From Qipengyuania intermedia (GTDB lineage: Bacteria; Pseudomonadota; Alphaproteobacteria; Sphingomonadales; Sphingomonadaceae), in the NCBI RefSeq assembly GCF_019711615.1, contig NZ_JAIGNS010000002.1, positions 1,041,501 to 1,105,500 of the forward strand: a stretch of DNA of 64,000 nucleotides. The letters are read 5' to 3'. Each line of letters starts with the position of its first letter. Position 1 is the first letter of the stretch. The translations under genes were made by a program, and so were the position numbers. Positions 1 to 64,000 of the stretch are shown piece after piece. The notes under the pieces are model-generated. The model saw only the letters and a program-made list of their open reading frames with translations, had not been told where the DNA came from and did not search any database.

Positions 1-1061
1 GGCTTCACCCCTGCGTCGAGGAAAGCCATGCAGTGCATCGGTTTTACGGTCGAACCCGGCGGGTAAAGGCCTTTCAGGACCTTGTTGCGCAACGGCACGC
101 GCTCGTCGTCGCGGAGCATGGAATATTCGACGCGGCCGATCCCTGCCGAAAAGCTGTTCGGGTCGAAACTTGGCATGGAGGCCATGCACAAGAGATCGCC
201 CGTTTCGCAATCCATGACCACGCAGGAACCGCTTTCCAGACCGATGCGACGCGCGGCATAATCCTGGAGCGGCCCGTCGATTGTCAGCCGGACGGGGTCG
301 CCCTGAACGTCCTCGCGGGTTTCCAGGTCGCGCACGATCCGTCCTGAAGCCGTGACCTCGACGCGGCGGGCGCCGGGCTCGCCTCTCAGGTCCTGCTCGA
401 ACTGCTTTTCCAGCGCGTCCTTGCCGATCTTGTAACCCGGCGTGATGAGGATGGGATCGGGGTTTTCTTCGTATTCCTCGGCCGAGGCAGGGCCGACATA
501 ACCGATGAGATGTCCCACGCTTGGCCCGGTGGGATAAAAGCGGGAAAACCCCCGCTGCGGCACGACGCCGGGAAGATCCGGCAAGCGCACGCTGATTGCG
601 GCGAACTGGTCGTAGTCGAGGCCCGTCGCCACCTCGATCGGCTGGAAACCGCGCGCGTCATCGATGCGCTTGGTGATGTCGGCAACCGTCGTAGCTTCGA
701 GGTCGAGGATCTTCGCCAGTTCATCGATGGTCTTTTCCGCATCCTTCATCCGGTCGGGAATGACGTCGACGCGGAAATCGGCGCGGTTGGAGGCAAGGGG
801 CGCTCCGTTCCGATCAAGGATCCAGCCACGGCGCGGCGGGATCAGCGACAGGTTGACGCGGTTGCTTTCCGATTCCAGCACCCAGCGCTCGTTCTCGGCG
901 ATGGCGATATAGGCCATCCGCGCTGCCAGAATGGTGCCTAGGCCGCCCATTCCTGCAGCAACCACGAAGGTGCGCCGATCGAAGGCGTTTTCGAGTGTCG
1001 TCTGGCTGACCAGGTCCTTCTGGCGACCAGCAATGCGGCTCCGGCGCGAGAATATGCCCAT
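1..1061 (-). CDS. mrdA: Penicillin-binding protein 2 (peptidoglycan transpeptidase), C-terminus outside window
   Basis: PBP2 is the class B transpeptidase of the elongasome; it cross-links peptidoglycan in the periplasm together with RodA and MreBCD. The first 353 codons are visible and the gene continues beyond base 1. A short cytoplasmic tail is followed by one membrane anchor (about residues 31-54). The class B signature RGWILDRNG lies at 78-86. The catalytic SxxK motif reads STVK with the serine near residue 337, the position usual for PBP2. The start ATG (1061-1059) overlaps the mreD stop as TGATG, which implies translational coupling in the mre operon. The SxN and KTG motifs are outside the window and could not be checked. 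Confidence 0.96.
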   Translation of the reverse strand, partial: MGIFSRRSRIAGRQKDLVSQTTLENAFDRRTFVVAAGMGGLGTILAARMAYIAIAENERWVLESESNRVNLSLIPPRRGWILDRNGAPLASNRADFRVDVIPDRMKDAEKTIDELAKILDLEATTVADITKRIDDARGFQPIEVATGLDYDQFAAISVRLPDLPGVVPQRGFSRFYPTGPSVGHLIGYVGPASAEEYEENPDPILITPGYKIGKDALEKQFEQDLRGEPGARRVEVTASGRIVRDLETREDVQGDPVRLTIDGPLQDYAARRIGLESGSCVVMDCETGDLLCMASMPSFDPNSFSAGIGRVEYSMLRDDERVPLRNKVLKGLYPPGSTVKPMHCMAFLDAGVK

Positions 1062-1612
1062 CAAACACGCTTCCAGCGGCGAAGGCGCAGCCTGTCGAGA
1101 CGGGCCACGATGCGCGCGATGAAGGGGAAGATGAGGATGGACATCAGCAATTGGGGGACGAGTGCGACAAGGGACGGCAAAGTCGGTGTGGCACCGCTCA
1201 GCAGCCAGCCCGACAGGATATAGGCGATGACGAGTAAACCGGCCGTGAACCAGTCCTGCCAGAACGCTCGCCACGGTAGGCGCAGTTCCACGAACTCGAT
1301 GACCAGCATCGATGCGGACCAGAACAGGATCGCGAAGCCGAAGGGCTGCCCGCTGAAGAGGTCGTCGAACAGGCCTAGCGGGAAGCCTGCCCAGACCGGC
1401 AGCAGCCCGGGCCGCACCAGGCGCCACGCGAGCAGGGTCAGGAAACCGAGCGGCGGCACCATCGGCAAAGCCGCGGCGATTGCGAAGACGGGCACCAGCG
1501 ATCCGAGCAGGATCGACAGCCACGGAATGATATTGGCTAGCAGGGGGGAATGCGAACGATTGATGCGGCTGCCATAGGCATCGCTACGGGCGCGCGGCTC
1601 CATCCGCTCCAT
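1061..1612 (-). CDS. mreD: Rod shape-determining protein MreD
   Basis: MreD is the small polytopic inner-membrane subunit of the elongasome. The 183 residues contain about five hydrophobic segments between residues 25 and 170 and a basic C-terminus (RLRLRRWKRV). The loop GLFDDLFSGQPFG near residue 80 matches the conserved MreD acidic loop. The gene overlaps mreC upstream and mrdA downstream, both through TGATG junctions, so all three are probably translated in tandem. MreD is poorly conserved in sequence, so position in the operon carries much of the identification. Confidence 0.9.
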   Translation of the reverse strand: MERMEPRARSDAYGSRINRSHSPLLANIIPWLSILLGSLVPVFAIAAALPMVPPLGFLTLLAWRLVRPGLLPVWAGFPLGLFDDLFSGQPFGFAILFWSASMLVIEFVELRLPWRAFWQDWFTAGLLVIAYILSGWLLSGATPTLPSLVALVPQLLMSILIFPFIARIVARLDRLRLRRWKRV

Positions 1613-2502
1613 CAGTCGGTCAACTCCTCTTCGACCGGGGTCGTCGCACCGCTGGCGGCGTCGGGTTCGAAGATCGGTTCGATGGCAACGAAATCCGTAG
1701 CGGCCGGATCGCTGACGATGCGGGCAAGGCCTCCGTCGTCGGTCAGTTCGGTGACGATGGCGACGGCAATGCCCGGGGGATAATAGCCGCCGGCCCCGGA
1801 GGTGACGAACAGGTCGCCGACCTTGAGCGGATTGATCCCGAGATTGATCAGCTTGATGCGCAGCAGGCTGTCCCCGCGACCTTCGGCAAAAGCTACGGTT
1901 TCGTCGCCCGCGCGGCGGACGGGAAGGACGCTTTCGCTGTCGGTCAGCAGGAGCACACGCGAGGAATCGCTGCCGGTCTCCAGAATGCGCCCGACCACGC
2001 CGCGCGGCGAACGCACCGGCATGCCGACTTCCACCCCGTCATCCGAGCCGGCACCCAGATAGGCGAAGCGGCGGGTACTGGACGCGGTCGAACCGACCAG
2101 CCGTGCAACTGCCACCGGCGTGCGTTCCTGGTCCTGCAGGTCGAGCAGGCCCTTCAGGCGCACGTTTTCCTGGCGGACCGCCTCGGCCTCTTCCAGCCTG
2201 ATGCGGGCCAGTTCCATTTCCCGCTTGAGCTCGGCATTTTTCGATCCGGCGCGATAGTAGCCGCTGATGGAATCCCACAGCGACTTGCTGCCCGTGCGGA
2301 CGGTGGCCGCAGTTTCGGTAGCCGGGCTGACCGCATCCTGCGCTGCCGAACGCGGTCCGCCGAAGAAGCTGGGCTGGAAGAACGACAGGCCAAGCAGTAC
2401 GGCGCCGATAAGGGCACCGATCCCGGCAATGATATAGCCGGTAAAAAGATTGTACTGCGCCCGCCGCGAATAGCTCGAGCGCCGTGTGCCGCTCGGCGCC
2501 AT
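1612..2502 (-). CDS. mreC: Rod shape-determining protein MreC
   Basis: MreC is the bitopic scaffold that links cytoplasmic MreB to periplasmic PBP2. The 296-residue protein has a basic cytoplasmic tail, one membrane span (about 20-42), a coiled-coil region (about 85-125, rich in E, R, L and K) and the C-terminal beta-rich domain containing DDGVEVGMPVRSPRGVVGR. The C-terminus is acidic. It lies 14 bp downstream of mreB, and its stop overlaps the mreD start. Length and order agree with the family. Confidence 0.95.
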   Translation of the reverse strand: MAPSGTRRSSYSRRAQYNLFTGYIIAGIGALIGAVLLGLSFFQPSFFGGPRSAAQDAVSPATETAATVRTGSKSLWDSISGYYRAGSKNAELKREMELARIRLEEAEAVRQENVRLKGLLDLQDQERTPVAVARLVGSTASSTRRFAYLGAGSDDGVEVGMPVRSPRGVVGRILETGSDSSRVLLLTDSESVLPVRRAGDETVAFAEGRGDSLLRIKLINLGINPLKVGDLFVTSGAGGYYPPGIAVAIVTELTDDGGLARIVSDPAATDFVAIEPIFEPDAASGATTPVEEELTD

Positions 2503-2516
2503 ATCCTAAGCCTTCC

Positions 2517-5557
<3,041 letters not shown>

Positions 5558-5558
<1 letters not shown>

Positions 5559-6055
5559 TGCGCTGGATTATCGCGATTGCGCCCCTAGCTGTGGCCGCTT
5601 GCGGGCCAACGCCGGAAGAAAAGGCCGCAGCAGATGCGCGCGCCGTTGCGGAGGTCGAGGCGAACCAGGAGCCGCCGCCTGAAGAGCTTTTGCCGTCCCC
5701 GATTACTTTCGCGGATATCGAAAAGGCCGATATGTTCGGTGCAGGCTGCAATGTCCTGCCGGACACGGAAAGTGCAGGCGGGATTGCGATTGCCGTGGCC
5801 CAGTCCGACGCCGGGTACTTCAAGCGCGAGAATGAGATCATCCGCATGGCTGCCGACGCGGGGAGCAAGGAGTTGCCTTATCTCGCCCGCGAGAAATACA
5901 GCGGCCTCGCCTATTCCATGCGGATCGAGATCGACGAGGACGCTGGAAAGCAGTCGGGGGACGAGACGATCGACTACCCTTCAGTGCTCACCATCAGGGA
6001 TGCGCAGGACCGCGTGGTCTATCGCAAAAGCGCCACCACCCAGTGCGGGGCGTGA
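5558..6055 (+). CDS. Small lipoprotein of unknown function
   Basis: This 165-residue protein starts MRWIIAIAPLAVAAC, a lipoprotein signal with the lipidation cysteine at about residue 15. A Glu/Ala-rich tether (about 18-45) and a soluble domain with two further cysteines follow, one mid-protein and one two residues from the end, which might pair. The ATG at 5558 has a GGGAGG ribosome site a few bases upstream and overlaps the mutL stop. A TTG one codon earlier is too close to that site. I do not recognise the domain. Coupling to mutL probably reflects operon packing and not a repair role. Confidence 0.75.
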
Positions 6056-6056
6056 T

Positions 6057-6515
6057 CTAGTCCGATTCGCCGGGTTCGCGGGTCGCGATCAAGGCATTGG
6101 ACACCATCTCCAGAACCATGTCGCCATCCTGGTTGAAGGTGCGAATGCGGCTTTTGAAGATGCCCATCTCGGGGCGTGACGCACTGCGGCGTTTCTCGAT
6201 GATCTCGGTCTCGCAGCGCAAGCTGTCGCCCGGATAGACCGGCTTTTTCCAGCGTAGCTGGTCGACGCCGGGAGAGCCGAGACCGGCGGATTTCTCGGTC
6301 TTCATGTTCTCGACCATCATGGCCATCGTCATGCTGCACGTGTGCCACCCGCTGGCCGAGAGCCGCCCGAAATGCGTTGCCGCAGCCGCATCGTCATCGA
6401 GATGGAACGGTTGCGGATCGTACTTGCGCGCGAAGTCCATGACTTCCTCGCGGGTGACCTCGTAATGCCCGAATTCGCGGCGGTCGCCGACCTGGATGTC
6501 TTCGTAGAATTTCAT
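6057..6515 (-). CDS. MaoC-like hotdog-fold dehydratase
   Basis: The 152-residue protein is a single hotdog domain of the MaoC/(R)-specific enoyl-CoA hydratase family, which reversibly hydrates enoyl-CoA thioesters. The active-site segment YDPQPFHLD (Asp and His) and the following ASGWHT are visible, as is the family N-terminus FYEDIQVGD. It ends one base from the convergent lipoprotein gene and starts 15 bp downstream of the glutaredoxin fusion. Its physiological substrate cannot be read from the sequence. A role in acyl-CoA catabolism is the family default. Confidence 0.88.
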   Translation of the reverse strand: MKFYEDIQVGDRREFGHYEVTREEVMDFARKYDPQPFHLDDDAAAATHFGRLSASGWHTCSMTMAMMVENMKTEKSAGLGSPGVDQLRWKKPVYPGDSLRCETEIIEKRRSASRPEMGIFKSRIRTFNQDGDMVLEMVSNALIATREPGESD

Positions 6516-6530
6516 GCCTGACGGTCTGGA

Positions 6531-7271
6531 TTACAGGGCGGGACGAAGCAACATCCAAATGCCCATGCCCATCATGGCGAGGTTTTCTGAGAGTGATACG
6601 AAGCCGAGCGGCACGTTGCCGCTGCCGCCGACGCAGGCGCATTTGATCTCGCGCTTCTGTATGTAGACCGCATAGAACACGCTCACCGCACCAACCGTGC
6701 CGATGAAGAGGGCAATCGGGACCGAAAGGGCCGGGAGAAGTCGCCCGGCCATGAGGATTGCAGTCAGCGCTTCGAGGAATGGATAGGCGTAGGCGTAGGG
6801 CACCCAGCGCCGCCCGAGCAGGTCATAGCCGACGAACATGCTCGAAAACTGTTCGACATCCTGCAACTTGAGCATGGCCAGCATCGCCATCGAGAACGCG
6901 AAGAACCATTCCGTACCGCGCACGGTGACCGGCGATCCATACACGAACATGCTCAGAGCGAAGGCGAGGCCCGCCGCGACTGCGAAGACCGCAATGACGG
7001 GCTGGTAGCTCGTCTCGCCCTTGTCCTTGACCTTGCGATTGAAGAAACGACGCAGGTCTTCGTGACCACCTATCCGCTTCCCGTCGATAAAGGTCTGCGG
7101 GGTCGTCTGAACCCCGTGCTCGGCCTTGAATGCGTCGGTCTCTTCGCGGGTGGTGAGGTGATGGTCTTCCACCTCGTACCCTTCGCTTTCGAGCAGGTAT
7201 TTCGACTTGATGCCGTAGGGACAGACATGCTTGTCCATCACCATCCGATATAGTTTCGCCGTCTTGGTCAT
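6531..7271 (-). CDS. Glutaredoxin domain fused to MauE/DoxX-like membrane domain
   Basis: Residues 1 to about 80 form a glutaredoxin-like domain with a monothiol CPYG site (Cys17) and the cis-proline loop TTPQTF. Residues 90-246 hold about five hydrophobic segments and resemble MauE/DoxX-type quinone-linked redox membrane proteins; near residues 211-213 the loop before the last span contains CAC. The architecture suggests a membrane thiol-redox relay with an unknown partner. Just upstream is a perfect 7-bp inverted repeat placed in the promoter spacer (7283-7299). No Shine-Dalgarno is visible before the ATG, so the mRNA may be leaderless. Confidence 0.8.
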   Translation of the reverse strand: MTKTAKLYRMVMDKHVCPYGIKSKYLLESEGYEVEDHHLTTREETDAFKAEHGVQTTPQTFIDGKRIGGHEDLRRFFNRKVKDKGETSYQPVIAVFAVAAGLAFALSMFVYGSPVTVRGTEWFFAFSMAMLAMLKLQDVEQFSSMFVGYDLLGRRWVPYAYAYPFLEALTAILMAGRLLPALSVPIALFIGTVGAVSVFYAVYIQKREIKCACVGGSGNVPLGFVSLSENLAMMGMGIWMLLRPAL

Positions 7272-7282
7272 GGCCGGTAAAT

Positions 7283-7299
7283 ATACCCCCTAGGGGTAT
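7283..7299 (-). promoter_or_regulatory. CsoR/CstR-type palindromic operator within promoter spacer
   Basis: The sequence ATACCCC-CTA-GGGGTAT is a perfect 7+7 inverted repeat. On the minus strand it sits between a -35-like TTGAAA (7306-7301) and a -10-like TATATT (7285-7280). A start site seven bases further on would fall at or next to the glutaredoxin-fusion ATG at 7271. A TACCCC/GGGGTA palindrome is the recognised style of DUF156-family repressors (CsoR for copper, CstR for persulfide). No such regulator gene lies in the window, so the assignment is inferred from the site alone. Confidence 0.6.
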
Positions 7300-7307
7300 G
7301 TTTCAAG

Positions 7308-8117
7308 TCACGCCCTGAACTTCGGCACTCCTGCGCTGGAGTCGAGTTCCGGAATGATGCGGTAGCGCGCAAGGATAAGGCTGAAGAGCCCGAACAGCAT
7401 CAGACCGATCGCGGTAAGGGTGAAGACAAACCCTTCTCCGGCAAGGCTGGCTACCGCGTCGCCCAGCGTCTTGATCTGGTCTGCACCGCCCGACATGAAG
7501 CCGGCCTGGATCAGCGACCAGCCGATAACGAGATAGACGACCGCGCGGGCAAGGAAGCCTGCGCCGCCCAGCCAGCGTGTGGCATCGGGTGCCTGCGCGC
7601 TGATGCGGTTCATGAAGCTGCCGGTGAGGCCCTTCTTCGCTTGATGCACGGCTGCGATGAAAAGTGCGACGCCAAGTGCACCGAGAACGAAGCCGCCGAG
7701 TTCGAAAGACAGAACGCCCGAAGCGGCTTCTTGCGCTCCGCCACTACCGGATCCGCCGCCCGAGCCTTCGCTGCCGGCGAACTTGTAGGCCGAATAAGCG
7801 AGGGCAAGGTGGGCAATGCCGCTACCCGCGTGGCCGAGGCGTTTGCCCCATCCCTTGGCGTCGGAGCCGTTGTTCTCGATATCGAAGAACAGGGAGCAGA
7901 AGCGGAAGAGGGCGTAGGCGATCAGGCCGATGACCATGATCCACAGGATAACGGTCCCCGCCGGATATTCCTCGATAGCGCGGAAAATGCCGTTCGTGCC
8001 CTCCGCGATCTTGCTGGAACTCGTGAGAGCGATCAGTCCGAGGACGAAATAGAGGATCGCGCGGCTGAAATAGCCCACGCGCACCAACCAGTTGAATTTC
8101 TCGGACTTGTCTACCAC
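7308..8117 (-). CDS. DUF1206 integral membrane protein
   Basis: The roughly 269-residue protein is built from three repeats of a paired-helix unit, each beginning with a motif like VRVGYFSRAILYFVLGLIAL or LARAVVYLVIGWSLI. This is the pattern of DUF1206 proteins, whose function is unknown. About six membrane helices are expected. The second loop is a Gly/Ser-rich stretch (SEGSGGGSGSGG). I chose GTG at 8117 because AGGGAG lies eight bases upstream; a TTG at 8123 is too close to it. The gene is followed immediately by the promoter region of the glutaredoxin fusion. Confidence 0.82.
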   Translation of the reverse strand: MVDKSEKFNWLVRVGYFSRAILYFVLGLIALTSSSKIAEGTNGIFRAIEEYPAGTVILWIMVIGLIAYALFRFCSLFFDIENNGSDAKGWGKRLGHAGSGIAHLALAYSAYKFAGSEGSGGGSGSGGAQEAASGVLSFELGGFVLGALGVALFIAAVHQAKKGLTGSFMNRISAQAPDATRWLGGAGFLARAVVYLVIGWSLIQAGFMSGGADQIKTLGDAVASLAGEGFVFTLTAIGLMLFGLFSLILARYRIIPELDSSAGVPKFRA

Positions 8118-8182
8118 GCGCAAAGCTCCCTGTGTTTTGCATGCCTAACGGCAAGAGGGGGCGATGCGTTCCGAAGCTGCGC

Positions 8183-9463
8183 TTATTTAGATTGCGACAG
8201 GATGGCCATGAATGGCTCCAGAGTGCCGTCGGCGCGGTCGGCCTGCGGCAATCCGACCAGATGACGCAGCAGCGGCGCGATGCTGGTGTTCTGGAAAGAT
8301 GCAAGCTGGCGACCTGCGGGGAAAGACGGACCGTTGGCGATGAACAGGGAAGCCATTTCTGGCGCAAAATTGTCGAAGCCGTGACTTCCGCCGGTCCATT
8401 CGTTTTCCGGACGCGAGCTGGAGATCGTCCACCCGGTTTCCGGGAGGCAGAAAATCGGCGGGATGCGATCGTGCGTGCCGTACTGGTACTTCGCCGGGAT
8501 AGAGACTTTTTCCCAGCATTCCATCTTCGGGTGATCGGTATCGACCAGTGCCTTCACCAGCGCGGCCTCGTTACCTTCCGTCGGTTCGAAGGTCGCGTAT
8601 GCCCCAGCTTCGACGAGGCGATAGAGGCCCTCGTCGAGCACTTCATCGAGGGCGATGACGCGCTCGGAACTGCTCGCCGCCATGCCGTGATCCGAAACGA
8701 TGACGAGATCGGCCGGCTGTCCGAGCTTGCGCAATTCCGCCGTCAGCCGGGCGATGTGACTGTCCACGTCGCGCAGCGCCGCATTTACCTCTTCGCTATC
8801 GGGGCCGCCATCATGTCCGGCGGTGTCGACCGTATCGAAATAGAGTGTCACGAATTCGGGGCGGATATCGGCAGGACGCCTCGCCCAGTCGAGGACCGCG
8901 TTCACGCGCTGGGTGTTCGAGATCTGCATCGAGAACTGCTGCCAGTCGCTCGGCAGGACGCCGTCGGAGACCGGGCCCCATCCTTGCGCCGTGCCGCCCC
9001 ATGGAACGGCAGAGCCCGGCCAGAACATGGCCGCGCTGCGAATGCCGGCTTCTTCCGCCTCGACCCAGACCGGCTTGGCTTCGTTCCACCAATAGGGATC
9101 GACCGTCGCCATGGTGAAGGGCTCTTCGGGTCGACCCTGGTCTTCCATCCGGTTGGCCGTGATCCCGTGATGGTCGGGAACGAGGCCGGTCACCAGCGTC
9201 CAGTGGTTCGGGAAAGTCTTGGTCGGGAACGACGGACGCATCGAAGCGGTGACGCCGCCATCGGCAAGGGCGGACAGAGTAGGCGTCAAGCCGCGGTCAA
9301 GATAGTCGGGATGGAACCCGTCGATCGACACGAGGATCGTCATGCGCTCGCGCTGCTCCGCAACAGCCGCCGGAGCGGACGCTATAGTTTCGACCTGCTG
9401 CGCGCAGCCTGCCGCGAGCGGGAGGATGGCAAGGGCGAGGGCCGTCGGGAGCGAGCGCTTCAT
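8183..9463 (-). CDS. Alkaline phosphatase-family ectonucleotide pyrophosphatase/phosphodiesterase lipoprotein
   Basis: This is a 426-residue member of the type I phosphodiesterase/nucleotide pyrophosphatase family. These two-metal enzymes cleave nucleotide or other phosphodiesters outside the cytoplasm. A lipoprotein signal ends LPLAAGC (Cys20). The first metal ligand is in SIDGFHPDYL, the nucleophilic threonine in PTKTFPNHW, and later metal ligands in DTVDTAGHDGG and VSDHGM. The start at 9463 gives the clean signal peptide and has GGAG upstream; the open frame continues further but only over ychF. It follows ychF by 16 bp. The substrate is not predictable. Confidence 0.88.
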   Translation of the reverse strand: MKRSLPTALALAILPLAAGCAQQVETIASAPAAVAEQRERMTILVSIDGFHPDYLDRGLTPTLSALADGGVTASMRPSFPTKTFPNHWTLVTGLVPDHHGITANRMEDQGRPEEPFTMATVDPYWWNEAKPVWVEAEEAGIRSAAMFWPGSAVPWGGTAQGWGPVSDGVLPSDWQQFSMQISNTQRVNAVLDWARRPADIRPEFVTLYFDTVDTAGHDGGPDSEEVNAALRDVDSHIARLTAELRKLGQPADLVIVSDHGMAASSSERVIALDEVLDEGLYRLVEAGAYATFEPTEGNEAALVKALVDTDHPKMECWEKVSIPAKYQYGTHDRIPPIFCLPETGWTISSSRPENEWTGGSHGFDNFAPEMASLFIANGPSFPAGRQLASFQNTSIAPLLRHLVGLPQADRADGTLEPFMAILSQSK

Positions 9464-9479
9464 TCCGGGTACTCCGGTA

Positions 9480-10580
9480 TCAGACGTTGAACTTGAACAG
9501 CATGACATCGCCGTCCTGGACGAGGTATTCCTTGCCTTCCTGGCGCAGCTTGCCGGCTTCGCGGGCACCGCTTTCGCCATTGAGCGCGACGTAATCGTCG
9601 TAAGCGATGGTTTCGGCGCGGATGAAGCCCTTCTCGAAATCCGTGTGGATTTCGCCAGCGGCCTGCGGGGCCTTGGCACCTTCGGGGAAGGTCCAGGCGC
9701 GGGCTTCCTTGGGGCCAGCGGTGAAGAAGGTATTGAGACCCAGCAGGCGGTAACCGGCGCGGATCACGCGGCTGAGGCCGCTTTCCTCGAGACCCAGTTC
9801 GGCGAGGTATTCGGCGCGATCGTCGGCGTCCATCGCCACCAGCTCGCTTTCGATGGCGGCGGAAACCACCACGGCCTGCGCACCTTCGGCCTCCGCCTTG
9901 GCGAACACCAGCGCGGACAAATCGTTGCCCTTCGCGGCGTCTTCTTCACCGACGTTGCAAACGTAGAGCACGGGTTTCGCAGTCAGAAGCTGCGCCTGTT
10001 CGAAAACGCGGGCCTCTTCCTCGTCCTTGGGTTCGGTGAGACGCGCGGGCTTGCCGTCGCGCAGCAGGGCCAGCGCCTGGCCGAGCACGCTGGCGATCAG
10101 CTTGGCTTCCTTGTCGCCTGCCGTCGCACGCTTTTCCGCATTGGGTACGCGCTTTTCCAGGCTTTCGAGGTCTGCCAGCATGAGCTCGGTTTCGACAACC
10201 TCGGCATCGGCTATCGGATCGACCTTGTTGGCGACGTGCTGGATGTCGTCATCTTCGAAACAGCGCAGGACATGCACCACCGCATCGACTTCGCGGATGT
10301 TACCGAGGAACTGGTTGCCGAGGCCTTCGCCCTTGCTGGCGCCCTTCACGAGACCAGCGATATCCACGAACGCCAACTGCGTCGGGATGATCTTGGCCGA
10401 ACCGGCGATGGCGGCAATCTTGTCGAGCCGCTCGTCAGGGACTGCGACCTGGCCGACATTCGGCTCGATCGTGCAGAACGGATAGTTCGCAGCCTGTGCG
10501 GCCTGCGTTTCGGTCAATGCATTGAAAAGGGTAGACTTGCCGACATTTGGCAGGCCGACGATCCCGCAACGGAAACCCAT
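9480..10580 (-). CDS. ychF: Redox-regulated ATPase YchF (Obg family)
   Basis: YchF is a universally conserved Obg-family P-loop NTPase that prefers ATP and is linked to ribosomes and oxidative-stress control. The 366-residue sequence begins MGFRCGIVGLPNVGKST, with the P-loop at about 9-17, and has DIAGLVKGASKGEGLGN as switch II/G3. It ends in a TGS domain (about 275-366) with the typical YLVQDGDVMLFKFNV terminus. Length matches the family. It is transcribed divergently from the TPR lipoprotein gene across about 100 bp. Confidence 0.97.
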   Translation of the reverse strand: MGFRCGIVGLPNVGKSTLFNALTETQAAQAANYPFCTIEPNVGQVAVPDERLDKIAAIAGSAKIIPTQLAFVDIAGLVKGASKGEGLGNQFLGNIREVDAVVHVLRCFEDDDIQHVANKVDPIADAEVVETELMLADLESLEKRVPNAEKRATAGDKEAKLIASVLGQALALLRDGKPARLTEPKDEEEARVFEQAQLLTAKPVLYVCNVGEEDAAKGNDLSALVFAKAEAEGAQAVVVSAAIESELVAMDADDRAEYLAELGLEESGLSRVIRAGYRLLGLNTFFTAGPKEARAWTFPEGAKAPQAAGEIHTDFEKGFIRAETIAYDDYVALNGESGAREAGKLRQEGKEYLVQDGDVMLFKFNV

Positions 10581-10680
10581 CGAAAACTCCGGATATAGTG
10601 ATATGTGGCTGCCCTTAGCCGTGAGGTCTCTCGATTGCCAGCTTCACGATCGGTTTAACCTTGTTTGCTAGGCTTAGCGG

Positions 10681-12204
10681 ATGACCAGAACGCCCTCCTT
10701 CCTGTCGCTTTTCGCCATCGCCGCTTCGCTGGCCGCCTGTTCGCCCGATCCGGACAGCAGTTTTGCACGCGGCGAGGAAGCTTTTGCCCAGCACGATTAC
10801 CGCGCTGCACGCGTCGCCCTGATCGCGGGGCTTCGCGAAAAACCCGAGAATGTGGAGATGCGGGCCATGCTTGCGCGCACCCAGATTGCACTTGGCGATG
10901 GCGAGGGAGCGGTGGTGACCCTGGACCGCCTGTCCGAAAGCGACAGGACGCGGCCGGAATTCGCTATCCTCCGCGGCGAGGCGGAAATTCTGCGCGGCCG
11001 CTATGAAGAGGCGGCCGCATCGGTCGAGGGTCTGGAACTGGCGGGTGCCGACCGGATCCGCGCGCTGGCGCTGCTGGCGGAGGGCGATATCGACGGCGCG
11101 GCCGAGGCATTTGCACAAGGGGAAGGGCGCGAAAGCCAGGACCCGCGCTTGCTGGCATCCTACTCCCGTTTCGAGTTGGCGCGCGGCGACACCGAACGGG
11201 CCGCAGCACTGGCATCGCGAGCTATCAATGTGGACAAGGCTTCGATCGAAGCGCAACTCGCCGCCGCGCTCGTCGCGCGCGCGCAGGGCAGGCTTCCTGT
11301 GGCCTTGCGGTCTTACGAGACTGCGCTCGGCCTGCATTCGGCGAATTTCGAAGCGCGGCTCGGCAAGGCCGAGGTGCTGGTGGAGATGGAAGACTTCCAG
11401 CAAGCGGCGCCGCTGGTCGCGGGTCTTGCCAAGGAAGCGCCGGAGAACCGGGCCATCGAACTGCTGCGCGCCAAGCTCGCCGCGCGCGACGAGGATTGGG
11501 GACAAGTGCGCGACATCCTGCAGCGGTACGAAGGCGAAATGGACGAAAGTCCGGGCCTCAGGCTGGCCTATGGTGAGGCCCAGTTGGAGCTTGGCTATCC
11601 GGTCCAGTCGCTTGCCTTGTTGCAGCCGATGCTCGCTGCAAATCCGTCGCGGCGCGACCTCAGGGTTCTCGTTGCGCGGGCGCATCTGAAGGCAGGCAGC
11701 GCCGGCGACGCGCTCGACACGATCGAACTGGTCGCCATCAGGCCCGATGCCCGTCCGCAGGAACTGGCGCTCGCTTCCGAGGCGGCGAAGGAACTGGGCA
11801 GTCCCAAAGCCGCCGACTACGCCTCGCGCGCGAAGCAGGTCACACCGCAGTGGGTCGGCGGCGAGCTGGCCAAGGCCGACCAGGCGCTACGCAACCGGCA
11901 ATGGGAAAGCGCAGAGGCAAGCTATGAGGCTATCCTTGAGCGTGGCGGGGCGCGCAATGCGATGGTCCTGAACAATCTTGCCTATGCGAAATCGCGTTTG
12001 GGCAAGAAAGACGAAGGGTTAAAGCTGGCGCTCGAAGCGGTGAAGGCATCCCCCCAGAATGCTTCGATCCTCGATACGGCAGGCACGCTGCTGGTCGAGA
12101 CGGGTTCGCGTGAACGCGGCATCCGGATGCTGGAAAAGGCGGCTGCTCTGGATCCTGACAACGCCCGCATAGCGCGGCGCCTGGCGGCTGCGCGCAAGCA
12201 GTAG
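10681..12204 (+). CDS. TPR-repeat lipoprotein, near PEP-CTERM cargo gene
   Basis: The 507-residue protein has a lipoprotein signal ending SLAAC (Cys20). It is almost entirely tetratricopeptide repeats, about 12-14 helical hairpins such as HDYRAARVALIAGLREKPEN at the N-terminus and NNLAYAKSRLGKKDEGLKLA near the C-terminus. It is therefore a periplasmic-face scaffold for protein contacts. It converges on a PEP-CTERM protein gene. PEP-CTERM loci often include a TPR lipoprotein (PrsT), but this one is about half the PrsT length I expect. I call it a generic TPR lipoprotein with a possible PEP-CTERM link. Confidence 0.85.
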   Translation: MTRTPSFLSLFAIAASLAACSPDPDSSFARGEEAFAQHDYRAARVALIAGLREKPENVEMRAMLARTQIALGDGEGAVVTLDRLSESDRTRPEFAILRGEAEILRGRYEEAAASVEGLELAGADRIRALALLAEGDIDGAAEAFAQGEGRESQDPRLLASYSRFELARGDTERAAALASRAINVDKASIEAQLAAALVARAQGRLPVALRSYETALGLHSANFEARLGKAEVLVEMEDFQQAAPLVAGLAKEAPENRAIELLRAKLAARDEDWGQVRDILQRYEGEMDESPGLRLAYGEAQLELGYPVQSLALLQPMLAANPSRRDLRVLVARAHLKAGSAGDALDTIELVAIRPDARPQELALASEAAKELGSPKAADYASRAKQVTPQWVGGELAKADQALRNRQWESAEASYEAILERGGARNAMVLNNLAYAKSRLGKKDEGLKLALEAVKASPQNASILDTAGTLLVETGSRERGIRMLEKAAALDPDNARIARRLAAARKQ

Positions 12205-12221
12205 CCCGGGCCGGACGAGCA

Positions 12222-12253
12222 AACGGCACCCCAACCGAAGTTGGCGTGCCGTT
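12222..12253. terminator. Hairpin between convergent genes, probable bidirectional terminator
   Basis: AACGGCAC (12222-12229) pairs with GTGCCGTT (12246-12253) and CCAAC (12231-12235) with GTTGG (12240-12244). One C-C mismatch and a CGAA loop remain. It lies exactly between the stop codons of the TPR lipoprotein and PEP-CTERM genes. T-runs are short on both sides, so termination may be only partly intrinsic. Confidence 0.6.
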
Positions 12254-12271
12254 AGCCCCTAGTGAACTGGA

Positions 12272-12991
12272 TTAGCTGTAGGATACGGTCGCCGCTGCCG
12301 GCTTCACTTCGCGGCGGCGGCGGGTGCCGGCGAAGATCATCAGGGCGGCAAGGCCGAAGAGCAGCATCATGTTCGGCTCCGGCACTTCATTGCCCGAGCT
12401 GGTGCTGGTCGAGACCTGGCGGCCGCTTGCCGAAGTGATGTCGCCAGCGCCGCTGACCGACTGGTAGCGGACGTAGAAATCGTCGAGCGTCAGGCTGGTG
12501 AGCGCGCTGGCGAACGAAAGCGCCAGCGTGCCGGTGCCGGTTTCGCCGCCGAAAACACCACCCTTGTTACCGGCGCACGAGCCCGTGTTGGCTGCCTGGA
12601 AGCAGACATCGACGGTGCCGATTTGGTTCGGATAATTGCTATTGGTATTGGTGAAGTTGTACGTGCCGGTGCTGGTCGCGCCACTGATTTCGGGATCGGT
12701 GTTGAACGCGAAGCTGGACACACGGGCATCGACGCCAGAGCCGGTATCGCTCGTATTGGTCATCGAATAATCGAAGTTGTAGACGTTGCCGACGATCGAG
12801 GTGAGCGTGAGGATGAGCTGCGAGCTCAGGCCGGGCACGGTGACATCGCCGTTCACGAAGCCATCGAAATCGATGGTAAAGCTTTCGCCGACTTCGTTTG
12901 CGTCGAGCAGGATCGGTTCTGCCGCTGCTGGAGTCGAGGCCAGAAGGCCGAGACCTGCAACTGCCGAGAAAACAAGATTACGCGTGTTCAT
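12272..12991 (-). CDS. PEP-CTERM sorting-domain exported protein
   Basis: The 239-residue secreted protein has a Sec signal peptide (residues 1 to about 25, ending TPAAAEP) and a beta-rich Thr/Ser/Asn domain with two cysteines in VCFQAANTGSCAG. The C-terminus is a textbook PEP-CTERM tripartite signal: EVPEP, a hydrophobic span MMLLFGLAALMIFAG, then TRRRREVK. Such proteins are processed by an exosortase and go to the surface or exopolysaccharide matrix. No exosortase gene is in this window. The ATG at 12991 is preferred to a TTG one codon upstream, with GGTGGGGA as ribosome site. Confidence 0.9.
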   Translation of the reverse strand: MNTRNLVFSAVAGLGLLASTPAAAEPILLDANEVGESFTIDFDGFVNGDVTVPGLSSQLILTLTSIVGNVYNFDYSMTNTSDTGSGVDARVSSFAFNTDPEISGATSTGTYNFTNTNSNYPNQIGTVDVCFQAANTGSCAGNKGGVFGGETGTGTLALSFASALTSLTLDDFYVRYQSVSGAGDITSASGRQVSTSTSSGNEVPEPNMMLLFGLAALMIFAGTRRRREVKPAAATVSYS

Positions 12992-13119
12992 CAAACCGTC
13001 CCCACCGAAAGGTAAATTCGCCTTTAGCCAAGTTCGTTGGTCCTGTCACTAAAATTGCATTTCGTGAAACGGCAAAAAGCAGGTTGTTTCATTTGGAGAC
13101 ACACTTGGCCTGCGCGCGC

Positions 13120-13692
13120 TCAGTCAACCTGTTGGCGAAGCGCGATTTCGCTCATGAATCGGGCGTCGTCGCCCTTCGCGAGCCAGTCCGCCTCTGCCGA
13201 AATGGCGGCCAGCATATCCGTCAGATCGTCCATCTCCGCCTTCGCGTAATTGCCGAGGACATGGCCGGTCACCCGGTCCTTGCTGCCGGGATGGCCGATA
13301 CCGATTCGCACGCGGCGGAAATCCGGCCCGAGATGCTGGTTGATGGAGCGCAGGCCATTGTGGCCGGCAAGGCCTCCGCCGCGGCGGACCTTGATCTTGA
13401 AAGGCGCGAGGTCGAGCTCGTCATGGAAGACGGTCAGGTCCTCCACTTCCAGCTTGTAGAACCGCAGCGCCTCGCCGACCGAACGGCCGCTTTCGTTCAT
13501 ATAGGTCGCGGGTTTGAGCAGGATGATCTTTTCGGTCCCGATGCGGCCTTCCTGAACCCAGCCGGAAAACTTCTTTTGCACCGGGCCGAAGCCGTGCATT
13601 TCCGCGATCACGTCGCATACCATGAACCCGATATTGTGCCGGTGAAGGGCGTATTTGGGTCCGGGATTTCCGAGGCCTGTCCAGATTTGCAT
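13120..13692 (-). CDS. pth: Peptidyl-tRNA hydrolase
   Basis: Pth releases tRNA from prematurely dropped peptidyl-tRNAs by hydrolysing the ester bond. The 190-residue protein starts MQIWTGLGNPGPKY and has the catalytic histidine at about residue 19 (HRHNIGF). The conserved VFHDELDLAPF contains the active Asp. RRGGGLAGHNGLRSI and RVRIGIGHP are also typical. It lies downstream of the SDR gene and rplY on the same strand. rplY-pth adjacency is common in bacteria; here an SDR gene and a terminator hairpin separate them. Confidence 0.97.
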   Translation of the reverse strand: MQIWTGLGNPGPKYALHRHNIGFMVCDVIAEMHGFGPVQKKFSGWVQEGRIGTEKIILLKPATYMNESGRSVGEALRFYKLEVEDLTVFHDELDLAPFKIKVRRGGGLAGHNGLRSINQHLGPDFRRVRIGIGHPGSKDRVTGHVLGNYAKAEMDDLTDMLAAISAEADWLAKGDDARFMSEIALRQQVD

Positions 13693-13737
13693 GGGCCAGC
13701 GCCATAAAGCCTGCGCGCGTCAGGGCAAGTCGCTGCG

Positions 13738-14733
13738 TCAGTCGTGCACGGCCTTCACCAGCGGACCGAGGAAAGGCGAGCCGCCAAGCCAGTCGACCTG
13801 TGTCTTCGCACTGACCTCGTTGATCGCGGTCTGCGGGATGCTTCCGCCGCTGACGGGCTGGCGGACGGGCCGTGTTCCCGGCGGCATGGCAAGGATGCTT
13901 GCCATCACGCGGGGAATATCCATCGGATCGGCCGACCGTCCGGAGCCGTCTTCTTCTCCCATCCGGGCAACGACCTGCGGATAGCCATCCGTATGCCGCG
14001 CATTCGCCCGGGCCGCGAGATCGCCGGAATAGCGATTGCGGTTGACCCAGACCTTCGTGGGATAGCCGCCCGGCTCGATCACGGTCACCTCTATATTGTG
14101 CGGCACCAACTCGTAGGCGAGCTGTTCGCCCATGGCTTCGACGGCGAACTTGGTCGCGGAATAATGTCCGCCATAGGGGATGATGACCCGGCCAAGCTGG
14201 CTGGAGATGCTGAAGATATGGCCGCTCTTGCGCGACCGCATCCCCGGCAGGACCGCGCGCACCAGCCGGTGATAGCCGAATACGTTCGTATCGAAAGCGA
14301 GCTTCGTCGCCTCCATGTCCTGCACTTCGACGGGGCCGGTAATCCCGATGCCCGCATTGTTGACGAGCACGTCCATGGGTCCGCCATTGATCCGCTCGGC
14401 TTCGGCAACCGCGGCAAGGACCATCTCGTCGTCGAGCACGTCGAGTTCGATGACATGGAGGTCTAGGTCCTTGTCCGCGGCAAGCTGGCGCAATTCGTTG
14501 CCTTCAGGCCGCGGCAAATTGCGCATTGTCGCAAAGACCTTTGCGCCGAGTTCGGCGAAATGGAGTGCGCTGAGGCGGCCGAACCCGCTGGAGCAGCCGG
14601 TAATGAGAATGGCTTGGCCGGACAGGTCGGGCGCCGCGCTGACGCTGTTACCCTGCGCGCGCGCAGCGGCAGCGGCGAGGGCGCCGGTGGCGGCGGCACC
14701 TGCGAGGAGAGTGCGGCGATTGATCGATGGCAT
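13738..14733 (-). CDS. Short-chain dehydrogenase/reductase with twin-arginine signal
   Basis: The first 27 residues (INRRTLLAGAAATGALAAAA) form a Tat-type signal with RR, and the classical SDR fold follows. The cofactor motif TGCSSGFG, the structural NNAGIG, the catalytic serine in SISSQLG and the YSATK active site are all present. The 331-residue length is longer than a plain SDR because of the signal and a C-terminal extension. Export through Tat would carry a pre-loaded NAD(P) cofactor to the periplasm, which is unusual for SDRs. The substrate is unknown. It sits between rplY and pth. Confidence 0.85.
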   Translation of the reverse strand: MPSINRRTLLAGAAATGALAAAAARAQGNSVSAAPDLSGQAILITGCSSGFGRLSALHFAELGAKVFATMRNLPRPEGNELRQLAADKDLDLHVIELDVLDDEMVLAAVAEAERINGGPMDVLVNNAGIGITGPVEVQDMEATKLAFDTNVFGYHRLVRAVLPGMRSRKSGHIFSISSQLGRVIIPYGGHYSATKFAVEAMGEQLAYELVPHNIEVTVIEPGGYPTKVWVNRNRYSGDLAARANARHTDGYPQVVARMGEEDGSGRSADPMDIPRVMASILAMPPGTRPVRQPVSGGSIPQTAINEVSAKTQVDWLGGSPFLGPLVKAVHD

Positions 14734-14785
14734 GGGCTTGGCTCCTTGTTCGCCAGCCAGCCTATCGCATCATGCGCACAAACGA

Positions 14786-14818
14786 AAACGCCGGACTTCG
14801 ATAGGAAGCCCGGCGTTT
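14786..14818 (-). terminator. Rho-independent terminator of rplY
   Basis: AAACGCCGGACTT (14786-14798) pairs with AAGCCCGGCGTTT (14806-14818), 12 of 13 positions matching with a 7-base loop. On the minus strand the stem is followed by a T-rich TTTTCGTTTG. It lies about 30 bp after the rplY stop and separates rplY from the downstream SDR and pth genes. Confidence 0.75.
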
Positions 14819-14847
14819 CGATTTTTCCGGAATGGAAGAAGAGGCGA

Positions 14848-15543
14848 TTACTCGCTCTTGTCTTCCTGTTCCTCGGCCGCGTCGGCGTCCGGACCCTGCT
14901 CGGTAGCGGCGGTTTCGCCAGCTTCCATGTCTTCGCCGGTCTGGTCTTCGCCTTCTTCGGTTTCCGACTTCTTCAGAGCGGACGGAGCAACGAGGGTTGC
15001 GATCGTGAAGTCGCGATCGGTGATCGCGCTTTCGCTACCTGCGGGCAGCGTAACTTCGCTGATGTGGATCGAATCGCCGACTTCCTTGCCGGTGACGTCG
15101 ATTTCGATCTCGCTCGGGATCTTGTCGTTTTCGCAGACAAGTTCCAGCTCGTGACGGACGACGTTGAGAACGCCGCCCTTCTTGAGGCCCGGCGACGCTT
15201 CTTCGTTGGTGAAGACGACGGGGACCGAAACTTCGATCTTGCCGCCCTTGACCATGCGGAAGAAGTCAACGTGCTCGGGGCGATCGTTGACGGGGTGGAG
15301 CGACACGTCCTTGGGAAGGGTCTTGATCTTCTTGCCGCCGAGTTCGATTTCGACGATCGAGTTCATGAAGTGGCCGGTGTCGAGCTGCTTGACCAGCTCC
15401 TTGGCTTCAACGTGAATCAGGGTGGGTTCTTCCTTGCCGCCATAGATTACGGCGGGGACGCGGCCTTCACGACGCAGTGCACGGGAGGCTCCCTTGCCAG
15501 CCCGTTCGCGCGCCTCGGCCGGAAGTGTCAGAGCATCGCTCAT
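14848..15543 (-). CDS. rplY: 50S ribosomal protein L25 (CTC form)
   Basis: L25 binds 5S rRNA in the large subunit. The 231-residue protein is the longer CTC/TL5 type. Residues 1 to about 90 are the 5S-binding domain, with [20 protein letters not shown] and the FHRMVKGGK-like FFRMVKGGK later. A beta-rich TL5 domain follows, ending in an acidic tail from about residue 190. [13 protein letters not shown] at 15543 is the natural N-terminus; the open frame extends 35 codons upstream without family similarity. A terminator hairpin follows the gene. Confidence 0.96.
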
Positions 15544-15657
15544 GTCGCTTACCTTTCGAATGCATTTGAGTACTTCGGTCCGCCACGCCTCCAGGGATGA
15601 CCATGACGCCGAAGGGCGCGCGTATAGCGGCATCGCGCGCAAAAGCAAGCGTGAAGC

Positions 15658-16539
15658 CTACTGGATGCGCCGGACCTTGAACCCGCGTTGTTCGAGGAGC
15701 CACTGCACGCTTCCATCGCCCAACAGATGTCCCGCGCCGACGGCAATCAGCGGCCTGTCGGGAGCGCTCAGCAGGTTTTCGATCTGGGCGGCCCACGCGA
15801 TGTTGCGCCGGACCAGCAGGGCTTCCCGCAGTTCCGGATCCGCGAGCAGCCCCTCGCGGGTCGTCTTCTCCAGTGCGGACAGGTCTCCGCTGGACCAGAT
15901 GGCGGCGAGATCGACGCGGTCTTCCGGCTGCTTCGCCACTTCCTCGATGATCGCCTCCAGCAGGTCGCGCTGTTCCTTCTCGGGCAGGCCGTCGAAAATC
16001 GACAATTGCAGTTTCGCGCCTTCCAGTTCGACGATCTCGCGGTCATCGAACTGCATCAGCAGGATCTTGTCGGCGCCGAACTCGCTCGAATGGGCGCGCC
16101 CGAAGTCCGCCAGCGCAAGCGCCGCCGCCCAGGTTTCCATCGCGTCGAACGATCCGGCATCCACGCCTTCGCGGCTCTCGATAGTGCGCAGCCTGTCGCG
16201 CGACACGGGATCGAGCCTGGCATAAAGCGGGTATTCGGGCGGGGCGTCATAGGCGAGCGCGCGGAACATTTGTTCCAGCCCGCCGCGATCGTCGAGGCCC
16301 GATACCTCGACCACCAGCATGTCGGCATCGGCGGCGATCTCTTCCAGTTGCGGCGACTGCCAGGCGAGGTCGCGGGGGAGGGAATGGACCGTACCGAATA
16401 GCCATCCTTCGGTGAGATCGTCCGGGCCGGTAATCTCCCACAAGGCCGGATAGTCTGCATCGGCGCCGGCGCTACCGCTCTCGCCCTGACAGGATGCCAG
16501 CGCGAGCGCACAAAGCAGGGGCGCGGCCCAGCCTCTCAT
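15658..16539 (-). CDS. TraB/GumN family lipoprotein (first of tandem pair)
   Basis: The 293-residue protein has a lipoprotein signal ending LALASC (about residue 16) and the two hallmark TraB/GumN motifs. These are LFGTVHSLP near the N-terminus and GAGHLLGDGS near the C-terminus, each with a conserved histidine. TraB/GumN proteins are proposed metal-dependent hydrolases, and their bacterial role is unclear. Its ATG overlaps the stop of the neighbouring paralogue (TGATG), so the two are coupled. Both share the same overall order of motifs, which points to tandem duplication. Confidence 0.88.
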   Translation of the reverse strand: MRGWAAPLLCALALASCQGESGSAGADADYPALWEITGPDDLTEGWLFGTVHSLPRDLAWQSPQLEEIAADADMLVVEVSGLDDRGGLEQMFRALAYDAPPEYPLYARLDPVSRDRLRTIESREGVDAGSFDAMETWAAALALADFGRAHSSEFGADKILLMQFDDREIVELEGAKLQLSIFDGLPEKEQRDLLEAIIEEVAKQPEDRVDLAAIWSSGDLSALEKTTREGLLADPELREALLVRRNIAWAAQIENLLSAPDRPLIAVGAGHLLGDGSVQWLLEQRGFKVRRIQ

Positions 16540-17456
16540 CAGCGGATGCGGGTAACCGTAACGCCGCGCGTTTCGAGGAAGGACTGGACGCTTTTCTCGC
16601 CCGCAAGATGTCCCGCGCCGACGGCCATGAACACCGTACCGGGCTGGTCCATCCTGTCGTCGATCCATTCCGCCCAATTGGCGTTGCGGTTGTAGAGCAG
16701 GGCGTTGGCGACCGTCTGGTCGGTCAGGCCGACGTTCATGACCTTCGCCAGTTCATCCACATCGCCTTCCATCCATTCGACGACCATCTGGTCGACCATT
16801 TCGATCATCGCATTGGGATTGCGCGCGGATGCCATGAGAAATTCGATCTGTGCATCCTGGGGGAGGGCATCGAAGATCGCGATCTGGCCTTCGAGTGTTT
16901 CCAGTGCTTCCCGCTTACGCTCGGCACCCGCATTGGTGTCGATGATCTTCTCGACGCCGCTTTCGGGATCGTAGCCTTTCTGCAGCAGCGGGAGGATTGC
17001 CATCGTCATTCCGGCGAACCACGGCTCGAACCGGTCGAAAGCGCCCGGCGGCATACCCAGCGAACCCAGCGCGCTTTCGTAAGCCGTGCGATCGTCGTCG
17101 GTAAGCATGTCACGCAGCGACATATCGGCCGGAAGCGTCGCCTTGCGGGCGATCGCGAGCTGGCTTGCAGGATCGTTCATCTCGTCGGGCAAGATTTCGG
17201 TCACCACCGTGTCGGACGCGGCAAGGGCACTGGAGATCTCCTCGTCGAACCATTCGACGCCATCGGGCAGCGCATGCACGGTCCCGAAGAGATAGATCGT
17301 CGTGTCGGCATCCGAAACGCTCCAGATCGCTGGGCCACGGGAGTCCTCTTCTACGGGCGCGACCGCCGTTTCGACCGGCGCACCATAGGCACAGGCCGAG
17401 GCGGACAGCAGGGCGAAAGCCGAGGCCGCGGCGGTGAAAGTCTTGCGAAGGTTCAT
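16539..17456 (-). CDS. TraB/GumN family exported protein (second of tandem pair)
   Basis: The 305-residue paralogue has a signal peptide (MNLRKTFTAAASAFALLSAS, then ACAYG), LFGTVHALPDG, a central LEGQIAIFDALPQ region and GAGHLAGEKSVQSFLE. The start at 17456 gives the clean signal peptide. The cysteine at the end of the signal could be a lipidation site, though the lipobox is imperfect. It is the promoter-proximal gene of the pair. The 210 bp up to glyQ hold both divergent promoters and I see no other gene there. Confidence 0.87.
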   Translation of the reverse strand: MNLRKTFTAAASAFALLSASACAYGAPVETAVAPVEEDSRGPAIWSVSDADTTIYLFGTVHALPDGVEWFDEEISSALAASDTVVTEILPDEMNDPASQLAIARKATLPADMSLRDMLTDDDRTAYESALGSLGMPPGAFDRFEPWFAGMTMAILPLLQKGYDPESGVEKIIDTNAGAERKREALETLEGQIAIFDALPQDAQIEFLMASARNPNAMIEMVDQMVVEWMEGDVDELAKVMNVGLTDQTVANALLYNRNANWAEWIDDRMDQPGTVFMAVGAGHLAGEKSVQSFLETRGVTVTRIR

Positions 17457-17666
17457 TTCATTCTCTTCCACTTCCAGTCGGGCGAATAGTTTGATCGCTC
17501 CGGCAGAACTGCCAGACCACGCATCGGGCGTTCCTGACAAGCGGAAAAACCGTCACTCGTTCCGGTTTGGTATTACATCGAACCTGCCTGCGCCGTCTTT
17601 AGCTCAGTGGATTGGGGCGGTATTGCGCCATTGACCGGATTTGGCCCTTGCGCCATTGCGCCGCGC

Positions 17667-18566
17667 ATGGACCGCAATCCCCAAAAATCCTTCCAGGATA
17701 TGATCCTTGCGCTGCACGATTTCTGGAGCGCGCATGGCTGCCTCATCCTCCAGCCCTACGACATGCGCATGGGCGCGGGCACCTTTCACACGGCGACCAC
17801 GCTGCGCGCGCTTGGGCCGGAACCGTGGAATGCGGCGTTCGTGCAGCCCTGCCGCCGCCCGACGGATGGTCGCTATGGCGAAAACCCGAACCGGCTGCAG
17901 CACTATTACCAATACCAGGTGATCCTGAAGCCGAGCCCGCCGGACATCCAGGACCTCTACCTCGAAAGCCTGCGCGTCATCGGTATCGACCCGCTCAAGC
18001 ACGATATCCGCTTCGTGGAAGACGACTGGGAAAGTCCGACGCTGGGCGCTTGGGGCCTTGGCTGGGAAGTCTGGTGCGACGGGATGGAAGTCACCCAGTT
18101 CACCTATTTCCAGCAGATGGGCGGCTTCGACTGCAAGCCGGTTGCGGGCGAGCTGACCTACGGGCTCGAACGTCTCGCGATGTATATCCAGGGCGTCGAC
18201 AACGTCTACGATCTCGACTTCAACGGGCAGGGCGTCTCCTATGGCGACGTCTTCCTCGAAAACGAGAAGCAGATGTCGAAGTGGAACTTCGAAGTTGCTG
18301 AGACCGATGCGCTGTTCGACCTGTTCAACAAGGCCGAGGCCGAGTGCAAGAACGCGCTCGCGCACAACGTCCCCATCGCCGCTTACGAGCAGGCGGTGGA
18401 AGCCAGCCACATCTTCAACCTTCTGCAGGCGCGGGGTGTGATCAGCGTGCAGGAACGCGCCAGCTACATGGGCCGCGTCCGCGACCTCGCGCGCGGCAGC
18501 TGTGAAGCGCACATGGAAAAGGAAGCGCCCGTCTGGGCCGAGAAATATCCGGAGTGGTCGAAATGA
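17667..18566 (+). CDS. glyQ: Glycyl-tRNA synthetase alpha subunit
   Basis: GlyQ is the catalytic alpha subunit of the heterotetrameric bacterial glycyl-tRNA synthetase; it activates glycine with ATP. The 299-residue protein shows [58 protein letters not shown] and [12 protein letters not shown], all signature blocks. The ATG at 17667 (MDRNPQKSF) is chosen over an open 20-codon extension with no similarity. Its stop overlaps the glyS start as ATGA. Confidence 0.99.
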
Positions 18567-20722
18567 GCGACTTCCTCCTCGAACTGCGCAGCGAAGAAAT
18601 CCCGGCCCGCATGCAGGCGGGTGCGCGCGGCGAACTCGAAAAGCTGTTCCGCCGCGAGATGGATGCCGCCGGTGTCGAATGCGGCGAGATCACCGTCTGG
18701 TCGACGCCGCGCCGCCTCGCGCTGATTGCGCGCGGCCTTCCGGAAGTGACCAAGGCGGTCAGCGAGGAGCTGAAGGGTCCGCCCGTCGGTGCTCCCGACC
18801 AGGCGCTCGAAGGTTTCTGTCGCAAGGCGGGCGTCGAGAAGGGCGATCTCGAAACCCGCGATGTGAAGGGCAGGGCGACCTATTTCGCCGTGAAGAACAT
18901 ACCGGGCCGCGCGACGAAGGACCTGCTCGCCGAGGCGATCCCCGCGATCATCCGTGACTTCAGCTGGCCCAAGTCGATGCGCTGGGGTGCTGCTTCGATC
19001 AGCACCGAGAGCCTGCGCTGGGTGCGCCCGTTGTCGGGCATCGTAGCGCTGCTGGGCGACGACGTGGTCGAATGCGAGGTGCATGGCGTTACCTCCGGCT
19101 CGGTCACGCTGGGACACCGCTTCCACCATTCGGGCGACATCACCATCGGCAATGCTGATGACTATGCGATGAAGCTACGCGCCGGTCATGTCATCGTCGA
19201 CCATGAGGAACGTCAGGACCTGATCCGCTCGGGCGCGGCCAAGGTTGCCAGTGAAGCCGGTCTCACGCTGATAGAGGACGAGGGGCTGGTGATCGAGAAC
19301 GCGGGCCTCACCGAATGGCCGGTCCCGCTGCTCGGCCGGTTCGAGGAAGACTTCCTCGAAGTCCCGCCAGAGACGATCCAGCTTACCGCGCGCGTGAACC
19401 AGAAGTATTTCGTCTGCGAAGACGCGCAGGGTGAACTCGCAAACGCCTTCATCTGCACCGCCAATATCGAGGCGGAAGACGGCGGCGCGCGCGTGGTCGA
19501 CGGCAACCGCAAGGTCCTCGCCGCCCGCCTGTCCGACGCGCGCTTCTTCTGGGATGTCGATCGCAAGAAGACCCTCGCCGAGCACGCCAAGGGTCTGGAG
19601 CGGATCACCTTCCATGAAAAGCTGGGCACTGTAGCCGACAAGGTCGACCGCGTGGCCAAGCTGGCCGACTGGCTTGTGTTCGACGCCAAGGCTCCCAACG
19701 GCGATCACAATTTGGCGCGTCAGGCTGCCAAACTGAGCAAGGCCGATCTCGTGACCGAAATGGTCGGAGAATTCCCCGAACTACAGGGCCTGATGGGCGG
19801 CTACTACGCCAAGGCTGAAAGTCTCCCGGCGGAAGTCGCCGCAGCGATCCGCGATCACTACAAGCCCGTCGGCGCAAATGACGAAGTGCCCACAGCACCG
19901 ACCACGGTGGCCGTGAGCCTAGCCGACAAGCTCGACAATCTGCTCAGCTTCTTCAAGATCGACATCCTGCCGACCGGCTCGAAGGACCCGTTCGCGCTGC
20001 GCCGTGCGGCGCTCGGCTACCTCCGCCTTGTCCAAGCAAACGATCTCAGGCTCTCGCTCGACGAAGTTGCGCATGCCTGGGCAAGCAAGCCCATGCCCAA
20101 CTTGGCCGAAAAGCTTGCCGACTTCCTGCTCGACCGCCTCGCCGTGCAATTGCGCGATGAAGGTGTGCGCCACGACTACGTGCAGGCCTCGCGCAGCTGG
20201 CAGGGCCGCCCCGACCAGCGTATCGATCGGGTCGAAGGTCGGGCGAGGGCGCTCGCCGCGTTCCTCGGTACAGAAGACGGCGCGAACCTGCTCGCCGGAT
20301 ACAAGCGCGCCGCCAACATCCTCAAGAAGGAAGACTGGCACGGCGCGGAAGGCGAGATCGCGCGCACCGGCGAAGAAGACCCGCTGGCACTGGTCGACGA
20401 TCCCGACATGAAGGCGGTGATCGATGCCAAGATGAACGAGCGCCATGCCAGGGAGCTTTCCTACACACCCGAACCTGCCGAAAAGGCACTGATGGATGCC
20501 CTGGCGACTTCGGAACCGGCGGCCGCCCAGGCCATTGAAGCGGAAGACTTCTCCGGCGCGATGGCGGCTTTGGCCTCCCTGCGCGCACCCATCGACCGTT
20601 TCTTCGATGAAGTGACGGTAAATGCGGATGAAGAAAACAAGCGGGCACACCGCCTGGAGCTGCTTGCAGCCTTCCGTGCTGCAGTGCACAAAGTCGCCGA
20701 CTTCTCTCGTATCGAGGGGTAA
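18563..20722 (+). CDS. glyS: Glycyl-tRNA synthetase beta subunit
   Basis: GlyS binds tRNA-Gly and completes the alpha2beta2 enzyme. The 719-residue sequence starts [18 protein letters not shown], the family N-terminus. Conserved blocks [22 protein letters not shown] and [15 protein letters not shown] follow, with the HD-like and anticodon-binding regions toward the C-terminus ([20 protein letters not shown]). The ATGA overlap with glyQ implies translational coupling and balanced subunits. The 119 bp up to ppdK contain only a weak 5-bp hairpin. Confidence 0.99.
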
Positions 20723-20841
20723 TCCCTTCGGTATGAGTGTCACCTTCGGCAAAGCGCCGCAGACCCCCGCATTTCCGCGGGTTCGGCGGCAGGAAATACG
20801 GGTGACGCACTGTCGCCTTTGTAAACTTTGAGGGATACTAC

Positions 20842-23505
20842 GTGACGGATACGGTCTTCACTTTCGGCGGCGATGCTCCGCATACGAATGCCCGGCAGAA
20901 GGACAAGACAGTCACCGGCGGCAAGGGCGCGAACCTTGCCGAAATGGCCAGCATCGGCATGCCGGTCCCTCCCGGCTTTACCATCGCCACCGAGGAATGC
21001 CTCAAATACCTCGAGCATGGCGGCGAGTTCGCTCCCGAACTGCGCAAGGCGATCGAAGACGCTCTGACCCATATCGAACGCACGGTCGGCAAGGGGTTTG
21101 GCGATGCAGCCGATCCGCTGCTCGTATCGGTACGTTCGGGAGCGGCGGTGTCGATGCCGGGTATGATGGACACCGTCCTCAACCTCGGCCTCAACGACGA
21201 GACGGTGGAAGGCCTCGCAAAGACGTCGGGCGACGAACGTTTCGCGTGGGACAGCTACCGCCGCTTCATCCAGATGTATTCCGACGTGGTGCTCGGTCTC
21301 GATCACGGCTTGTTCGAAGAAGCGCTCGAAATCACCAAGGAAGACAACGGCTTCTACGCCGACACGGAAATGTCGGCCGATGACTGGAAGGTGCTGGTCG
21401 CTGAATACAAGCGTATTGTCGCCGAAGAGCATGATGCGCCATTCCCGCAGGACCCGACCGAGCAGCTTTGGGGCGCGATCCGCGCCGTATTCGACAGCTG
21501 GGACAGCGAACGCGCGAAGGTTTACCGCCGCCTCAACGATATTCCGCACGACATGGGTACTGCCGTCAACGTGCAGGCCATGGTGTTCGGCAATATGGGC
21601 GATACCAGCGCCACGGGCGTCGCCTTCACCCGCGATCCATCGACCGGCGAGAAGGCCTATTACGGCGAATGGCTGGTGAATGCGCAGGGCGAGGACGTCG
21701 TCGCCGGCATCCGCACGCCGCAATACCTGACCAAGGCCGCGCGCGAAGCGGCAGGGGCCAAGCCGCTGAGCATGGAAGAGGCGATGCCCGAAGCCTATGC
21801 CGAGCTCGCGCGCCTCTTCGATCTGCTGGAACGGCATTACACCGACATGCAGGACATCGAATTCACGGTGCAGCAGGGCAAGCTGTGGCTGCTGCAGACC
21901 CGCAACGGCAAGCGCACCGCCAAGGCCGCGCTGAAGCTGGCAGTGGACATGGTCGGCGAAGGGCTGATCGACGAGAAGACCGCGATCCTGCGAGTCGATC
22001 CCATGGCGCTGGACCAGCTGCTTCACCCGACGCTCGACCCCGAGGCGCCGCGCGATGTGCTGACCACCGGCCTGCCTGCTTCGCCCGGTGCGGCAAGCGG
22101 CAAGATCGTGCTCGATGCCGATACGGCGGAACTGTGGGCCAATCGCGGGGAGAAGGTCATTCTCGTGCGCGTCGAAACCAGTCCGGAAGACATTCACGGC
22201 ATGCACGCGGCGACGGGCATCCTGACCGCTCGCGGCGGTATGACGAGCCATGCGGCAGTCGTCGCGCGCGGCATGGGCCGTCCGTGTGTGTCCGGCGCCT
22301 CGCAGGTGGCGATTGCGCGCGAAGGGCGCACGCTCACCATCGGCAATCGCGAATTAAAGGAAGGCGACACGATCACGATCGACGGCGCCAACGGCCAGGT
22401 CATGGCCGGCGAAGTTGCCACGATCGAGCCCGAGCTGGCCGGTGATTTCGGCACGCTGATGGAATGGGCCGACAAGCACCGCCGGATGCGCGTTCGCACC
22501 AATGCGGAGACGGAAACCGAGTGCCGCATGGCGCGCCAGTTCGGCGCAGAAGGCATCGGCCTGTGCCGGACCGAGCATATGTTCTTCGATGCGGACCGCA
22601 TCAGCCTGGTGCGCCAGATGATCTTGGCCGAAAACGAGGCCGGACGCCGCGCGGCGCTGGACCAGCTCCTGCCCGAACAGCGCAGCGATTTCGTCAAGAT
22701 CTTCGAGGTCATGGCGGGGCTTCCATGCACGATCCGCCTGCTCGACCCGCCGCTCCACGAATTCCTGCCGCATGGCGATGCGGAGTTCGAGGAACTGGCC
22801 AAGGCAACCGGCTTCAGCGTCGACAAGCTGCGCCGCCGCGCGGGTGAATTGCATGAATTCAACCCGATGCTGGGCCATCGTGGCTGTCGTCTCGGAATCA
22901 CCTATCCCGAGATTTACGAGATGCAGGCGCGCGCCATTTTCGAGGCGGCATGCGAAGTCGCCAAGGCAAGCGGCGAAGCGCCCGTGCCGGAAATCATGAT
23001 CCCGCTGGTGGCCACCCGCCGCGAGCTGGAATTGCTCAAGGACGTCGTCGACAAGGCGGCCCAGTCGGTCTTCGAAACCTCCGGCTGCACGGTCGATTAC
23101 CTCGTCGGGACAATGATCGAACTGCCGCGTGCGGCGCTGATGGCAGGCGAAATTGCCGAAGTCGGGGAATTCTTCAGCTTCGGCACGAACGACCTCACCC
23201 AGACCACGCTCGGCGTCAGCCGCGACGATGCGGGCCGCTTCCTCACGACCTATGTCGACAAGGGGATCTTTGCGCGCGATCCCTTCGTGAGCCTCGATAT
23301 CGATGGCGTGGGCCAGCTGGTCGAACTCGCAGCGGAGCGGGGCCGGGCGACGCGCGGAGATATCAAGCTGGGTATCTGCGGCGAACATGGCGGCGATCCG
23401 GCCAGCATCGCGTTCTGCGAAGCTACCGGGCTGGACTACGTCAGCGCCTCGCCTTACCGCGTGCCAATCGCAAGGCTGGCGGCGGCGCAGGCGAACCTAC
23501 GCTAG
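20842..23505 (+). CDS. ppdK: Pyruvate, phosphate dikinase
   Basis: PPDK interconverts pyruvate, ATP and phosphate with PEP, AMP and pyrophosphate, in gluconeogenesis or PEP supply. The 887-residue protein has an N-terminal nucleotide-binding domain (TGGKGANLAEMASIGMPVPP, then MPGMMDTVLNLGLND). The swivelling phosphohistidine domain has GGMTSHAAVVARGMG with His470. The PEP/pyruvate barrel ends in GICGEHGGDP with Cys846. All key residues are intact. The start is GTG. Its 3' end overlaps the convergent methyltransferase gene by four bases. Confidence 0.98.
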   Translation: MTDTVFTFGGDAPHTNARQKDKTVTGGKGANLAEMASIGMPVPPGFTIATEECLKYLEHGGEFAPELRKAIEDALTHIERTVGKGFGDAADPLLVSVRSGAAVSMPGMMDTVLNLGLNDETVEGLAKTSGDERFAWDSYRRFIQMYSDVVLGLDHGLFEEALEITKEDNGFYADTEMSADDWKVLVAEYKRIVAEEHDAPFPQDPTEQLWGAIRAVFDSWDSERAKVYRRLNDIPHDMGTAVNVQAMVFGNMGDTSATGVAFTRDPSTGEKAYYGEWLVNAQGEDVVAGIRTPQYLTKAAREAAGAKPLSMEEAMPEAYAELARLFDLLERHYTDMQDIEFTVQQGKLWLLQTRNGKRTAKAALKLAVDMVGEGLIDEKTAILRVDPMALDQLLHPTLDPEAPRDVLTTGLPASPGAASGKIVLDADTAELWANRGEKVILVRVETSPEDIHGMHAATGILTARGGMTSHAAVVARGMGRPCVSGASQVAIAREGRTLTIGNRELKEGDTITIDGANGQVMAGEVATIEPELAGDFGTLMEWADKHRRMRVRTNAETETECRMARQFGAEGIGLCRTEHMFFDADRISLVRQMILAENEAGRRAALDQLLPEQRSDFVKIFEVMAGLPCTIRLLDPPLHEFLPHGDAEFEELAKATGFSVDKLRRRAGELHEFNPMLGHRGCRLGITYPEIYEMQARAIFEAACEVAKASGEAPVPEIMIPLVATRRELELLKDVVDKAAQSVFETSGCTVDYLVGTMIELPRAALMAGEIAEVGEFFSFGTNDLTQTTLGVSRDDAGRFLTTYVDKGIFARDPFVSLDIDGVGQLVELAAERGRATRGDIKLGICGEHGGDPASIAFCEATGLDYVSASPYRVPIARLAAAQANLR

Positions 23506-24260
23506 TCTTTCCAGCCGGTTAGGGTCAAAATCTCGAAAGTTTCGATGACTCGCCCCCGGTCGTTCGCACCGGCAAGGAATGCCTCTCGCGCTCTTTCGAG
23601 CGCTGCCTTGCCGAGCGGAGGGGGCGCAGAGGCAAGGCTGGAGCCGAGGCCCTGATCGCGCAGGTCCTGCACCAGGCGATCAAGCGAGGAGAAGGCCACC
23701 TCCACGCTCCGGCTGTCGACCACCTGGCGGCGGAACAGGGCTCTTTGCATGAGTCCCGATGCCGAAGCGTTGTCGACCAGCGGATGCATCCGTGCCGAGG
23801 GCCGGTCCGGTTCGGCAGCGATCATGGCGCGGCGCAGGTTCGCAAGGCTTCCTGAACCGATCATGCTGGCGAGGAGGATGCCATCCTCGGCGAGCGCAGC
23901 GCGCAGGTGGAGCAGGGCGCCCGGCAGGTCGTTGACCCGGCCGAGCGAGGCCAGGCTGACAATCAGGTCGAACTGGCCGCTGGGTAGCGGCGCCTCTTCA
24001 TCGAGGCTGCGAACGTCGGTTTCTTCGACAACGGCGCCGTTGCCTCTCAACGACAGGGCCAGCGTCCCGGTCCAGTCTCCGATCACCAGCACGCGCTTCG
24101 GCGCAAGTCGCATGAACTCGAGGCGCTCGAGAACGTCCTCGACCATGTCGTCCATGACGTAGCGCGCCGCATCGCGCTGGGACTGGCGGACCAGCAGGCG
24201 GCGCAGGCCGGCGATCCGGCGTTGGCGCGAGAAAATGCGGGGAGGCGACCGTGTTTCCAT
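23502..24260 (-). CDS. SAM-dependent methyltransferase domain protein (NDUFAF5/BioC-like)
   Basis: The 252-residue protein has a class I methyltransferase core. Motif I reads RVLVIGDWTG, and the acidic loop and motif IV region are in QFDLIVSLASLGRVNDLPG. The N-terminus IFSRQRRIAGLRR and the aligned RDAARYVMDDMVEDVLERL resemble the bacterial relatives of NDUFAF5, placed beside comF in many alphaproteobacteria. The start at 24260 is the likely ATG; a longer frame overlaps the comF leader. The substrate is not known, and a BioC-like role is only an alternative. Confidence 0.78.
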   Translation of the reverse strand: METRSPPRIFSRQRRIAGLRRLLVRQSQRDAARYVMDDMVEDVLERLEFMRLAPKRVLVIGDWTGTLALSLRGNGAVVEETDVRSLDEEAPLPSGQFDLIVSLASLGRVNDLPGALLHLRAALAEDGILLASMIGSGSLANLRRAMIAAEPDRPSARMHPLVDNASASGLMQRALFRRQVVDSRSVEVAFSSLDRLVQDLRDQGLGSSLASAPPPLGKAALERAREAFLAGANDRGRVIETFEILTLTGWKD

Positions 24261-24329
24261 GCTGGGCGCACTGCCGCTCTTGCCAGCGCGATGCAAGCGC
24301 GGCACGACAACGGCATGGGGAGATTAGCC

Positions 24330-25103
24330 ATGATCGGGAGACATTTGCGCGACGGTGCGGCTCCCCTCGTCGATCTCGTCTATCCTCCGCGCTGTCCTGC
24401 TTGCGGCGATGCGACCGGCGAACATGGCGGCCTGTGCCAGGAATGCTGGGGCGGTCTCGTAATTCCCGGCGATCCCAGCTGCAGCCTGTGCCAGCGCCCT
24501 TTCGGCGAAGGGACGCCCGATCGGGAACAGGTGTGTGCACCATGCCTCGGCAGGAAGCCCATCCACGACGGTATCGCTGCCGGAACGCTCTACACCGACG
24601 TCTCGCGCAAGCTCGTCCTCGGCTTCAAGCACGGTCGCAAGATCGGCCTTGCCCCTCTGCTGGCCCGGCTCATTGCTGCACGGGTTCCGCCGGGGCCTGT
24701 CGACAGGGTTATCGTCCCGGTCCCGCTGCATCGCTGGCGTCTTTGGACCCGCGGCTTCAACCAGGCTACGTTGCTGGGGAGGGAATTGGAACGATCAGGG
24801 CGGGGCAGGCTGTTGGTTGACGCGCTCGAACGCACCCGGGCGACACCCAGCCTCGGCGGAATGGGCGCTAAAGCCCGTGCGAAGGTTCTCGGCGGTGCGA
24901 TAAGAGTTCGCGCGCCCATGGTGGCTCAGCTCTAAGGTCGGGACATTCTCTTGGTCGACGACGTGCTGACCAGCGGCGCTACAAGCGAAGCATGCGTGCG
25001 AGCCCTTAAAAAGGCAGGAGCCCGGTCAGTCGTAATCTGCTGTTTTTCACGGGTCCTCGACGAGGCACTCGTCAGCGCCAAGCGACAGAAGCTCTCCCAA
25101 TAA
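24330..25103 (+). pseudogene. comF: ComF-family phosphoribosyltransferase-like protein, interrupted by in-frame TAA
   Basis: ComF proteins are linked to DNA uptake and helicase partners. The N-terminus is intact, with four-cysteine zinc clusters (PPRCPACGD, CQECW, CSLCQRPF, CAPCLG) and VPVPLHRWRLWTRGFNQA. At 24933-24935 the frame reads GCT CAG CTC TAA GGT CGG GAC ATT. Beyond that stop, in the same frame, the phosphoribosyltransferase motif LLVDDVLTSGAT and the normal C-terminus continue to a TAA at 25101-25103. Relatives typically have LKGR or LRGR here, so one A-to-T change (AAA to TAA) explains the stop. The ATG at 24330 has GGGGAG upstream. Sequencing error is possible. Confidence 0.85.
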
Positions 25104-25345
25104 GCGAAACGCCCGGAACCTTTCGGTCCCGGGCGCCACGTGACGAAATACACCGGACCCGTCTTGCGACTAGATGCAAACCCCCCAGTATGCATCGGGT
25201 CCTATCCCTCATGGTTACCGGGTGCGCCGCATTAGTACCCCCATGCGGCAGCGGACCCGGGACCCCCTGAACCCGAGCCGTCTCGCGACACCCAAGATCC
25301 GGTTGGCAGACCTCACATTGCCTGCGAGAAGGAACATCACTCAAA
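25104..25345 (-). ncRNA. Candidate structured non-coding RNA in a 345-bp gap (strand tentative)
   Basis: The gap 25104-25448 contains no convincing protein gene but many nested inverted repeats. GTGACG (25140-25145) can pair with CATCAC (25335-25340, one G-U) as a closing stem. Within it are GGACCC/GGGTCC (25155-25160, 25197-25202) around GATGCA/TGCATC, then CCGGGT/ACCCGG (25218-25223, 25255-25260) around GCCGCAT/ATGCGGC, and TCTCGC/GCGAGA (25281-25286, 25324-25329). The end hairpin at 25111-25134 has a GAAA loop only on the minus strand, which favours that strand. A 6S-type RNA is one possibility, but I cannot assign a family. Confidence 0.4.
25111..25134 (-). terminator. Stem-loop with GAAA tetraloop, probable terminator
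   Basis: GCCCGGAACC (25111-25120) pairs with GGTCCCGGGC (25125-25134), nine of ten positions. On the minus strand the loop is GAAA closed by C-G, and GTTTCGCTT follows the stem. It could end a minus-strand transcript of the structured gap, or serve comF on the plus strand, where no T-run follows. Confidence 0.5.
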
Positions 25346-25448
25346 CATGCCGCCCATTGAATAGGCATTCGCAATTTGGGTCGATTTTGAAACACCCTTG
25401 TGGTTATCGTGCAACAAGCTGTCGTATTTTTACAAAACGGACCATTCC

Positions 25449-25823
25449 ATGACCATTTCCAAAACCGAACGCGAGCAGGGAAAGGTCTTTGCACCGAAGT
25501 TCGATGCCAACGGATTGCTCACCGCGGTGGTCGTGAACGCGGCGAGTCGCGAGGTCCTGATGGTCGCGTTCATGGACGCAGAGGCGCTGGATAAAACGAT
25601 CGAGACGGGGCTGGCCCACTTTCATTCGCGGTCTCGTGGCATGTTGTGGCTGAAGGGCGAAACGTCGGGCAATGTGCTGCGAGTGGAAAAGATCATGGTC
25701 GATTGCGATCAGGATGCGTTGGTCTTGGAATGCAGCCCGGCGGGACCGACCTGTCACACAGGGGCGACCAGCTGTTTCTATCGCAAGCTCGAAGACGGCG
25801 TTCTCCAACCCGTCAACACTTGA
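25449..25823 (+). CDS. hisI: Phosphoribosyl-AMP cyclohydrolase
   Basis: HisI opens the purine ring of phosphoribosyl-AMP, the third step of histidine synthesis. The 124-residue protein has VVVNAASREVLMVAFMD, LAHFHSRSRGMLWLKGETSGN and the metal site VDCDQDALVLEC followed by CHTGATSCF. It is monofunctional, with no HisE domain, as usual in alphaproteobacteria. No other his gene is nearby. The ATG at 25449 gives the family N-terminus. Immediately after its stop lies the operator-like repeat of the MerR gene. Confidence 0.97.
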   Translation: MTISKTEREQGKVFAPKFDANGLLTAVVVNAASREVLMVAFMDAEALDKTIETGLAHFHSRSRGMLWLKGETSGNVLRVEKIMVDCDQDALVLECSPAGPTCHTGATSCFYRKLEDGVLQPVNT

Positions 25824-25828
25824 CGCTT

Positions 25829-25838
25829 ACGTAAACGT
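25829..25838 (+). promoter_or_regulatory. ACGT-N2-ACGT inverted repeat upstream of MerR-type regulator
   Basis: ACGTAAACGT lies between the hisI stop and the MerR start, just after a -35-like TTGACG (25820-25825). MerR-family regulators bind symmetric sites inside the promoter spacer. Repeats of this ACGT form are reported for fatty-acid and branched-chain catabolism regulators of the family. Autoregulation is inferred from position only. The core is just ten bases and the outer bases are not symmetric. Confidence 0.4.
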
Positions 25839-25855
25839 TGCGTTAGAAGGGAGGC

Positions 25856-26311
25856 ATGTCCCAGCCTCTCAGAAATCCCTCCGCGAACGAAGATTCCGAC
25901 CGTCGCCATGCAGGCGCTCATCTCGAACGCCCGGACAAGCTCGAGCGTGAACAGTATTCCATTTCGGACCTGACGAGCGAATTCGAGTGCACGGCGAGGG
26001 CACTTCGTTTCTACGAGGACGAAGGCTTGATCGCGCCTTCGAGGGTGGGGCTGACCCGCATCTATTCGAAGCGCGATCGCGCGCGCCTTGCGTGGATCAT
26101 GCGCGCGAAAAACGTGGGCTTCTCGCTCACGGAAATCCGCGAGATGATCGACCTTTACGATCTGGACGATGGTCGCGCCGAACAGCGCCGCGTCACCCTC
26201 GAGAAGTGCCGTCGCCACGTGGCCAAGCTTAAGGCGCAGCGCGCGGATATCGACAGTTCGATCAAGGAATTGACCGAGTTCATCAGCCTGGTCGAAGACC
26301 AGCTGGACTGA
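25856..26311 (+). CDS. MerR-family transcriptional regulator, probable acyl-CoA catabolism regulator
   Basis: The 151-residue protein has a 30-residue polar N-terminal extension. The MerR winged helix follows (YSISDLTSEFECTARALRFY, then EDEGLIAPSR), with the second wing RIYSKRDRARLAWI and a C-terminal dimerisation helix (about 110-151). There are no cysteines placed as in metal-sensing members. It lies 57 bp upstream of an acyl-CoA dehydrogenase gene, so an acyl-CoA-responsive LiuR-like role is likely but inferred. GGGAGG precedes the ATG. Confidence 0.88.
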   Translation: MSQPLRNPSANEDSDRRHAGAHLERPDKLEREQYSISDLTSEFECTARALRFYEDEGLIAPSRVGLTRIYSKRDRARLAWIMRAKNVGFSLTEIREMIDLYDLDDGRAEQRRVTLEKCRRHVAKLKAQRADIDSSIKELTEFISLVEDQLD

Positions 26312-26367
26312 TTTCCCTCCCCGGCGAGACCTCGCCAAAAGCATAAAATTCTCTCCAAGGACCAACC

Positions 26368-28173
26368 ATGCCAATCTACACCGCACCCACCCGTGACACC
26401 CGCTTCGTGGTCAACGAGCTGCTGGAACTCGGCAGCTACGGAAACCTGCCCGGATTCGAAATGGTCAGCGAAGACGTGACCGAAGCGGTCATCAACGAAG
26501 GTGGAAAGTTTTGCGCCGAAGTGCTCGCTCCGCTCAACCGGATCGGCGATGAACACGGTTGCGTGCGCAATGAAGACGGATCGGTCACCACGCCGCCGGG
26601 CTTCAAGGAAGCGTTCGACCAGTTCCGCGAGGCGGGCTGGGGCACGATCGCTGCTCCGGAGGAATTCGGCGGGCAGGGAATGCCGCACGTTCTCGGCTTC
26701 GTGATGGAGGAATACATCGCCAGCGCCAATCAGGCATTCGGCATGTATCCGGGCCTGACGAACGGCGCGATTTCGGCGCTGATCGCCAAGGGTTCGCAGG
26801 AGCAGAAGGAGAAGTATCTCCCGAAGATGATCTCCAACGAGTGGACCGGCACCATGAACCTGACCGAGCCGCATTGCGGCACGGATCTGGGCATGATCCG
26901 CACCAAGGCCGTGCCGAACGGTGACGGCTCCTATGCGATCACCGGCACCAAAATTTTCATCTCCGCAGGCGAACACGACATGGCGGACAACATTATCCAC
27001 CTCGTGCTGGCAAAGACGCCGGGCGCACCGGATTCGACCAAGGGCATTTCGCTTTTCGTCGTTCCCAAATTCATCGTGAACGATGACGGCACTCCGGGCG
27101 AGCGCAATGGCGTCTCCTGTGGATCCATCGAAGAGAAGATGGGCATCCACGGCAACTCGACCTGCGTTCTCAATTACGATGGTGCCACGGGCTGGATGGT
27201 CGGCGAAGAGAACAAAGGCCTCGCTGCAATGTTCATCATGATGAACGCAGCGCGCCTCGGCGTCGGCATCCAGGGTCTGAGCCAGGCGGAAGCCGCTTAC
27301 CAGAACGCAGTCGCCTATGCGCTCGACCGCCGCCAGGGCCGCGCGCTCAGCGGACCGGCGGAACCAGAAGCGCAAGCCGATCCGATCTTCGTCCACCCCG
27401 ACGTTCGTCGCATGCTGATGGACGCGAAGGCCTTCACTGAAGGCATGCGCGCCCTGTGCCTGTGGGGCGCACTCCTGGTGGACCTCACGCACAAGGCACA
27501 GACCGAAGAAGAGCGCGAGCAGGCCGACCTGCTGATCGGGCTCATGACGCCGGTCATCAAGGGCTATGGCACCGACAAGGGCTACGAAGTCGCCACCAAC
27601 ATGCAGCAGGTCTTCGGCGGCCACGGCTACATCGAGGAATGGGGCATGAGCCAGTTCGTCCGCGACGCGCGTATCGCGCAGATCTACGAAGGCACGAACG
27701 GCGTTCAGGCAATGGACCTTTGCGGACGCAAGCTTGCCCAGAAGGGCGGCGCTGCCGTGCAGGCATTCTTCAAGGTCGTGGGCGAGGAAATCGCTGCGGC
27801 GAAGGAAGTCGAAGTGACCAAGGACATGGCAGAGCAGCTCGAAAAAGCGCTCGGCCAGCAGCAGGCTGCCACGATGTGGTTCATGAACAATGCGATGCAG
27901 AACCCCAACCATCTGGGCGCCGGCGCGCATCATTACATGCACATCATGGGTATCGTTACGCTCGGCCTCATGTGGCTGAAGATGGCCAAGATCGCTGCGG
28001 CCAAGGTCGGCAGCGCAGGCGACGACAAGGCGTTCTACGAACAGAAGCTGGCTACCGCGCGCTATTACATGGACCGCTATCTTCCCGATGCCGGTGCCCT
28101 GCGCCGCAAGCTGGAAACTGGTGCGGACAGCATGATGGCACTGGGCGAAGAAGCGTTCCAGACCGCTGCCTGA
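26368..28173 (+). CDS. Acyl-CoA dehydrogenase, long form with C-terminal domain (DmdC-like family)
   Basis: This 601-residue flavoenzyme oxidises acyl-CoA to enoyl-CoA. It has the N-terminal helical domain, the FAD/substrate loop TMNLTEPHCGTDLG, the C-terminal helical domain with catalytic glutamate in QIYEGTNGVQ, and an extra C-terminal domain (about 470-601). That architecture is shared with 3-methylmercaptopropionyl-CoA dehydrogenase (DmdC) and other long-form enzymes. Without biochemical data the substrate cannot be fixed; DMSP breakdown is possible but not shown. It follows the MerR regulator and ends in a strong terminator. Confidence 0.9.
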   Translation: MPIYTAPTRDTRFVVNELLELGSYGNLPGFEMVSEDVTEAVINEGGKFCAEVLAPLNRIGDEHGCVRNEDGSVTTPPGFKEAFDQFREAGWGTIAAPEEFGGQGMPHVLGFVMEEYIASANQAFGMYPGLTNGAISALIAKGSQEQKEKYLPKMISNEWTGTMNLTEPHCGTDLGMIRTKAVPNGDGSYAITGTKIFISAGEHDMADNIIHLVLAKTPGAPDSTKGISLFVVPKFIVNDDGTPGERNGVSCGSIEEKMGIHGNSTCVLNYDGATGWMVGEENKGLAAMFIMMNAARLGVGIQGLSQAEAAYQNAVAYALDRRQGRALSGPAEPEAQADPIFVHPDVRRMLMDAKAFTEGMRALCLWGALLVDLTHKAQTEEEREQADLLIGLMTPVIKGYGTDKGYEVATNMQQVFGGHGYIEEWGMSQFVRDARIAQIYEGTNGVQAMDLCGRKLAQKGGAAVQAFFKVVGEEIAAAKEVEVTKDMAEQLEKALGQQQAATMWFMNNAMQNPNHLGAGAHHYMHIMGIVTLGLMWLKMAKIAAAKVGSAGDDKAFYEQKLATARYYMDRYLPDAGALRRKLETGADSMMALGEEAFQTAA

Positions 28174-28195
28174 TCTGCAGCGACCTCAAGACACG

Positions 28196-28221
28196 AAGGG
28201 GCGGCCATCGAGCCGCCCCTT
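28196..28221 (+). terminator. Strong Rho-independent terminator after acyl-CoA dehydrogenase
   Basis: AAGGGGCGGC (28196-28205) pairs perfectly with GCCGCCCCTT (28212-28221) around a CATCGA loop, and TTCGTTT follows. It lies between convergent genes. The stem also begins with AA, so it may work for the opposing PAS gene as well. Confidence 0.85.
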
Positions 28222-28235
28222 TTCGTTTGCGCCGG

Positions 28236-28691
28236 CTAGGCAGCCAGCTGGGTCATTCCAGTGATATCGCGCGACGTGCACAGGACTGCCACGACGGGCC
28301 CCGCCGGAGCCACAAGGGGCTTCAGATGTACGCTCCACCGACGCGGTGATCCCGCCGCGGTGGGGCAGTCGGCAATGAAGTGGCGCTCATGCCCGGAAGC
28401 AGCGCGGCTGAAGTTTTCGCGCACAAGGGCGCGATGTTCGGCAGGCCACAGCGACCACCATGGCTGACCCTTGACCTCGCCGAAATCGGAAATCTCCATC
28501 GCCCTCATGCCGCCGCAGTTCATGTAGTCGAGTTCGCCCTGCAGCGTGAGGAGCTTGATGCAATCCTCACTCTGTTCCAGCAGGGCGAGGGCGAGATTGC
28601 CGCCGGTAAGCCCGGCGGCACACGCCATGCGCATGGCATCGGCTTCCGGTGAAAGAAGCGGCTCTGCAGTGAATTTCGATTCCCGTAGCAC
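28236..28691 (-). CDS. PAS-domain protein without output domain
   Basis: The 151-residue protein is essentially one PAS fold. It has a helical lead-in (SPEADAMRMACAAGLTGGNL), then LALLEQSEDCIKLLTLQGELDYMN typical of PAS strand A and B, and ends in VVAVLCTSRDITGMTQLA. It has no kinase, GGDEF or HTH output domain, so it would act as a stand-alone sensor or partner. The start is a GTG at 28691; no in-frame ATG is available. Its ligand and partner are unknown. Confidence 0.75.
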   Translation of the reverse strand: MLRESKFTAEPLLSPEADAMRMACAAGLTGGNLALALLEQSEDCIKLLTLQGELDYMNCGGMRAMEISDFGEVKGQPWWSLWPAEHRALVRENFSRAASGHERHFIADCPTAAGSPRRWSVHLKPLVAPAGPVVAVLCTSRDITGMTQLAA

Positions 28692-28802
28692 TCGTCGTTC
28701 CCGTCATTGATCATGGCTCAATGCGGGCGAGTGTCGTTCGGCCATCGAAATATCCTCTGCACCATGCCGTAAGGACAAACCCTTAGCGCATGGGAGGGAA
28801 CC

Positions 28803-29720
28803 TTATTCCGGCAGGAAGTCGGGCACCGAGAGATACCGTTCGCCGGTATCGTAATTGAACCCCATGATGCGAGCGCCGCTGTCCAGCTCGGGAAGCTTCT
28901 TGGCGATCGCGGCAAGCGTTGCACCGCTGGAAATACCGACGAGGATGCCTTCCGTGGTCGCGCATTTGCGAGCCCATTCCTTGGCATCTTCGGGATCGAC
29001 CTGGATCGCGCCGTCGATAGCCTGCGTGTGGAGGTTCTCCGGCACGAAGCCTGCGCCGATCCCCTGTATCGGGTGCGGGCCCGGCTGTCCGCCGCTGATC
29101 ACTGGCGATCCCGCAGGCTCGACCGCGAAAGCCTTCATCGCAGGCCATTTCTCCTTCAGCACTTCGGCGCAGCCGGTCAGGTGGCCGCCGGTCCCGACGC
29201 CGGTGATCATCACGTCGATCGGTTCGTCGGCGAAATCGGCGAGGATTTCCCGCGCGGTGGTACGCTTATGCACTTCGTAATTCGACGGATTGTCGAACTG
29301 GCTCGGCATCCATGCGCCATCCGTCTGTTCGACCAGCTCATGCGCGCGGGCGATGGCGCCCTTCATGCCGCCCTCCTTGGGAGTGAGGTCGAACTTTGCG
29401 CCATATGCGAGCATGAGGCGCCGCCGCTCGATGCTCATGCTTTCGGGCATGACCAGGACCAGCGTATAGCCTTTGACCGCTGCCGCCATCGCGAGGCCGA
29501 TACCGGTGTTGCCGCTGGTCGGTTCGATGATGGTGCCGCCGGGCTTGAGCTTTCCGGCCTTCTCCGCGTCTTCGACCATGGCGAGGCCGATACGATCCTT
29601 GATCGAACCGCCAGGATTGGTGCGCTCGCTCTTTACCCAGACTTCGTGGTCGGGAAACAGGCGGGCGAGGCGGATATGGGGGGTTCCACCGATGGTTTCG
29701 AGAACGGACTGGGCTTTCAT
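28803..29720 (-). CDS. cysK: Cysteine synthase A
   Basis: CysK is the PLP enzyme that converts O-acetylserine and sulfide to cysteine. The 305-residue sequence has the Schiff-base lysine at residue 41 in [14 protein letters not shown], the substrate loop TSGNTGIG and the phosphate-binding [10 protein letters not shown]. Length and order are standard. Its ATG overlaps the stop of the upstream MFS transporter gene as ATGA, an unusual pairing that suggests shared control or a linked role in cysteine or sulfur flux. Confidence 0.97.
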
Positions 29721-31027
29721 TGGGTCTGCTCCTGCAGCTTTTTATCGGGTGTCTCTTGGTTCAATTCATCAGGCGGGTCGAAGGTCCGGGTGGTGCGCAG
29801 GACCGGGAAAATTTTCGACCAGAGGGCGACGGTCAGGATAGCGCCTCCGCCGCCGCCGACAACCGCCGCGACCGGACCGACGGCATAGGCGAGGCTGCCC
29901 GAGAAGAAATCGCCGAATTCGTTCGATGCGCTGATCGTCAGCAGGCTCACCGAGGAGACGCGGCCGCGCTTGTCATCGGGCGTGTGCAACTGGATCAGCG
30001 ACTGGCGGATGTAGACGCTGAACATGTCCGCCGCCCCGACGATGAACAGCATGGCGAGGCTGAGCGGCATGGAGGTGGAGAGGCCGAAAACGATGGTCGC
30101 GGCGCCGAAGATCGCGACTGCCCACAGCATTTTGGGACCGACGTTGGACTTGAGGGGACGGAAGGAAAACCACAGGGCGGTAAGGGCAGCGCCGACAGCC
30201 GGTGCCATCGCAAGCTGGGCGAGGCCGGTCTCCCCGACCTCCAGTATGTCGCGGGCGTAGACGGGGAAAAGGGCTGTCGCACCCGCAAGGAAGACCGCAA
30301 ACAGGTCAAGCGTGATCGCGCCGAGAACCATCTTGTTACGCACGACATAACGCAGGCCTTCCACCATAGAGTGGATCGGGCGCTGGTTCACGGCGCGCGG
30401 GGGTTGAGGCACCTTGCCGATCATGGACAGCGAGGTGATGGAAACGAGGAACAGACCCGCCGCCACGGCATAGGGCAGAAAGGGCTGGACGGCATAGAAA
30501 TAGCCGCCAACCGCCGGACCCACGATCATCCCGACCTGCCACGATATGCTCGACAGGGCGATCGCATTTGGCAGGATCGCCTTGGGCACGAGATTGGGCG
30601 CGAGGGCCGACAGAGCGGGGCCAGCAAATGCGCGGGCAATTCCGAGGAGGATAGCAACGCCGAAGATCCATGCCAGCGACAGCGCGCCGCTCCACGTCAG
30701 CCAGGCGAGCAGGGAGGCGCAAACAAGCTGGAGGAGGACCGTCAACCTGCCCAGATTGCGGCGATCGAAGTGGTCGGCTGCCCATCCGGAAAAGGGCGTC
30801 AACAGGAACAGGGGTACGAATTGCAGGAGGCCGATCAGCGCCAGCTGGCCCGACGCTTCGGCAACGCCCATCCCGCCATCGCGCGCGATATTGTATGTCT
30901 GCCACCCGATGATCAGCATCATCGCGTATTGCGCCAGCGTCATCGACAGGCGCGAAATCCAGTAATAGCGGAAGTTGGCGATCCGCAGCGGGGACCGGTC
31001 GGGGCAGGGAGTATCTTCCAGCGTCAC
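29717..31027 (-). CDS. MFS transporter, EntS-like exporter family
   Basis: The 436-residue protein has about twelve membrane helices. The MFS loop 2-3 signature is in [17 protein letters not shown], and the family start [20 protein letters not shown] belongs to the MFS_3 (EntS-like) group of exporters. Its stop overlaps the cysK start, so the two are translated together. Export of a thiol or siderophore-type compound is only a guess. The GTG start at 31027 is uncertain; no closer in-frame ATG precedes the first helix. Confidence 0.85.
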
Positions 31028-31101
31028 CCCAGACGCATGACAGGCGCCCCTTCGCTTGTGAAGAGACGCCTGCTTGCGCGTTTAAAAATGATTGTTGCGG
31101 C

Positions 31102-31440
31102 TTAGCGCAGTTTGCGCAGGCGCGGATTCGGTTGGACCGTGTCGATCAGCGACAGGAAATCATCCACGCGAATGATGCGCTCGAACTGGAAACCAGCGCG
31201 ATTGTCGCGGCACCAGATGCAATAGGCCTCGATACGGCCGATGACCGGAAGGCGAACCACGACGCGATCTCCGCGCGCTACGTCTTCCGCGTCGTCGATC
31301 ATGAAGCCATTGGCCGAGATATTCGCGATATGCATGCGCATGTCGCCCTTGCCGTGGTGTTCGGCAATAACCGGGTGGTCGACCGGGTGACGCGCCATAC
31401 GGCGCTGGTCGGTGACGCTGAGTTGTGCTCCGGCACTCAT
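31102..31440 (-). CDS. PilZ-domain c-di-GMP-binding protein
   Basis: The 112-residue protein is a single PilZ domain. The N-terminal RxxxR motif is RRMAR (Arg13, Arg17), and the second motif is NISANG in HIANISANGFMID, matching [D/N]xSxxG. Both c-di-GMP-binding motifs are therefore intact. There is no attached output domain, so it would act as a diffusible receptor on a partner. No diguanylate cyclase is nearby. Confidence 0.9.
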   Translation of the reverse strand: MSAGAQLSVTDQRRMARHPVDHPVIAEHHGKGDMRMHIANISANGFMIDDAEDVARGDRVVVRLPVIGRIEAYCIWCRDNRAGFQFERIIRVDDFLSLIDTVQPNPRLRKLR

Positions 31441-31535
31441 GCGATACGATCCCTTGTTGAATTAAGCTGGCGATAAAGATGCACCGGAAAGGCAAATATC
31501 CGGTTAACCGCTGCTCTTATTCAATTCGGGAGGCG

Positions 31536-32765
31536 TCACCGCCGCAGGATTGCGTGCTTTTTCTTGCCCAGCGACAGCTTCGCTTCCGCTCCTTCGGCGA
31601 CCTCGATGAGGAACCCGGGGTCGGTGACGACTTCTCCGTCCAACTTTACCGCACCTTCCGCCAGCTTGCGTTTCGCTTCACCGTTGGAGGCGGTGAAACC
31701 CAGCGCGGTCAGGGCTGCGCCGACGCGCATGCCTTCCGCGCCGACTTCGAGAGTGGGCAGGTCGGCACCGGCACCGCCGCCGGCAAAAGTCTCCGCAGCA
31801 GTCTTCTCGGCAAGTTTGGCTGCTTCTTCTCCGCGCACCAGCCTGGTCACCTCGTTGGCGAGGACCGTCTTGGCGTGGTTGATCTCTGCGCCCGCGAGCT
31901 GTTCGAGACGCGCAATCTCGTCCAGCGGCAGGTCGGTGAACAGGCGCAGGAAACGGCCCACGTCGCGGTCGTCCGCATTGCGCCAATATTGCCAGAAGTC
32001 GTAATTGGGCAGCTGTTCCTCGTTGAGCCAGATCGCGCCCGAAGCGGTCTTGCCCATCTTCGCGCCGTCAGCAGTGGTCAGCAGCGGCGTGGTCAGCCCG
32101 TAAAGGTCGGTGCCGTCCATGCGGCGGGCGAGTTCCATGCCGTTGACGATATTGCCCCACTGGTCGCTGCCGCCCATCTGGAGGCGGCAATCGTACCGCT
32201 GTGCCAGCTCGCGGTAATCGTAGGCCTGCAGGATCATGTAGTTGAATTCAAGGAAGGTGAGCGGCTGTTCCCGGTCGAGGCGCAGCTTCACCGAATCGAA
32301 TGTCAGCATCCGGTTGATGGTGAAATGCGGGCCGACATCGCGCAGCAATTCGATGTAGCCGAGCTGGCTGAGCCATTCGTCATTGTTGACCATCACCGCA
32401 TCGGTCGGGCCATCGCCGAAAGTCAGCAGGCGTTCGAAGACCTTGCGAATCCCGGCGACGTTGTTCGCGATGATTTCGTCGGTCATCATCTGGCGGCTTT
32501 GGTCGCGACCGCTCGGATCGCCGATCTTGCCGGTTCCTCCGCCCATTACGACAATGGGCTTGTGACCAGCCTGCTGAAGGCGCCGCAGCATCATGATCTG
32601 CACCAGGCTACCGATATGCAGCGACGGCGCAGTCGGATCGAAGCCGATATAGCCCGGCACGATCTGTTTCGCTGCAAGAGCATCCAGCCCTTCCGCGTCG
32701 GTTACCTGGTGGATATAGCCGCGCTCTTCGAGCACGCGCAGGAGATCGGATTGATAGCTACTCAT
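31536..32765 (-). CDS. tyrS: Tyrosyl-tRNA synthetase
   Basis: TyrS charges tRNA-Tyr. The 409-residue protein has the class I motif [12 protein letters not shown] near residue 50, the tyrosine-binding GYDP-like [19 protein letters not shown], and the KMSKS equivalent KMGKTASG near residue 233. A C-terminal S4 RNA-binding domain (about 340-409) ends in [12 protein letters not shown]. All signature elements are present. Confidence 0.98.
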
Positions 32766-32796
32766 GACACGTCGCCGCTAGCAGGAAGATGCTTGC

Positions 32797-33339
32797 ATGC
32801 AAACGCATGAACTGATCGCGCATCCCGCATTTCCACCTTTGGCAGTGTCATCGGTTGAGGCGAGGGTCCTCCAGCGCGATTCGCATTGGCTGCGGGTGCG
32901 GTGGCGGATCGGGAGTGCCGCTCGACTTGTCCTGCCACCATTCGTGGGTCGCAAGCGCCGCGACGAGCTCTGGAAAACGACCTGTTTCGAGATCTTCCTG
33001 AAAGAGCCCGGTGCGCAGTCTTACGCCGAGTGGAACCTGTCACCCTCGGAAGGATGGAACGCCTACGATTTCGACGATTATCGCGAAGGCATGAGCGAGC
33101 GTGTCGTGCTGCGGGCACCCGATTGCACCATGCGGCCAGGCAAGGCCTTCGCCGTGTTCGATGCGGCCATCCCGTCGAGTACTATTTCGGACGGCGAGCA
33201 GGAGATGGGGCTCACCTGCGTTCTGGAGGAAGAGGGCGGCATCAAAAGCTTCTGGGCGATGAAACATGCGAAAGATCAGCCGGATTTCCATGATCCGGCT
33301 TGCTTCGCGGCAAGGCTTGCGGCACCCACCGCGCCATGA
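32797..33339 (+). CDS. DOMON-like domain protein
   Basis: The 180-residue soluble protein matches the sphingomonad DOMON-like family, a beta-sandwich often associated with sugar or haem binding. RRDELWKTTCFEIFLKEPG is the conserved core, followed by YAEWNLSPSEGWNAYDFDDY. No signal peptide is visible. Its stop overlaps the start of the DUF1343 gene as ATGA, which points to a joint role in handling wall-derived sugars. The ligand is unknown. Confidence 0.8.
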   Translation: MQTHELIAHPAFPPLAVSSVEARVLQRDSHWLRVRWRIGSAARLVLPPFVGRKRRDELWKTTCFEIFLKEPGAQSYAEWNLSPSEGWNAYDFDDYREGMSERVVLRAPDCTMRPGKAFAVFDAAIPSSTISDGEQEMGLTCVLEEEGGIKSFWAMKHAKDQPDFHDPACFAARLAAPTAP

Positions 33340-34538
33340 AATTCGGCATCGATCGTCTCCTTACGGAGTCCGACCTTCGCGCCCAGCTCGACGGCAAGCG
33401 CGTTTCCCTCGTGGCGCATCCTGCCTCGGTCACGGCGCAGCTCGAGCATTCGCTCGATGCGCTGATCGCAAAGGGGATCAATGTCACCTCGGCATTCGGA
33501 CCCCAGCATGGCCTGAAGGGCGACAAGCAGGACAATATGGTCGAGACCGCGGACGAGACCGATCCGCGCCACGGTATTCCGATCTTCAGCCTTTACGGCG
33601 AGGTCCGGCGCCCCTCCGGCCAGATGATGAGCACGGCGGATGTGTTCCTGTTCGACCTCCAGGATCTCGGCTGCCGCATCTACACTTTCGTGACGACGCT
33701 GCTCTATCTTCTCGAAGAGGCGGCGAAGGCCGGCAAGGAAGTCTGGGTCCTCGATCGGCCGAACCCTGCAGGCGGTCCCGTCGAAGGAACATTGCTGGTC
33801 CCTGGACAGGAAAGCTTCGTCGGTGCGGCCCCGATGCCGATGCGGCACGGCCTCACGATGGGTGAAATGGGGCGCTGGTTCGTCGATAACTTCAAGCTCG
33901 ACGTCGAATATCGCGTGATCGAGATGGAAGGGTGGAAACCGGGCAGGGGGCCTGGTTTTGGTTGGCCGGAACACAGGATCTGGATCAATCCCAGTCCAAA
34001 TGCAGCCAATGTGAACATGGCGCGCGCCTATGCGGGCACGGTCATGCTCGAAGGGACTACCTTGAGCGAGGGCAGGGGCACGACCCGCCCGCTCGAGGTG
34101 CTGTTCGGGGCACCCGACGTAGATGCCACCGCCGTGCTATCAACCATGGAGGAAATGGCGCCGAGCTGGCTGAGGGGCTGTCACCTGCGCGAGTGCTGGT
34201 TCGAACCAACCTTTCACAAGCACTCAGGTTCGTTGTGTAATGCCTTGATGATTCACGCGGAAGGTCCGTTTTACGATCACCATGAATTCAAGCCGTGGCG
34301 GTTGCAGGCGCTGGCTTTCAAGGCCATCCGCAACCTCTATCCGGATTACGAATTGTGGCGTGACTTCCCGTACGAATACGAGTTCGACAGGTTGGCGATA
34401 GACGTGATCAATGGCGGCCCATCGCTGCGCGAATGGGTGGAGGACAGCGAGGCCGAGCCGGGCGATCTCGACGCCTTGGCAAACGCCGACGAGGCAGCAT
34501 GGCGCGAAACCATCGCGCCGCATTTGATCTACAGCTGA
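33336..34538 (+). CDS. DUF1343 protein, NamZ-like exo-N-acetylmuramidase
   Basis: DUF1343 (YbbC) members include NamZ, which releases terminal N-acetylmuramate from wall fragments. The 400-residue protein shows VSLVAHPASVTAQLEHSLDA, FGPQHGLKGDKQDN, the DLQDLGCRIYTFVTTL block and VLDRPNPAGGPVEG, which are the family hallmarks. No signal peptide is visible, so it acts in the cytoplasm unless exported otherwise. The start at 33336 overlaps the DOMON-like stop. A role in peptidoglycan recycling is a family inference. Confidence 0.88.
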   Translation: MKFGIDRLLTESDLRAQLDGKRVSLVAHPASVTAQLEHSLDALIAKGINVTSAFGPQHGLKGDKQDNMVETADETDPRHGIPIFSLYGEVRRPSGQMMSTADVFLFDLQDLGCRIYTFVTTLLYLLEEAAKAGKEVWVLDRPNPAGGPVEGTLLVPGQESFVGAAPMPMRHGLTMGEMGRWFVDNFKLDVEYRVIEMEGWKPGRGPGFGWPEHRIWINPSPNAANVNMARAYAGTVMLEGTTLSEGRGTTRPLEVLFGAPDVDATAVLSTMEEMAPSWLRGCHLRECWFEPTFHKHSGSLCNALMIHAEGPFYDHHEFKPWRLQALAFKAIRNLYPDYELWRDFPYEYEFDRLAIDVINGGPSLREWVEDSEAEPGDLDALANADEAAWRETIAPHLIYS

Positions 34539-34541
34539 AAT

Positions 34542-34886
34542 CTACTCGGATGCAGGGCGTAGCCTGAAATCGTCGCTCGGTTCGGGCAAAGGTCGCAGGT
34601 CTGACACATCACCGTGCATTTGCATGACCGGACAGCCATCGAGACGCTTGTCGACCGCCGCTATCAACTGCGCGTCATCCTCGACAGCAGGGCCGCGCTC
34701 AATTGATGGCTGGCCGCTGGCGTCACGAACCTGTCGGATCACCTCGGCGCATCGGCCGGTACGGTCTTGGCCAAGATTGAGTATTTGCGCTTCGGAGTGT
34801 GCCGAAGGAATCTCGGGATCAGGTTGTGCCTGCGCGCTCAGCAATATCCCGGCGAACGGCAGGAAGCCCAGAAGGTAAGCAGACAT
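34542..34886 (-). CDS. Small secreted protein of unknown function
   Basis: The 114-residue protein has a Sec signal (MSAYLLGFLPFAGILLSAQA) with a likely cut before QPDPE. The mature part is short and polar, with two cysteines (in TGRCAEVIRQV and DGCPVMQM) that could pair. I recognise no domain. It converges on the DUF1343 gene with a 3-bp gap and lies 54 bp downstream of the VWA gene. It is a plausible real gene because of the signal peptide and its isolated start at 34886. Confidence 0.65.
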   Translation of the reverse strand: MSAYLLGFLPFAGILLSAQAQPDPEIPSAHSEAQILNLGQDRTGRCAEVIRQVRDASGQPSIERGPAVEDDAQLIAAVDKRLDGCPVMQMHGDVSDLRPLPEPSDDFRLRPASE

Positions 34887-34940
34887 CGTCTTTCCTTTCG
34901 AGAGGAAAGGATGCCAGACTTTCCCAGCATGATCAAATGC

Positions 34941-36122
34941 CTACCCCTGCTTGCGGCTCAACTCGCGCATGGCATCGTCCAGCCCGTCGAGGGTGAGGGG
35001 ATACATGCGGTCGTTTACCAGCTGCTTCATGATCTTCGTCGACTGCGAATAGCCCCACTGCTTTTCGGGCACGGGATTGAGCCAGACGGTCGCCGGGTAG
35101 GTGTTGACTACTCGCTGCATCCACGTGGCGCCGGCTTCCTCGTTCATGTGCTCTACGCTGCCGCCCGGGTGCGTGATTTCATAGGGGCTCATCGCTGCAT
35201 CGCCGACAAAGACGATCTTGTAATCGTGTCCGTATTTGTGGAGCAGGTCCCAGGTCTTGGTGCGCTCCTGCCAGCGACGGCGGTTGTCCTTCCAGACGCC
35301 TTCGTAAAGGCAGTTGTGGAAGTAGAAGAATTCCAGGTTCTTGAACTCGCTCGTCGCGGCGCTGAACAGTTCCTCCGTCACCTTGATGAAGGGGTCCATT
35401 GACCCGCCCACATCCAGGAACAGCAGCAGTTTGACCGCATTGTGCCGCTCCGGACGCATCCGGATGTCCAGCCAGCCCTGCTTGGCCGTGCCGTCGATAG
35501 TCGCGTCGAGATCCAATTCGTCGGCCGCGCCTTCGCGGGCGAAACGGCGCAAGCGACGCAGGGCCATCTTGATGTTGCGCGTGCCCAGTTCCTTGGTGTT
35601 GTCGAGGTTCTTGAACTCGCGCTTGTCCCAGACCTTGATCGCCCGCTTGTGCTTGCTTTCGCCGCCGATGCGCACGCCTTCCGGGTTGTAGCCCGAGTTA
35701 CCGAAGGGCGAAGTGCCGCCGGTGCCAATCCACTTGTTGCCGCCCTGGTGGCGCTTTTCCTGCTCTTCGAGGCGCTTTTTCAGCGTCTCCATGATCTCGT
35801 CCCAGTCGCCCAGCGACTTGATTTTCTCCATCTCTTCTTCCGAAAGGAATTTCTCGGCGACCGCTTTCAGCCAGTCTTCCGGGACATCGACCGGGTTCTG
35901 GCCGTAGTCGGTGAGGATGCCCTTGAAGACCTTGGAGAAAACCTGATCGAAGCGGTCGATCAGGCCTTCGTCCTTCACGAAGGTCGCCCGGCTGAGGTAA
36001 TAGAACGCCTCGGGCGATTGTTCGATGACGTCCTTGTCCAGGGCCTCCAGCAATGTGAGGTGTTCCTTGAAGCTCGCGGGAATGCCCGCAGCGCGAAGCT
36101 CGTCGACGAAATTGAAGAACAT
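34941..36122 (-). CDS. VWA-domain protein (CoxE-like)
   Basis: The 393-residue cytosolic protein belongs to the VWA/CoxE-like family that works with MoxR AAA+ ATPases in metal or cofactor insertion. The N-terminal helical domain starts FFNFVDELRAAGIP. The C-terminal von Willebrand A domain has the MIDAS loop DVGGSM at residue 237, where Gly replaces the usual middle Ser of DxSxS, and later VGDAAMSPYE. The matching MoxR ATPase gene is 1.6 kb away on the same strand, with a chemoreceptor gene between them. Confidence 0.88.
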   Translation of the reverse strand: MFFNFVDELRAAGIPASFKEHLTLLEALDKDVIEQSPEAFYYLSRATFVKDEGLIDRFDQVFSKVFKGILTDYGQNPVDVPEDWLKAVAEKFLSEEEMEKIKSLGDWDEIMETLKKRLEEQEKRHQGGNKWIGTGGTSPFGNSGYNPEGVRIGGESKHKRAIKVWDKREFKNLDNTKELGTRNIKMALRRLRRFAREGAADELDLDATIDGTAKQGWLDIRMRPERHNAVKLLLFLDVGGSMDPFIKVTEELFSAATSEFKNLEFFYFHNCLYEGVWKDNRRRWQERTKTWDLLHKYGHDYKIVFVGDAAMSPYEITHPGGSVEHMNEEAGATWMQRVVNTYPATVWLNPVPEKQWGYSQSTKIMKQLVNDRMYPLTLDGLDDAMRELSRKQG

Positions 36123-36244
36123 GGGAATGTCCTACCCATCCTGCCGCGCTGCGCAAACGGGAAAGTGGGGTTTTGCCTTAACCCGCTGCTAACCACTTAC
36201 GTTTAGACCCCTCCCGCAGAACGGGGACAAAGGGATCGTATCAA

Positions 36245-37645
36245 ATGGAACTTAGCGTTGTTGATGCTTCGAAGGCTGCGAGCATCGAGTCGATTCCGGA
36301 GGCTTGCGGCAAGGTCACGGTCGGGTGTTCCGATGTGGCCGGCATCGTGCAGGCGGTTATCGACAGTTCGGGAATCCTTCGCGCCGAGCATGCGGAGCTC
36401 CAGGGCACTGTCCACGAGCTCGAGAAAGACCAGCGCAAGGTTGCCGAAGCATCCGACGAGGCACGCCTCCTGTCCGCCCGCGCCATCGAGCGCCTGGGGC
36501 AGGGCACTGCACAGATCCAGTCGTCGCTGAGCCAGATCACCAATCTCCTCGACCTGGTCGAAACGCTGGCGACCCATGTCACCGGTTTCGCTGCGGCAAT
36601 GGATCAGGTGAAACGCTGTTCGCAGGACATCGAACAGATTGCGGAGACCACCAATATCCTCGCCCTCAATGCGACAATTGAGGCGATGCGCGCAGGCGAA
36701 GCCGGTCGCACTTTCGCCGTGGTCGCCAATGAGGTGAAGTCGCTAGCGGGTGAAACGCGCAAGGCGACGGATGAGATTTCGGACGTGATCGAAACACTCG
36801 GCACCGAGGCTGCGACCGTGATCGAGCGTATCGAAGCGGGCGCCAAGGCTTCCAACGAGGCCAAGAGCTCCGTCGCGAGTATCGATGCGACGATCTCGGG
36901 CGTCTCCCAGCTTGTCGAGGAAGTCGACCAGCAGAACGATCAGATCGCGCGTGCCACCGGCATGATGACCGAACACGTCGATCGTGTCTCGGCCGTGATC
37001 GAGAGTTTCGACCGCGCTGCCAGCGAAAACGAAAACAAGCTGGCGACCGCACACGATCGCATGGAAGAGCTCGAGCTGACCGCCAGCGACATGTTCGACA
37101 AGCTGGTGAAAGCGGGCCTCTCGCCGCAGGACAGCCAGCTGGTCGAGCGCGCTATCGATCACGCAAAGAACCTCGCCCGCATTGCCGAGGAGGCGATCGA
37201 GAAGGGCGAACTCACCATGGAGCAATTCTTCGACACGGATTACAAGGAGGTGCCGGGCACGAACCCGCAGCTCTTCCGCAACAAGCTCAGCGACTGGGCC
37301 GACCGCAACTGGCGCCCCATCATCGATTCGGTGGTGGCAGAAGGCGGCCCGATCATGATGTGCTCGCCCGCCGATATGAATGGCTTCCTGCCCACCCATG
37401 TCTCGGACCGGTCGCGCAAGCCTACCGGCGACCTGACCCACGACACCAAGTACTGCCGCAACGGTCGCATTATGCTGGAAGGCGTGGATGTCGCTGCGAA
37501 GAAGAGCACCGATCCTTACATGATGGCGGTTTACCGCCAGGAAGGGGACGGGAAGAACTACGTGGTCGTTCGCAACGTCTACGTGCCGCTGATCATCAAC
37601 GGCCGTCGCTGGGGCGACAGCGAACTGGCTTACTCGCTCAACTAA
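36245..37645 (+). CDS. Cytosolic methyl-accepting chemotaxis protein
   Basis: The 466-residue protein has no membrane segment. A coiled-coil signalling domain (about 60-290) contains the receptor hairpin tip [20 protein letters not shown] and the following [20 protein letters not shown]. The C-terminal domain (about 320-466) has [25 protein letters not shown] and [13 protein letters not shown], a sensor-like module seen at the ends of other soluble receptors. No che genes lie nearby. It is transcribed against both neighbours and ends in a strong terminator. Confidence 0.88.
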
Positions 37646-37662
37646 ACGACATACCCCGAGAG

Positions 37663-37698
37663 AAAAGGGCGCGCTCCGATTGTGGAACGCGCCCTTTT
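37663..37698. terminator. Bidirectional Rho-independent terminator
   Basis: AAAAGGGCGCG (37663-37673) pairs perfectly with CGCGCCCTTTT (37688-37698), so both strands end in a T-run. It separates the convergent chemoreceptor and MoxR genes. Confidence 0.9.
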
Positions 37699-37720
37699 CG
37701 CTGTCTGGTCGGAGCCGGAA

Positions 37721-38587
37721 TCAGGTCTGGCGGCGCGCCATGAAGGCAAGCCGTTCGAACATCATCACATCCTGCTCGTTCTTCAGCAATGCACCGTGCA
37801 GCGGGGGAATGGCGCTGTTCGGATTGCTGTCCTGCAGCACGTCGAGCGGCATGTCCTCGTTGAGAAGGAGCTTCAGCCAGTCCAGCAGTTCGCTGGTGCT
37901 GGGCTTCTTCTTCAGGCCGGGCACTTCACGCAGTTCGTAGAAGATCTCCATCGCCTTGGAGACGAGGTTCTTCTGGATGCCCGGATAGTGCACCTCGATG
38001 ATCTCGCGCATAGTGTCGCGATCGGGGAACTTGATATAGTGGAAGAAGCAGCGGCGCAGGAACGCGTCGGGCAATTCCTTCTCGTTGTTCGAGGTGATGA
38101 CGACGATCGGGCGTTCCTTGGCCTCGATACGCTCGTGCGTTTCGTAGACATCGAAGCTCATGCGGTCGAGTTCCTGCAGGAGATCGTTCGGAAACTCGAT
38201 ATCCGCCTTGTCGATCTCGTCGATCAGCAGGACGGGCAGTTCGGGGCTGGTGAAGGCCTCCCACAGCTTGCCCTTCTTGATGTAGTTCGAGATGTCGTGG
38301 ACACGCTCGTCGCCAAGCTGGCCGTCGCGCAGGCGGGCGACCGCGTCATATTCGTAGAGGCCCTGCTGCGCCTTGGTCGTCGACTTGACGTTCCATTCGA
38401 TCATCGGAGCGCCGAGCGCCTTGGAGATTTCATGCGCCAGCACGGTCTTGCCGGTGCCAGGCTCGCCCTTGACGAGCAGCGGGCGGCGCAACGTCACTGC
38501 GGCATTCACCGCGACCTTGAGGTCTTCGGTGGCGATATAGGAACTGGTACCTTCGAAACGGTTCTGTTCGGTCGATTGTTCGGACAT
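37721..38587 (-). CDS. MoxR-family AAA+ ATPase
   Basis: MoxR ATPases act as chaperones for cofactor or metal insertion together with VWA proteins. The 288-residue protein has Walker A GEPGTGKT (41-48), Walker B VLLIDEIDKAD, sensor 1 ITSNNEKEL and the arginine finger region DAFLRRCFFHYIKFPD. The C-terminal helical lid runs from about 200 to 288. The open frame continues upstream into antisense of the hydrolase gene; MSEQSTEQNR at 38587 is the real start. The VWA partner is at 34941-36122. Confidence 0.93.
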   Translation of the reverse strand: MSEQSTEQNRFEGTSSYIATEDLKVAVNAAVTLRRPLLVKGEPGTGKTVLAHEISKALGAPMIEWNVKSTTKAQQGLYEYDAVARLRDGQLGDERVHDISNYIKKGKLWEAFTSPELPVLLIDEIDKADIEFPNDLLQELDRMSFDVYETHERIEAKERPIVVITSNNEKELPDAFLRRCFFHYIKFPDRDTMREIIEVHYPGIQKNLVSKAMEIFYELREVPGLKKKPSTSELLDWLKLLLNEDMPLDVLQDSNPNSAIPPLHGALLKNEQDVMMFERLAFMARRQT

Positions 38588-38686
38588 GGGTTTTCCCTTG
38601 CAACTTGTGCGATGCGTTAGGGCTAGGGCACGCTTAGGGCAAGGGGGCGTTGTAACACTTGCATCCCCAAGGACGAAGGAGGGTAC

Positions 38687-39916
38687 ATGCCGACCGAAAA
38701 CCTGACGATTGCTACCGACGCCGGCCATGACCTGACCGGCTCGCTGGAAATGCCGACCGGGCTCGTGCGCGGCGCGGCACTGTTTGCTCACTGCTTCACC
38801 TGCACCAAGCAGAGCCGGGCGGCGGTGGCGGTTGCGCGTGCATTGGCGCGTGAGGGGATTGCTACGTTGCGGTTCGATTTTACCGGTCTCGGAGGAAGCG
38901 GTGGAGAGTTCGGCAGGGCCGGCTTCGCAGCGGATGTGTCCGATCTTGTCGCGGCCGGGAGCTACATGGTCGAGCGCTTCCAGCAACCGATCCTGCTCGT
39001 CGGACATAGTCTGGGCGGCGCAGCCGTGCTTGCCGCAGCAGACGAGATCGGCGCACAGCACGTTGCGGCAATCGCCACCATCGGCGCTCCTTCGGATGTG
39101 CCGCACGTGCTGCGCAATATCGACGGAGACATCGAGGCGATCCGGAGCAAGGGCGAAGGCGAGGTAAGGATCGGCGGCCAGGAGTTCTGCCTCGGCAGGG
39201 AATTCCTTGAGCGGGTCGAGAATATCGACCTTCTCGACGAGGTGAAGCGTCTCAGGAAGCCGCTCCTGTTCCTGCATTCCCCGACCGACGCCATCGTCGG
39301 GGTGGAACACGCGAGCGCGCTTTTCCAGGCTGCCAAACATCCCAAGAGCTTCGTCAGCCTCGAGGGCGCCGATCATCTTCTGCTGCAGGAACAGGACGCC
39401 GATTTCGCAGCGCGGGTGATTGCTGGCTGGGCCCATCGTTACCTGCCACTGCGGGACGACTGGCCGATGCCGGAAGAAGGCATCGTCGCTTGTACCGGCC
39501 ATGGAAAATTCGGCACCGAGGTCCACACCGTCGCCCACCAGTTCATCGCCGATGAGCCGAAAAGCTATGGCGGTGATGACAGTGGGCCGACACCCTATGA
39601 TCTTCTCAACGCTGCGCTCGGCACCTGCACGGCGATGACGATGAAGATGTATGCCGATCGCAAGAAGTGGCCCCTGGAAGGCGTCAGCGTCCATGTCACG
39701 CATGAGCGCAAGCACGCCGAAGAGTGCGATCATGTCGAAGCGATGGAGGAGGGCAAGCAGATGCAGGCCCTCAATCGCGTGATTTCAATCCGCGGGGATG
39801 CGCTGGACGATGACCAAAGGGCGCGCCTGCTCGAAATAGCCGACAAGTGTCCCGTGCATCGCACGCTCGAAGGCGAATTGCATGTGCACACCCGCTTGGA
39901 CGAGGTGGCTGACTAG
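38687..39916 (+). CDS. Bifunctional alpha/beta hydrolase-OsmC fusion
   Basis: Residues 1 to about 255 are an alpha/beta hydrolase with the nucleophile elbow GHSLGG and an acid/His segment near LHSPTDAIVG and GADHLL. Residues 270-409 are an OsmC-like domain with peroxidatic Cys in ALGTCTAMTMKMYADR and the resolving Cys in DKCPVHRTLEGEL. OsmC proteins reduce organic hydroperoxides. The fusion recurs in proteobacteria; how the two activities cooperate is unknown. The gene is divergent from the MoxR gene. Confidence 0.9.
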   Translation: MPTENLTIATDAGHDLTGSLEMPTGLVRGAALFAHCFTCTKQSRAAVAVARALAREGIATLRFDFTGLGGSGGEFGRAGFAADVSDLVAAGSYMVERFQQPILLVGHSLGGAAVLAAADEIGAQHVAAIATIGAPSDVPHVLRNIDGDIEAIRSKGEGEVRIGGQEFCLGREFLERVENIDLLDEVKRLRKPLLFLHSPTDAIVGVEHASALFQAAKHPKSFVSLEGADHLLLQEQDADFAARVIAGWAHRYLPLRDDWPMPEEGIVACTGHGKFGTEVHTVAHQFIADEPKSYGGDDSGPTPYDLLNAALGTCTAMTMKMYADRKKWPLEGVSVHVTHERKHAEECDHVEAMEEGKQMQALNRVISIRGDALDDDQRARLLEIADKCPVHRTLEGELHVHTRLDEVAD

Positions 39917-40290
39917 CCGAGCATCGAGAGGGCGGTAATCCCGAAGAAAAATGCGAGCGTCAGGCCGGTGGCCCATTGCCAAGGCTTGGGCGCGCCGTGC
40001 ATTCCGCGATCCCAGGTGAACTGCCAGATCATCCCGGTGATCAGCAGGGCAATGGCAACGACGACCAGTCGCGGCAGTCCAAGAAGGCCCCAGAACAACA
40101 TGACCGCGGCTGGCTGGGCCACGACCTGGAGGACGAGCGCTCCCGCGAACCAGGCGATAGGGATCGGCCGGTAAGCGGCGTCCGATGCGTACCAGTCCGG
40201 AAGCGCGGTATCGGTCCGGGCGATGCGGCGGTCACCCGCCATCACATCGCCTTCGTTCGCGTCTTCCGGATCGTTTCTATCGTCAGGCAT
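39913..40290 (-). CDS. Small membrane protein of unknown function
   Basis: The 125-residue protein has a polar N-terminus and three hydrophobic segments: about 45-70 (IAWFAGALVLQVVAQPAAVM), 74-92 (LVVVAIALLITGMIWQF) and 107-124. No family is recognised. Its start overlaps the 3' end of parE by 8 bp, so it is probably cotranscribed with it. Its stop overlaps the convergent hydrolase-OsmC gene by four bases. Confidence 0.65.
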   Translation of the reverse strand: MPDDRNDPEDANEGDVMAGDRRIARTDTALPDWYASDAAYRPIPIAWFAGALVLQVVAQPAAVMLFWGLLGLPRLVVVAIALLITGMIWQFTWDRGMHGAPKPWQWATGLTLAFFFGITALSMLG

Positions 40291-42259
40291 CGATCATTTC
40301 GCGGTCGAATTCCCCGGCATTGTTCTGGATGAAGTTAAAACGATGCTCGGGGTTGCGGCCCATGAGCTGGTCCACCAGTTCCTTGACCTTTGCACGGTCC
40401 TCGAATTCGGCGGGCAGGGTGATCCGGATCAGCGAACGTGTCTCCGGGTTCATGGTCGTTTCACGCAGCTGCTGGGGGTTCATTTCGCCGAGGCCCTTGA
40501 AGCGGCCGACTTCGACCTTCTTGCCCTTGAAGACCGTTTCTTCCAGTTCCTTGCGGTGCTCGTCGTCACGCGCATAGCGGCTCTCCTTGCCCGCCGTCAG
40601 ACGATAGAGCGGTGGCTGGGCAAGGTAGAGGTGGCCGTTGCGCACCACGTCCGTCATTTCCTGGAAGAAGAACGTCATCAGGAGCGTGGCGATATGCGCG
40701 CCGTCGACATCGGCGTCGGTCATGATGATGATGCGGTCGTAGCGCAGGTTCTCCGCATCGCAATCCTTGCGGGTCCCGCAGCCCATCGCCAGGCTCAGGT
40801 CCGCGATCTCGCTGTTGGCGCGGATCTTGTCGGCAGTCGCGCTGGCGACGTTGAGGATCTTGCCGCGGATGGGAAGGATCGCCTGCGTTTTGCGATTACG
40901 GGCCTGCTTGGCGCTGCCCCCTGCCGAATCCCCTTCGACGATAAACAGTTCCGTCTCGCCGTCGCCTTCGCCGCTGCAATCGGTCAGCTTGCCGGGCAGA
41001 CGGAGCTTTTTCGCATTGGTCGCGGTCTTGCGCTTGATCTCGCGTTCCTGCTTGCGGCGCAGGCGCTCGTCCATCCGCTCCATGACCTGGCCGAGCAGCG
41101 CTTTGCCGCGGTCCATGTTATCGGAGAGGAAGTGGTCGAAATGGTCGCGGACTGCGTTTTCGACCAGGCGGACAGCCTCGGGCGAAGTCAGGCGATCCTT
41201 CGTCTGGCTTTGGAACTGGGGGTCGCGGATAAAGACCGACAGCATGACCTCGGCACCGTTCATCACGTCGTCGGCGGTGAGGTCCTTGGCTTTTTTGGTG
41301 CCGGTCAGATCGCCGAAGGCCCTTAGCCCCTTGGTCAGGGCTGCGCGCAGGCCCTGCTCGTGCGTGCCGCCATCGGGAGTGGGGACGGTGTTGCAGTACC
41401 AGCTGGTCGACCCGTCGGAGAAAAGCGGCCACGCAATGGCCCATTCCACGCGGCCCTGCTCATCGGGGAAATCCTGATTGCCTGCAAAGGGCTGCGCGGT
41501 GACGCATTCGCGCCCGCCCAGCTGTTCTGCAAGGTGATCTGCAAGCCCGCCCGGAAATTTGAAGACGGCTTCTGCCGGAACATCGTCGCTCGTCAAAGCT
41601 TCTGCACATTTCCAGCGGATCTCGACACCTGCGAAAAGATACGCCTTCGAGCGGGCGAGCTTGAACAGCCGTTTCGGCTTGAAGGCGCGGTCGCCGAAGA
41701 TCTCCGCATCCGGGGTGAAGGTAACGGTGGTGCCGCGCCGGTTCGGAGTGGGGCCGAGCTCCTGCAGCTTGCCGGTAGGATGTCCCTTGGAGAATTCCTG
41801 CGCGAAAAGCTGTTTGTCGCGGGCCACCTCGACGCGGGTGTAGTCCGAAAGGGCGTTGACGACCGAAACACCGACACCGTGCAGGCCGCCGCTGGTCGCA
41901 TAGGCCTTGCCCGAGAACTTGCCGCCCGAGTGCAGGGTGGTGAGAATGACCTCCAGCGTGGATTTGCCGGGGTATTTCGGATGTTCCGCCACCGGGATGC
42001 CGCGACCATTGTCACTGATCGTGACCTTGTTTCCTTCGTCTAGACGGATCTCGATCCTGCTGGCATGGCCTGCAACCGCTTCGTCCATGGCATTATCGAG
42101 CACCTCGGCGACGAGGTGGTGCAGGGCGCGATCGTCGGTCCCGCCGATATACATGCCCGGGCGGCGGCGCACCGGTTCGAGGCCTTCGAGGACCTCGATG
42201 GATGATGCGTCGTAATCGCCGCTCGATGTGGGCGTGTTCTCGAAAAGATCGTCGGCCAT
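40283..42259 (-). CDS. parE: DNA topoisomerase IV subunit B
   Basis: ParE is the ATPase subunit of topoisomerase IV, which decatenates chromosomes. The 658-residue sequence has the GHKL ATPase (EVLDNAMDEAVAG, SDNGRGIPV, GLHGVGVSVVNALS) and the transducer. The TOPRIM region has EGDSAGGSAKQARNRKTQ and ITDADVDGAHIATLL-like TDADVDGAHI, then the C-terminal KGLGEMNPQQLRETTMNP. Its size, without the GyrB insertion, supports ParE over GyrB. Confidence 0.96.
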   Translation of the reverse strand: MADDLFENTPTSSGDYDASSIEVLEGLEPVRRRPGMYIGGTDDRALHHLVAEVLDNAMDEAVAGHASRIEIRLDEGNKVTISDNGRGIPVAEHPKYPGKSTLEVILTTLHSGGKFSGKAYATSGGLHGVGVSVVNALSDYTRVEVARDKQLFAQEFSKGHPTGKLQELGPTPNRRGTTVTFTPDAEIFGDRAFKPKRLFKLARSKAYLFAGVEIRWKCAEALTSDDVPAEAVFKFPGGLADHLAEQLGGRECVTAQPFAGNQDFPDEQGRVEWAIAWPLFSDGSTSWYCNTVPTPDGGTHEQGLRAALTKGLRAFGDLTGTKKAKDLTADDVMNGAEVMLSVFIRDPQFQSQTKDRLTSPEAVRLVENAVRDHFDHFLSDNMDRGKALLGQVMERMDERLRRKQEREIKRKTATNAKKLRLPGKLTDCSGEGDGETELFIVEGDSAGGSAKQARNRKTQAILPIRGKILNVASATADKIRANSEIADLSLAMGCGTRKDCDAENLRYDRIIIMTDADVDGAHIATLLMTFFFQEMTDVVRNGHLYLAQPPLYRLTAGKESRYARDDEHRKELEETVFKGKKVEVGRFKGLGEMNPQQLRETTMNPETRSLIRITLPAEFEDRAKVKELVDQLMGRNPEHRFNFIQNNAGEFDREMIDA

Positions 42260-42274
42260 GGTGAGTGCTATATC

Positions 42275-42292
42275 GCGCGCGAATCCGCGCGC
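42275..42292 (-). terminator. GC-rich hairpin between PBP-activator gene and parE
   Basis: GCGCGCG (42275-42281) pairs with CGCGCGC (42286-42292) around AATC. It lies in the 62 bp between the PBP-activator stop and the parE start. It may be a terminator without a T-run or part of the parE promoter/leader, since TATAGC on the minus strand is adjacent. Confidence 0.3.
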
Positions 42293-42321
42293 ACAAGCAC
42301 CGCCGTGACGTTATCCGCCTG

Positions 42322-43464
42322 TCAGAAGCCCGAAGGAGCCCTGGAGACGGTGATTATCCCGCCATCGCTGACCGATCGCACCTCGAGGGCACGTTCCACG
42401 ATGCCGTTGCGCTGGAAGCGGAAAGGGCCGTCCATCCCGTCGAAACCTCCCGACTGGAAAAGGATGTCGGTCGGGAATTCACGTCCGACTTCCCAGTCGC
42501 GTGCTGCGCGCAAGGTGAGAAGCACGGCATCGTAACCCAGCGTCGCGACACGATAGGGCTGGCTGCCGAACCGCGCCTCGTAGCTGGTGACGAATCCGCC
42601 GTAGCGTCCGTCCGTCACAGCAGAGAACAGCGCACCTTCCAGCGCCTCGAGCCGCAACAGCGCGCTTTCGCCAGCCCACCGCTCCGTCCCGAGGATACGC
42701 AGGGAAGGCGACACAATCGCCTGTGCCCCGCGGATCGAGGGCGTTCCCCCATCGGCGATCAAAACCGTGTCGAACCCGCCCATAGCCTTGAGCCTTCCGG
42801 CGGCGCTGACGACCGAAGTGTTCGTGCGGGAATAGCGCTCTGTAGCAACTAGCCGACCGCCGTAGGACGTAAGGGCGGAGCGCAGGGCAGCTTCGGCGCG
42901 ACTGCCATAGTCGGATTCGGGGGCCAGGACGGCGAATGTATTTGCGCCCTGTTGTCGCGCATATTCCACGCTGCGGGAGATGGACTGTTCCGGAATGTGA
43001 CCCATGATGAAGACGCCGGGCCCGGCAACCGTGGTATCATTCGAGAAACTGATGATCGGCACATTCTCCGCCGCTGCCGTCGATCGAACGGCCGCCACAT
43101 TGCTCCCGAGCAGGGGGCCGAGGATGAGGCGACTGCCATCGGCAAGGGCGTCGTTCGCAGCTGCCTGGGCCCCGCGCGCAGTGTCGTAAGTCGTGATGCG
43201 GATATTGTCGGCATTCGTATCGAGGAGGGCCATCGTCGTCGCATTCGCGATCGACTGGCCGACCGCACCATTGTCTCCGGACATGGGCACCAGCAGAGCG
43301 ACTCGGTGCCGCTCCCCGTCCTGCGGCAAGCTCGTAGCACTGGGTTCCGGCGTCGGCGCTGGCGGAGCGGGCTCGGCCGTCTTGGGAATGATCGCGCATC
43401 CAGACAGCGCCATCGCTCCGAATGCCGCGATTGCACCGCGCCGGTTCATAAATGCCTGCTTCAT
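42322..43464 (-). CDS. Penicillin-binding protein activator, LpoA-like lipoprotein
   Basis: The 380-residue protein has a lipoprotein signal ending MALSGC (about residue 23), a Pro-rich tether and a periplasmic-binding-protein fold of the LpoA C-terminal type. Characteristic segments are RVALLVPMSGDNGAVGQSI, ILGPLLGSNVAAV and FAVLAPESDYGSRAEAAL. LpoA activates PBP1A in gammaproteobacteria. Divergent placement beside rsmI-yraN-gshB matches the yraM/yraL/yraN cluster. Activation of a bifunctional PBP here is inferred from the family. Confidence 0.88.
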   Translation of the reverse strand: MKQAFMNRRGAIAAFGAMALSGCAIIPKTAEPAPPAPTPEPSATSLPQDGERHRVALLVPMSGDNGAVGQSIANATTMALLDTNADNIRITTYDTARGAQAAANDALADGSRLILGPLLGSNVAAVRSTAAAENVPIISFSNDTTVAGPGVFIMGHIPEQSISRSVEYARQQGANTFAVLAPESDYGSRAEAALRSALTSYGGRLVATERYSRTNTSVVSAAGRLKAMGGFDTVLIADGGTPSIRGAQAIVSPSLRILGTERWAGESALLRLEALEGALFSAVTDGRYGGFVTSYEARFGSQPYRVATLGYDAVLLTLRAARDWEVGREFPTDILFQSGGFDGMDGPFRFQRNGIVERALEVRSVSDGGIITVSRAPSGF

Positions 43465-43501
43465 CCTTGCCGCGTCCCTTTTTGCTGGTCATGGAAGGCA
43501 T

Positions 43502-44359
43502 GTGAGCGAACCCGCATCCCCTGCGCCTGACGAAAGTCTTACACCCGGTCTCTATCTCGTTGCCACCCCAATCGGCAATCTGGGCGACATAACGATGCGC
43601 GCTGTCGATATCCTGCGCCGCTGCGACGGGGTCGCCTGCGAGGACACGCGCGTCACGGGCAAACTGCTCAAACACCTCGGAATTTCGAAACCCATGTGGC
43701 GCTACGACGACCATAGCGAGCATCGGGACCGGTCGAGGCTCGTCGGCTCCATGCAAACGAGGGCAGTCGCACTGGTGAGCGACGCAGGGACACCCATGGT
43801 GAGCGATCCCGGCTATCGGCTTGTCAACGATTGCAGGGAGCAAGGCATACCTGTCACCAGCCTTCCGGGGCCCTGCGCGGCCGTGGTCGGGCTGACCCTT
43901 TCCGGCCTACCGAACGACCGCTTCCTGTTCGCAGGCTTTTTGCCGTCGAGAGAGAAGGGACGCAGAGAAACTCTGGAAGAGCTAGCCGCGATCGACGCCA
44001 CGCTGGTGCTCTACGAGACCGCGCCGCGCCTTCTGAAGACACTAGCCACCATCGAGGAACTCCTGCCTAAGCGAGAGATCGCCGTCGCGCGCGAATTGAC
44101 CAAGCTGCACGAGGAATGCCGCCGCGGCTTCGCCTCCGGCCTGATGGCCTATTACGACGCCAACCCTCCGCGCGGCGAGATCGTCCTGCTCATCGGTCCC
44201 CCCGAGGCGGTCCAGGCGAACGAGGCGGATGCGGACGATATGCTGCGCAAAGCTCTGGCGACCATGAAACCCTCTCAGGCTGCAGGACACGTAGCCAAGG
44301 AAACGGGTCTCGATCGCAAGGCCCTTTATGCCCGCGCCATGGATCTCAAATCGGAATGA
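43502..44359 (+). CDS. rsmI: 16S rRNA (cytidine-1402-2'-O)-methyltransferase
   Basis: RsmI methylates C1402 of 16S rRNA at the decoding centre. The 285-residue protein has the tetrapyrrole-methylase-fold motifs ATPIGNLGDIT, CEDTR, VSDAGTPMVSDPG and LPGPCAAVVGL. GTG at 43502 is chosen because GGAAGG precedes it by a few bases and no ATG fits the frame. Its stop overlaps yraN as ATGA. Confidence 0.96.
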   Translation: MSEPASPAPDESLTPGLYLVATPIGNLGDITMRAVDILRRCDGVACEDTRVTGKLLKHLGISKPMWRYDDHSEHRDRSRLVGSMQTRAVALVSDAGTPMVSDPGYRLVNDCREQGIPVTSLPGPCAAVVGLTLSGLPNDRFLFAGFLPSREKGRRETLEELAAIDATLVLYETAPRLLKTLATIEELLPKREIAVARELTKLHEECRRGFASGLMAYYDANPPRGEIVLLIGPPEAVQANEADADDMLRKALATMKPSQAAGHVAKETGLDRKALYARAMDLKSE

Positions 44360-44706
44360 AGCGGCAGGTTGCCGAACGTAACGGCAGGGACGGCGAAGCG
44401 AGGGCGGCATTCTGGCTTCGCGCCAAAGGCTGGCACATCCTCGACCAGCGGGTGAAGACCAAGGCAGGCGAAATCGACCTTGTCGCAAAACGCGGGAATA
44501 TCGTCGCCTTCATCGAGGTGAAGTGGCGCAGCAAGCGCGCGGAACTCGACAATGCAATCGACGAGCGTCGGCTGGCGCGTGTCGCGGCGGCAACAGAATC
44601 CGTCGCTCATCGCTATGCGACCAATGGAGAGGACATCCGCGTGGACGTGATCCTGCTTGCACCGGGCGCTTTCCCTCGCCACATCGCCAACGCCTGGCAA
44701 CCTTAG
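44356..44706 (+). CDS. YraN family (UPF0102) nuclease-fold protein
   Basis: The 116-residue protein has a restriction-endonuclease-like core with AGEIDLVAKRGNIVAFIEVK, where the Glu, Asp, Glu and Lys occupy typical catalytic positions of Holliday-junction-resolvase-like folds. Its biological role is not settled. It is coupled to rsmI by an ATGA overlap and lies 9 bp before gshB, the usual arrangement of this cluster. Confidence 0.93.
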   Translation: MKRQVAERNGRDGEARAAFWLRAKGWHILDQRVKTKAGEIDLVAKRGNIVAFIEVKWRSKRAELDNAIDERRLARVAAATESVAHRYATNGEDIRVDVILLAPGAFPRHIANAWQP

Positions 44707-44715
44707 GAGATCGCA

Positions 44716-45684
44716 ATGGGCCTGCGTGTCGCCGTCCAGATGGACCCGCTCGAAAGCATCAATATCGCCGGGGACAGCAGCTTCGCGCTGATGCTGGCCG
44801 CACAGGCAAGGGGACACGAAGTCTGGCACTACGACGTCACCTCGCTCGCTTATGAAAGCGACGGCACCCCTGCAGGACGGATCACGGCCCATGCCGCGCC
44901 GGTCACCGTCCAGCGCGTGGAAGGCGATCATTTCACGGCTGGTGAAAGGCGCAGGATCGACCTTGCTCGGGATATCGACGTCGTCCTGATGCGGCAGGAT
45001 CCGCCGTTCCACCTCGGCTATATCAGCTCTGCGCTCCTGCTGGATCGCCTCAAAAGCACGACCCTTGTGATCAACGATCCCCGCGAAGTGGTGAATGCGC
45101 CGGAGAAGATGTTAGTTCTCGATTACGCGCGTTTCATGCCGCCGACGATGATTGCGCGGCACCTCGATGATTTGCGGGCCTTCCAGCAAAAGCACGGATC
45201 GGTCGTTATCAAGCCGCTCCATGGCAATGGCGGCAAGGCGATCTTCCGTCTGGACGAGACGGGTACGAACCTGTCCGCGCTTAGCGAGGTGTTCGACCTT
45301 ACCTGGCCAGAGCCGCACATGATCCAGCCCTTCCTCCCCGAAGTCAGCGAAGGCGACAAGCGGATCGTCTTGGTCGACGGGGAATTTGCCGGGGCAATCA
45401 ATCGCTTCCCGGGCGAAGGTGAGTTTCGTTCGAACCTTGCGCAGGGCGGCCATGCCGAAGCCACCGGTCTCTCCGAAAGGGAAGAGGAAATTTGCGCAGC
45501 GATGGGCCCTGAGCTCAAGAAGAGGGGGCTGGTATTCGTCGGCATCGATGTGATCGGCGGCCAATACCTGACCGAGATCAACGTGACTTCGCCCACTGGC
45601 ATCGTCGCCATCGACAAGTTCAACGGAACCGATACTCCCGCGCTGATCTGGGACGCGATCGAGCGACGTCACGCCGCTATGTGA
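44716..45684 (+). CDS. gshB: Glutathione synthase
   Basis: GshB ligates glycine to gamma-glutamylcysteine using ATP. The 322-residue ATP-grasp enzyme begins LRVAVQMDPLESINIAGDSS and has VLMRQDPPFHLGYI, VIKPLHGNGGKAIF and FVGIDVIGGQYLTEINVTSP, all standard. It is last of the rsmI-yraN-gshB set and abuts the convergent xerC with no gap. Confidence 0.97.
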   Translation: MGLRVAVQMDPLESINIAGDSSFALMLAAQARGHEVWHYDVTSLAYESDGTPAGRITAHAAPVTVQRVEGDHFTAGERRRIDLARDIDVVLMRQDPPFHLGYISSALLLDRLKSTTLVINDPREVVNAPEKMLVLDYARFMPPTMIARHLDDLRAFQQKHGSVVIKPLHGNGGKAIFRLDETGTNLSALSEVFDLTWPEPHMIQPFLPEVSEGDKRIVLVDGEFAGAINRFPGEGEFRSNLAQGGHAEATGLSEREEEICAAMGPELKKRGLVFVGIDVIGGQYLTEINVTSPTGIVAIDKFNGTDTPALIWDAIERRHAAM

Positions 45685-46581
45685 TCAATCGCGGTCGCGT
45701 GGATGTGCGTTGCGATAGGTGTCTAGCAGACTGGCGGCATCGACCTTCGTATAGATTTGCGTCGAACCGAGGCTGGCATGACCTAGCAATTCCTGCAGGC
45801 TGCGCAGATCGGCACCCGCTCCGAGCAGGTGGGTCGCAAAGCTGTGCCTCAGCGCATGCGGTGTCGCAGTGTCCGGCAGCCCTAGCGCCTTGCGGGCGCG
45901 TGCTGTCGCTTTCTGGACGACGCCCTGCGAAAGCGCGCCGCCTTTGACCCCCCGGAACAGGGGATCGCGCGGCCCAAGCGGCCAGGGATTGAGTGTGCAA
46001 TATTCGGCGATTGCATCGCGGACCAGCGGCAGTATGGGCACGGTCCTTTGCTTGCCGCCTTTGCCCGTAACGGTGAGTGTTTCGCCAAGAGGGACGTCCG
46101 AACCCGTCAGCGACAAGGCTTCGGCAATTCGTAGACCCGCCCCGTAGAGCAACAGCAGGACCGCCCGATCGCGCGCGCCAACCCAATCCTCCATCGCCAT
46201 CGCGTCGACCGTTTCAGCCAAACCTATTGCATCGTCGGGCGACACGGGGCGTGGGAGGCCCTTTTTGATACGCGGTCCCCTCAGGCGCGGAGCCTGCGTG
46301 ACGTCGTGACCCGCCTGCGCCTTGGCAAAAGACACGAAGCTCTTGAGCGCGGAAAGCTCCCTTGCCGTCGAAGCATTGGACAGGCCATCGCTGCGGCGGG
46401 ACGCCAGATGGCTACGCAACTCGGCTGCGGTCAAAGCCGCAACCTGCTCGAATGTCTCGAACTCGCCGCGCGTCATCAGCCGCTCGGCAGCCTTCGAATA
46501 TGCGCGCACGGTGTGATCGGAGCGCCGCTGCGCCAGCGAGAGGTGGTCGTGCCAGGCATGAAGGCAATCCGCCTTGGTCAT
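45685..46581 (-). CDS. xerC: Tyrosine recombinase XerC
   Basis: XerC acts with XerD to resolve chromosome dimers at dif. The 298-residue protein has an N-terminal core-binding domain and the catalytic set: Arg in YGAGLRIAEAL, Lys in TGKGGKQRTVP, HxxR in TPHALRHSFATHLL, His in LGHASLGSTQ and the nucleophile Tyr in QIYTKVD. The start overlaps the hemW stop as ATGA. No dif-like site was identified in the window. Confidence 0.93.
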   Translation of the reverse strand: MTKADCLHAWHDHLSLAQRRSDHTVRAYSKAAERLMTRGEFETFEQVAALTAAELRSHLASRRSDGLSNASTARELSALKSFVSFAKAQAGHDVTQAPRLRGPRIKKGLPRPVSPDDAIGLAETVDAMAMEDWVGARDRAVLLLLYGAGLRIAEALSLTGSDVPLGETLTVTGKGGKQRTVPILPLVRDAIAEYCTLNPWPLGPRDPLFRGVKGGALSQGVVQKATARARKALGLPDTATPHALRHSFATHLLGAGADLRSLQELLGHASLGSTQIYTKVDAASLLDTYRNAHPRDRD

Positions 46582-47732
46582 CCCGCGACCAGGTCCTCTG
46601 ACACAAGTTCACCAAGCAGGGCGTCCAGCAAGGGCATGCCTGCCTCGGTGACGCCAATCCTGTCCGCCTTCTTCCAGACCAGGCCGAGGTCGCGATAGAG
46701 GCGCAGCTTGGCGTCATCGAGCATGGTGGTGGAGGTGACGTCGAAACGGCGGGAAAGGGAAGTCATGTCGATCCCTTCCGCAAGGCGCAGTCCCATCAGC
46801 AGCGCTTCCGAAGCCTGTTCGTTCTTTGTGAGCGTGCGGTTCTCAGAGATGCCCGAGCCCTGACGTTCAACCGCGGCAAGGTAGTTTTCGGGTTTCTTGT
46901 GTCGCAAGGTCGCTATGCCGTCACGGCGCCCGTGTGCTCCCGGGCCGATCCCGAGATAATCCTCGTAGCGCCAGTAGGTCAGGTTATGCCGGCTTTCCTG
47001 TCCGGGCCGCGCATGATTGCTGATCTCATAGGCTGGCAGTCCGGCAGCGGCGGTCATTTCCCGCGTCATCGCGAAAAGATCGGCTGCTGGGTCATTGTCG
47101 AGCGGCGTGAATACACCGCGCCGGACATCGGTTGCAAAACGCGTCGTCGGCTCGATCGTCAGCTGGTAAAGCGATAGGTGATCGGTGCCGAGTGCCATGG
47201 CCTCGCCCAATTCCTGCCGCCAGTCGGCCTCTGTCTGGTCGGGGCGGGCGTAGATCAGGTCGATCGACACGCGGCCGAAATGGCTCTGTGCGGTCTCGAG
47301 AGCGTGAATAGCTTCTTCGGCGCCATGCAACCTGCCCAAAAACCGGAGCGTTTCGTCCCGTAAGGACTGAACCCCAAGGGAGACACGGTTCACCCCGGCA
47401 CTCGCCAGCGCTGCGAAATTGGCGGCTTCGACCGAGGATGGATTGCCCTCCAGCGTGATCTCGATGCCATCCTCGAAACCCCAGATTTCCTCTGCTTCCT
47501 GCAGGAGTTTTTCAACGAGGGTCGGTGGCATCAATGACGGAGTTCCCCCGCCAAAAAAGATACTTGCGAGCTTTTCCTGAGATTTGTTCTGGGTTGCTTC
47601 GGCACGCATGTCGCTCAGCAAGGCGCGTTCCCAGACGTCCATATCCGTCCGCTCGCGGACGTGGCTGTTGAAGTCGCAATAGGGACATTTTGCGAGGCAG
47701 AAGGGCCAGTGAATGTAGAGGGCTTTGGCCAA
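46578..47732 (-). CDS. hemW: Radical SAM haem chaperone HemW
   Basis: HemW is a radical SAM protein that delivers haem and is often mislabelled as coproporphyrinogen oxidase. The 384-residue sequence has the cluster motif CLAKCPYC (Cys12, 16, 19), FFGGGTPSLM and the HNLTYW segment typical of HemW, followed by GIGPGAHGR. The start is a TTG at 47732 without a clear ribosome site. An ATG 13 bases upstream is one base out of frame. It is upstream of and overlaps xerC. Confidence 0.94.
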   Translation of the reverse strand: MAKALYIHWPFCLAKCPYCDFNSHVRERTDMDVWERALLSDMRAEATQNKSQEKLASIFFGGGTPSLMPPTLVEKLLQEAEEIWGFEDGIEITLEGNPSSVEAANFAALASAGVNRVSLGVQSLRDETLRFLGRLHGAEEAIHALETAQSHFGRVSIDLIYARPDQTEADWRQELGEAMALGTDHLSLYQLTIEPTTRFATDVRRGVFTPLDNDPAADLFAMTREMTAAAGLPAYEISNHARPGQESRHNLTYWRYEDYLGIGPGAHGRRDGIATLRHKKPENYLAAVERQGSGISENRTLTKNEQASEALLMGLRLAEGIDMTSLSRRFDVTSTTMLDDAKLRLYRDLGLVWKKADRIGVTEAGMPLLDALLGELVSEDLVAG

Positions 47733-47788
47733 GGGGCGCTTTCATTGAAAATTAAGCCAGCTCCGTTTTAAGCGGAGGCATGGAAGGC

Positions 47789-48361
47789 ATGAAACTTTAC
47801 GCGACCGCTGTCGCTGCACTGGGACTGCTATGTGCCACGGGTGTCGGTGTCGCTGCAAGCGCTGGCGGCGCTGCTGCCTCGTCTGCCACGGTGCGTGAGC
47901 ATCCGGCGCACGATAATGCAGCCGATCGCCATGCCGGGCGCATTCTCCATCTCCACAACCGTGAACGCGCGCAATTGGGCCTTCCGATGCTGCAGTGGAG
48001 CCCGCAGCTGGCGCGTGAAGCTAGGGACTGGGGCCACACGCTCGCCCGCAAGGGACGCCTCGAACATGCCAGCGCCTCGATGCGCAGCGGAACCGGCGAG
48101 AACCTCTGGATGGGGACTGCTAATGCGTGGCCGGTCGATACCATGGTCGGCATGTTCATCGATGAAAAGCGACATTATCGTCATGGGCGCTTCCCTGAGA
48201 TTTCCCGCACCGGCCAATGGGCTGACGTGGCGCATTACACGCAGGTAATCTGGCGCGATACTCAGGAAGTCGGCTGCGCGGTGGTCACGGATCGGGGCTG
48301 GGACGTCCTGGTCTGTCGTTACTACCCGGCGGGCAATGTCTGGGGTCGTATGGCCTATTAG
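47789..48361 (+). CDS. Secreted CAP-domain (SCP/PR1-like) protein
   Basis: The 190-residue protein has a Sec signal ([20 protein letters not shown], cut near ASA). The CAP fold has [45 protein letters not shown] and [11 protein letters not shown]. Bacterial CAP proteins are extracytoplasmic and mostly of unknown function. I chose ATG 47789 because GGAGG is ten bases upstream; an ATG at 47780 is only one base after it. It converges on rdgB with a four-base overlap. Confidence 0.9.
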
Positions 48362-48984
48362 GCGAACTGCTCCGCCACCAGTTTCGCAAATGCATCGGCA
48401 CGATGGCTGATGGCGTGTTTTTCCTCCGGCGCTATTTCCGCAAACGTCAGGTCGCGGCCCTTGGGGACGAATACCGGATCATAGCCGAAACCCATTTCGC
48501 CTCGCGGCGGCCATGTCAGCGTGCCGGGAGCCGTTCCTTCGTAGACCGCCTGCTCTCCGTCGGGCCAGGCAAGTGCCAGAACGCAGTGGAAGGCGCAGGA
48601 GCGGTCGACGTCCGCCCCCTTTTCCTGAAGCATGCCTTCGACCTTGCCCATCGCCATGTACCAGTCGCGGCCGGGTTCGCCTTCGAAATGCTGCCGTTCG
48701 GCCCAGTCCGCCGTGTAGACGCCGGGGCGACCATCGAGCGCATCGACCGAAAGCCCGCTGTCGTCGGCGAGAGCGGGCAGGCCCGATGCCTCTGCTGCCG
48801 CGCGGGCCTTCAGCAGCGCGTTCTGTACGAAAGTCGTGCCTGTCTCGGGCGGTTCGGGCAGGCCCAGCGATCCAGCAGAGATGCACTTCACGCCGTAAGG
48901 CGCGAGCAAAGCCGAGATTTCCTTGAGCTTGCCGGCATTATGCGTCGCGATGACGAGGCTTCCCGAACCGAGCCGACGGGTCAT
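48358..48984 (-). CDS. rdgB: RdgB/HAM1 non-canonical purine NTP pyrophosphatase
   Basis: The enzyme hydrolyses dITP, ITP and XTP to monophosphates and keeps damaged purines out of DNA. The 208-residue protein starts with a short basic tail, then [38 protein letters not shown] and [19 protein letters not shown], all family signatures. Its start overlaps the rph stop as ATGA. Confidence 0.97.
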
Positions 48985-49697
48985 TTGCGGGTTGCCTCGT
49001 CCTGTGCCTTGAACACTTGCGCACAGCCCATCTGTGCAAGCCGGAGCAAGCGCAGGAAGGCTTCCTCGTCATAGGGCGCGCCTTCCGCCGTAGCTTGTGC
49101 CTCGGCGATCTTGCCGCCTTCGATCAGGACGAAGTTGGCATCGGCATCCGCATTGCTGTCCTCGGGGTAATCGAGGTCGAGCACCGGAGTGCCCTTGTAG
49201 ACACCGCAGGAAATGGCAGCGACCTTGGCGGTGATCGGATCTTCCACAATGTCGCCCGATTTCATCAGGCCATCGACGGCCAGCCGCAGTGCGACCCATG
49301 CGCCCGAGATCGATGCGGTACGCGTACCACCATCGGCCTGGATGACATCGCAATCGAGCGTGATCTGGCGCTCGCCAAGCTTCTTCATATCTACCACTGC
49401 ACGCAAGCTGCGCCCGATAAGCCGCTGGATTTCCTGCGTTCGTCCGCTCTGCTTGCCCTTGGCCGCTTCGCGCTGACCGCGCGTGTGCGTGGCGCGCGGG
49501 AGCATGGAGTATTCACCGGTGACCCAGCCTTCTCCCTTGCCGCGAAGCCATGGCGGAATGCGTTCTTCGACCGATGCCGTGCACAGGACCCGCGTTCCGC
49601 CGAAGCTGATCAGGCAGCTGCCTTCTGCGTGCTTGGTGTATCCCGTCTCGATAGTGATGGCGCGCATTTCGTCGGGCGCGCGTCCTGAAGGTCGCAT
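48981..49697 (-). CDS. rph: Ribonuclease PH
   Basis: RNase PH is the phosphorolytic 3'-to-5' exoribonuclease that trims tRNA precursors. The 238-residue protein starts [20 protein letters not shown] and has [32 protein letters not shown] and [17 protein letters not shown]. The frame is open further upstream, but 49697 gives the family N-terminus. rph-rdgB lies divergent to hrcA-grpE, a common alphaproteobacterial arrangement. Confidence 0.97.
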
Positions 49698-49746
49698 TCC
49701 ATTCTCCAATTCAGTCGAATCTCGGTGGAGGCTTTGGCCGATGGGC

Positions 49747-49774
49747 CTTGAGGCCGCAAGTGGAGTGGTTAGAT
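49747..49774 (+). promoter_or_regulatory. RpoH-like heat-shock promoter of hrcA-grpE
   Basis: CTTG (49747-49750), 17 bases, then GTTAGAT (49768-49774) resembles the alphaproteobacterial RpoH pattern CTTG-N17-CYTATNT with two mismatches in the -10 part. The spacing is the same as in the better dnaK site. A sigma-70 reading (TTGAGG-N16-TAGATA) is equally possible. No CIRCE repeat is present. Confidence 0.4.
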
Positions 49775-49781
49775 AGAAGGC

Positions 49782-50825
49782 ATGAACGGCCCTCCGCTTT
49801 CCGATTTGTCCGACCGCGCGCGGGAGATTTTCCGCCTCGTGGTGGAGGGGTATCTCGACACCGGCACTCCTGTCGGCTCGAAGGCGCTTGCGGGCGAGGG
49901 CGGTGTCGGCCTGTCGCCCGCATCCATCCGTTCTGTCCTGGCCGAGCTGGAACAACGCGGCCTGCTCGCCGCCCCTCACACCAGCGCGGGCAGGATGCCG
50001 ACGGAAAGCGGCCTGCGCCTGTTCGTCGATGCAATGATGCAGGTTGCCGAACCGACCGCACAGGAGCGGGCGGCGATCGAGAAACGCCTCGCAGAACCCG
50101 GCCCGATCGAGCGCGCGCTGGAAGAGACAAGCGCGCTGCTGTCCGATCTTTCGGGCGCCGCGGGCATGGTGATGGTGCCCCGAAGGGAGCCGCGGCTATC
50201 GCAGGTGTCCCTCACCGCGCTCGACGCGAACCGCGTTCTGGCAGTGCTCGTGGGAGAGGACGGCCATGTCGAAAATCGCATACTCTCCGTTCCGGCAGCC
50301 GTCTTGGGCGTGTCGCTCGAACAGGCGAGCAATTACCTCACCGCGCGCTCGTCCGGGCGGACACTCGCCGAGGCGGCCGCTGTGGTCGAACAGGAGATTT
50401 CCGGCGGACGCAGCGCGCTGGACGAGGCCAGCCGCGATCTCGTGGCCCGCGGCATCGCGACCTGGACCACCGACACGGCCGAACGCCCGGTCCTTATCGT
50501 GCGCGGCCAGGCCAATCTGCTGGACGAGAGCGCGCTCAGCGATATCGAGCGGGTGCGCTCTCTTCTGGACGATCTCGAAAACAAGCAGTCGGTCGCCAAG
50601 CTCCTTGAAAATGCGCGGGACGCAGATGCCATGCGGATATTCATCGGCAGCGAGAACCGGCTGTTCTCGCTATCCGGTTCCTCGGTCATCGCCTCGCCCT
50701 ATCGCGACCGGGAAGGTAAGGTGGTCGGAGTGCTGGGGGTCATCGGGCCAACTCGGTTGAATTACGCCCGTGTCGTCCCCATGGTTGATTTCACGGCCCG
50801 TTCCTTGGGCAAAAGATTAGGCTGA
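49782..50825 (+). CDS. hrcA: Heat-inducible transcription repressor HrcA
   Basis: HrcA represses chaperone genes through CIRCE operators. The 347-residue protein has an N-terminal winged helix ([60 protein letters not shown]). A GAF-like dimer domain follows, ending [20 protein letters not shown]. The gene order hrcA-grpE is classic. I saw no CIRCE box upstream of hrcA or dnaK, so its target, probably groES-groEL, lies elsewhere. Confidence 0.96.
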
Positions 50826-50837
50826 CAGGGTTTACAA

Positions 50838-51437
50838 GTGAGCAACGAGAACACGAACGAACCGCAGGACAAGGCGGTCGACGAAGAAGTGGCGCGCGAG
50901 ATGGAAGGCGTGCCGGAGCACCTGCGTGACAAGGACGGCGAAGAAGACGCCGCAGACGAAGCGCTTGAGGAAGCGCTGGCGAGCCTGCGCGGCGATCTGG
51001 AAGCGGCCAAGCAGGACGCGCTTTATGCCCGTGCCGAAACGCAGAACGTTCGCCGCCGGATGGAAAAGGATATCCAGGACGCTCGCAATTACGCGGCGAC
51101 CGGGTTCGCCCGGGACATCCTGAGTGTGGCCGACAATCTCGCCCGTGCACTCGACGCCATTCCTGCGGAGCAGCGCGAAGACGAGAAGCTCAAGGGCTTT
51201 ATCGCAGGTATCGAAGCCACTCAGCGCGAGCTTGAAAAGGTGTTCAACCAGAACGGCATTACCCGCATCGCGGCCAAGGGCATGCCGCTCGATCCGAACC
51301 AGCACCAGGCCATGATGGAAATCCCGACCGACGAGGTCGATGCAGGCACCATCGTCCAGGAAATGCAGGCGGGTTACATGATCAAGGACCGTTTGCTGCG
51401 TCCGGCAATGGTCGGCGTCGCGAAGAAGCCCGACTGA
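50838..51437 (+). CDS. grpE: Co-chaperone GrpE
   Basis: GrpE is the nucleotide-exchange factor of DnaK. The 199-residue protein has an acidic N-terminus, a long paired helix (about 38-110, with AETQNVRRRMEKDIQDA) and the beta-wing domain ending QEMQAGYMIKDRLLRPAMV. The start is GTG 12 bp after hrcA, with AGGG upstream. DnaK and DnaJ are encoded 6 kb away on the same strand. Confidence 0.97.
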   Translation: MSNENTNEPQDKAVDEEVAREMEGVPEHLRDKDGEEDAADEALEEALASLRGDLEAAKQDALYARAETQNVRRRMEKDIQDARNYAATGFARDILSVADNLARALDAIPAEQREDEKLKGFIAGIEATQRELEKVFNQNGITRIAAKGMPLDPNQHQAMMEIPTDEVDAGTIVQEMQAGYMIKDRLLRPAMVGVAKKPD

Positions 51438-51457
51438 ACATTGGAAGTGGATCGGCG

Positions 51458-53203
51458 ATGAGAACTGCAATGCTTGGAGCGGCGGTTCTCATTGCCGCCA
51501 TGTCCCCTGTCTCCGCACAGGAAAGCGCCGACGAGCGCCTGGCCGCGCTGACAGATGCGTTTTACGATTATCAGCTCGACAATTACGCGCTGGTGGAAAC
51601 CGAAAGCGGTCAGACGAGGCAAGGCGACAGCCTGCCGTCGGTATCGCCCGATGTTCAGCGCGCTCGCTCTGCTCGATATGCCGAACTCTTGCAGCAGCTG
51701 CAGGCATTGGAAGGCGAGCCGCTGGGCAAGGATGCGCGGACCAACGCGCTGATCTTGCGGACCCTCCTCGAAGCGGAAATCGGCGATGCCAGGTTCGCCG
51801 AATGGGAAATGCCGCTCAACAGCGATTCCAATTTTTGGTCCTATCTCGCTGGGCGCACTCCTTACTCCTCGGTAGAGGAATACGAGAACTACATCGGCCG
51901 CATGCGCGATCTGCCGCGTTATTTCGCAGAGCATACCGCTAACGCGCGCGACGGACTGGATCGCGGCTTCAGCGTCCCGGCCGTTACCCTGGAAGGGCGA
52001 GATGCGTCGATCGAGGCGTTTGTGGTGGATGAACCGGAGGCAAGTCCCTTCTGGACGCCCTTCGAGACCATGCCTGCCTCGATCCCCGAAGCCGAGCAAG
52101 AACGCCTGCGCGCCGCGGCAAGGGCCGCCATCGGCCAGCATGTGACCCCGGCCTATGCGGCATTGCTGCAGTTCTTCCGCGACGAGTACCTTACGCGCGC
52201 GAGATCGACGATCGGTGCCAGCGAATTTCCCGAAGGACGCGCCTATTACGCGCAGCAAATCCGGCAGTATACGACGCTCGATCTGACCGCTGAGCAAATC
52301 CACGCCATCGGACTTGAAGAGGTGGCCCGGATCAAGGCGGAAATGGAGCAGGTCAAGGACGAGGCCGGCTTCGAGGGCACCCTTGAGCAGTTCATCACCT
52401 TCCTGAGGACCGATCCGCAATTCGTCGCTGATACCCCCGACGAGCTGATGGGGGTGGCCGCCTATACCGCAAAGCGAGTGGATGACCGGCTAAGCGATTA
52501 CTTCGGCTTCCTGCCGCGGTATCGCCATGGCATTCGTCCGGTCGATCCGGCTATCGCGCCGTTCTACACAGCGGGGCGCGGCGGGCTGGAATATTGCCAG
52601 ATCAACACGCACGACCTGCCTTCGCGACCGGTTTACAACATTCCGGCGCTGACAATGCACGAATGCGCCCCGGGGCATAGTTTCCAGGCGGCGATTGCCC
52701 TCGAACGCGACGATGCGCCGAGGTTCCGCCGCCAGACCTATTTCTCCGGCTTCGGCGAGGGCTGGGGGCTCTACACCGAGTATCTCGGCGAGGAGATGGG
52801 CATCTACCGCACGCCCTACGAACGTTTCGGGAAATTGAGTTACGAGATGTGGCGTGCCGCGCGCCTGGTGATTGACACGGGCATCCACCACTACGGTTGG
52901 ACCCGCGAACAGGCGATCGACTATCTTGCCAGTCACACCGCGCTTTCCAACCGGGAGGTCGAAACCGAGATCGATCGGTACATCAGCTGGCCCGGCCAGG
53001 CGCTCGCATACAAGCTGGGCGAGATGACGATCCGCCGCGTTCGGGCAAAGGCGGAGGACGCGCTGGGAAGCCGGTTCGACATTCGCAAATTCCACGATGT
53101 CGTGCTGTCGCTGGGTTCGGTGCCGTTGCCGGCGCTGGAAGCCCGGATCGACGCGTTCATTGCCGACGGTGGTCAGGGCCTGGAGGGCGTCAGCTACGAT
53201 TAG
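51458..53203 (+). CDS. DUF885 zinc-peptidase-like exported protein
   Basis: The 581-residue protein has a Sec signal (MLGAAVLIAAMSPVSAQ) and belongs to DUF885. The probable metal site is HECAPGH (residues 401-407), an HExxxGH form, with a downstream glutamate in FGEGWGLYTEYLGEEMG. DUF885 proteins are putative metallopeptidases related to M32-like carboxypeptidases; the substrate is unknown. It follows grpE by 20 bp but is probably not part of the stress response. Confidence 0.87.
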   Translation: MRTAMLGAAVLIAAMSPVSAQESADERLAALTDAFYDYQLDNYALVETESGQTRQGDSLPSVSPDVQRARSARYAELLQQLQALEGEPLGKDARTNALILRTLLEAEIGDARFAEWEMPLNSDSNFWSYLAGRTPYSSVEEYENYIGRMRDLPRYFAEHTANARDGLDRGFSVPAVTLEGRDASIEAFVVDEPEASPFWTPFETMPASIPEAEQERLRAAARAAIGQHVTPAYAALLQFFRDEYLTRARSTIGASEFPEGRAYYAQQIRQYTTLDLTAEQIHAIGLEEVARIKAEMEQVKDEAGFEGTLEQFITFLRTDPQFVADTPDELMGVAAYTAKRVDDRLSDYFGFLPRYRHGIRPVDPAIAPFYTAGRGGLEYCQINTHDLPSRPVYNIPALTMHECAPGHSFQAAIALERDDAPRFRRQTYFSGFGEGWGLYTEYLGEEMGIYRTPYERFGKLSYEMWRAARLVIDTGIHHYGWTREQAIDYLASHTALSNREVETEIDRYISWPGQALAYKLGEMTIRRVRAKAEDALGSRFDIRKFHDVVLSLGSVPLPALEARIDAFIADGGQGLEGVSYD

Positions 53204-53209
53204 GCTGCG

Positions 53210-54013
53210 TCAGCGGCACAGCGAGACGTCGTTCAGATAGGCCTGCAGAACCTGTCGGCGGTCGTCCGCCCATAGGCCCACCATCCGGTCGTCCGGTCGA
53301 GGGCTGGTTGAAAATTCCACCGCCCTTGCAAGGAAAGTTCTCCCATCGGCAGGGCAGAAGTCCTGCGCTCGTGAAAGATTGAGGAAGTCCGTGACCGACT
53401 GGTACCGGGCCTGGACCTCGCGGTCTTCGCGCCGGCGCTCTTCCAGTCTCTCCTGCATCCGCTCGTCCGTCGCATCGCTGCGGCGGGCATTGTCGCGCAG
53501 ATTGTCGACGCGCGACACTTCTGCGCGGAACGTGTCGGAATCACGCGGGTAGAAGCGGGCTAGGGGAGGATTGGGTTCGGTCGGCGTTTCGCTGTAATAG
53601 CGGTCGACACGCTTGGCATCGGTATCGTCGTCCAGCTCGGCTCCGATCGCCACCGCACCTATCGCAGCAGCACTTTCGGCGAGGGAGGGGTCGCCTTTCG
53701 GACGCTGGGCCGCTTCCGCAACCGGTTCCGCCAGCAACAGGTTGACCAGCATCGCTGCATCGAAACGGTCGTGAACCAGCTCGTTGACCATGCAGGGGTA
53801 ATAAAGGCGCTCGCCCTCGATCCACGCGATCATCCGCTGGTTCGTTGTGCACCCGAACGAGGTGAGTTCGATATCGGGGGAAGCTTCCCGTGCCTCGACA
53901 AGGGCCTGCGAAACCAGTTCGGCGCCGTGGGAAGGCTCTTGCGCAAGGGCAGGTGAGCCGAAAAGCGAAAGAAAGGCTCCAGCCGCTACAACCGTCGCTC
54001 CCGACCAATTCAT
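53210..54013 (-). CDS. Exported protein of unknown function
   Basis: The 267-residue protein has a Sec signal (VVAAGAFLSLFGSPALAQ) and a mature part of no recognised family. It carries cysteines in TSFGCTTNQ, YYPCMVNEL, QDFCPADGR and VSLCR. A Glu/Arg-rich helical stretch at about 190-220 (DERMQERLEERRREDREVQ) looks coiled-coil. ATG 54013 is preferred to ATG 54019 because GGGAG lies seven bases upstream of the former. It converges on the DUF885 gene. Confidence 0.7.
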   Translation of the reverse strand: MNWSGATVVAAGAFLSLFGSPALAQEPSHGAELVSQALVEAREASPDIELTSFGCTTNQRMIAWIEGERLYYPCMVNELVHDRFDAAMLVNLLLAEPVAEAAQRPKGDPSLAESAAAIGAVAIGAELDDDTDAKRVDRYYSETPTEPNPPLARFYPRDSDTFRAEVSRVDNLRDNARRSDATDERMQERLEERRREDREVQARYQSVTDFLNLSRAQDFCPADGRTFLARAVEFSTSPRPDDRMVGLWADDRRQVLQAYLNDVSLCR

Positions 54014-54074
54014 TGTCATTCTCCCACCTGGCACCCGGATAATCTTGCGGGTGCGACCTTGCATCACGCTGAAC

Positions 54075-54106
54075 GGTCCGGCGGGGACTGCCATTCCCGC
54101 CGGACC
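54075..54106 (-). terminator. Hairpin downstream of the indoleamine dioxygenase-like gene
   Basis: GGTCCGGCGGG (54075-54085) pairs perfectly with CCCGCCGGACC (54096-54106) around a 10-base loop, shortly after the dioxygenase stop. No long T-run follows on the minus strand. Confidence 0.55.
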
Positions 54107-54117
54107 GCCGATCAGGT

Positions 54118-55284
54118 TCAGCTCACCAGCTGAGCCCGGTTTTCGTCGCGGTGCTTCTTGAGGTACTTCATGAAGGGCGTGCCGCCCGTACCGACATCCG
54201 GATCGTTCCCGGCAATGCTGCCCGCCTGTTTGTTGATGTAGCTTGCCGCATATTCGAGGTGACGGGTGCGGAAGCGGGCGGATTGCTCAAGGCAGGCGTT
54301 GAACGCTGCCTTCAGTTCCGCATTCTCACTGGCCGACACGAAATCCCGCAAGGTGGACTGCGCTGCCAGGTCCTCGATGAAACGGCGGTGCTCGACCGGG
54401 CGGTAATGATGCAGCTCGTCGAGGAAGCTCTTGAGCGGATCGTCGCTATGTCCGACCTGGAAGAGTGCATCCATCGCCGGGACGATAGACGATTGCGATC
54501 CCGTCTGTCCGCGCAATGCCTGTGGCTTGCCCTCGAAACGCTCGATCCCTTCATAGACAAGGCCGCCGTCTCGCAATGCAGGGTTGTTCGCCCAGCCGTG
54601 GATGTAAGGCCGCACGCGGTGGAAGTAGATATAGGGGTCGCATTGCTCGGGCATGCGCGCGAAATGTTCGTAAATGCGCTCCCAGGCGTCGTCCATTTCC
54701 TTCAGCAGGCGCGTAGCTTCCGCCTCGTCGCCTTTTCTAGCGACGTCGACGAGCCGCGCTGCATTATCCAGCAGGACACCGGCTTCCGCTTCGATCGCGA
54801 CGTGAACGAGGACGAACCAGTTTTCGTCGGCACCGCACAGGAAATTCTGGTGCATGGCGATATTGTCCAGCGTGATGGGTCCCGATTTGTCGAGCCGGTA
54901 CCAGTTGTCGAGCACGTATCCGGAATAGGGGAGGAGCGGCGCCTGGCCGAGGCGGTCAGACAGGGCGCACATGGGCCGGGCGAGATTTGCGGGGAGGTGT
55001 TGAGGCGGCTTTGCCTCGCCCCAGACATAGGCTTGAACCAGGAAGGAATAATGCACCATGGCAGTGCGGACCTCTTCCTCCGGAGCGGTCTGGACCCATG
55101 CCGAAATTTCCGGATCGGGGAGGGCATCGAGGAAGTGTCGGGCCCGGCCCGAAGTAAGCAGCGCCGACAATATGCCTGCCGCTTTCACGATCGGACCGAA
55201 TTGTTCGGGGAGCGTGATCTCGTCGATCTCGTAATGCGAAAGATAGCCGCGCTCGCGGCTCATACCGTAGTCTTTAAGCTCCAT
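54118..55284 (-). CDS. Indoleamine 2,3-dioxygenase-like haem protein
   Basis: IDO-family enzymes open the indole ring of tryptophan to N-formylkynurenine. The 388-residue protein has YSFLVQAYVWGEAKPPQHLP, LLPYSGYVLDNWY, WFVLVHVAIEAEAG, VRPYIHGWANNPAL, LVYEGIERF and QSSIVPAMDALF. The proximal haem-ligand region is YRPVEHRRFIEDL, and GTGGTPFMKYL lies near the end. All conserved IDO blocks are recognisable. No kynurenine formamidase or kynureninase gene is in the window, so the pathway context is missing. Confidence 0.88.
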   Translation of the reverse strand: MELKDYGMSRERGYLSHYEIDEITLPEQFGPIVKAAGILSALLTSGRARHFLDALPDPEISAWVQTAPEEEVRTAMVHYSFLVQAYVWGEAKPPQHLPANLARPMCALSDRLGQAPLLPYSGYVLDNWYRLDKSGPITLDNIAMHQNFLCGADENWFVLVHVAIEAEAGVLLDNAARLVDVARKGDEAEATRLLKEMDDAWERIYEHFARMPEQCDPYIYFHRVRPYIHGWANNPALRDGGLVYEGIERFEGKPQALRGQTGSQSSIVPAMDALFQVGHSDDPLKSFLDELHHYRPVEHRRFIEDLAAQSTLRDFVSASENAELKAAFNACLEQSARFRTRHLEYAASYINKQAGSIAGNDPDVGTGGTPFMKYLKKHRDENRAQLVS

Positions 55285-55391
55285 TGTGATGACTCATCGC
55301 CGAGCGCGGGTTGGGCCGCTCGGTCAATGCGTGCATTCGTATCCATTGAAACCGGTTCGCTCAAGGCGGGGTGTGGATAGTCCCGTCGCGG

Positions 55392-55877
55392 CTAAAGATC
55401 GCGAACCATCTGCAGATTGCACCGCGCATAGGGCGTGTGCCGCAATTCGTGAGCTTCGAGAGCCCTGAACCCTTTGCGCTGATAAAGGCGGGTAGCGGGC
55501 TCAAGGCGGGAATTCGTCTCCAGCCAGAGGGCATCGGCACGCCGGCCCTTGGCAATTTCGATGAGCCGGTCAAGAATAGCGGAACCCAGACCCTGTCCCT
55601 GTGCCGAAGGATCGGTCGCCATCTTCACGACCTCGAGCCATTTGCGCCCGTCTGACGGCACCTCGTGCGGGACGGCGAGAGCGCCGCAGCCGACAACGCG
55701 CCCTTCCAGTTCGGCAAGCACGATGGCTCCCCCAGGGTCGAGCAGGGAGGTGACCGGATTTTCCAGCTGGCGGCGGTCGCTTTCCTCGACGCCGAAATAT
55801 TCCTCGATCCAGCGCAGGTTGAGGGCCGCGAAGACAGCCTCGTCGCCCGACCTGAAATCCCTCACGAGAACGGTCAT
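55392..55877 (-). CDS. GNAT-family N-acetyltransferase
   Basis: The 161-residue protein has the GNAT fold with the acetyl-CoA loop DPSAQGQGLGSAILDRLIE and a C-terminal LYQRKGFRALE. It transfers acetyl groups to an unknown amine. Its start overlaps the stop of the HExxH protein gene as ATGA. Confidence 0.9.
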   Translation of the reverse strand: MTVLVRDFRSGDEAVFAALNLRWIEEYFGVEESDRRQLENPVTSLLDPGGAIVLAELEGRVVGCGALAVPHEVPSDGRKWLEVVKMATDPSAQGQGLGSAILDRLIEIAKGRRADALWLETNSRLEPATRLYQRKGFRALEAHELRHTPYARCNLQMVRDL

Positions 55878-56293
55878 CCATCTGCTCCGGGAAAATTGAC
55901 GAGCAGGTCGTAGGCGGATTTGTCGCCAACCCCAGCTATCCTCATGCCATTACGTAGCCAGAAAGCGTGTTTGACGATCTCGGCCTGCTGTTCGATGCCG
56001 TATCGTTCAAGCGCCCAGCCGGGCCTAAGCGAATAGTCGTATCGCGCCCAGGGCATGCGCCGGGTCACCAGATACCATTCGCCCCGCGTCTGGGTCTGCC
56101 ATACGTGGACCATCTCATGGATGAAGAGGCCTTGCCGCCGCAGGTCGGCTGCCGAAAAATCATCGCAATAGTTCTCGGACGCGGGATGGAAATGTAGGTG
56201 ACCCCTTGGTGCCATCGTGACCCGGCGAGGCTGGAAGGGAAACCATTTGCGCCGACGGATCGTGACGCGCGCATAGTCGATGACCGTCCCCAA
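55874..56293 (-). CDS. HExxH-motif protein (Vgr-related family), start uncertain
   Basis: The 139-residue protein contains HEMVHVWQTQTRGEW, an HExxH zinc-protease-like motif, and a well-conserved sphingomonad-type core (WARYDYSLRPGWALERYGIE). The only canonical start is a TTG at 56293. The same frame reads sensibly upstream (GGQRPLTAGEIALARSVL) back to the previous gene without an ATG, GTG or TTG. The true N-terminus may use a rare codon, or an indel has removed it. The function is unknown; a peptidase role is only suggested by the motif. Confidence 0.65.
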   Translation of the reverse strand: MGTVIDYARVTIRRRKWFPFQPRRVTMAPRGHLHFHPASENYCDDFSAADLRRQGLFIHEMVHVWQTQTRGEWYLVTRRMPWARYDYSLRPGWALERYGIEQQAEIVKHAFWLRNGMRIAGVGDKSAYDLLVNFPGADG

Positions 56294-56409
56294 AACGCTC
56301 CGCGCTAGCGCTATCTCTCCGGCCGTAAGAGGCCGCTGGCCGCCGATCTCGCAGGTTGCGGGAACGGCGGCATCATGGCTCTCTATGTCGAGTGTGTCGC
56401 GCGGATCGC

Positions 56410-56892
56410 TCAGCGCTCGTCCCCAGCAGCCTGTATCGGAACGGTGAAGGTGGCCGATTTGCCGCCCGCAACGGTGAGGGTCATGGCGGTTTCGCTACCC
56501 GCGACGAGATCGGGCGAGAGGTCGAACACCATGACATGGAGGCCGCCCGGCTCGAACTTCAGGGTAGCTCCGGCCTGCACCGCCTGCGGACCGGTTTCAC
56601 TCATCTCCATATTGCCATTCATCTCGATCGTGCCGTGGACCTCGGTCTTGCCGGCACCGTCGACCTCGGCCTTACGAACAGCAACGCCGCGATCGCCATT
56701 GTTGACGAGATCGAAATAGATTGCGGCGGGATTTCCGGCGACCGCCGGCAGGACCATGCGCGCGTTCTCGACCGTCAGCCCTGCCGCATCGCTCGTGGCG
56801 GAGGACTGCGCTTCTTCTTCCGCGCCTCCACAGGCGGCGAGTGCAAGGCTGGAGCCCGCAAGCAGGGCTGCGGCGAAAACGGGTTTGATCAT
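56410..56892 (-). CDS. Periplasmic PCu(A)C-type copper chaperone lipoprotein
   Basis: PCu(A)C proteins deliver Cu(I) to cytochrome oxidase. The 160-residue protein has a lipoprotein signal ending LALAAC (about residue 20). The copper site has His in KTEVHGTIEMNGNMEM with methionines, and HVM in GGLHVMVFDL, matching the family pattern. It is divergent from dnaK. No Sco or cytochrome oxidase gene is in the window. Confidence 0.9.
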   Translation of the reverse strand: MIKPVFAAALLAGSSLALAACGGAEEEAQSSATSDAAGLTVENARMVLPAVAGNPAAIYFDLVNNGDRGVAVRKAEVDGAGKTEVHGTIEMNGNMEMSETGPQAVQAGATLKFEPGGLHVMVFDLSPDLVAGSETAMTLTVAGGKSATFTVPIQAAGDER

Positions 56893-56942
56893 TGTGGAAA
56901 TTCCCTCCTGTTGATGGCGCAAAAAACTAGCGGGGGACCTCC

Positions 56943-56970
56943 CTTGTGCCAAGAAAAACCGCACCTATAT
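56943..56970 (+). promoter_or_regulatory. RpoH heat-shock promoter of dnaK
   Basis: CTTG (56943-56946), exactly 17 bases, then CCTATAT (56964-56970) matches the alphaproteobacterial RpoH consensus CTTG-N17-CYTATNT. Transcription would start near 56978, leaving a leader of about 94 bases. No CIRCE element is visible. Confidence 0.7.
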
Positions 56971-57071
56971 CGCTCGGGTAACACACCACTCGAATGAGCC
57001 GCCGACCGGTTCCGCCTCTCGTGGGGGACCAGAAGTGCGGTGTCCAACAATGTGAAACTTATGGGGAAACC

Positions 57072-58997
<1,926 letters not shown>

Positions 58998-59017
58998 GGC
59001 TCCTGATGAAAACCCCG

Positions 59018-59050
59018 ACCGCCATCGGTGCGAAATGCGCCGGTGGCGGT
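59018..59050 (+). terminator. Intercistronic hairpin between dnaK and dnaJ (attenuator)
   Basis: ACCGCCATCGGTGC (59018-59031) pairs with GCGCCGGTGGCGGT (59037-59050), 13 of 14 positions including a G-U pair, around GAAAT. AAAACC and GGATTTT extend the stem, and a short T-run follows. It could reduce dnaJ expression relative to dnaK. Confidence 0.6.
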
Positions 59051-59075
59051 TGGATTTTCAGCAGGCGGGATCATC

Positions 59076-60203
59076 ATGTCAGCTACTGAAATCGACTTTT
59101 ACGAATTACTCGGCGTCAGCCGGGATGCGGATGGCGCGACGATCAAGTCCGCTTATCGCAAGCTCGCGATGAAGCACCATCCGGACCGCAATCCCGGGTG
59201 CGCCGAGAGCGAGAACACATTCAAGGCGGTCAGCGCCGCTTATGAATGCCTCAAGGACCCGCAGAAACGCGCAGCCTACGACCGCTTCGGTCACGAGGCC
59301 TTCACGCAGGGAATGCAGGGCGGGGGCGGCCACGGCCACCCGGGCGCCGACTTCGGCGATATCGGCGATATCTTCGAGACCATTTTCGGCAGCGCCTTCG
59401 GTGGCGGTGGCCGGGCGCAGCCGCGGCGCGGGGCAGACCTGCGCTACGACATGGAGGTCACTCTCGAAGAGGCTTTCGACGGTAAATCGACCGAGATCGA
59501 AATCGAAGTCAGCCGTTCGTGCGAGACTTGTCACGGCAGCGGCGCGACGCCGGGCACGCAGAAGCGGACCTGCAATTTGTGCTCTGGGCAGGGGAAGGTC
59601 CGTGCAAAGCAGGGCTTCTTCGTCGTCGAACGGCCCTGTCCCAACTGCCACGGCGATGGCGAGATCATCACCAGTCCCTGCAGGGATTGTCGCGGCGAAG
59701 GTCAGGTCGACGTTCCGCAAAAGATCGAGATCGACATCCCCCCGGGCGTCGATACCGGCACGCGCATCCGCCTCTCGGGCAAGGGCGAGGCCGGTCCGCG
59801 CGGCGCGGCACCGGGCGATCTCTACATCTTCGTCCATGTAAAGCAGCATCCGATCTTCGTGCGCGAAGGAACGACGCTGGCGACGCGGGTGCCGATCAGC
59901 TTTACGAAGGCTGCTCTTGGCGGTTCGATCGATATTCCCGGCCTGGATGGCGAGGAAATCACGCTCGAAATTCCCGCCGGTATCCAGTCCGGCAGGCAGC
60001 TGCGTCAGCGCGGCGCGGGGATGCCCATCCTCCAGGGGCGCGGTCGCGGAGACATGGTGGTGGAAATCGCCGTCGAAACCCCGACCAAGTTGAGCAAGCA
60101 ACAGCGCGAAATTCTTGAGCAATTCCGCGAAACAGAGACCGGTGACGAATGCCCCGAAAGCCGGGGTTTCTTCAACAAGATCAAGGAAGTGTTCGGCGGT
60201 TAG
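59076..60203 (+). CDS. dnaJ: Co-chaperone DnaJ (Hsp40)
   Basis: DnaJ delivers substrates to DnaK and stimulates its ATPase. The 375-residue protein has the J-domain with HPD at 35-37, a Gly-rich linker (GGGGHGHPGADFGDIG), and four zinc-finger repeats (CETCHGSG, CNLCSGQG, CPNCHGDG, CRDCRGEG). The C-terminal substrate domains end RGFFNKIKEVFGG. MSATEIDFYELLGVSRDA at 59076 is the real start. Confidence 0.98.
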   Translation: MSATEIDFYELLGVSRDADGATIKSAYRKLAMKHHPDRNPGCAESENTFKAVSAAYECLKDPQKRAAYDRFGHEAFTQGMQGGGGHGHPGADFGDIGDIFETIFGSAFGGGGRAQPRRGADLRYDMEVTLEEAFDGKSTEIEIEVSRSCETCHGSGATPGTQKRTCNLCSGQGKVRAKQGFFVVERPCPNCHGDGEIITSPCRDCRGEGQVDVPQKIEIDIPPGVDTGTRIRLSGKGEAGPRGAAPGDLYIFVHVKQHPIFVREGTTLATRVPISFTKAALGGSIDIPGLDGEEITLEIPAGIQSGRQLRQRGAGMPILQGRGRGDMVVEIAVETPTKLSKQQREILEQFRETETGDECPESRGFFNKIKEVFGG

Positions 60204-62515
60204 ACCAAGCGTTCGAGGACTTCGGACCGTATCTGATCGAGGAGGCCGCGGGCACATCGCCCTGCGGCCTCTTCTTCGTCCAGAATGGCGAGAAAAGCCT
60301 TCTTCTTGAAACTCCTGACCACCAGCTCGCCGGGAGCATGGTCTACGGTCGAGCACACGAGATCGATCATCCGCTCCGCCCCATGCAGGCGCCCCCACAG
60401 GTAATCGTTTTCGCGATAGGACCGGCTGAAGAACGCACCGAAATTGTAGAACTCGATCCCGCGCAATGTGGCCCGTGTTCCGCCCTCGCGGATGCTGCGC
60501 GCATCATCGGGACTGATGCGGTCCACCTTCACCGGATCGAATTCCGTGAAGCCTTCGTTGCGCAGCAGCGGCAATGTGGCGACGTCGTAGAACGGGAAAC
60601 CGAGATAGGCGAACAGCATCCGCCGCTTCAGATTGGCAGGCATGGCTTGCAACGCCTCCGCCAGCATCTCCTCCGCCTTGTCGTCGGTATCGATCAGCAG
60701 GCGCTTGCTTTCGATGGTGTCGAGCACCGTGCCCGGATCGCCCAACACGCTCTGCGCCACGTCGTGGAAATCATCGCCAAGCGAGGCGAGGCCTTCTTTC
60801 TCGAAATATAGCGAGAGAATGGAATAGATCGCATCCCGCCCGTGTTCCAGAGCGTCGTCGGAAATCTCCGGATCGGCTTCCCAATCGCGCGCCAGCCTGC
60901 GGGCGAGCAGACGCAAACGCCTGATGCGAAAGCCGATATCGTGTTCGCGGAAGAACCCGATCGCTTCGCTGGTCGCTCCGCCGTTTCCGCTCGACAACGT
61001 CGTGAGCCCGCGGCGCAGCAATTCCTCGCGGAGGACTTCCTCGACCGCAAGATGGTCGGGCAAGTGAAGCGAAGGCGCCGCATCATACGCAAGCTTAGCC
61101 AGCCGCGAGACTATGCCGCTGAGTTTTGCCTGCGCGTAGGAATGGAAGGCGTAGCCCGCCTGCTCCGCCGCGGCTTGCTGCGCTTTCTGGCGCCAGGCTT
61201 TCAGGCGTTTGGGCGTTGGCCTGTCGAGGAAGAGCGTGCGTCCGAACAGCCGCTCGACCGTCGCGTCGACTTCGGGACGCAGCGCGGCGACGATCCGCTG
61301 CAATCGCTCAGCCTCGCGGCTCTGTTCGTCCAATTGTTCGAGGTTGTCCCGAATGGGCTGTTCGCGCGGGATCGTGGAAAGCGAACCGAAGATGGCCGAA
61401 AAGAACCCGACATCGCGCGACGCACGATCATCGCGCGAACCAAACCTGTCGGGGCGCGGATCGACATAGACGAAGCGGCGGTCGACCTCTCTCTGGGCCG
61501 GTCTTCCGCGGAGCGCTGCCATAGCCCCGCCGAAAGGCTTGTTCACCAGTACCGAGCCATCGATCAGCGACACCGTATCGGTATCGCCGCGCATCACATG
61601 GATCGGCATGATGGTGTCGAGAAATTCCCCGCGGCTAGCCCAATCGCGGCCACTGTCCTTCGCCAGCCGGTCGATCTCTTCGACCTTGAGGGGCGGAAAG
61701 GCGCCGGGAAAGCTGGCCGTGGCACGCGCGGCAAAGACCAGCTCCAACGGATTGGCGAGATCTTTCCCGCCAGTGCCGGGCACCCTGCTGCGCATCGAGA
61801 TAGGCAGGCGGTGTTCGGTATCCTCAACCACCGGCGGACTGTTTAGGCGAAGCAGCTCCAGATAGCCGTGAAAATCGGTCGTCGTGACGAACAGGTCGAG
61901 CGGATGGCCCGGAGGTAGCAAGGGAGCCTCGATAGGCGCATCGGCCATGGCGCTGAAGGCGCGCTCGAGCAGTTTCGAGAACCCTAGGCCGGAAAAGGGG
62001 GGCTCGAACCACCTCCCACGGATCAGGTGCGATACCTTGCGTCTTACTTCCGCCCGCGTTTCCGGCGCGACTTCTTCGGCAATTTCGGTGCCCGGACGGC
62101 TGAGTATGAAGGTCGCGAGCGGCTGCGCCCAGAACTTGCCTCCTCGCCATCGCAGACGCGCATCGGGATCGGTCAGCTCATCCACATCGGCGACCTCGAG
62201 CCAGAGGTCGGTCAGCGGTTCGAGGCTTTGCCCGGAATGAATGGCCTGCGCGAGGAAGACGGCGTTGATCCCACCCGCGCTCGCACCGCTCATGATGTCC
62301 GGAATGATACGCAGGCGGAGTTCGTGATCCTCCTCGATCGCAGCGAGCATCTCGCGATAGACCGCATCGACACCGGATGAAGAAGGTGCGCCCGAATGAT
62401 AATCGCGACTGGCCCGCGCGAGGTGCCACAATTCGCGTGTGACCCCGTGCATGTAGACCGCCAGGCTGACCCCGCCGTAGCAGACAAGCGCGATCCGAAG
62501 TTCTTTTTGCCGCAT
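60200..62515 (-). CDS. Patatin-like phospholipase domain protein (DUF3376 type)
   Basis: The 771-residue protein has a patatin domain with oxyanion segment CYGGVSLAVYMHG, the nucleophile Ser in GASAGGINAVFL and the catalytic Asp in LIDGSVLVNKPFGGA. A long C-terminal DUF3376-type region (about 330-771) follows. It is a predicted lipid acyl hydrolase; the substrate is unknown. MRQKELRIAL at 62515 is the start; the frame upstream lacks similarity. It overlaps the dnaJ end convergently and is divergent from radA. Confidence 0.88.
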   Translation of the reverse strand: MRQKELRIALVCYGGVSLAVYMHGVTRELWHLARASRDYHSGAPSSSGVDAVYREMLAAIEEDHELRLRIIPDIMSGASAGGINAVFLAQAIHSGQSLEPLTDLWLEVADVDELTDPDARLRWRGGKFWAQPLATFILSRPGTEIAEEVAPETRAEVRRKVSHLIRGRWFEPPFSGLGFSKLLERAFSAMADAPIEAPLLPPGHPLDLFVTTTDFHGYLELLRLNSPPVVEDTEHRLPISMRSRVPGTGGKDLANPLELVFAARATASFPGAFPPLKVEEIDRLAKDSGRDWASRGEFLDTIMPIHVMRGDTDTVSLIDGSVLVNKPFGGAMAALRGRPAQREVDRRFVYVDPRPDRFGSRDDRASRDVGFFSAIFGSLSTIPREQPIRDNLEQLDEQSREAERLQRIVAALRPEVDATVERLFGRTLFLDRPTPKRLKAWRQKAQQAAAEQAGYAFHSYAQAKLSGIVSRLAKLAYDAAPSLHLPDHLAVEEVLREELLRRGLTTLSSGNGGATSEAIGFFREHDIGFRIRRLRLLARRLARDWEADPEISDDALEHGRDAIYSILSLYFEKEGLASLGDDFHDVAQSVLGDPGTVLDTIESKRLLIDTDDKAEEMLAEALQAMPANLKRRMLFAYLGFPFYDVATLPLLRNEGFTEFDPVKVDRISPDDARSIREGGTRATLRGIEFYNFGAFFSRSYRENDYLWGRLHGAERMIDLVCSTVDHAPGELVVRSFKKKAFLAILDEEEAAGRCARGLLDQIRSEVLERLV

Positions 62516-62587
62516 CGCCGATGCTTGTGCACACTCGACGTCGCATTGGCAATTGCGTTCCGCAAATGTTCCGTCTAGCCAACCCAC

Positions 62588-63955
62588 ATGGCCAAACCGA
62601 AGAAACGTTATGTCTGTCAGGCTTGTGGCGGTGTTTCGCACCGCTGGCAGGGGCAGTGCGCCGACTGCGCGGAATGGAACACGCTGGTCGAAGATGCGCC
62701 GGCTACAGTGTTCTCCCTGAAGCATGACCTGTCGAGCGGGGGCAGGGCCGTCGAATTCGTGGATCTCGACAAGCCGGGCGAAATGCCGGTGCGGCAAAAG
62801 ACGGGGCTTGCCGAATTCGACCGTGCCCTAGGCGGCGGCCTCGTTCCGGGCAGCGCGATTCTGATGGGCGGCGATCCCGGTATCGGCAAGTCGACACTGC
62901 TGTTGCAGGCCGCGGCCAAGGTGGCGCGGGAAGGGCACGGCGTCGTCTACGTCAGCGGCGAGGAAGCGGCAGGCCAGGTGCGTATGCGTGCGGCTCGCCT
63001 TGGCCTCTCCGATGCGCCGGTCAAACTCGCGGCGGCGACCGGTGTGCGCGACATCCTGACCACTCTCGGGACGATGGAGCCGCCGAAGTTCCTCGTGATC
63101 GATTCCATCCAGACCATGCACTCCGACACGATCGAGGGTGCGCCGGGCACGGTCAGCCAGGTGCGTGGCTGTGCCTTCGAATTGATCCGCTACGCCAAGG
63201 AAAACGGTGTCGCGCTGGTGTTGGTCGGCCATGTGACCAAGGACGGTAACATCGCTGGCCCCCGTGTGCTGGAACACATGGTCGATGTGGTGATGAGCTT
63301 CGAAGGCGAGCGCAGCCACCAGTACCGCATCCTGCGTGCGCTCAAGAACCGCTTCGGCGCAGTCGACGAGATCGGCGTGTTCGCCATGGCGGGGGAAGGC
63401 TTGGAAGAGGTCGAGAACCCTTCGATGCTGTTCCTTTCCGGCCGCGACCAGCAGATGGCCGGAAGCGCGGTTTTCCCGGCGATGGAAGGGACACGGCCCG
63501 TCCTCGTCGAAATCCAGGCCCTGATCGTGCGGCTCCAATCGGGTGCAACGCCCCGCCGTGCGGTAGTAGGCTGGGACAGTGGCCGCCTCGCCATGCTGCT
63601 GGCCGTGCTGGAATCGCGCTGCGGTCTCAATTTCAGTTCCGCCGAAGTCTATCTCAACGTGGCGGGGGGTTATCGCCTGTCGGATCCCGCCGCAGACCTT
63701 GCCGTTGCAGCAGCCCTGGTAAGCGCGCTTGCGGACAAGCCCTTGCCCGACCGCAGCGTGTGGCTCGGGGAAGTGAGCCTTTCGGGCGAGGTGCGCCCCG
63801 TTGCCCATGGCGGTATCCGCATGCGCGAAGCAGCCAAGCTCGGATTCAAGGCCGGTTTCGGCCCAGCCGATGAAAAGACCGCTTCGTCAGACTTGGATTA
63901 CAAGGGTTTGGGACAACTCGCCAACCTCGTTGACCGGGTCATGGCGACGCAATAA
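62588..63955 (+). CDS. radA: DNA repair protein RadA
   Basis: RadA is a DnaB-like/RecA-like helicase that promotes branch migration in recombination. The 455-residue protein has a zinc finger (CQACGG and CADCAEW), Walker A GGDPGIGKST, the RadA motif KNRFGAVDEIGVF and a C-terminal Lon-protease-like domain. All elements are intact. It is followed after 14 bp by a new start, probably cvpA. Confidence 0.97.
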   Translation: MAKPKKRYVCQACGGVSHRWQGQCADCAEWNTLVEDAPATVFSLKHDLSSGGRAVEFVDLDKPGEMPVRQKTGLAEFDRALGGGLVPGSAILMGGDPGIGKSTLLLQAAAKVAREGHGVVYVSGEEAAGQVRMRAARLGLSDAPVKLAAATGVRDILTTLGTMEPPKFLVIDSIQTMHSDTIEGAPGTVSQVRGCAFELIRYAKENGVALVLVGHVTKDGNIAGPRVLEHMVDVVMSFEGERSHQYRILRALKNRFGAVDEIGVFAMAGEGLEEVENPSMLFLSGRDQQMAGSAVFPAMEGTRPVLVEIQALIVRLQSGATPRRAVVGWDSGRLAMLLAVLESRCGLNFSSAEVYLNVAGGYRLSDPAADLAVAAALVSALADKPLPDRSVWLGEVSLSGEVRPVAHGGIRMREAAKLGFKAGFGPADEKTASSDLDYKGLGQLANLVDRVMATQ

Positions 63956-63969
63956 ACCGATTGCCGTCT

Positions 63970-64000
63970 ATGACGGGATTTGACTACATCGTTCTGCTCA
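63970..64000 (+). CDS. Probable CvpA family protein, only first 10 codons visible
   Basis: The ATG at 63970 begins MTGFDYIVLL, which matches the N-terminus usual for alphaproteobacterial CvpA membrane proteins. radA-cvpA-purF is a common order in the group. Only ten codons are in the window, so the call rests on context. Confidence 0.55.
   Translation, partial: MTGFDYIVLL

Follow-up and report, generated by a model that had tools for sequence, protein, structure and literature searches.

Sphingomonads matter in bioremediation and, together with Zymomonas, in fuel production. 6S RNA is a long rod with one central bulge that mimics an open promoter, and the classical partner of GGA-rich decoys is CsrA. 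Few RNA regulators of sphingomonads are described in the literature that we searched. SuhB of Sphingopyxis granuli is 61 nt long and is described as conserved in Sphingopyxis (PMC6563040). Small RNAs with mapped ends, the Zms RNAs among them, exist in Zymomonas mobilis (PMC6970203, PMC7566282), and one of these could be the same RNA as the one described here. Among the open-access papers searched, we recognised none as describing this RNA.

The window analysed here is a stretch of 64,000 nt from the forward strand of Qipengyuania intermedia GCF_019711615.1 (NZ_JAIGNS010000002.1, positions 1,041,501-1,105,500). The genome containing it measures 2.70 Mb, and all coordinates below are window positions unless a contig or locus is named. 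A 345-bp gap (25104-25448) is flanked by comF (24222-25103) and hisI (25449-25823), both on the plus strand. An earlier note had read this gap as a structured RNA, possibly of the 6S type. Synteny, covariation, and conserved promoter-like elements strongly support a minus-strand RNA gene with a terminator; the 6S suggestion did not survive. We consider it quite probable that positions 25104-25326 of the minus strand form a stand-alone structured RNA gene of ~223 nt (ends approximate by a few nt), equipped with its own promoter and terminator and most likely acting in trans. The gene would be convergent with comF and divergent from hisI. The comF frame contains an in-frame TAA (24933-24935); either the gene has recently become a pseudogene or the sequence has an erroneous base here. 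At this position, the stop is absent from all 57 other genus homologues (55 have an amino acid, 2 a gap), and six genus homologues show stops at other positions of the alignment.

Of the 60 genus genomes searched, 58 gave a match to the gap sequence, and all 58 loci have the RNA between comF and hisI. One of the two genomes without a sequence match (G028) gave a covariance-model match (L134), again between comF and hisI. The core of the 58 homologues measures 219-260 nt, and its length differences (1, 2, and further values that are no multiples of three) show that it is not a coding frame. To cover larger taxonomic ranges, we used two covariance models, R1 for the comF-hisI type RNA and R2 built solely from 20 RNAs of a second, lolC-associated type described below. 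From the order, 296 genomes were sampled; R1 matched 149, each of them a member of the window's family, and R2 matched 177 of the 296, including two weak matches outside the family (G087 and G152). Neither model gave a match in the listed genomes of four genera of the same family (g15, g17, g19, g36). In 385 genomes of the class, R1 found eight matches, five in the family and three weak ones outside; the best of the latter (G375) corresponds to a terminator after an apparently coding stretch and lacks the upstream element. R2 yielded 28 matches in the same 385 genomes, five within the family and 23 outside. The outside matches comprised 17 restricted to the terminator, one to the last third of the model (G436, 28.7 bits), and five over the full model at 22-24 bits, which we take for chance matches. 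An exact pattern of the 3' module occurred in at least 120 stretches of GTDB genomes; among the 80 matches listed, 78 had titles naming Sphingomonas or another Sphingo- taxon, one Hephaestia, and one an uncultured bacterium. Judged by these searches, the RNA is spread widely in the family but is not universal. Most genomes have a single match. In G089, R2 matched twice over its full range, at ~29 bits, and several of the other second matches were confined to the terminator. The genome of the window holds one full-length copy, its remaining five matches all having E >= 0.8, and the RNA sequence found no match in a plasmid collection. A multi-copy or mobile element was rejected on these two grounds.

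Covariation was counted on an alignment (A1) of 37 of 43 dereplicated sequences, and the six sequences left out were added in a second count. Across 49 pairs, 92.3% of the cells in A1 were standard-paired, compared with 86.0% in shuffles and 30-42% when one side was slid. Double changes were found in 30 of the 49 pairs, compared with 12.5 in shuffles. With all 43 sequences, the values were 90.1% paired cells (shuffles, 82.5%; slid, 31-41%) and double changes in 34 of 49 pairs (shuffles, 18.4). In both sets, none of 500 shuffles reached the observed pairing or double-change values. Five helices are preserved by compensatory change, namely H1, H4, the inner H5 hairpin, the GNRA hairpin, and the terminator. 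An unbiased scan of all column pairs in 98 sequences was run with our own script, modelled on R-scape but not R-scape itself, in which the null re-places inferred substitutions on the tree. Four pairs had E < 0.1, all of them helix pairs in the terminator, the first hairpin, and the G-loop hairpin; an H1 pair ranked second. Of the top 16 pairs, 14 fall in H1, H4, the inner H5 hairpin, or the terminator, one in H3, and one (75-197) outside any helix.

Read from the predicted 5' end on the minus strand, the RNA starts with H1, a GCAGGC/GTCTGC hairpin (25306-25325) with double changes in 6 of 6 pairs and 92.8% of the cells paired (93.8% with 43 sequences). Two further stems are mutually exclusive because they overlap: H2 (CACCG/CGGTG), which was used in R1, is paired in 81.9% of the cells, and the competing hairpin H3 (GGTGC/GCGCC) in 92.9%. 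H3 contributes one pair (51-61) to the unbiased scan but, counted by itself, showed little covariation beyond shuffles. The alignments then reveal a conserved unpaired motif, GGTTCAGGGGG (25263-25273), whose counterpart in the lolC type is GGTTCRGGGA. It is followed by H4 (25218-25260), made up of CCGGGT/ACCCGG with the inner stem GCCGCAT/ATGCGGC, with double changes in 8 of 13 pairs and 93.7% paired cells (89.2% with 43 sequences). The next conserved segment, AACNATGAGGGAT (25204-25216), has a C at the N in the window. This base, 25213 within AACGATGAGGG, is a G in the other 36 sequences of A1, and the C breaks one possible pair with TCGTC. The three-way domain H5 (25155-25202) combines GGACCC/GGGTCC, GATGCA/TGCATC with the loop ACTGGGGGG, and GTC-GCAA-GAC. 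The core of its inner hairpin (97.3% paired) and the GNRA hairpin (95.8%) both carry double changes. The outer stem is weaker, with 79.5% of the cells paired in 37 sequences, 76.7% in 43, and one double-change pair. A conserved linker, TTCGTCACGTGGC (25135-25147), may pair with the GATGA of 25204-25216; this candidate pairing, GATGA/TCGTC, is feasible in 99.5% of the cells yet invariant, and hence carries no covariation signal. The RNA would end at an intrinsic terminator (25104-25135) consisting of an 11-bp GC hairpin with a GAAA loop and a T-rich tail. The hairpin is paired in 99.5% of the cells and has double changes in 4 pairs. In two low-GC relatives (L311, L312), a long T-run follows the hairpin; in the genome of the window the tail (TTTCGCTT) is modest.

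All inverted repeats that the earlier note had named are present at the positions given. Of its stems, CCGGGT/ACCCGG with GCCGCAT/ATGCGGC, GATGCA/TGCATC, and the terminal hairpin belong to the conserved helices, and its GGACCC/GGGTCC stem holds less well, as described for the outer stem of H5. Two proposed stems had to be dropped. The closing stem (GTGATG/CGTCAC) showed 62.9% paired cells and zero double changes, and TCTCGC/GCGAGA, with 43.8%, lies at the level of shuffles. Two conserved hairpins, H1 (25325-25306) and the GNRA-capped GTC-GCAA-GAC (25170-25161), were absent from that list. The UGUUC next to the closing stem, which had been put forward in favour of 6S, falls together with this stem, since GTGATG-TTC overlaps the likely -10 element and would precede the start of the RNA.

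As a background for folding stability, 220-nt stretches were drawn at 200 positions across the window and read in both directions, giving 400 window-strands. Compared with the stretch of this length that starts at 25110, read on the minus strand, 1 of 400 had an equally low folding energy and 5 of 400 an equally extreme z-score; the plus strand was unremarkable (212 of 400 and 35 of 400, respectively). The predicted transcript 25326-25104 has a fold z of -3.65, and none of 200 shuffles was as stable. Of 1788 cells in the minus-strand reading, 108 are G-U and 38 are A-C, and this excess favours a minus-strand RNA. Elsewhere in the window, the stretches 58881-59100, 2241-2460, and 14401-14940 have lower folding z values on the plus strand (-4.4 to -5.8) than the RNA.

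Upstream of the RNA, on the same strand, lies the element TGTTGC-N8-CACA (25399-25416), an imperfect inverted repeat of the form TTGTTG-N8-CCACAA. It is present in all 111 comF-hisI type loci examined, 86 times exactly and 25 times with one mismatch; with one mismatch or none, it appeared in 6 of 1110 shuffled stretches. The distance from its start to the first model position is 75-77 nt in 105 of the 111 loci and 50, 56, 60, 68, 74, and 123 nt in the others; the element at 123 nt (L130) may be a chance match. It is a probable binding site for a transcription factor. Its long form, TGTTGCANGATAACCACA, has no other site in the genome at up to two mismatches, and the three sites at three mismatches equal the number obtained with a reversed-pattern control. 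A multi-gene regulon under the long form was rejected on this basis. A second block, CAAAAT (25384-25389), lies 9 nt after the element, and AAA[AT] occurs there in 110 of the 111 loci. The hexamer TTCAAT (25356-25361), 55 nt downstream of where the element starts, would represent the -35 box; the first position is T in 111 and the second in 105 of the 111 loci. TTTGAT is the commonest variant in relatives, and TGACAA is found in lolC-type loci. Another 17 nt downstream, GATGTT (25333-25338), which overlaps one arm of the abandoned closing stem, is the candidate -10 box, with A at the second position in 106 of 111 loci and a poor match to the -10 consensus. These promoter boxes are inferred, as are the transcript ends, the factor, and the mode of action. 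The locus has two marks of a stand-alone bacterial sRNA gene, a predicted intrinsic terminator at the 3' end and the lack of a conserved reading frame; the conserved upstream element and the -35/-10-like boxes at fixed spacing may represent a promoter of its own.

The RNA is found in a second genomic setting as well. Among 90 loci of the wider R1 search, 59 contained comF and hisI, one comF only, and 30 neither. Of these 30, 29 carry lolC, from which the RNA is divergent, at a distance of 83-308 nt in 23 loci and 0.7-1.5 kb in six; in G280, it is flanked by pyrG and proS. The lolC-type RNAs are shorter (122-181 nt as cut out), and most members have GGUUCRGGGA, GGGGG, UCGUC, and the GC-rich terminator in common. 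In their 3' part, double changes occur in 8 of 18 pairs, all eight in the terminator, and none of 500 shuffles scored as high; the hairpin matching GATGA/TCGTC has zero double changes. The overall similarity of the two types is low, with R1 scores of 22.7-39.8 bits on lolC types, and the case for their homology is made by short motifs together with the 3' module and the upstream element. In the genome of the window, the sole R2 match is the comF-hisI RNA at full length (E = 1.5e-8), which is not fully independent evidence because the R2 training set was chosen from R1 matches. The upstream element, which neither model includes, does provide independent evidence. It is present in all 30 lolC-type loci (25 exact, 4 with one mismatch, 1 with two), and in 29 of them a -35-like TGAC follows the start of the element by 55-56 nt, a spacing shared with the comF-hisI type. 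Given the R2 match and the like spacing, we read the two types as one RNA family at two alternative loci.

Gene, strand, structure, terminator, both loci, and the conserved upstream element are supported by these sequence comparisons. In the mechanism that we propose, transcription would start from a promoter at approximately 25361-25333, helped by a factor bound at TGTTGC-N8-CACA, and would end at the intrinsic terminator, immediately beyond comF. In other sphingomonads, the gene is located upstream of lolC or proS-lolC and is again accompanied by the upstream element and the 3' module. Stable hairpins would present the conserved unpaired G-rich segments GGUUCRGGGR, GAUGAGGGAU, and GGGGG, which would then pair with C-rich mRNA sites (our first choice) or hold a protein. 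Regulation in trans by means of these invariant unpaired segments is the function that we consider most likely.

Whether the RNA belongs to a described family was examined with Rfam 15. Between 24900 and 25650, no match was obtained up to E = 10 except a partial one to Actino-pnp (RF01688), and the whole window gave none at the gathering threshold. The Actino-pnp match reaches 21.3 bits against a gathering score of 47.7 and spans model positions 15-50 of 63, that is, the terminator hairpin only; this candidate was rejected. In 20 loci of relatives, the neighbouring tRNA alone exceeded threshold, and the lower-threshold matches in seven of them all stayed below cut-off. A match of 27.9 bits (cut-off 45) to the alphaproteobacterial ar35 at L154:1557-1673, minus strand, covers most of a lolC-type RNA. 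At L146:1388-1485, minus strand, a ROSE-like thermometer match of 36.4 bits (cut-off 45) lies near a lolC-type RNA and just before an ORF that we take for an Hsp20-type heat-shock protein. Elsewhere in the genome of the window, 6S was matched at C1:53984-54151 with 45.2 bits (E 7.6e-8), slightly short of the cut-off of 46.4, and the RNase P and tmRNA matches, also located elsewhere, are both over their cut-offs. The 6S guess therefore fails, all the more as the gap gave no 6S match, its helices form a row of hairpins, and the closing stem is not conserved; tmRNA and RNase P were likewise rejected. That the RNA is a divergent member of one of these families, for which the weak Actino-pnp match could be cited, is very improbable when three of the four have matches elsewhere in the genome. 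The RNA thus appears to be new in the sense that it has no Rfam 15 match and was not found in the literature searched.

The most serious competitor to a trans-acting regulator is an RNA of the housekeeping kind whose conserved G-rich loops bind and sequester a protein or a component of the ribosome, similar to 6S or CsrB in action and to neither in identity. We regard this as possible, though clearly the less likely reading. One full-length match per genome as a rule, the wide distribution in the family, and several repeated G-rich unpaired motifs on a stable scaffold would suit it, but its partner is hypothetical and the genome has a separate 6S match. In a search of 26 genomes, CsrA was absent from 25, including that of the window, and a CsrA decoy was rejected for this reason; the only match, G052:C195:11-163, starts at base 11 of its contig in an assembly that is 75% complete and 4% contaminated, and is possibly contamination. 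It is improbable that the RNA is instead a cis element, either a long 5' leader regulating hisI or an antisense RNA of comF. Such a role could explain why its neighbours are comF and hisI in all 58 loci of the genus and 59 of the 90 wider ones; however, the RNA is divergent from hisI, its terminator sits beside the comF stop, and in other genera RNA and upstream element occur beside lolC or proS. The neighbours are therefore unlikely targets in cis, and the fact that they change while RNA, upstream element, and terminator stay together argues for action in trans. Finally, GC-rich inverted repeats and a nearly invariant 13-bp linker might be expected of a DNA site that binds a protein or serves recombination and forms hairpins by chance. 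The compensatory changes, the G-U enrichment on one strand, and the shared direction of promoter-like boxes and terminator make this reading highly unlikely.

A bolder reading, offered with more doubt than conviction, is a lineage-specific global regulator of 6S-like breadth, which would present several conserved G-rich loops to one protein or to the translation machinery. It would be expressed under a dedicated factor bound at the upstream element, and its gene would form an intact unit of element, promoter, RNA, and terminator at two unrelated chromosomal sites. An RNA that is widespread in the family, has no Rfam 15 match, and follows an upstream element of unusual rigidity is well suited as a candidate core regulator. 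With the alignments, the models, and the history of the two loci, its transcription and structure and the effect of its deletion can be tested directly in laboratory strains.

Compared with known systems, the RNA shares with 6S RNA (RF00013) the stand-alone organisation, a similar length, and conservation within a lineage, but it consists of several independent hairpins with G-rich loops and has no Rfam match. Actino-pnp RNA (RF01688) has a GC-rich hairpin of similar sequence, and the likeness is limited to the terminator hairpin at a score below cut-off. The CsrB/RsmZ decoys likewise display repeated GGA-containing unpaired motifs on a hairpin scaffold, whereas no CsrA was found in the genome of the window. 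Trans-acting sRNAs with intrinsic terminators such as SuhB and the Zms RNAs are likewise stand-alone sphingomonad genes, and the RNA described here ends in a hairpin and a T-rich tail. It differs from SuhB in size, with ~223 nt compared with 61 nt.
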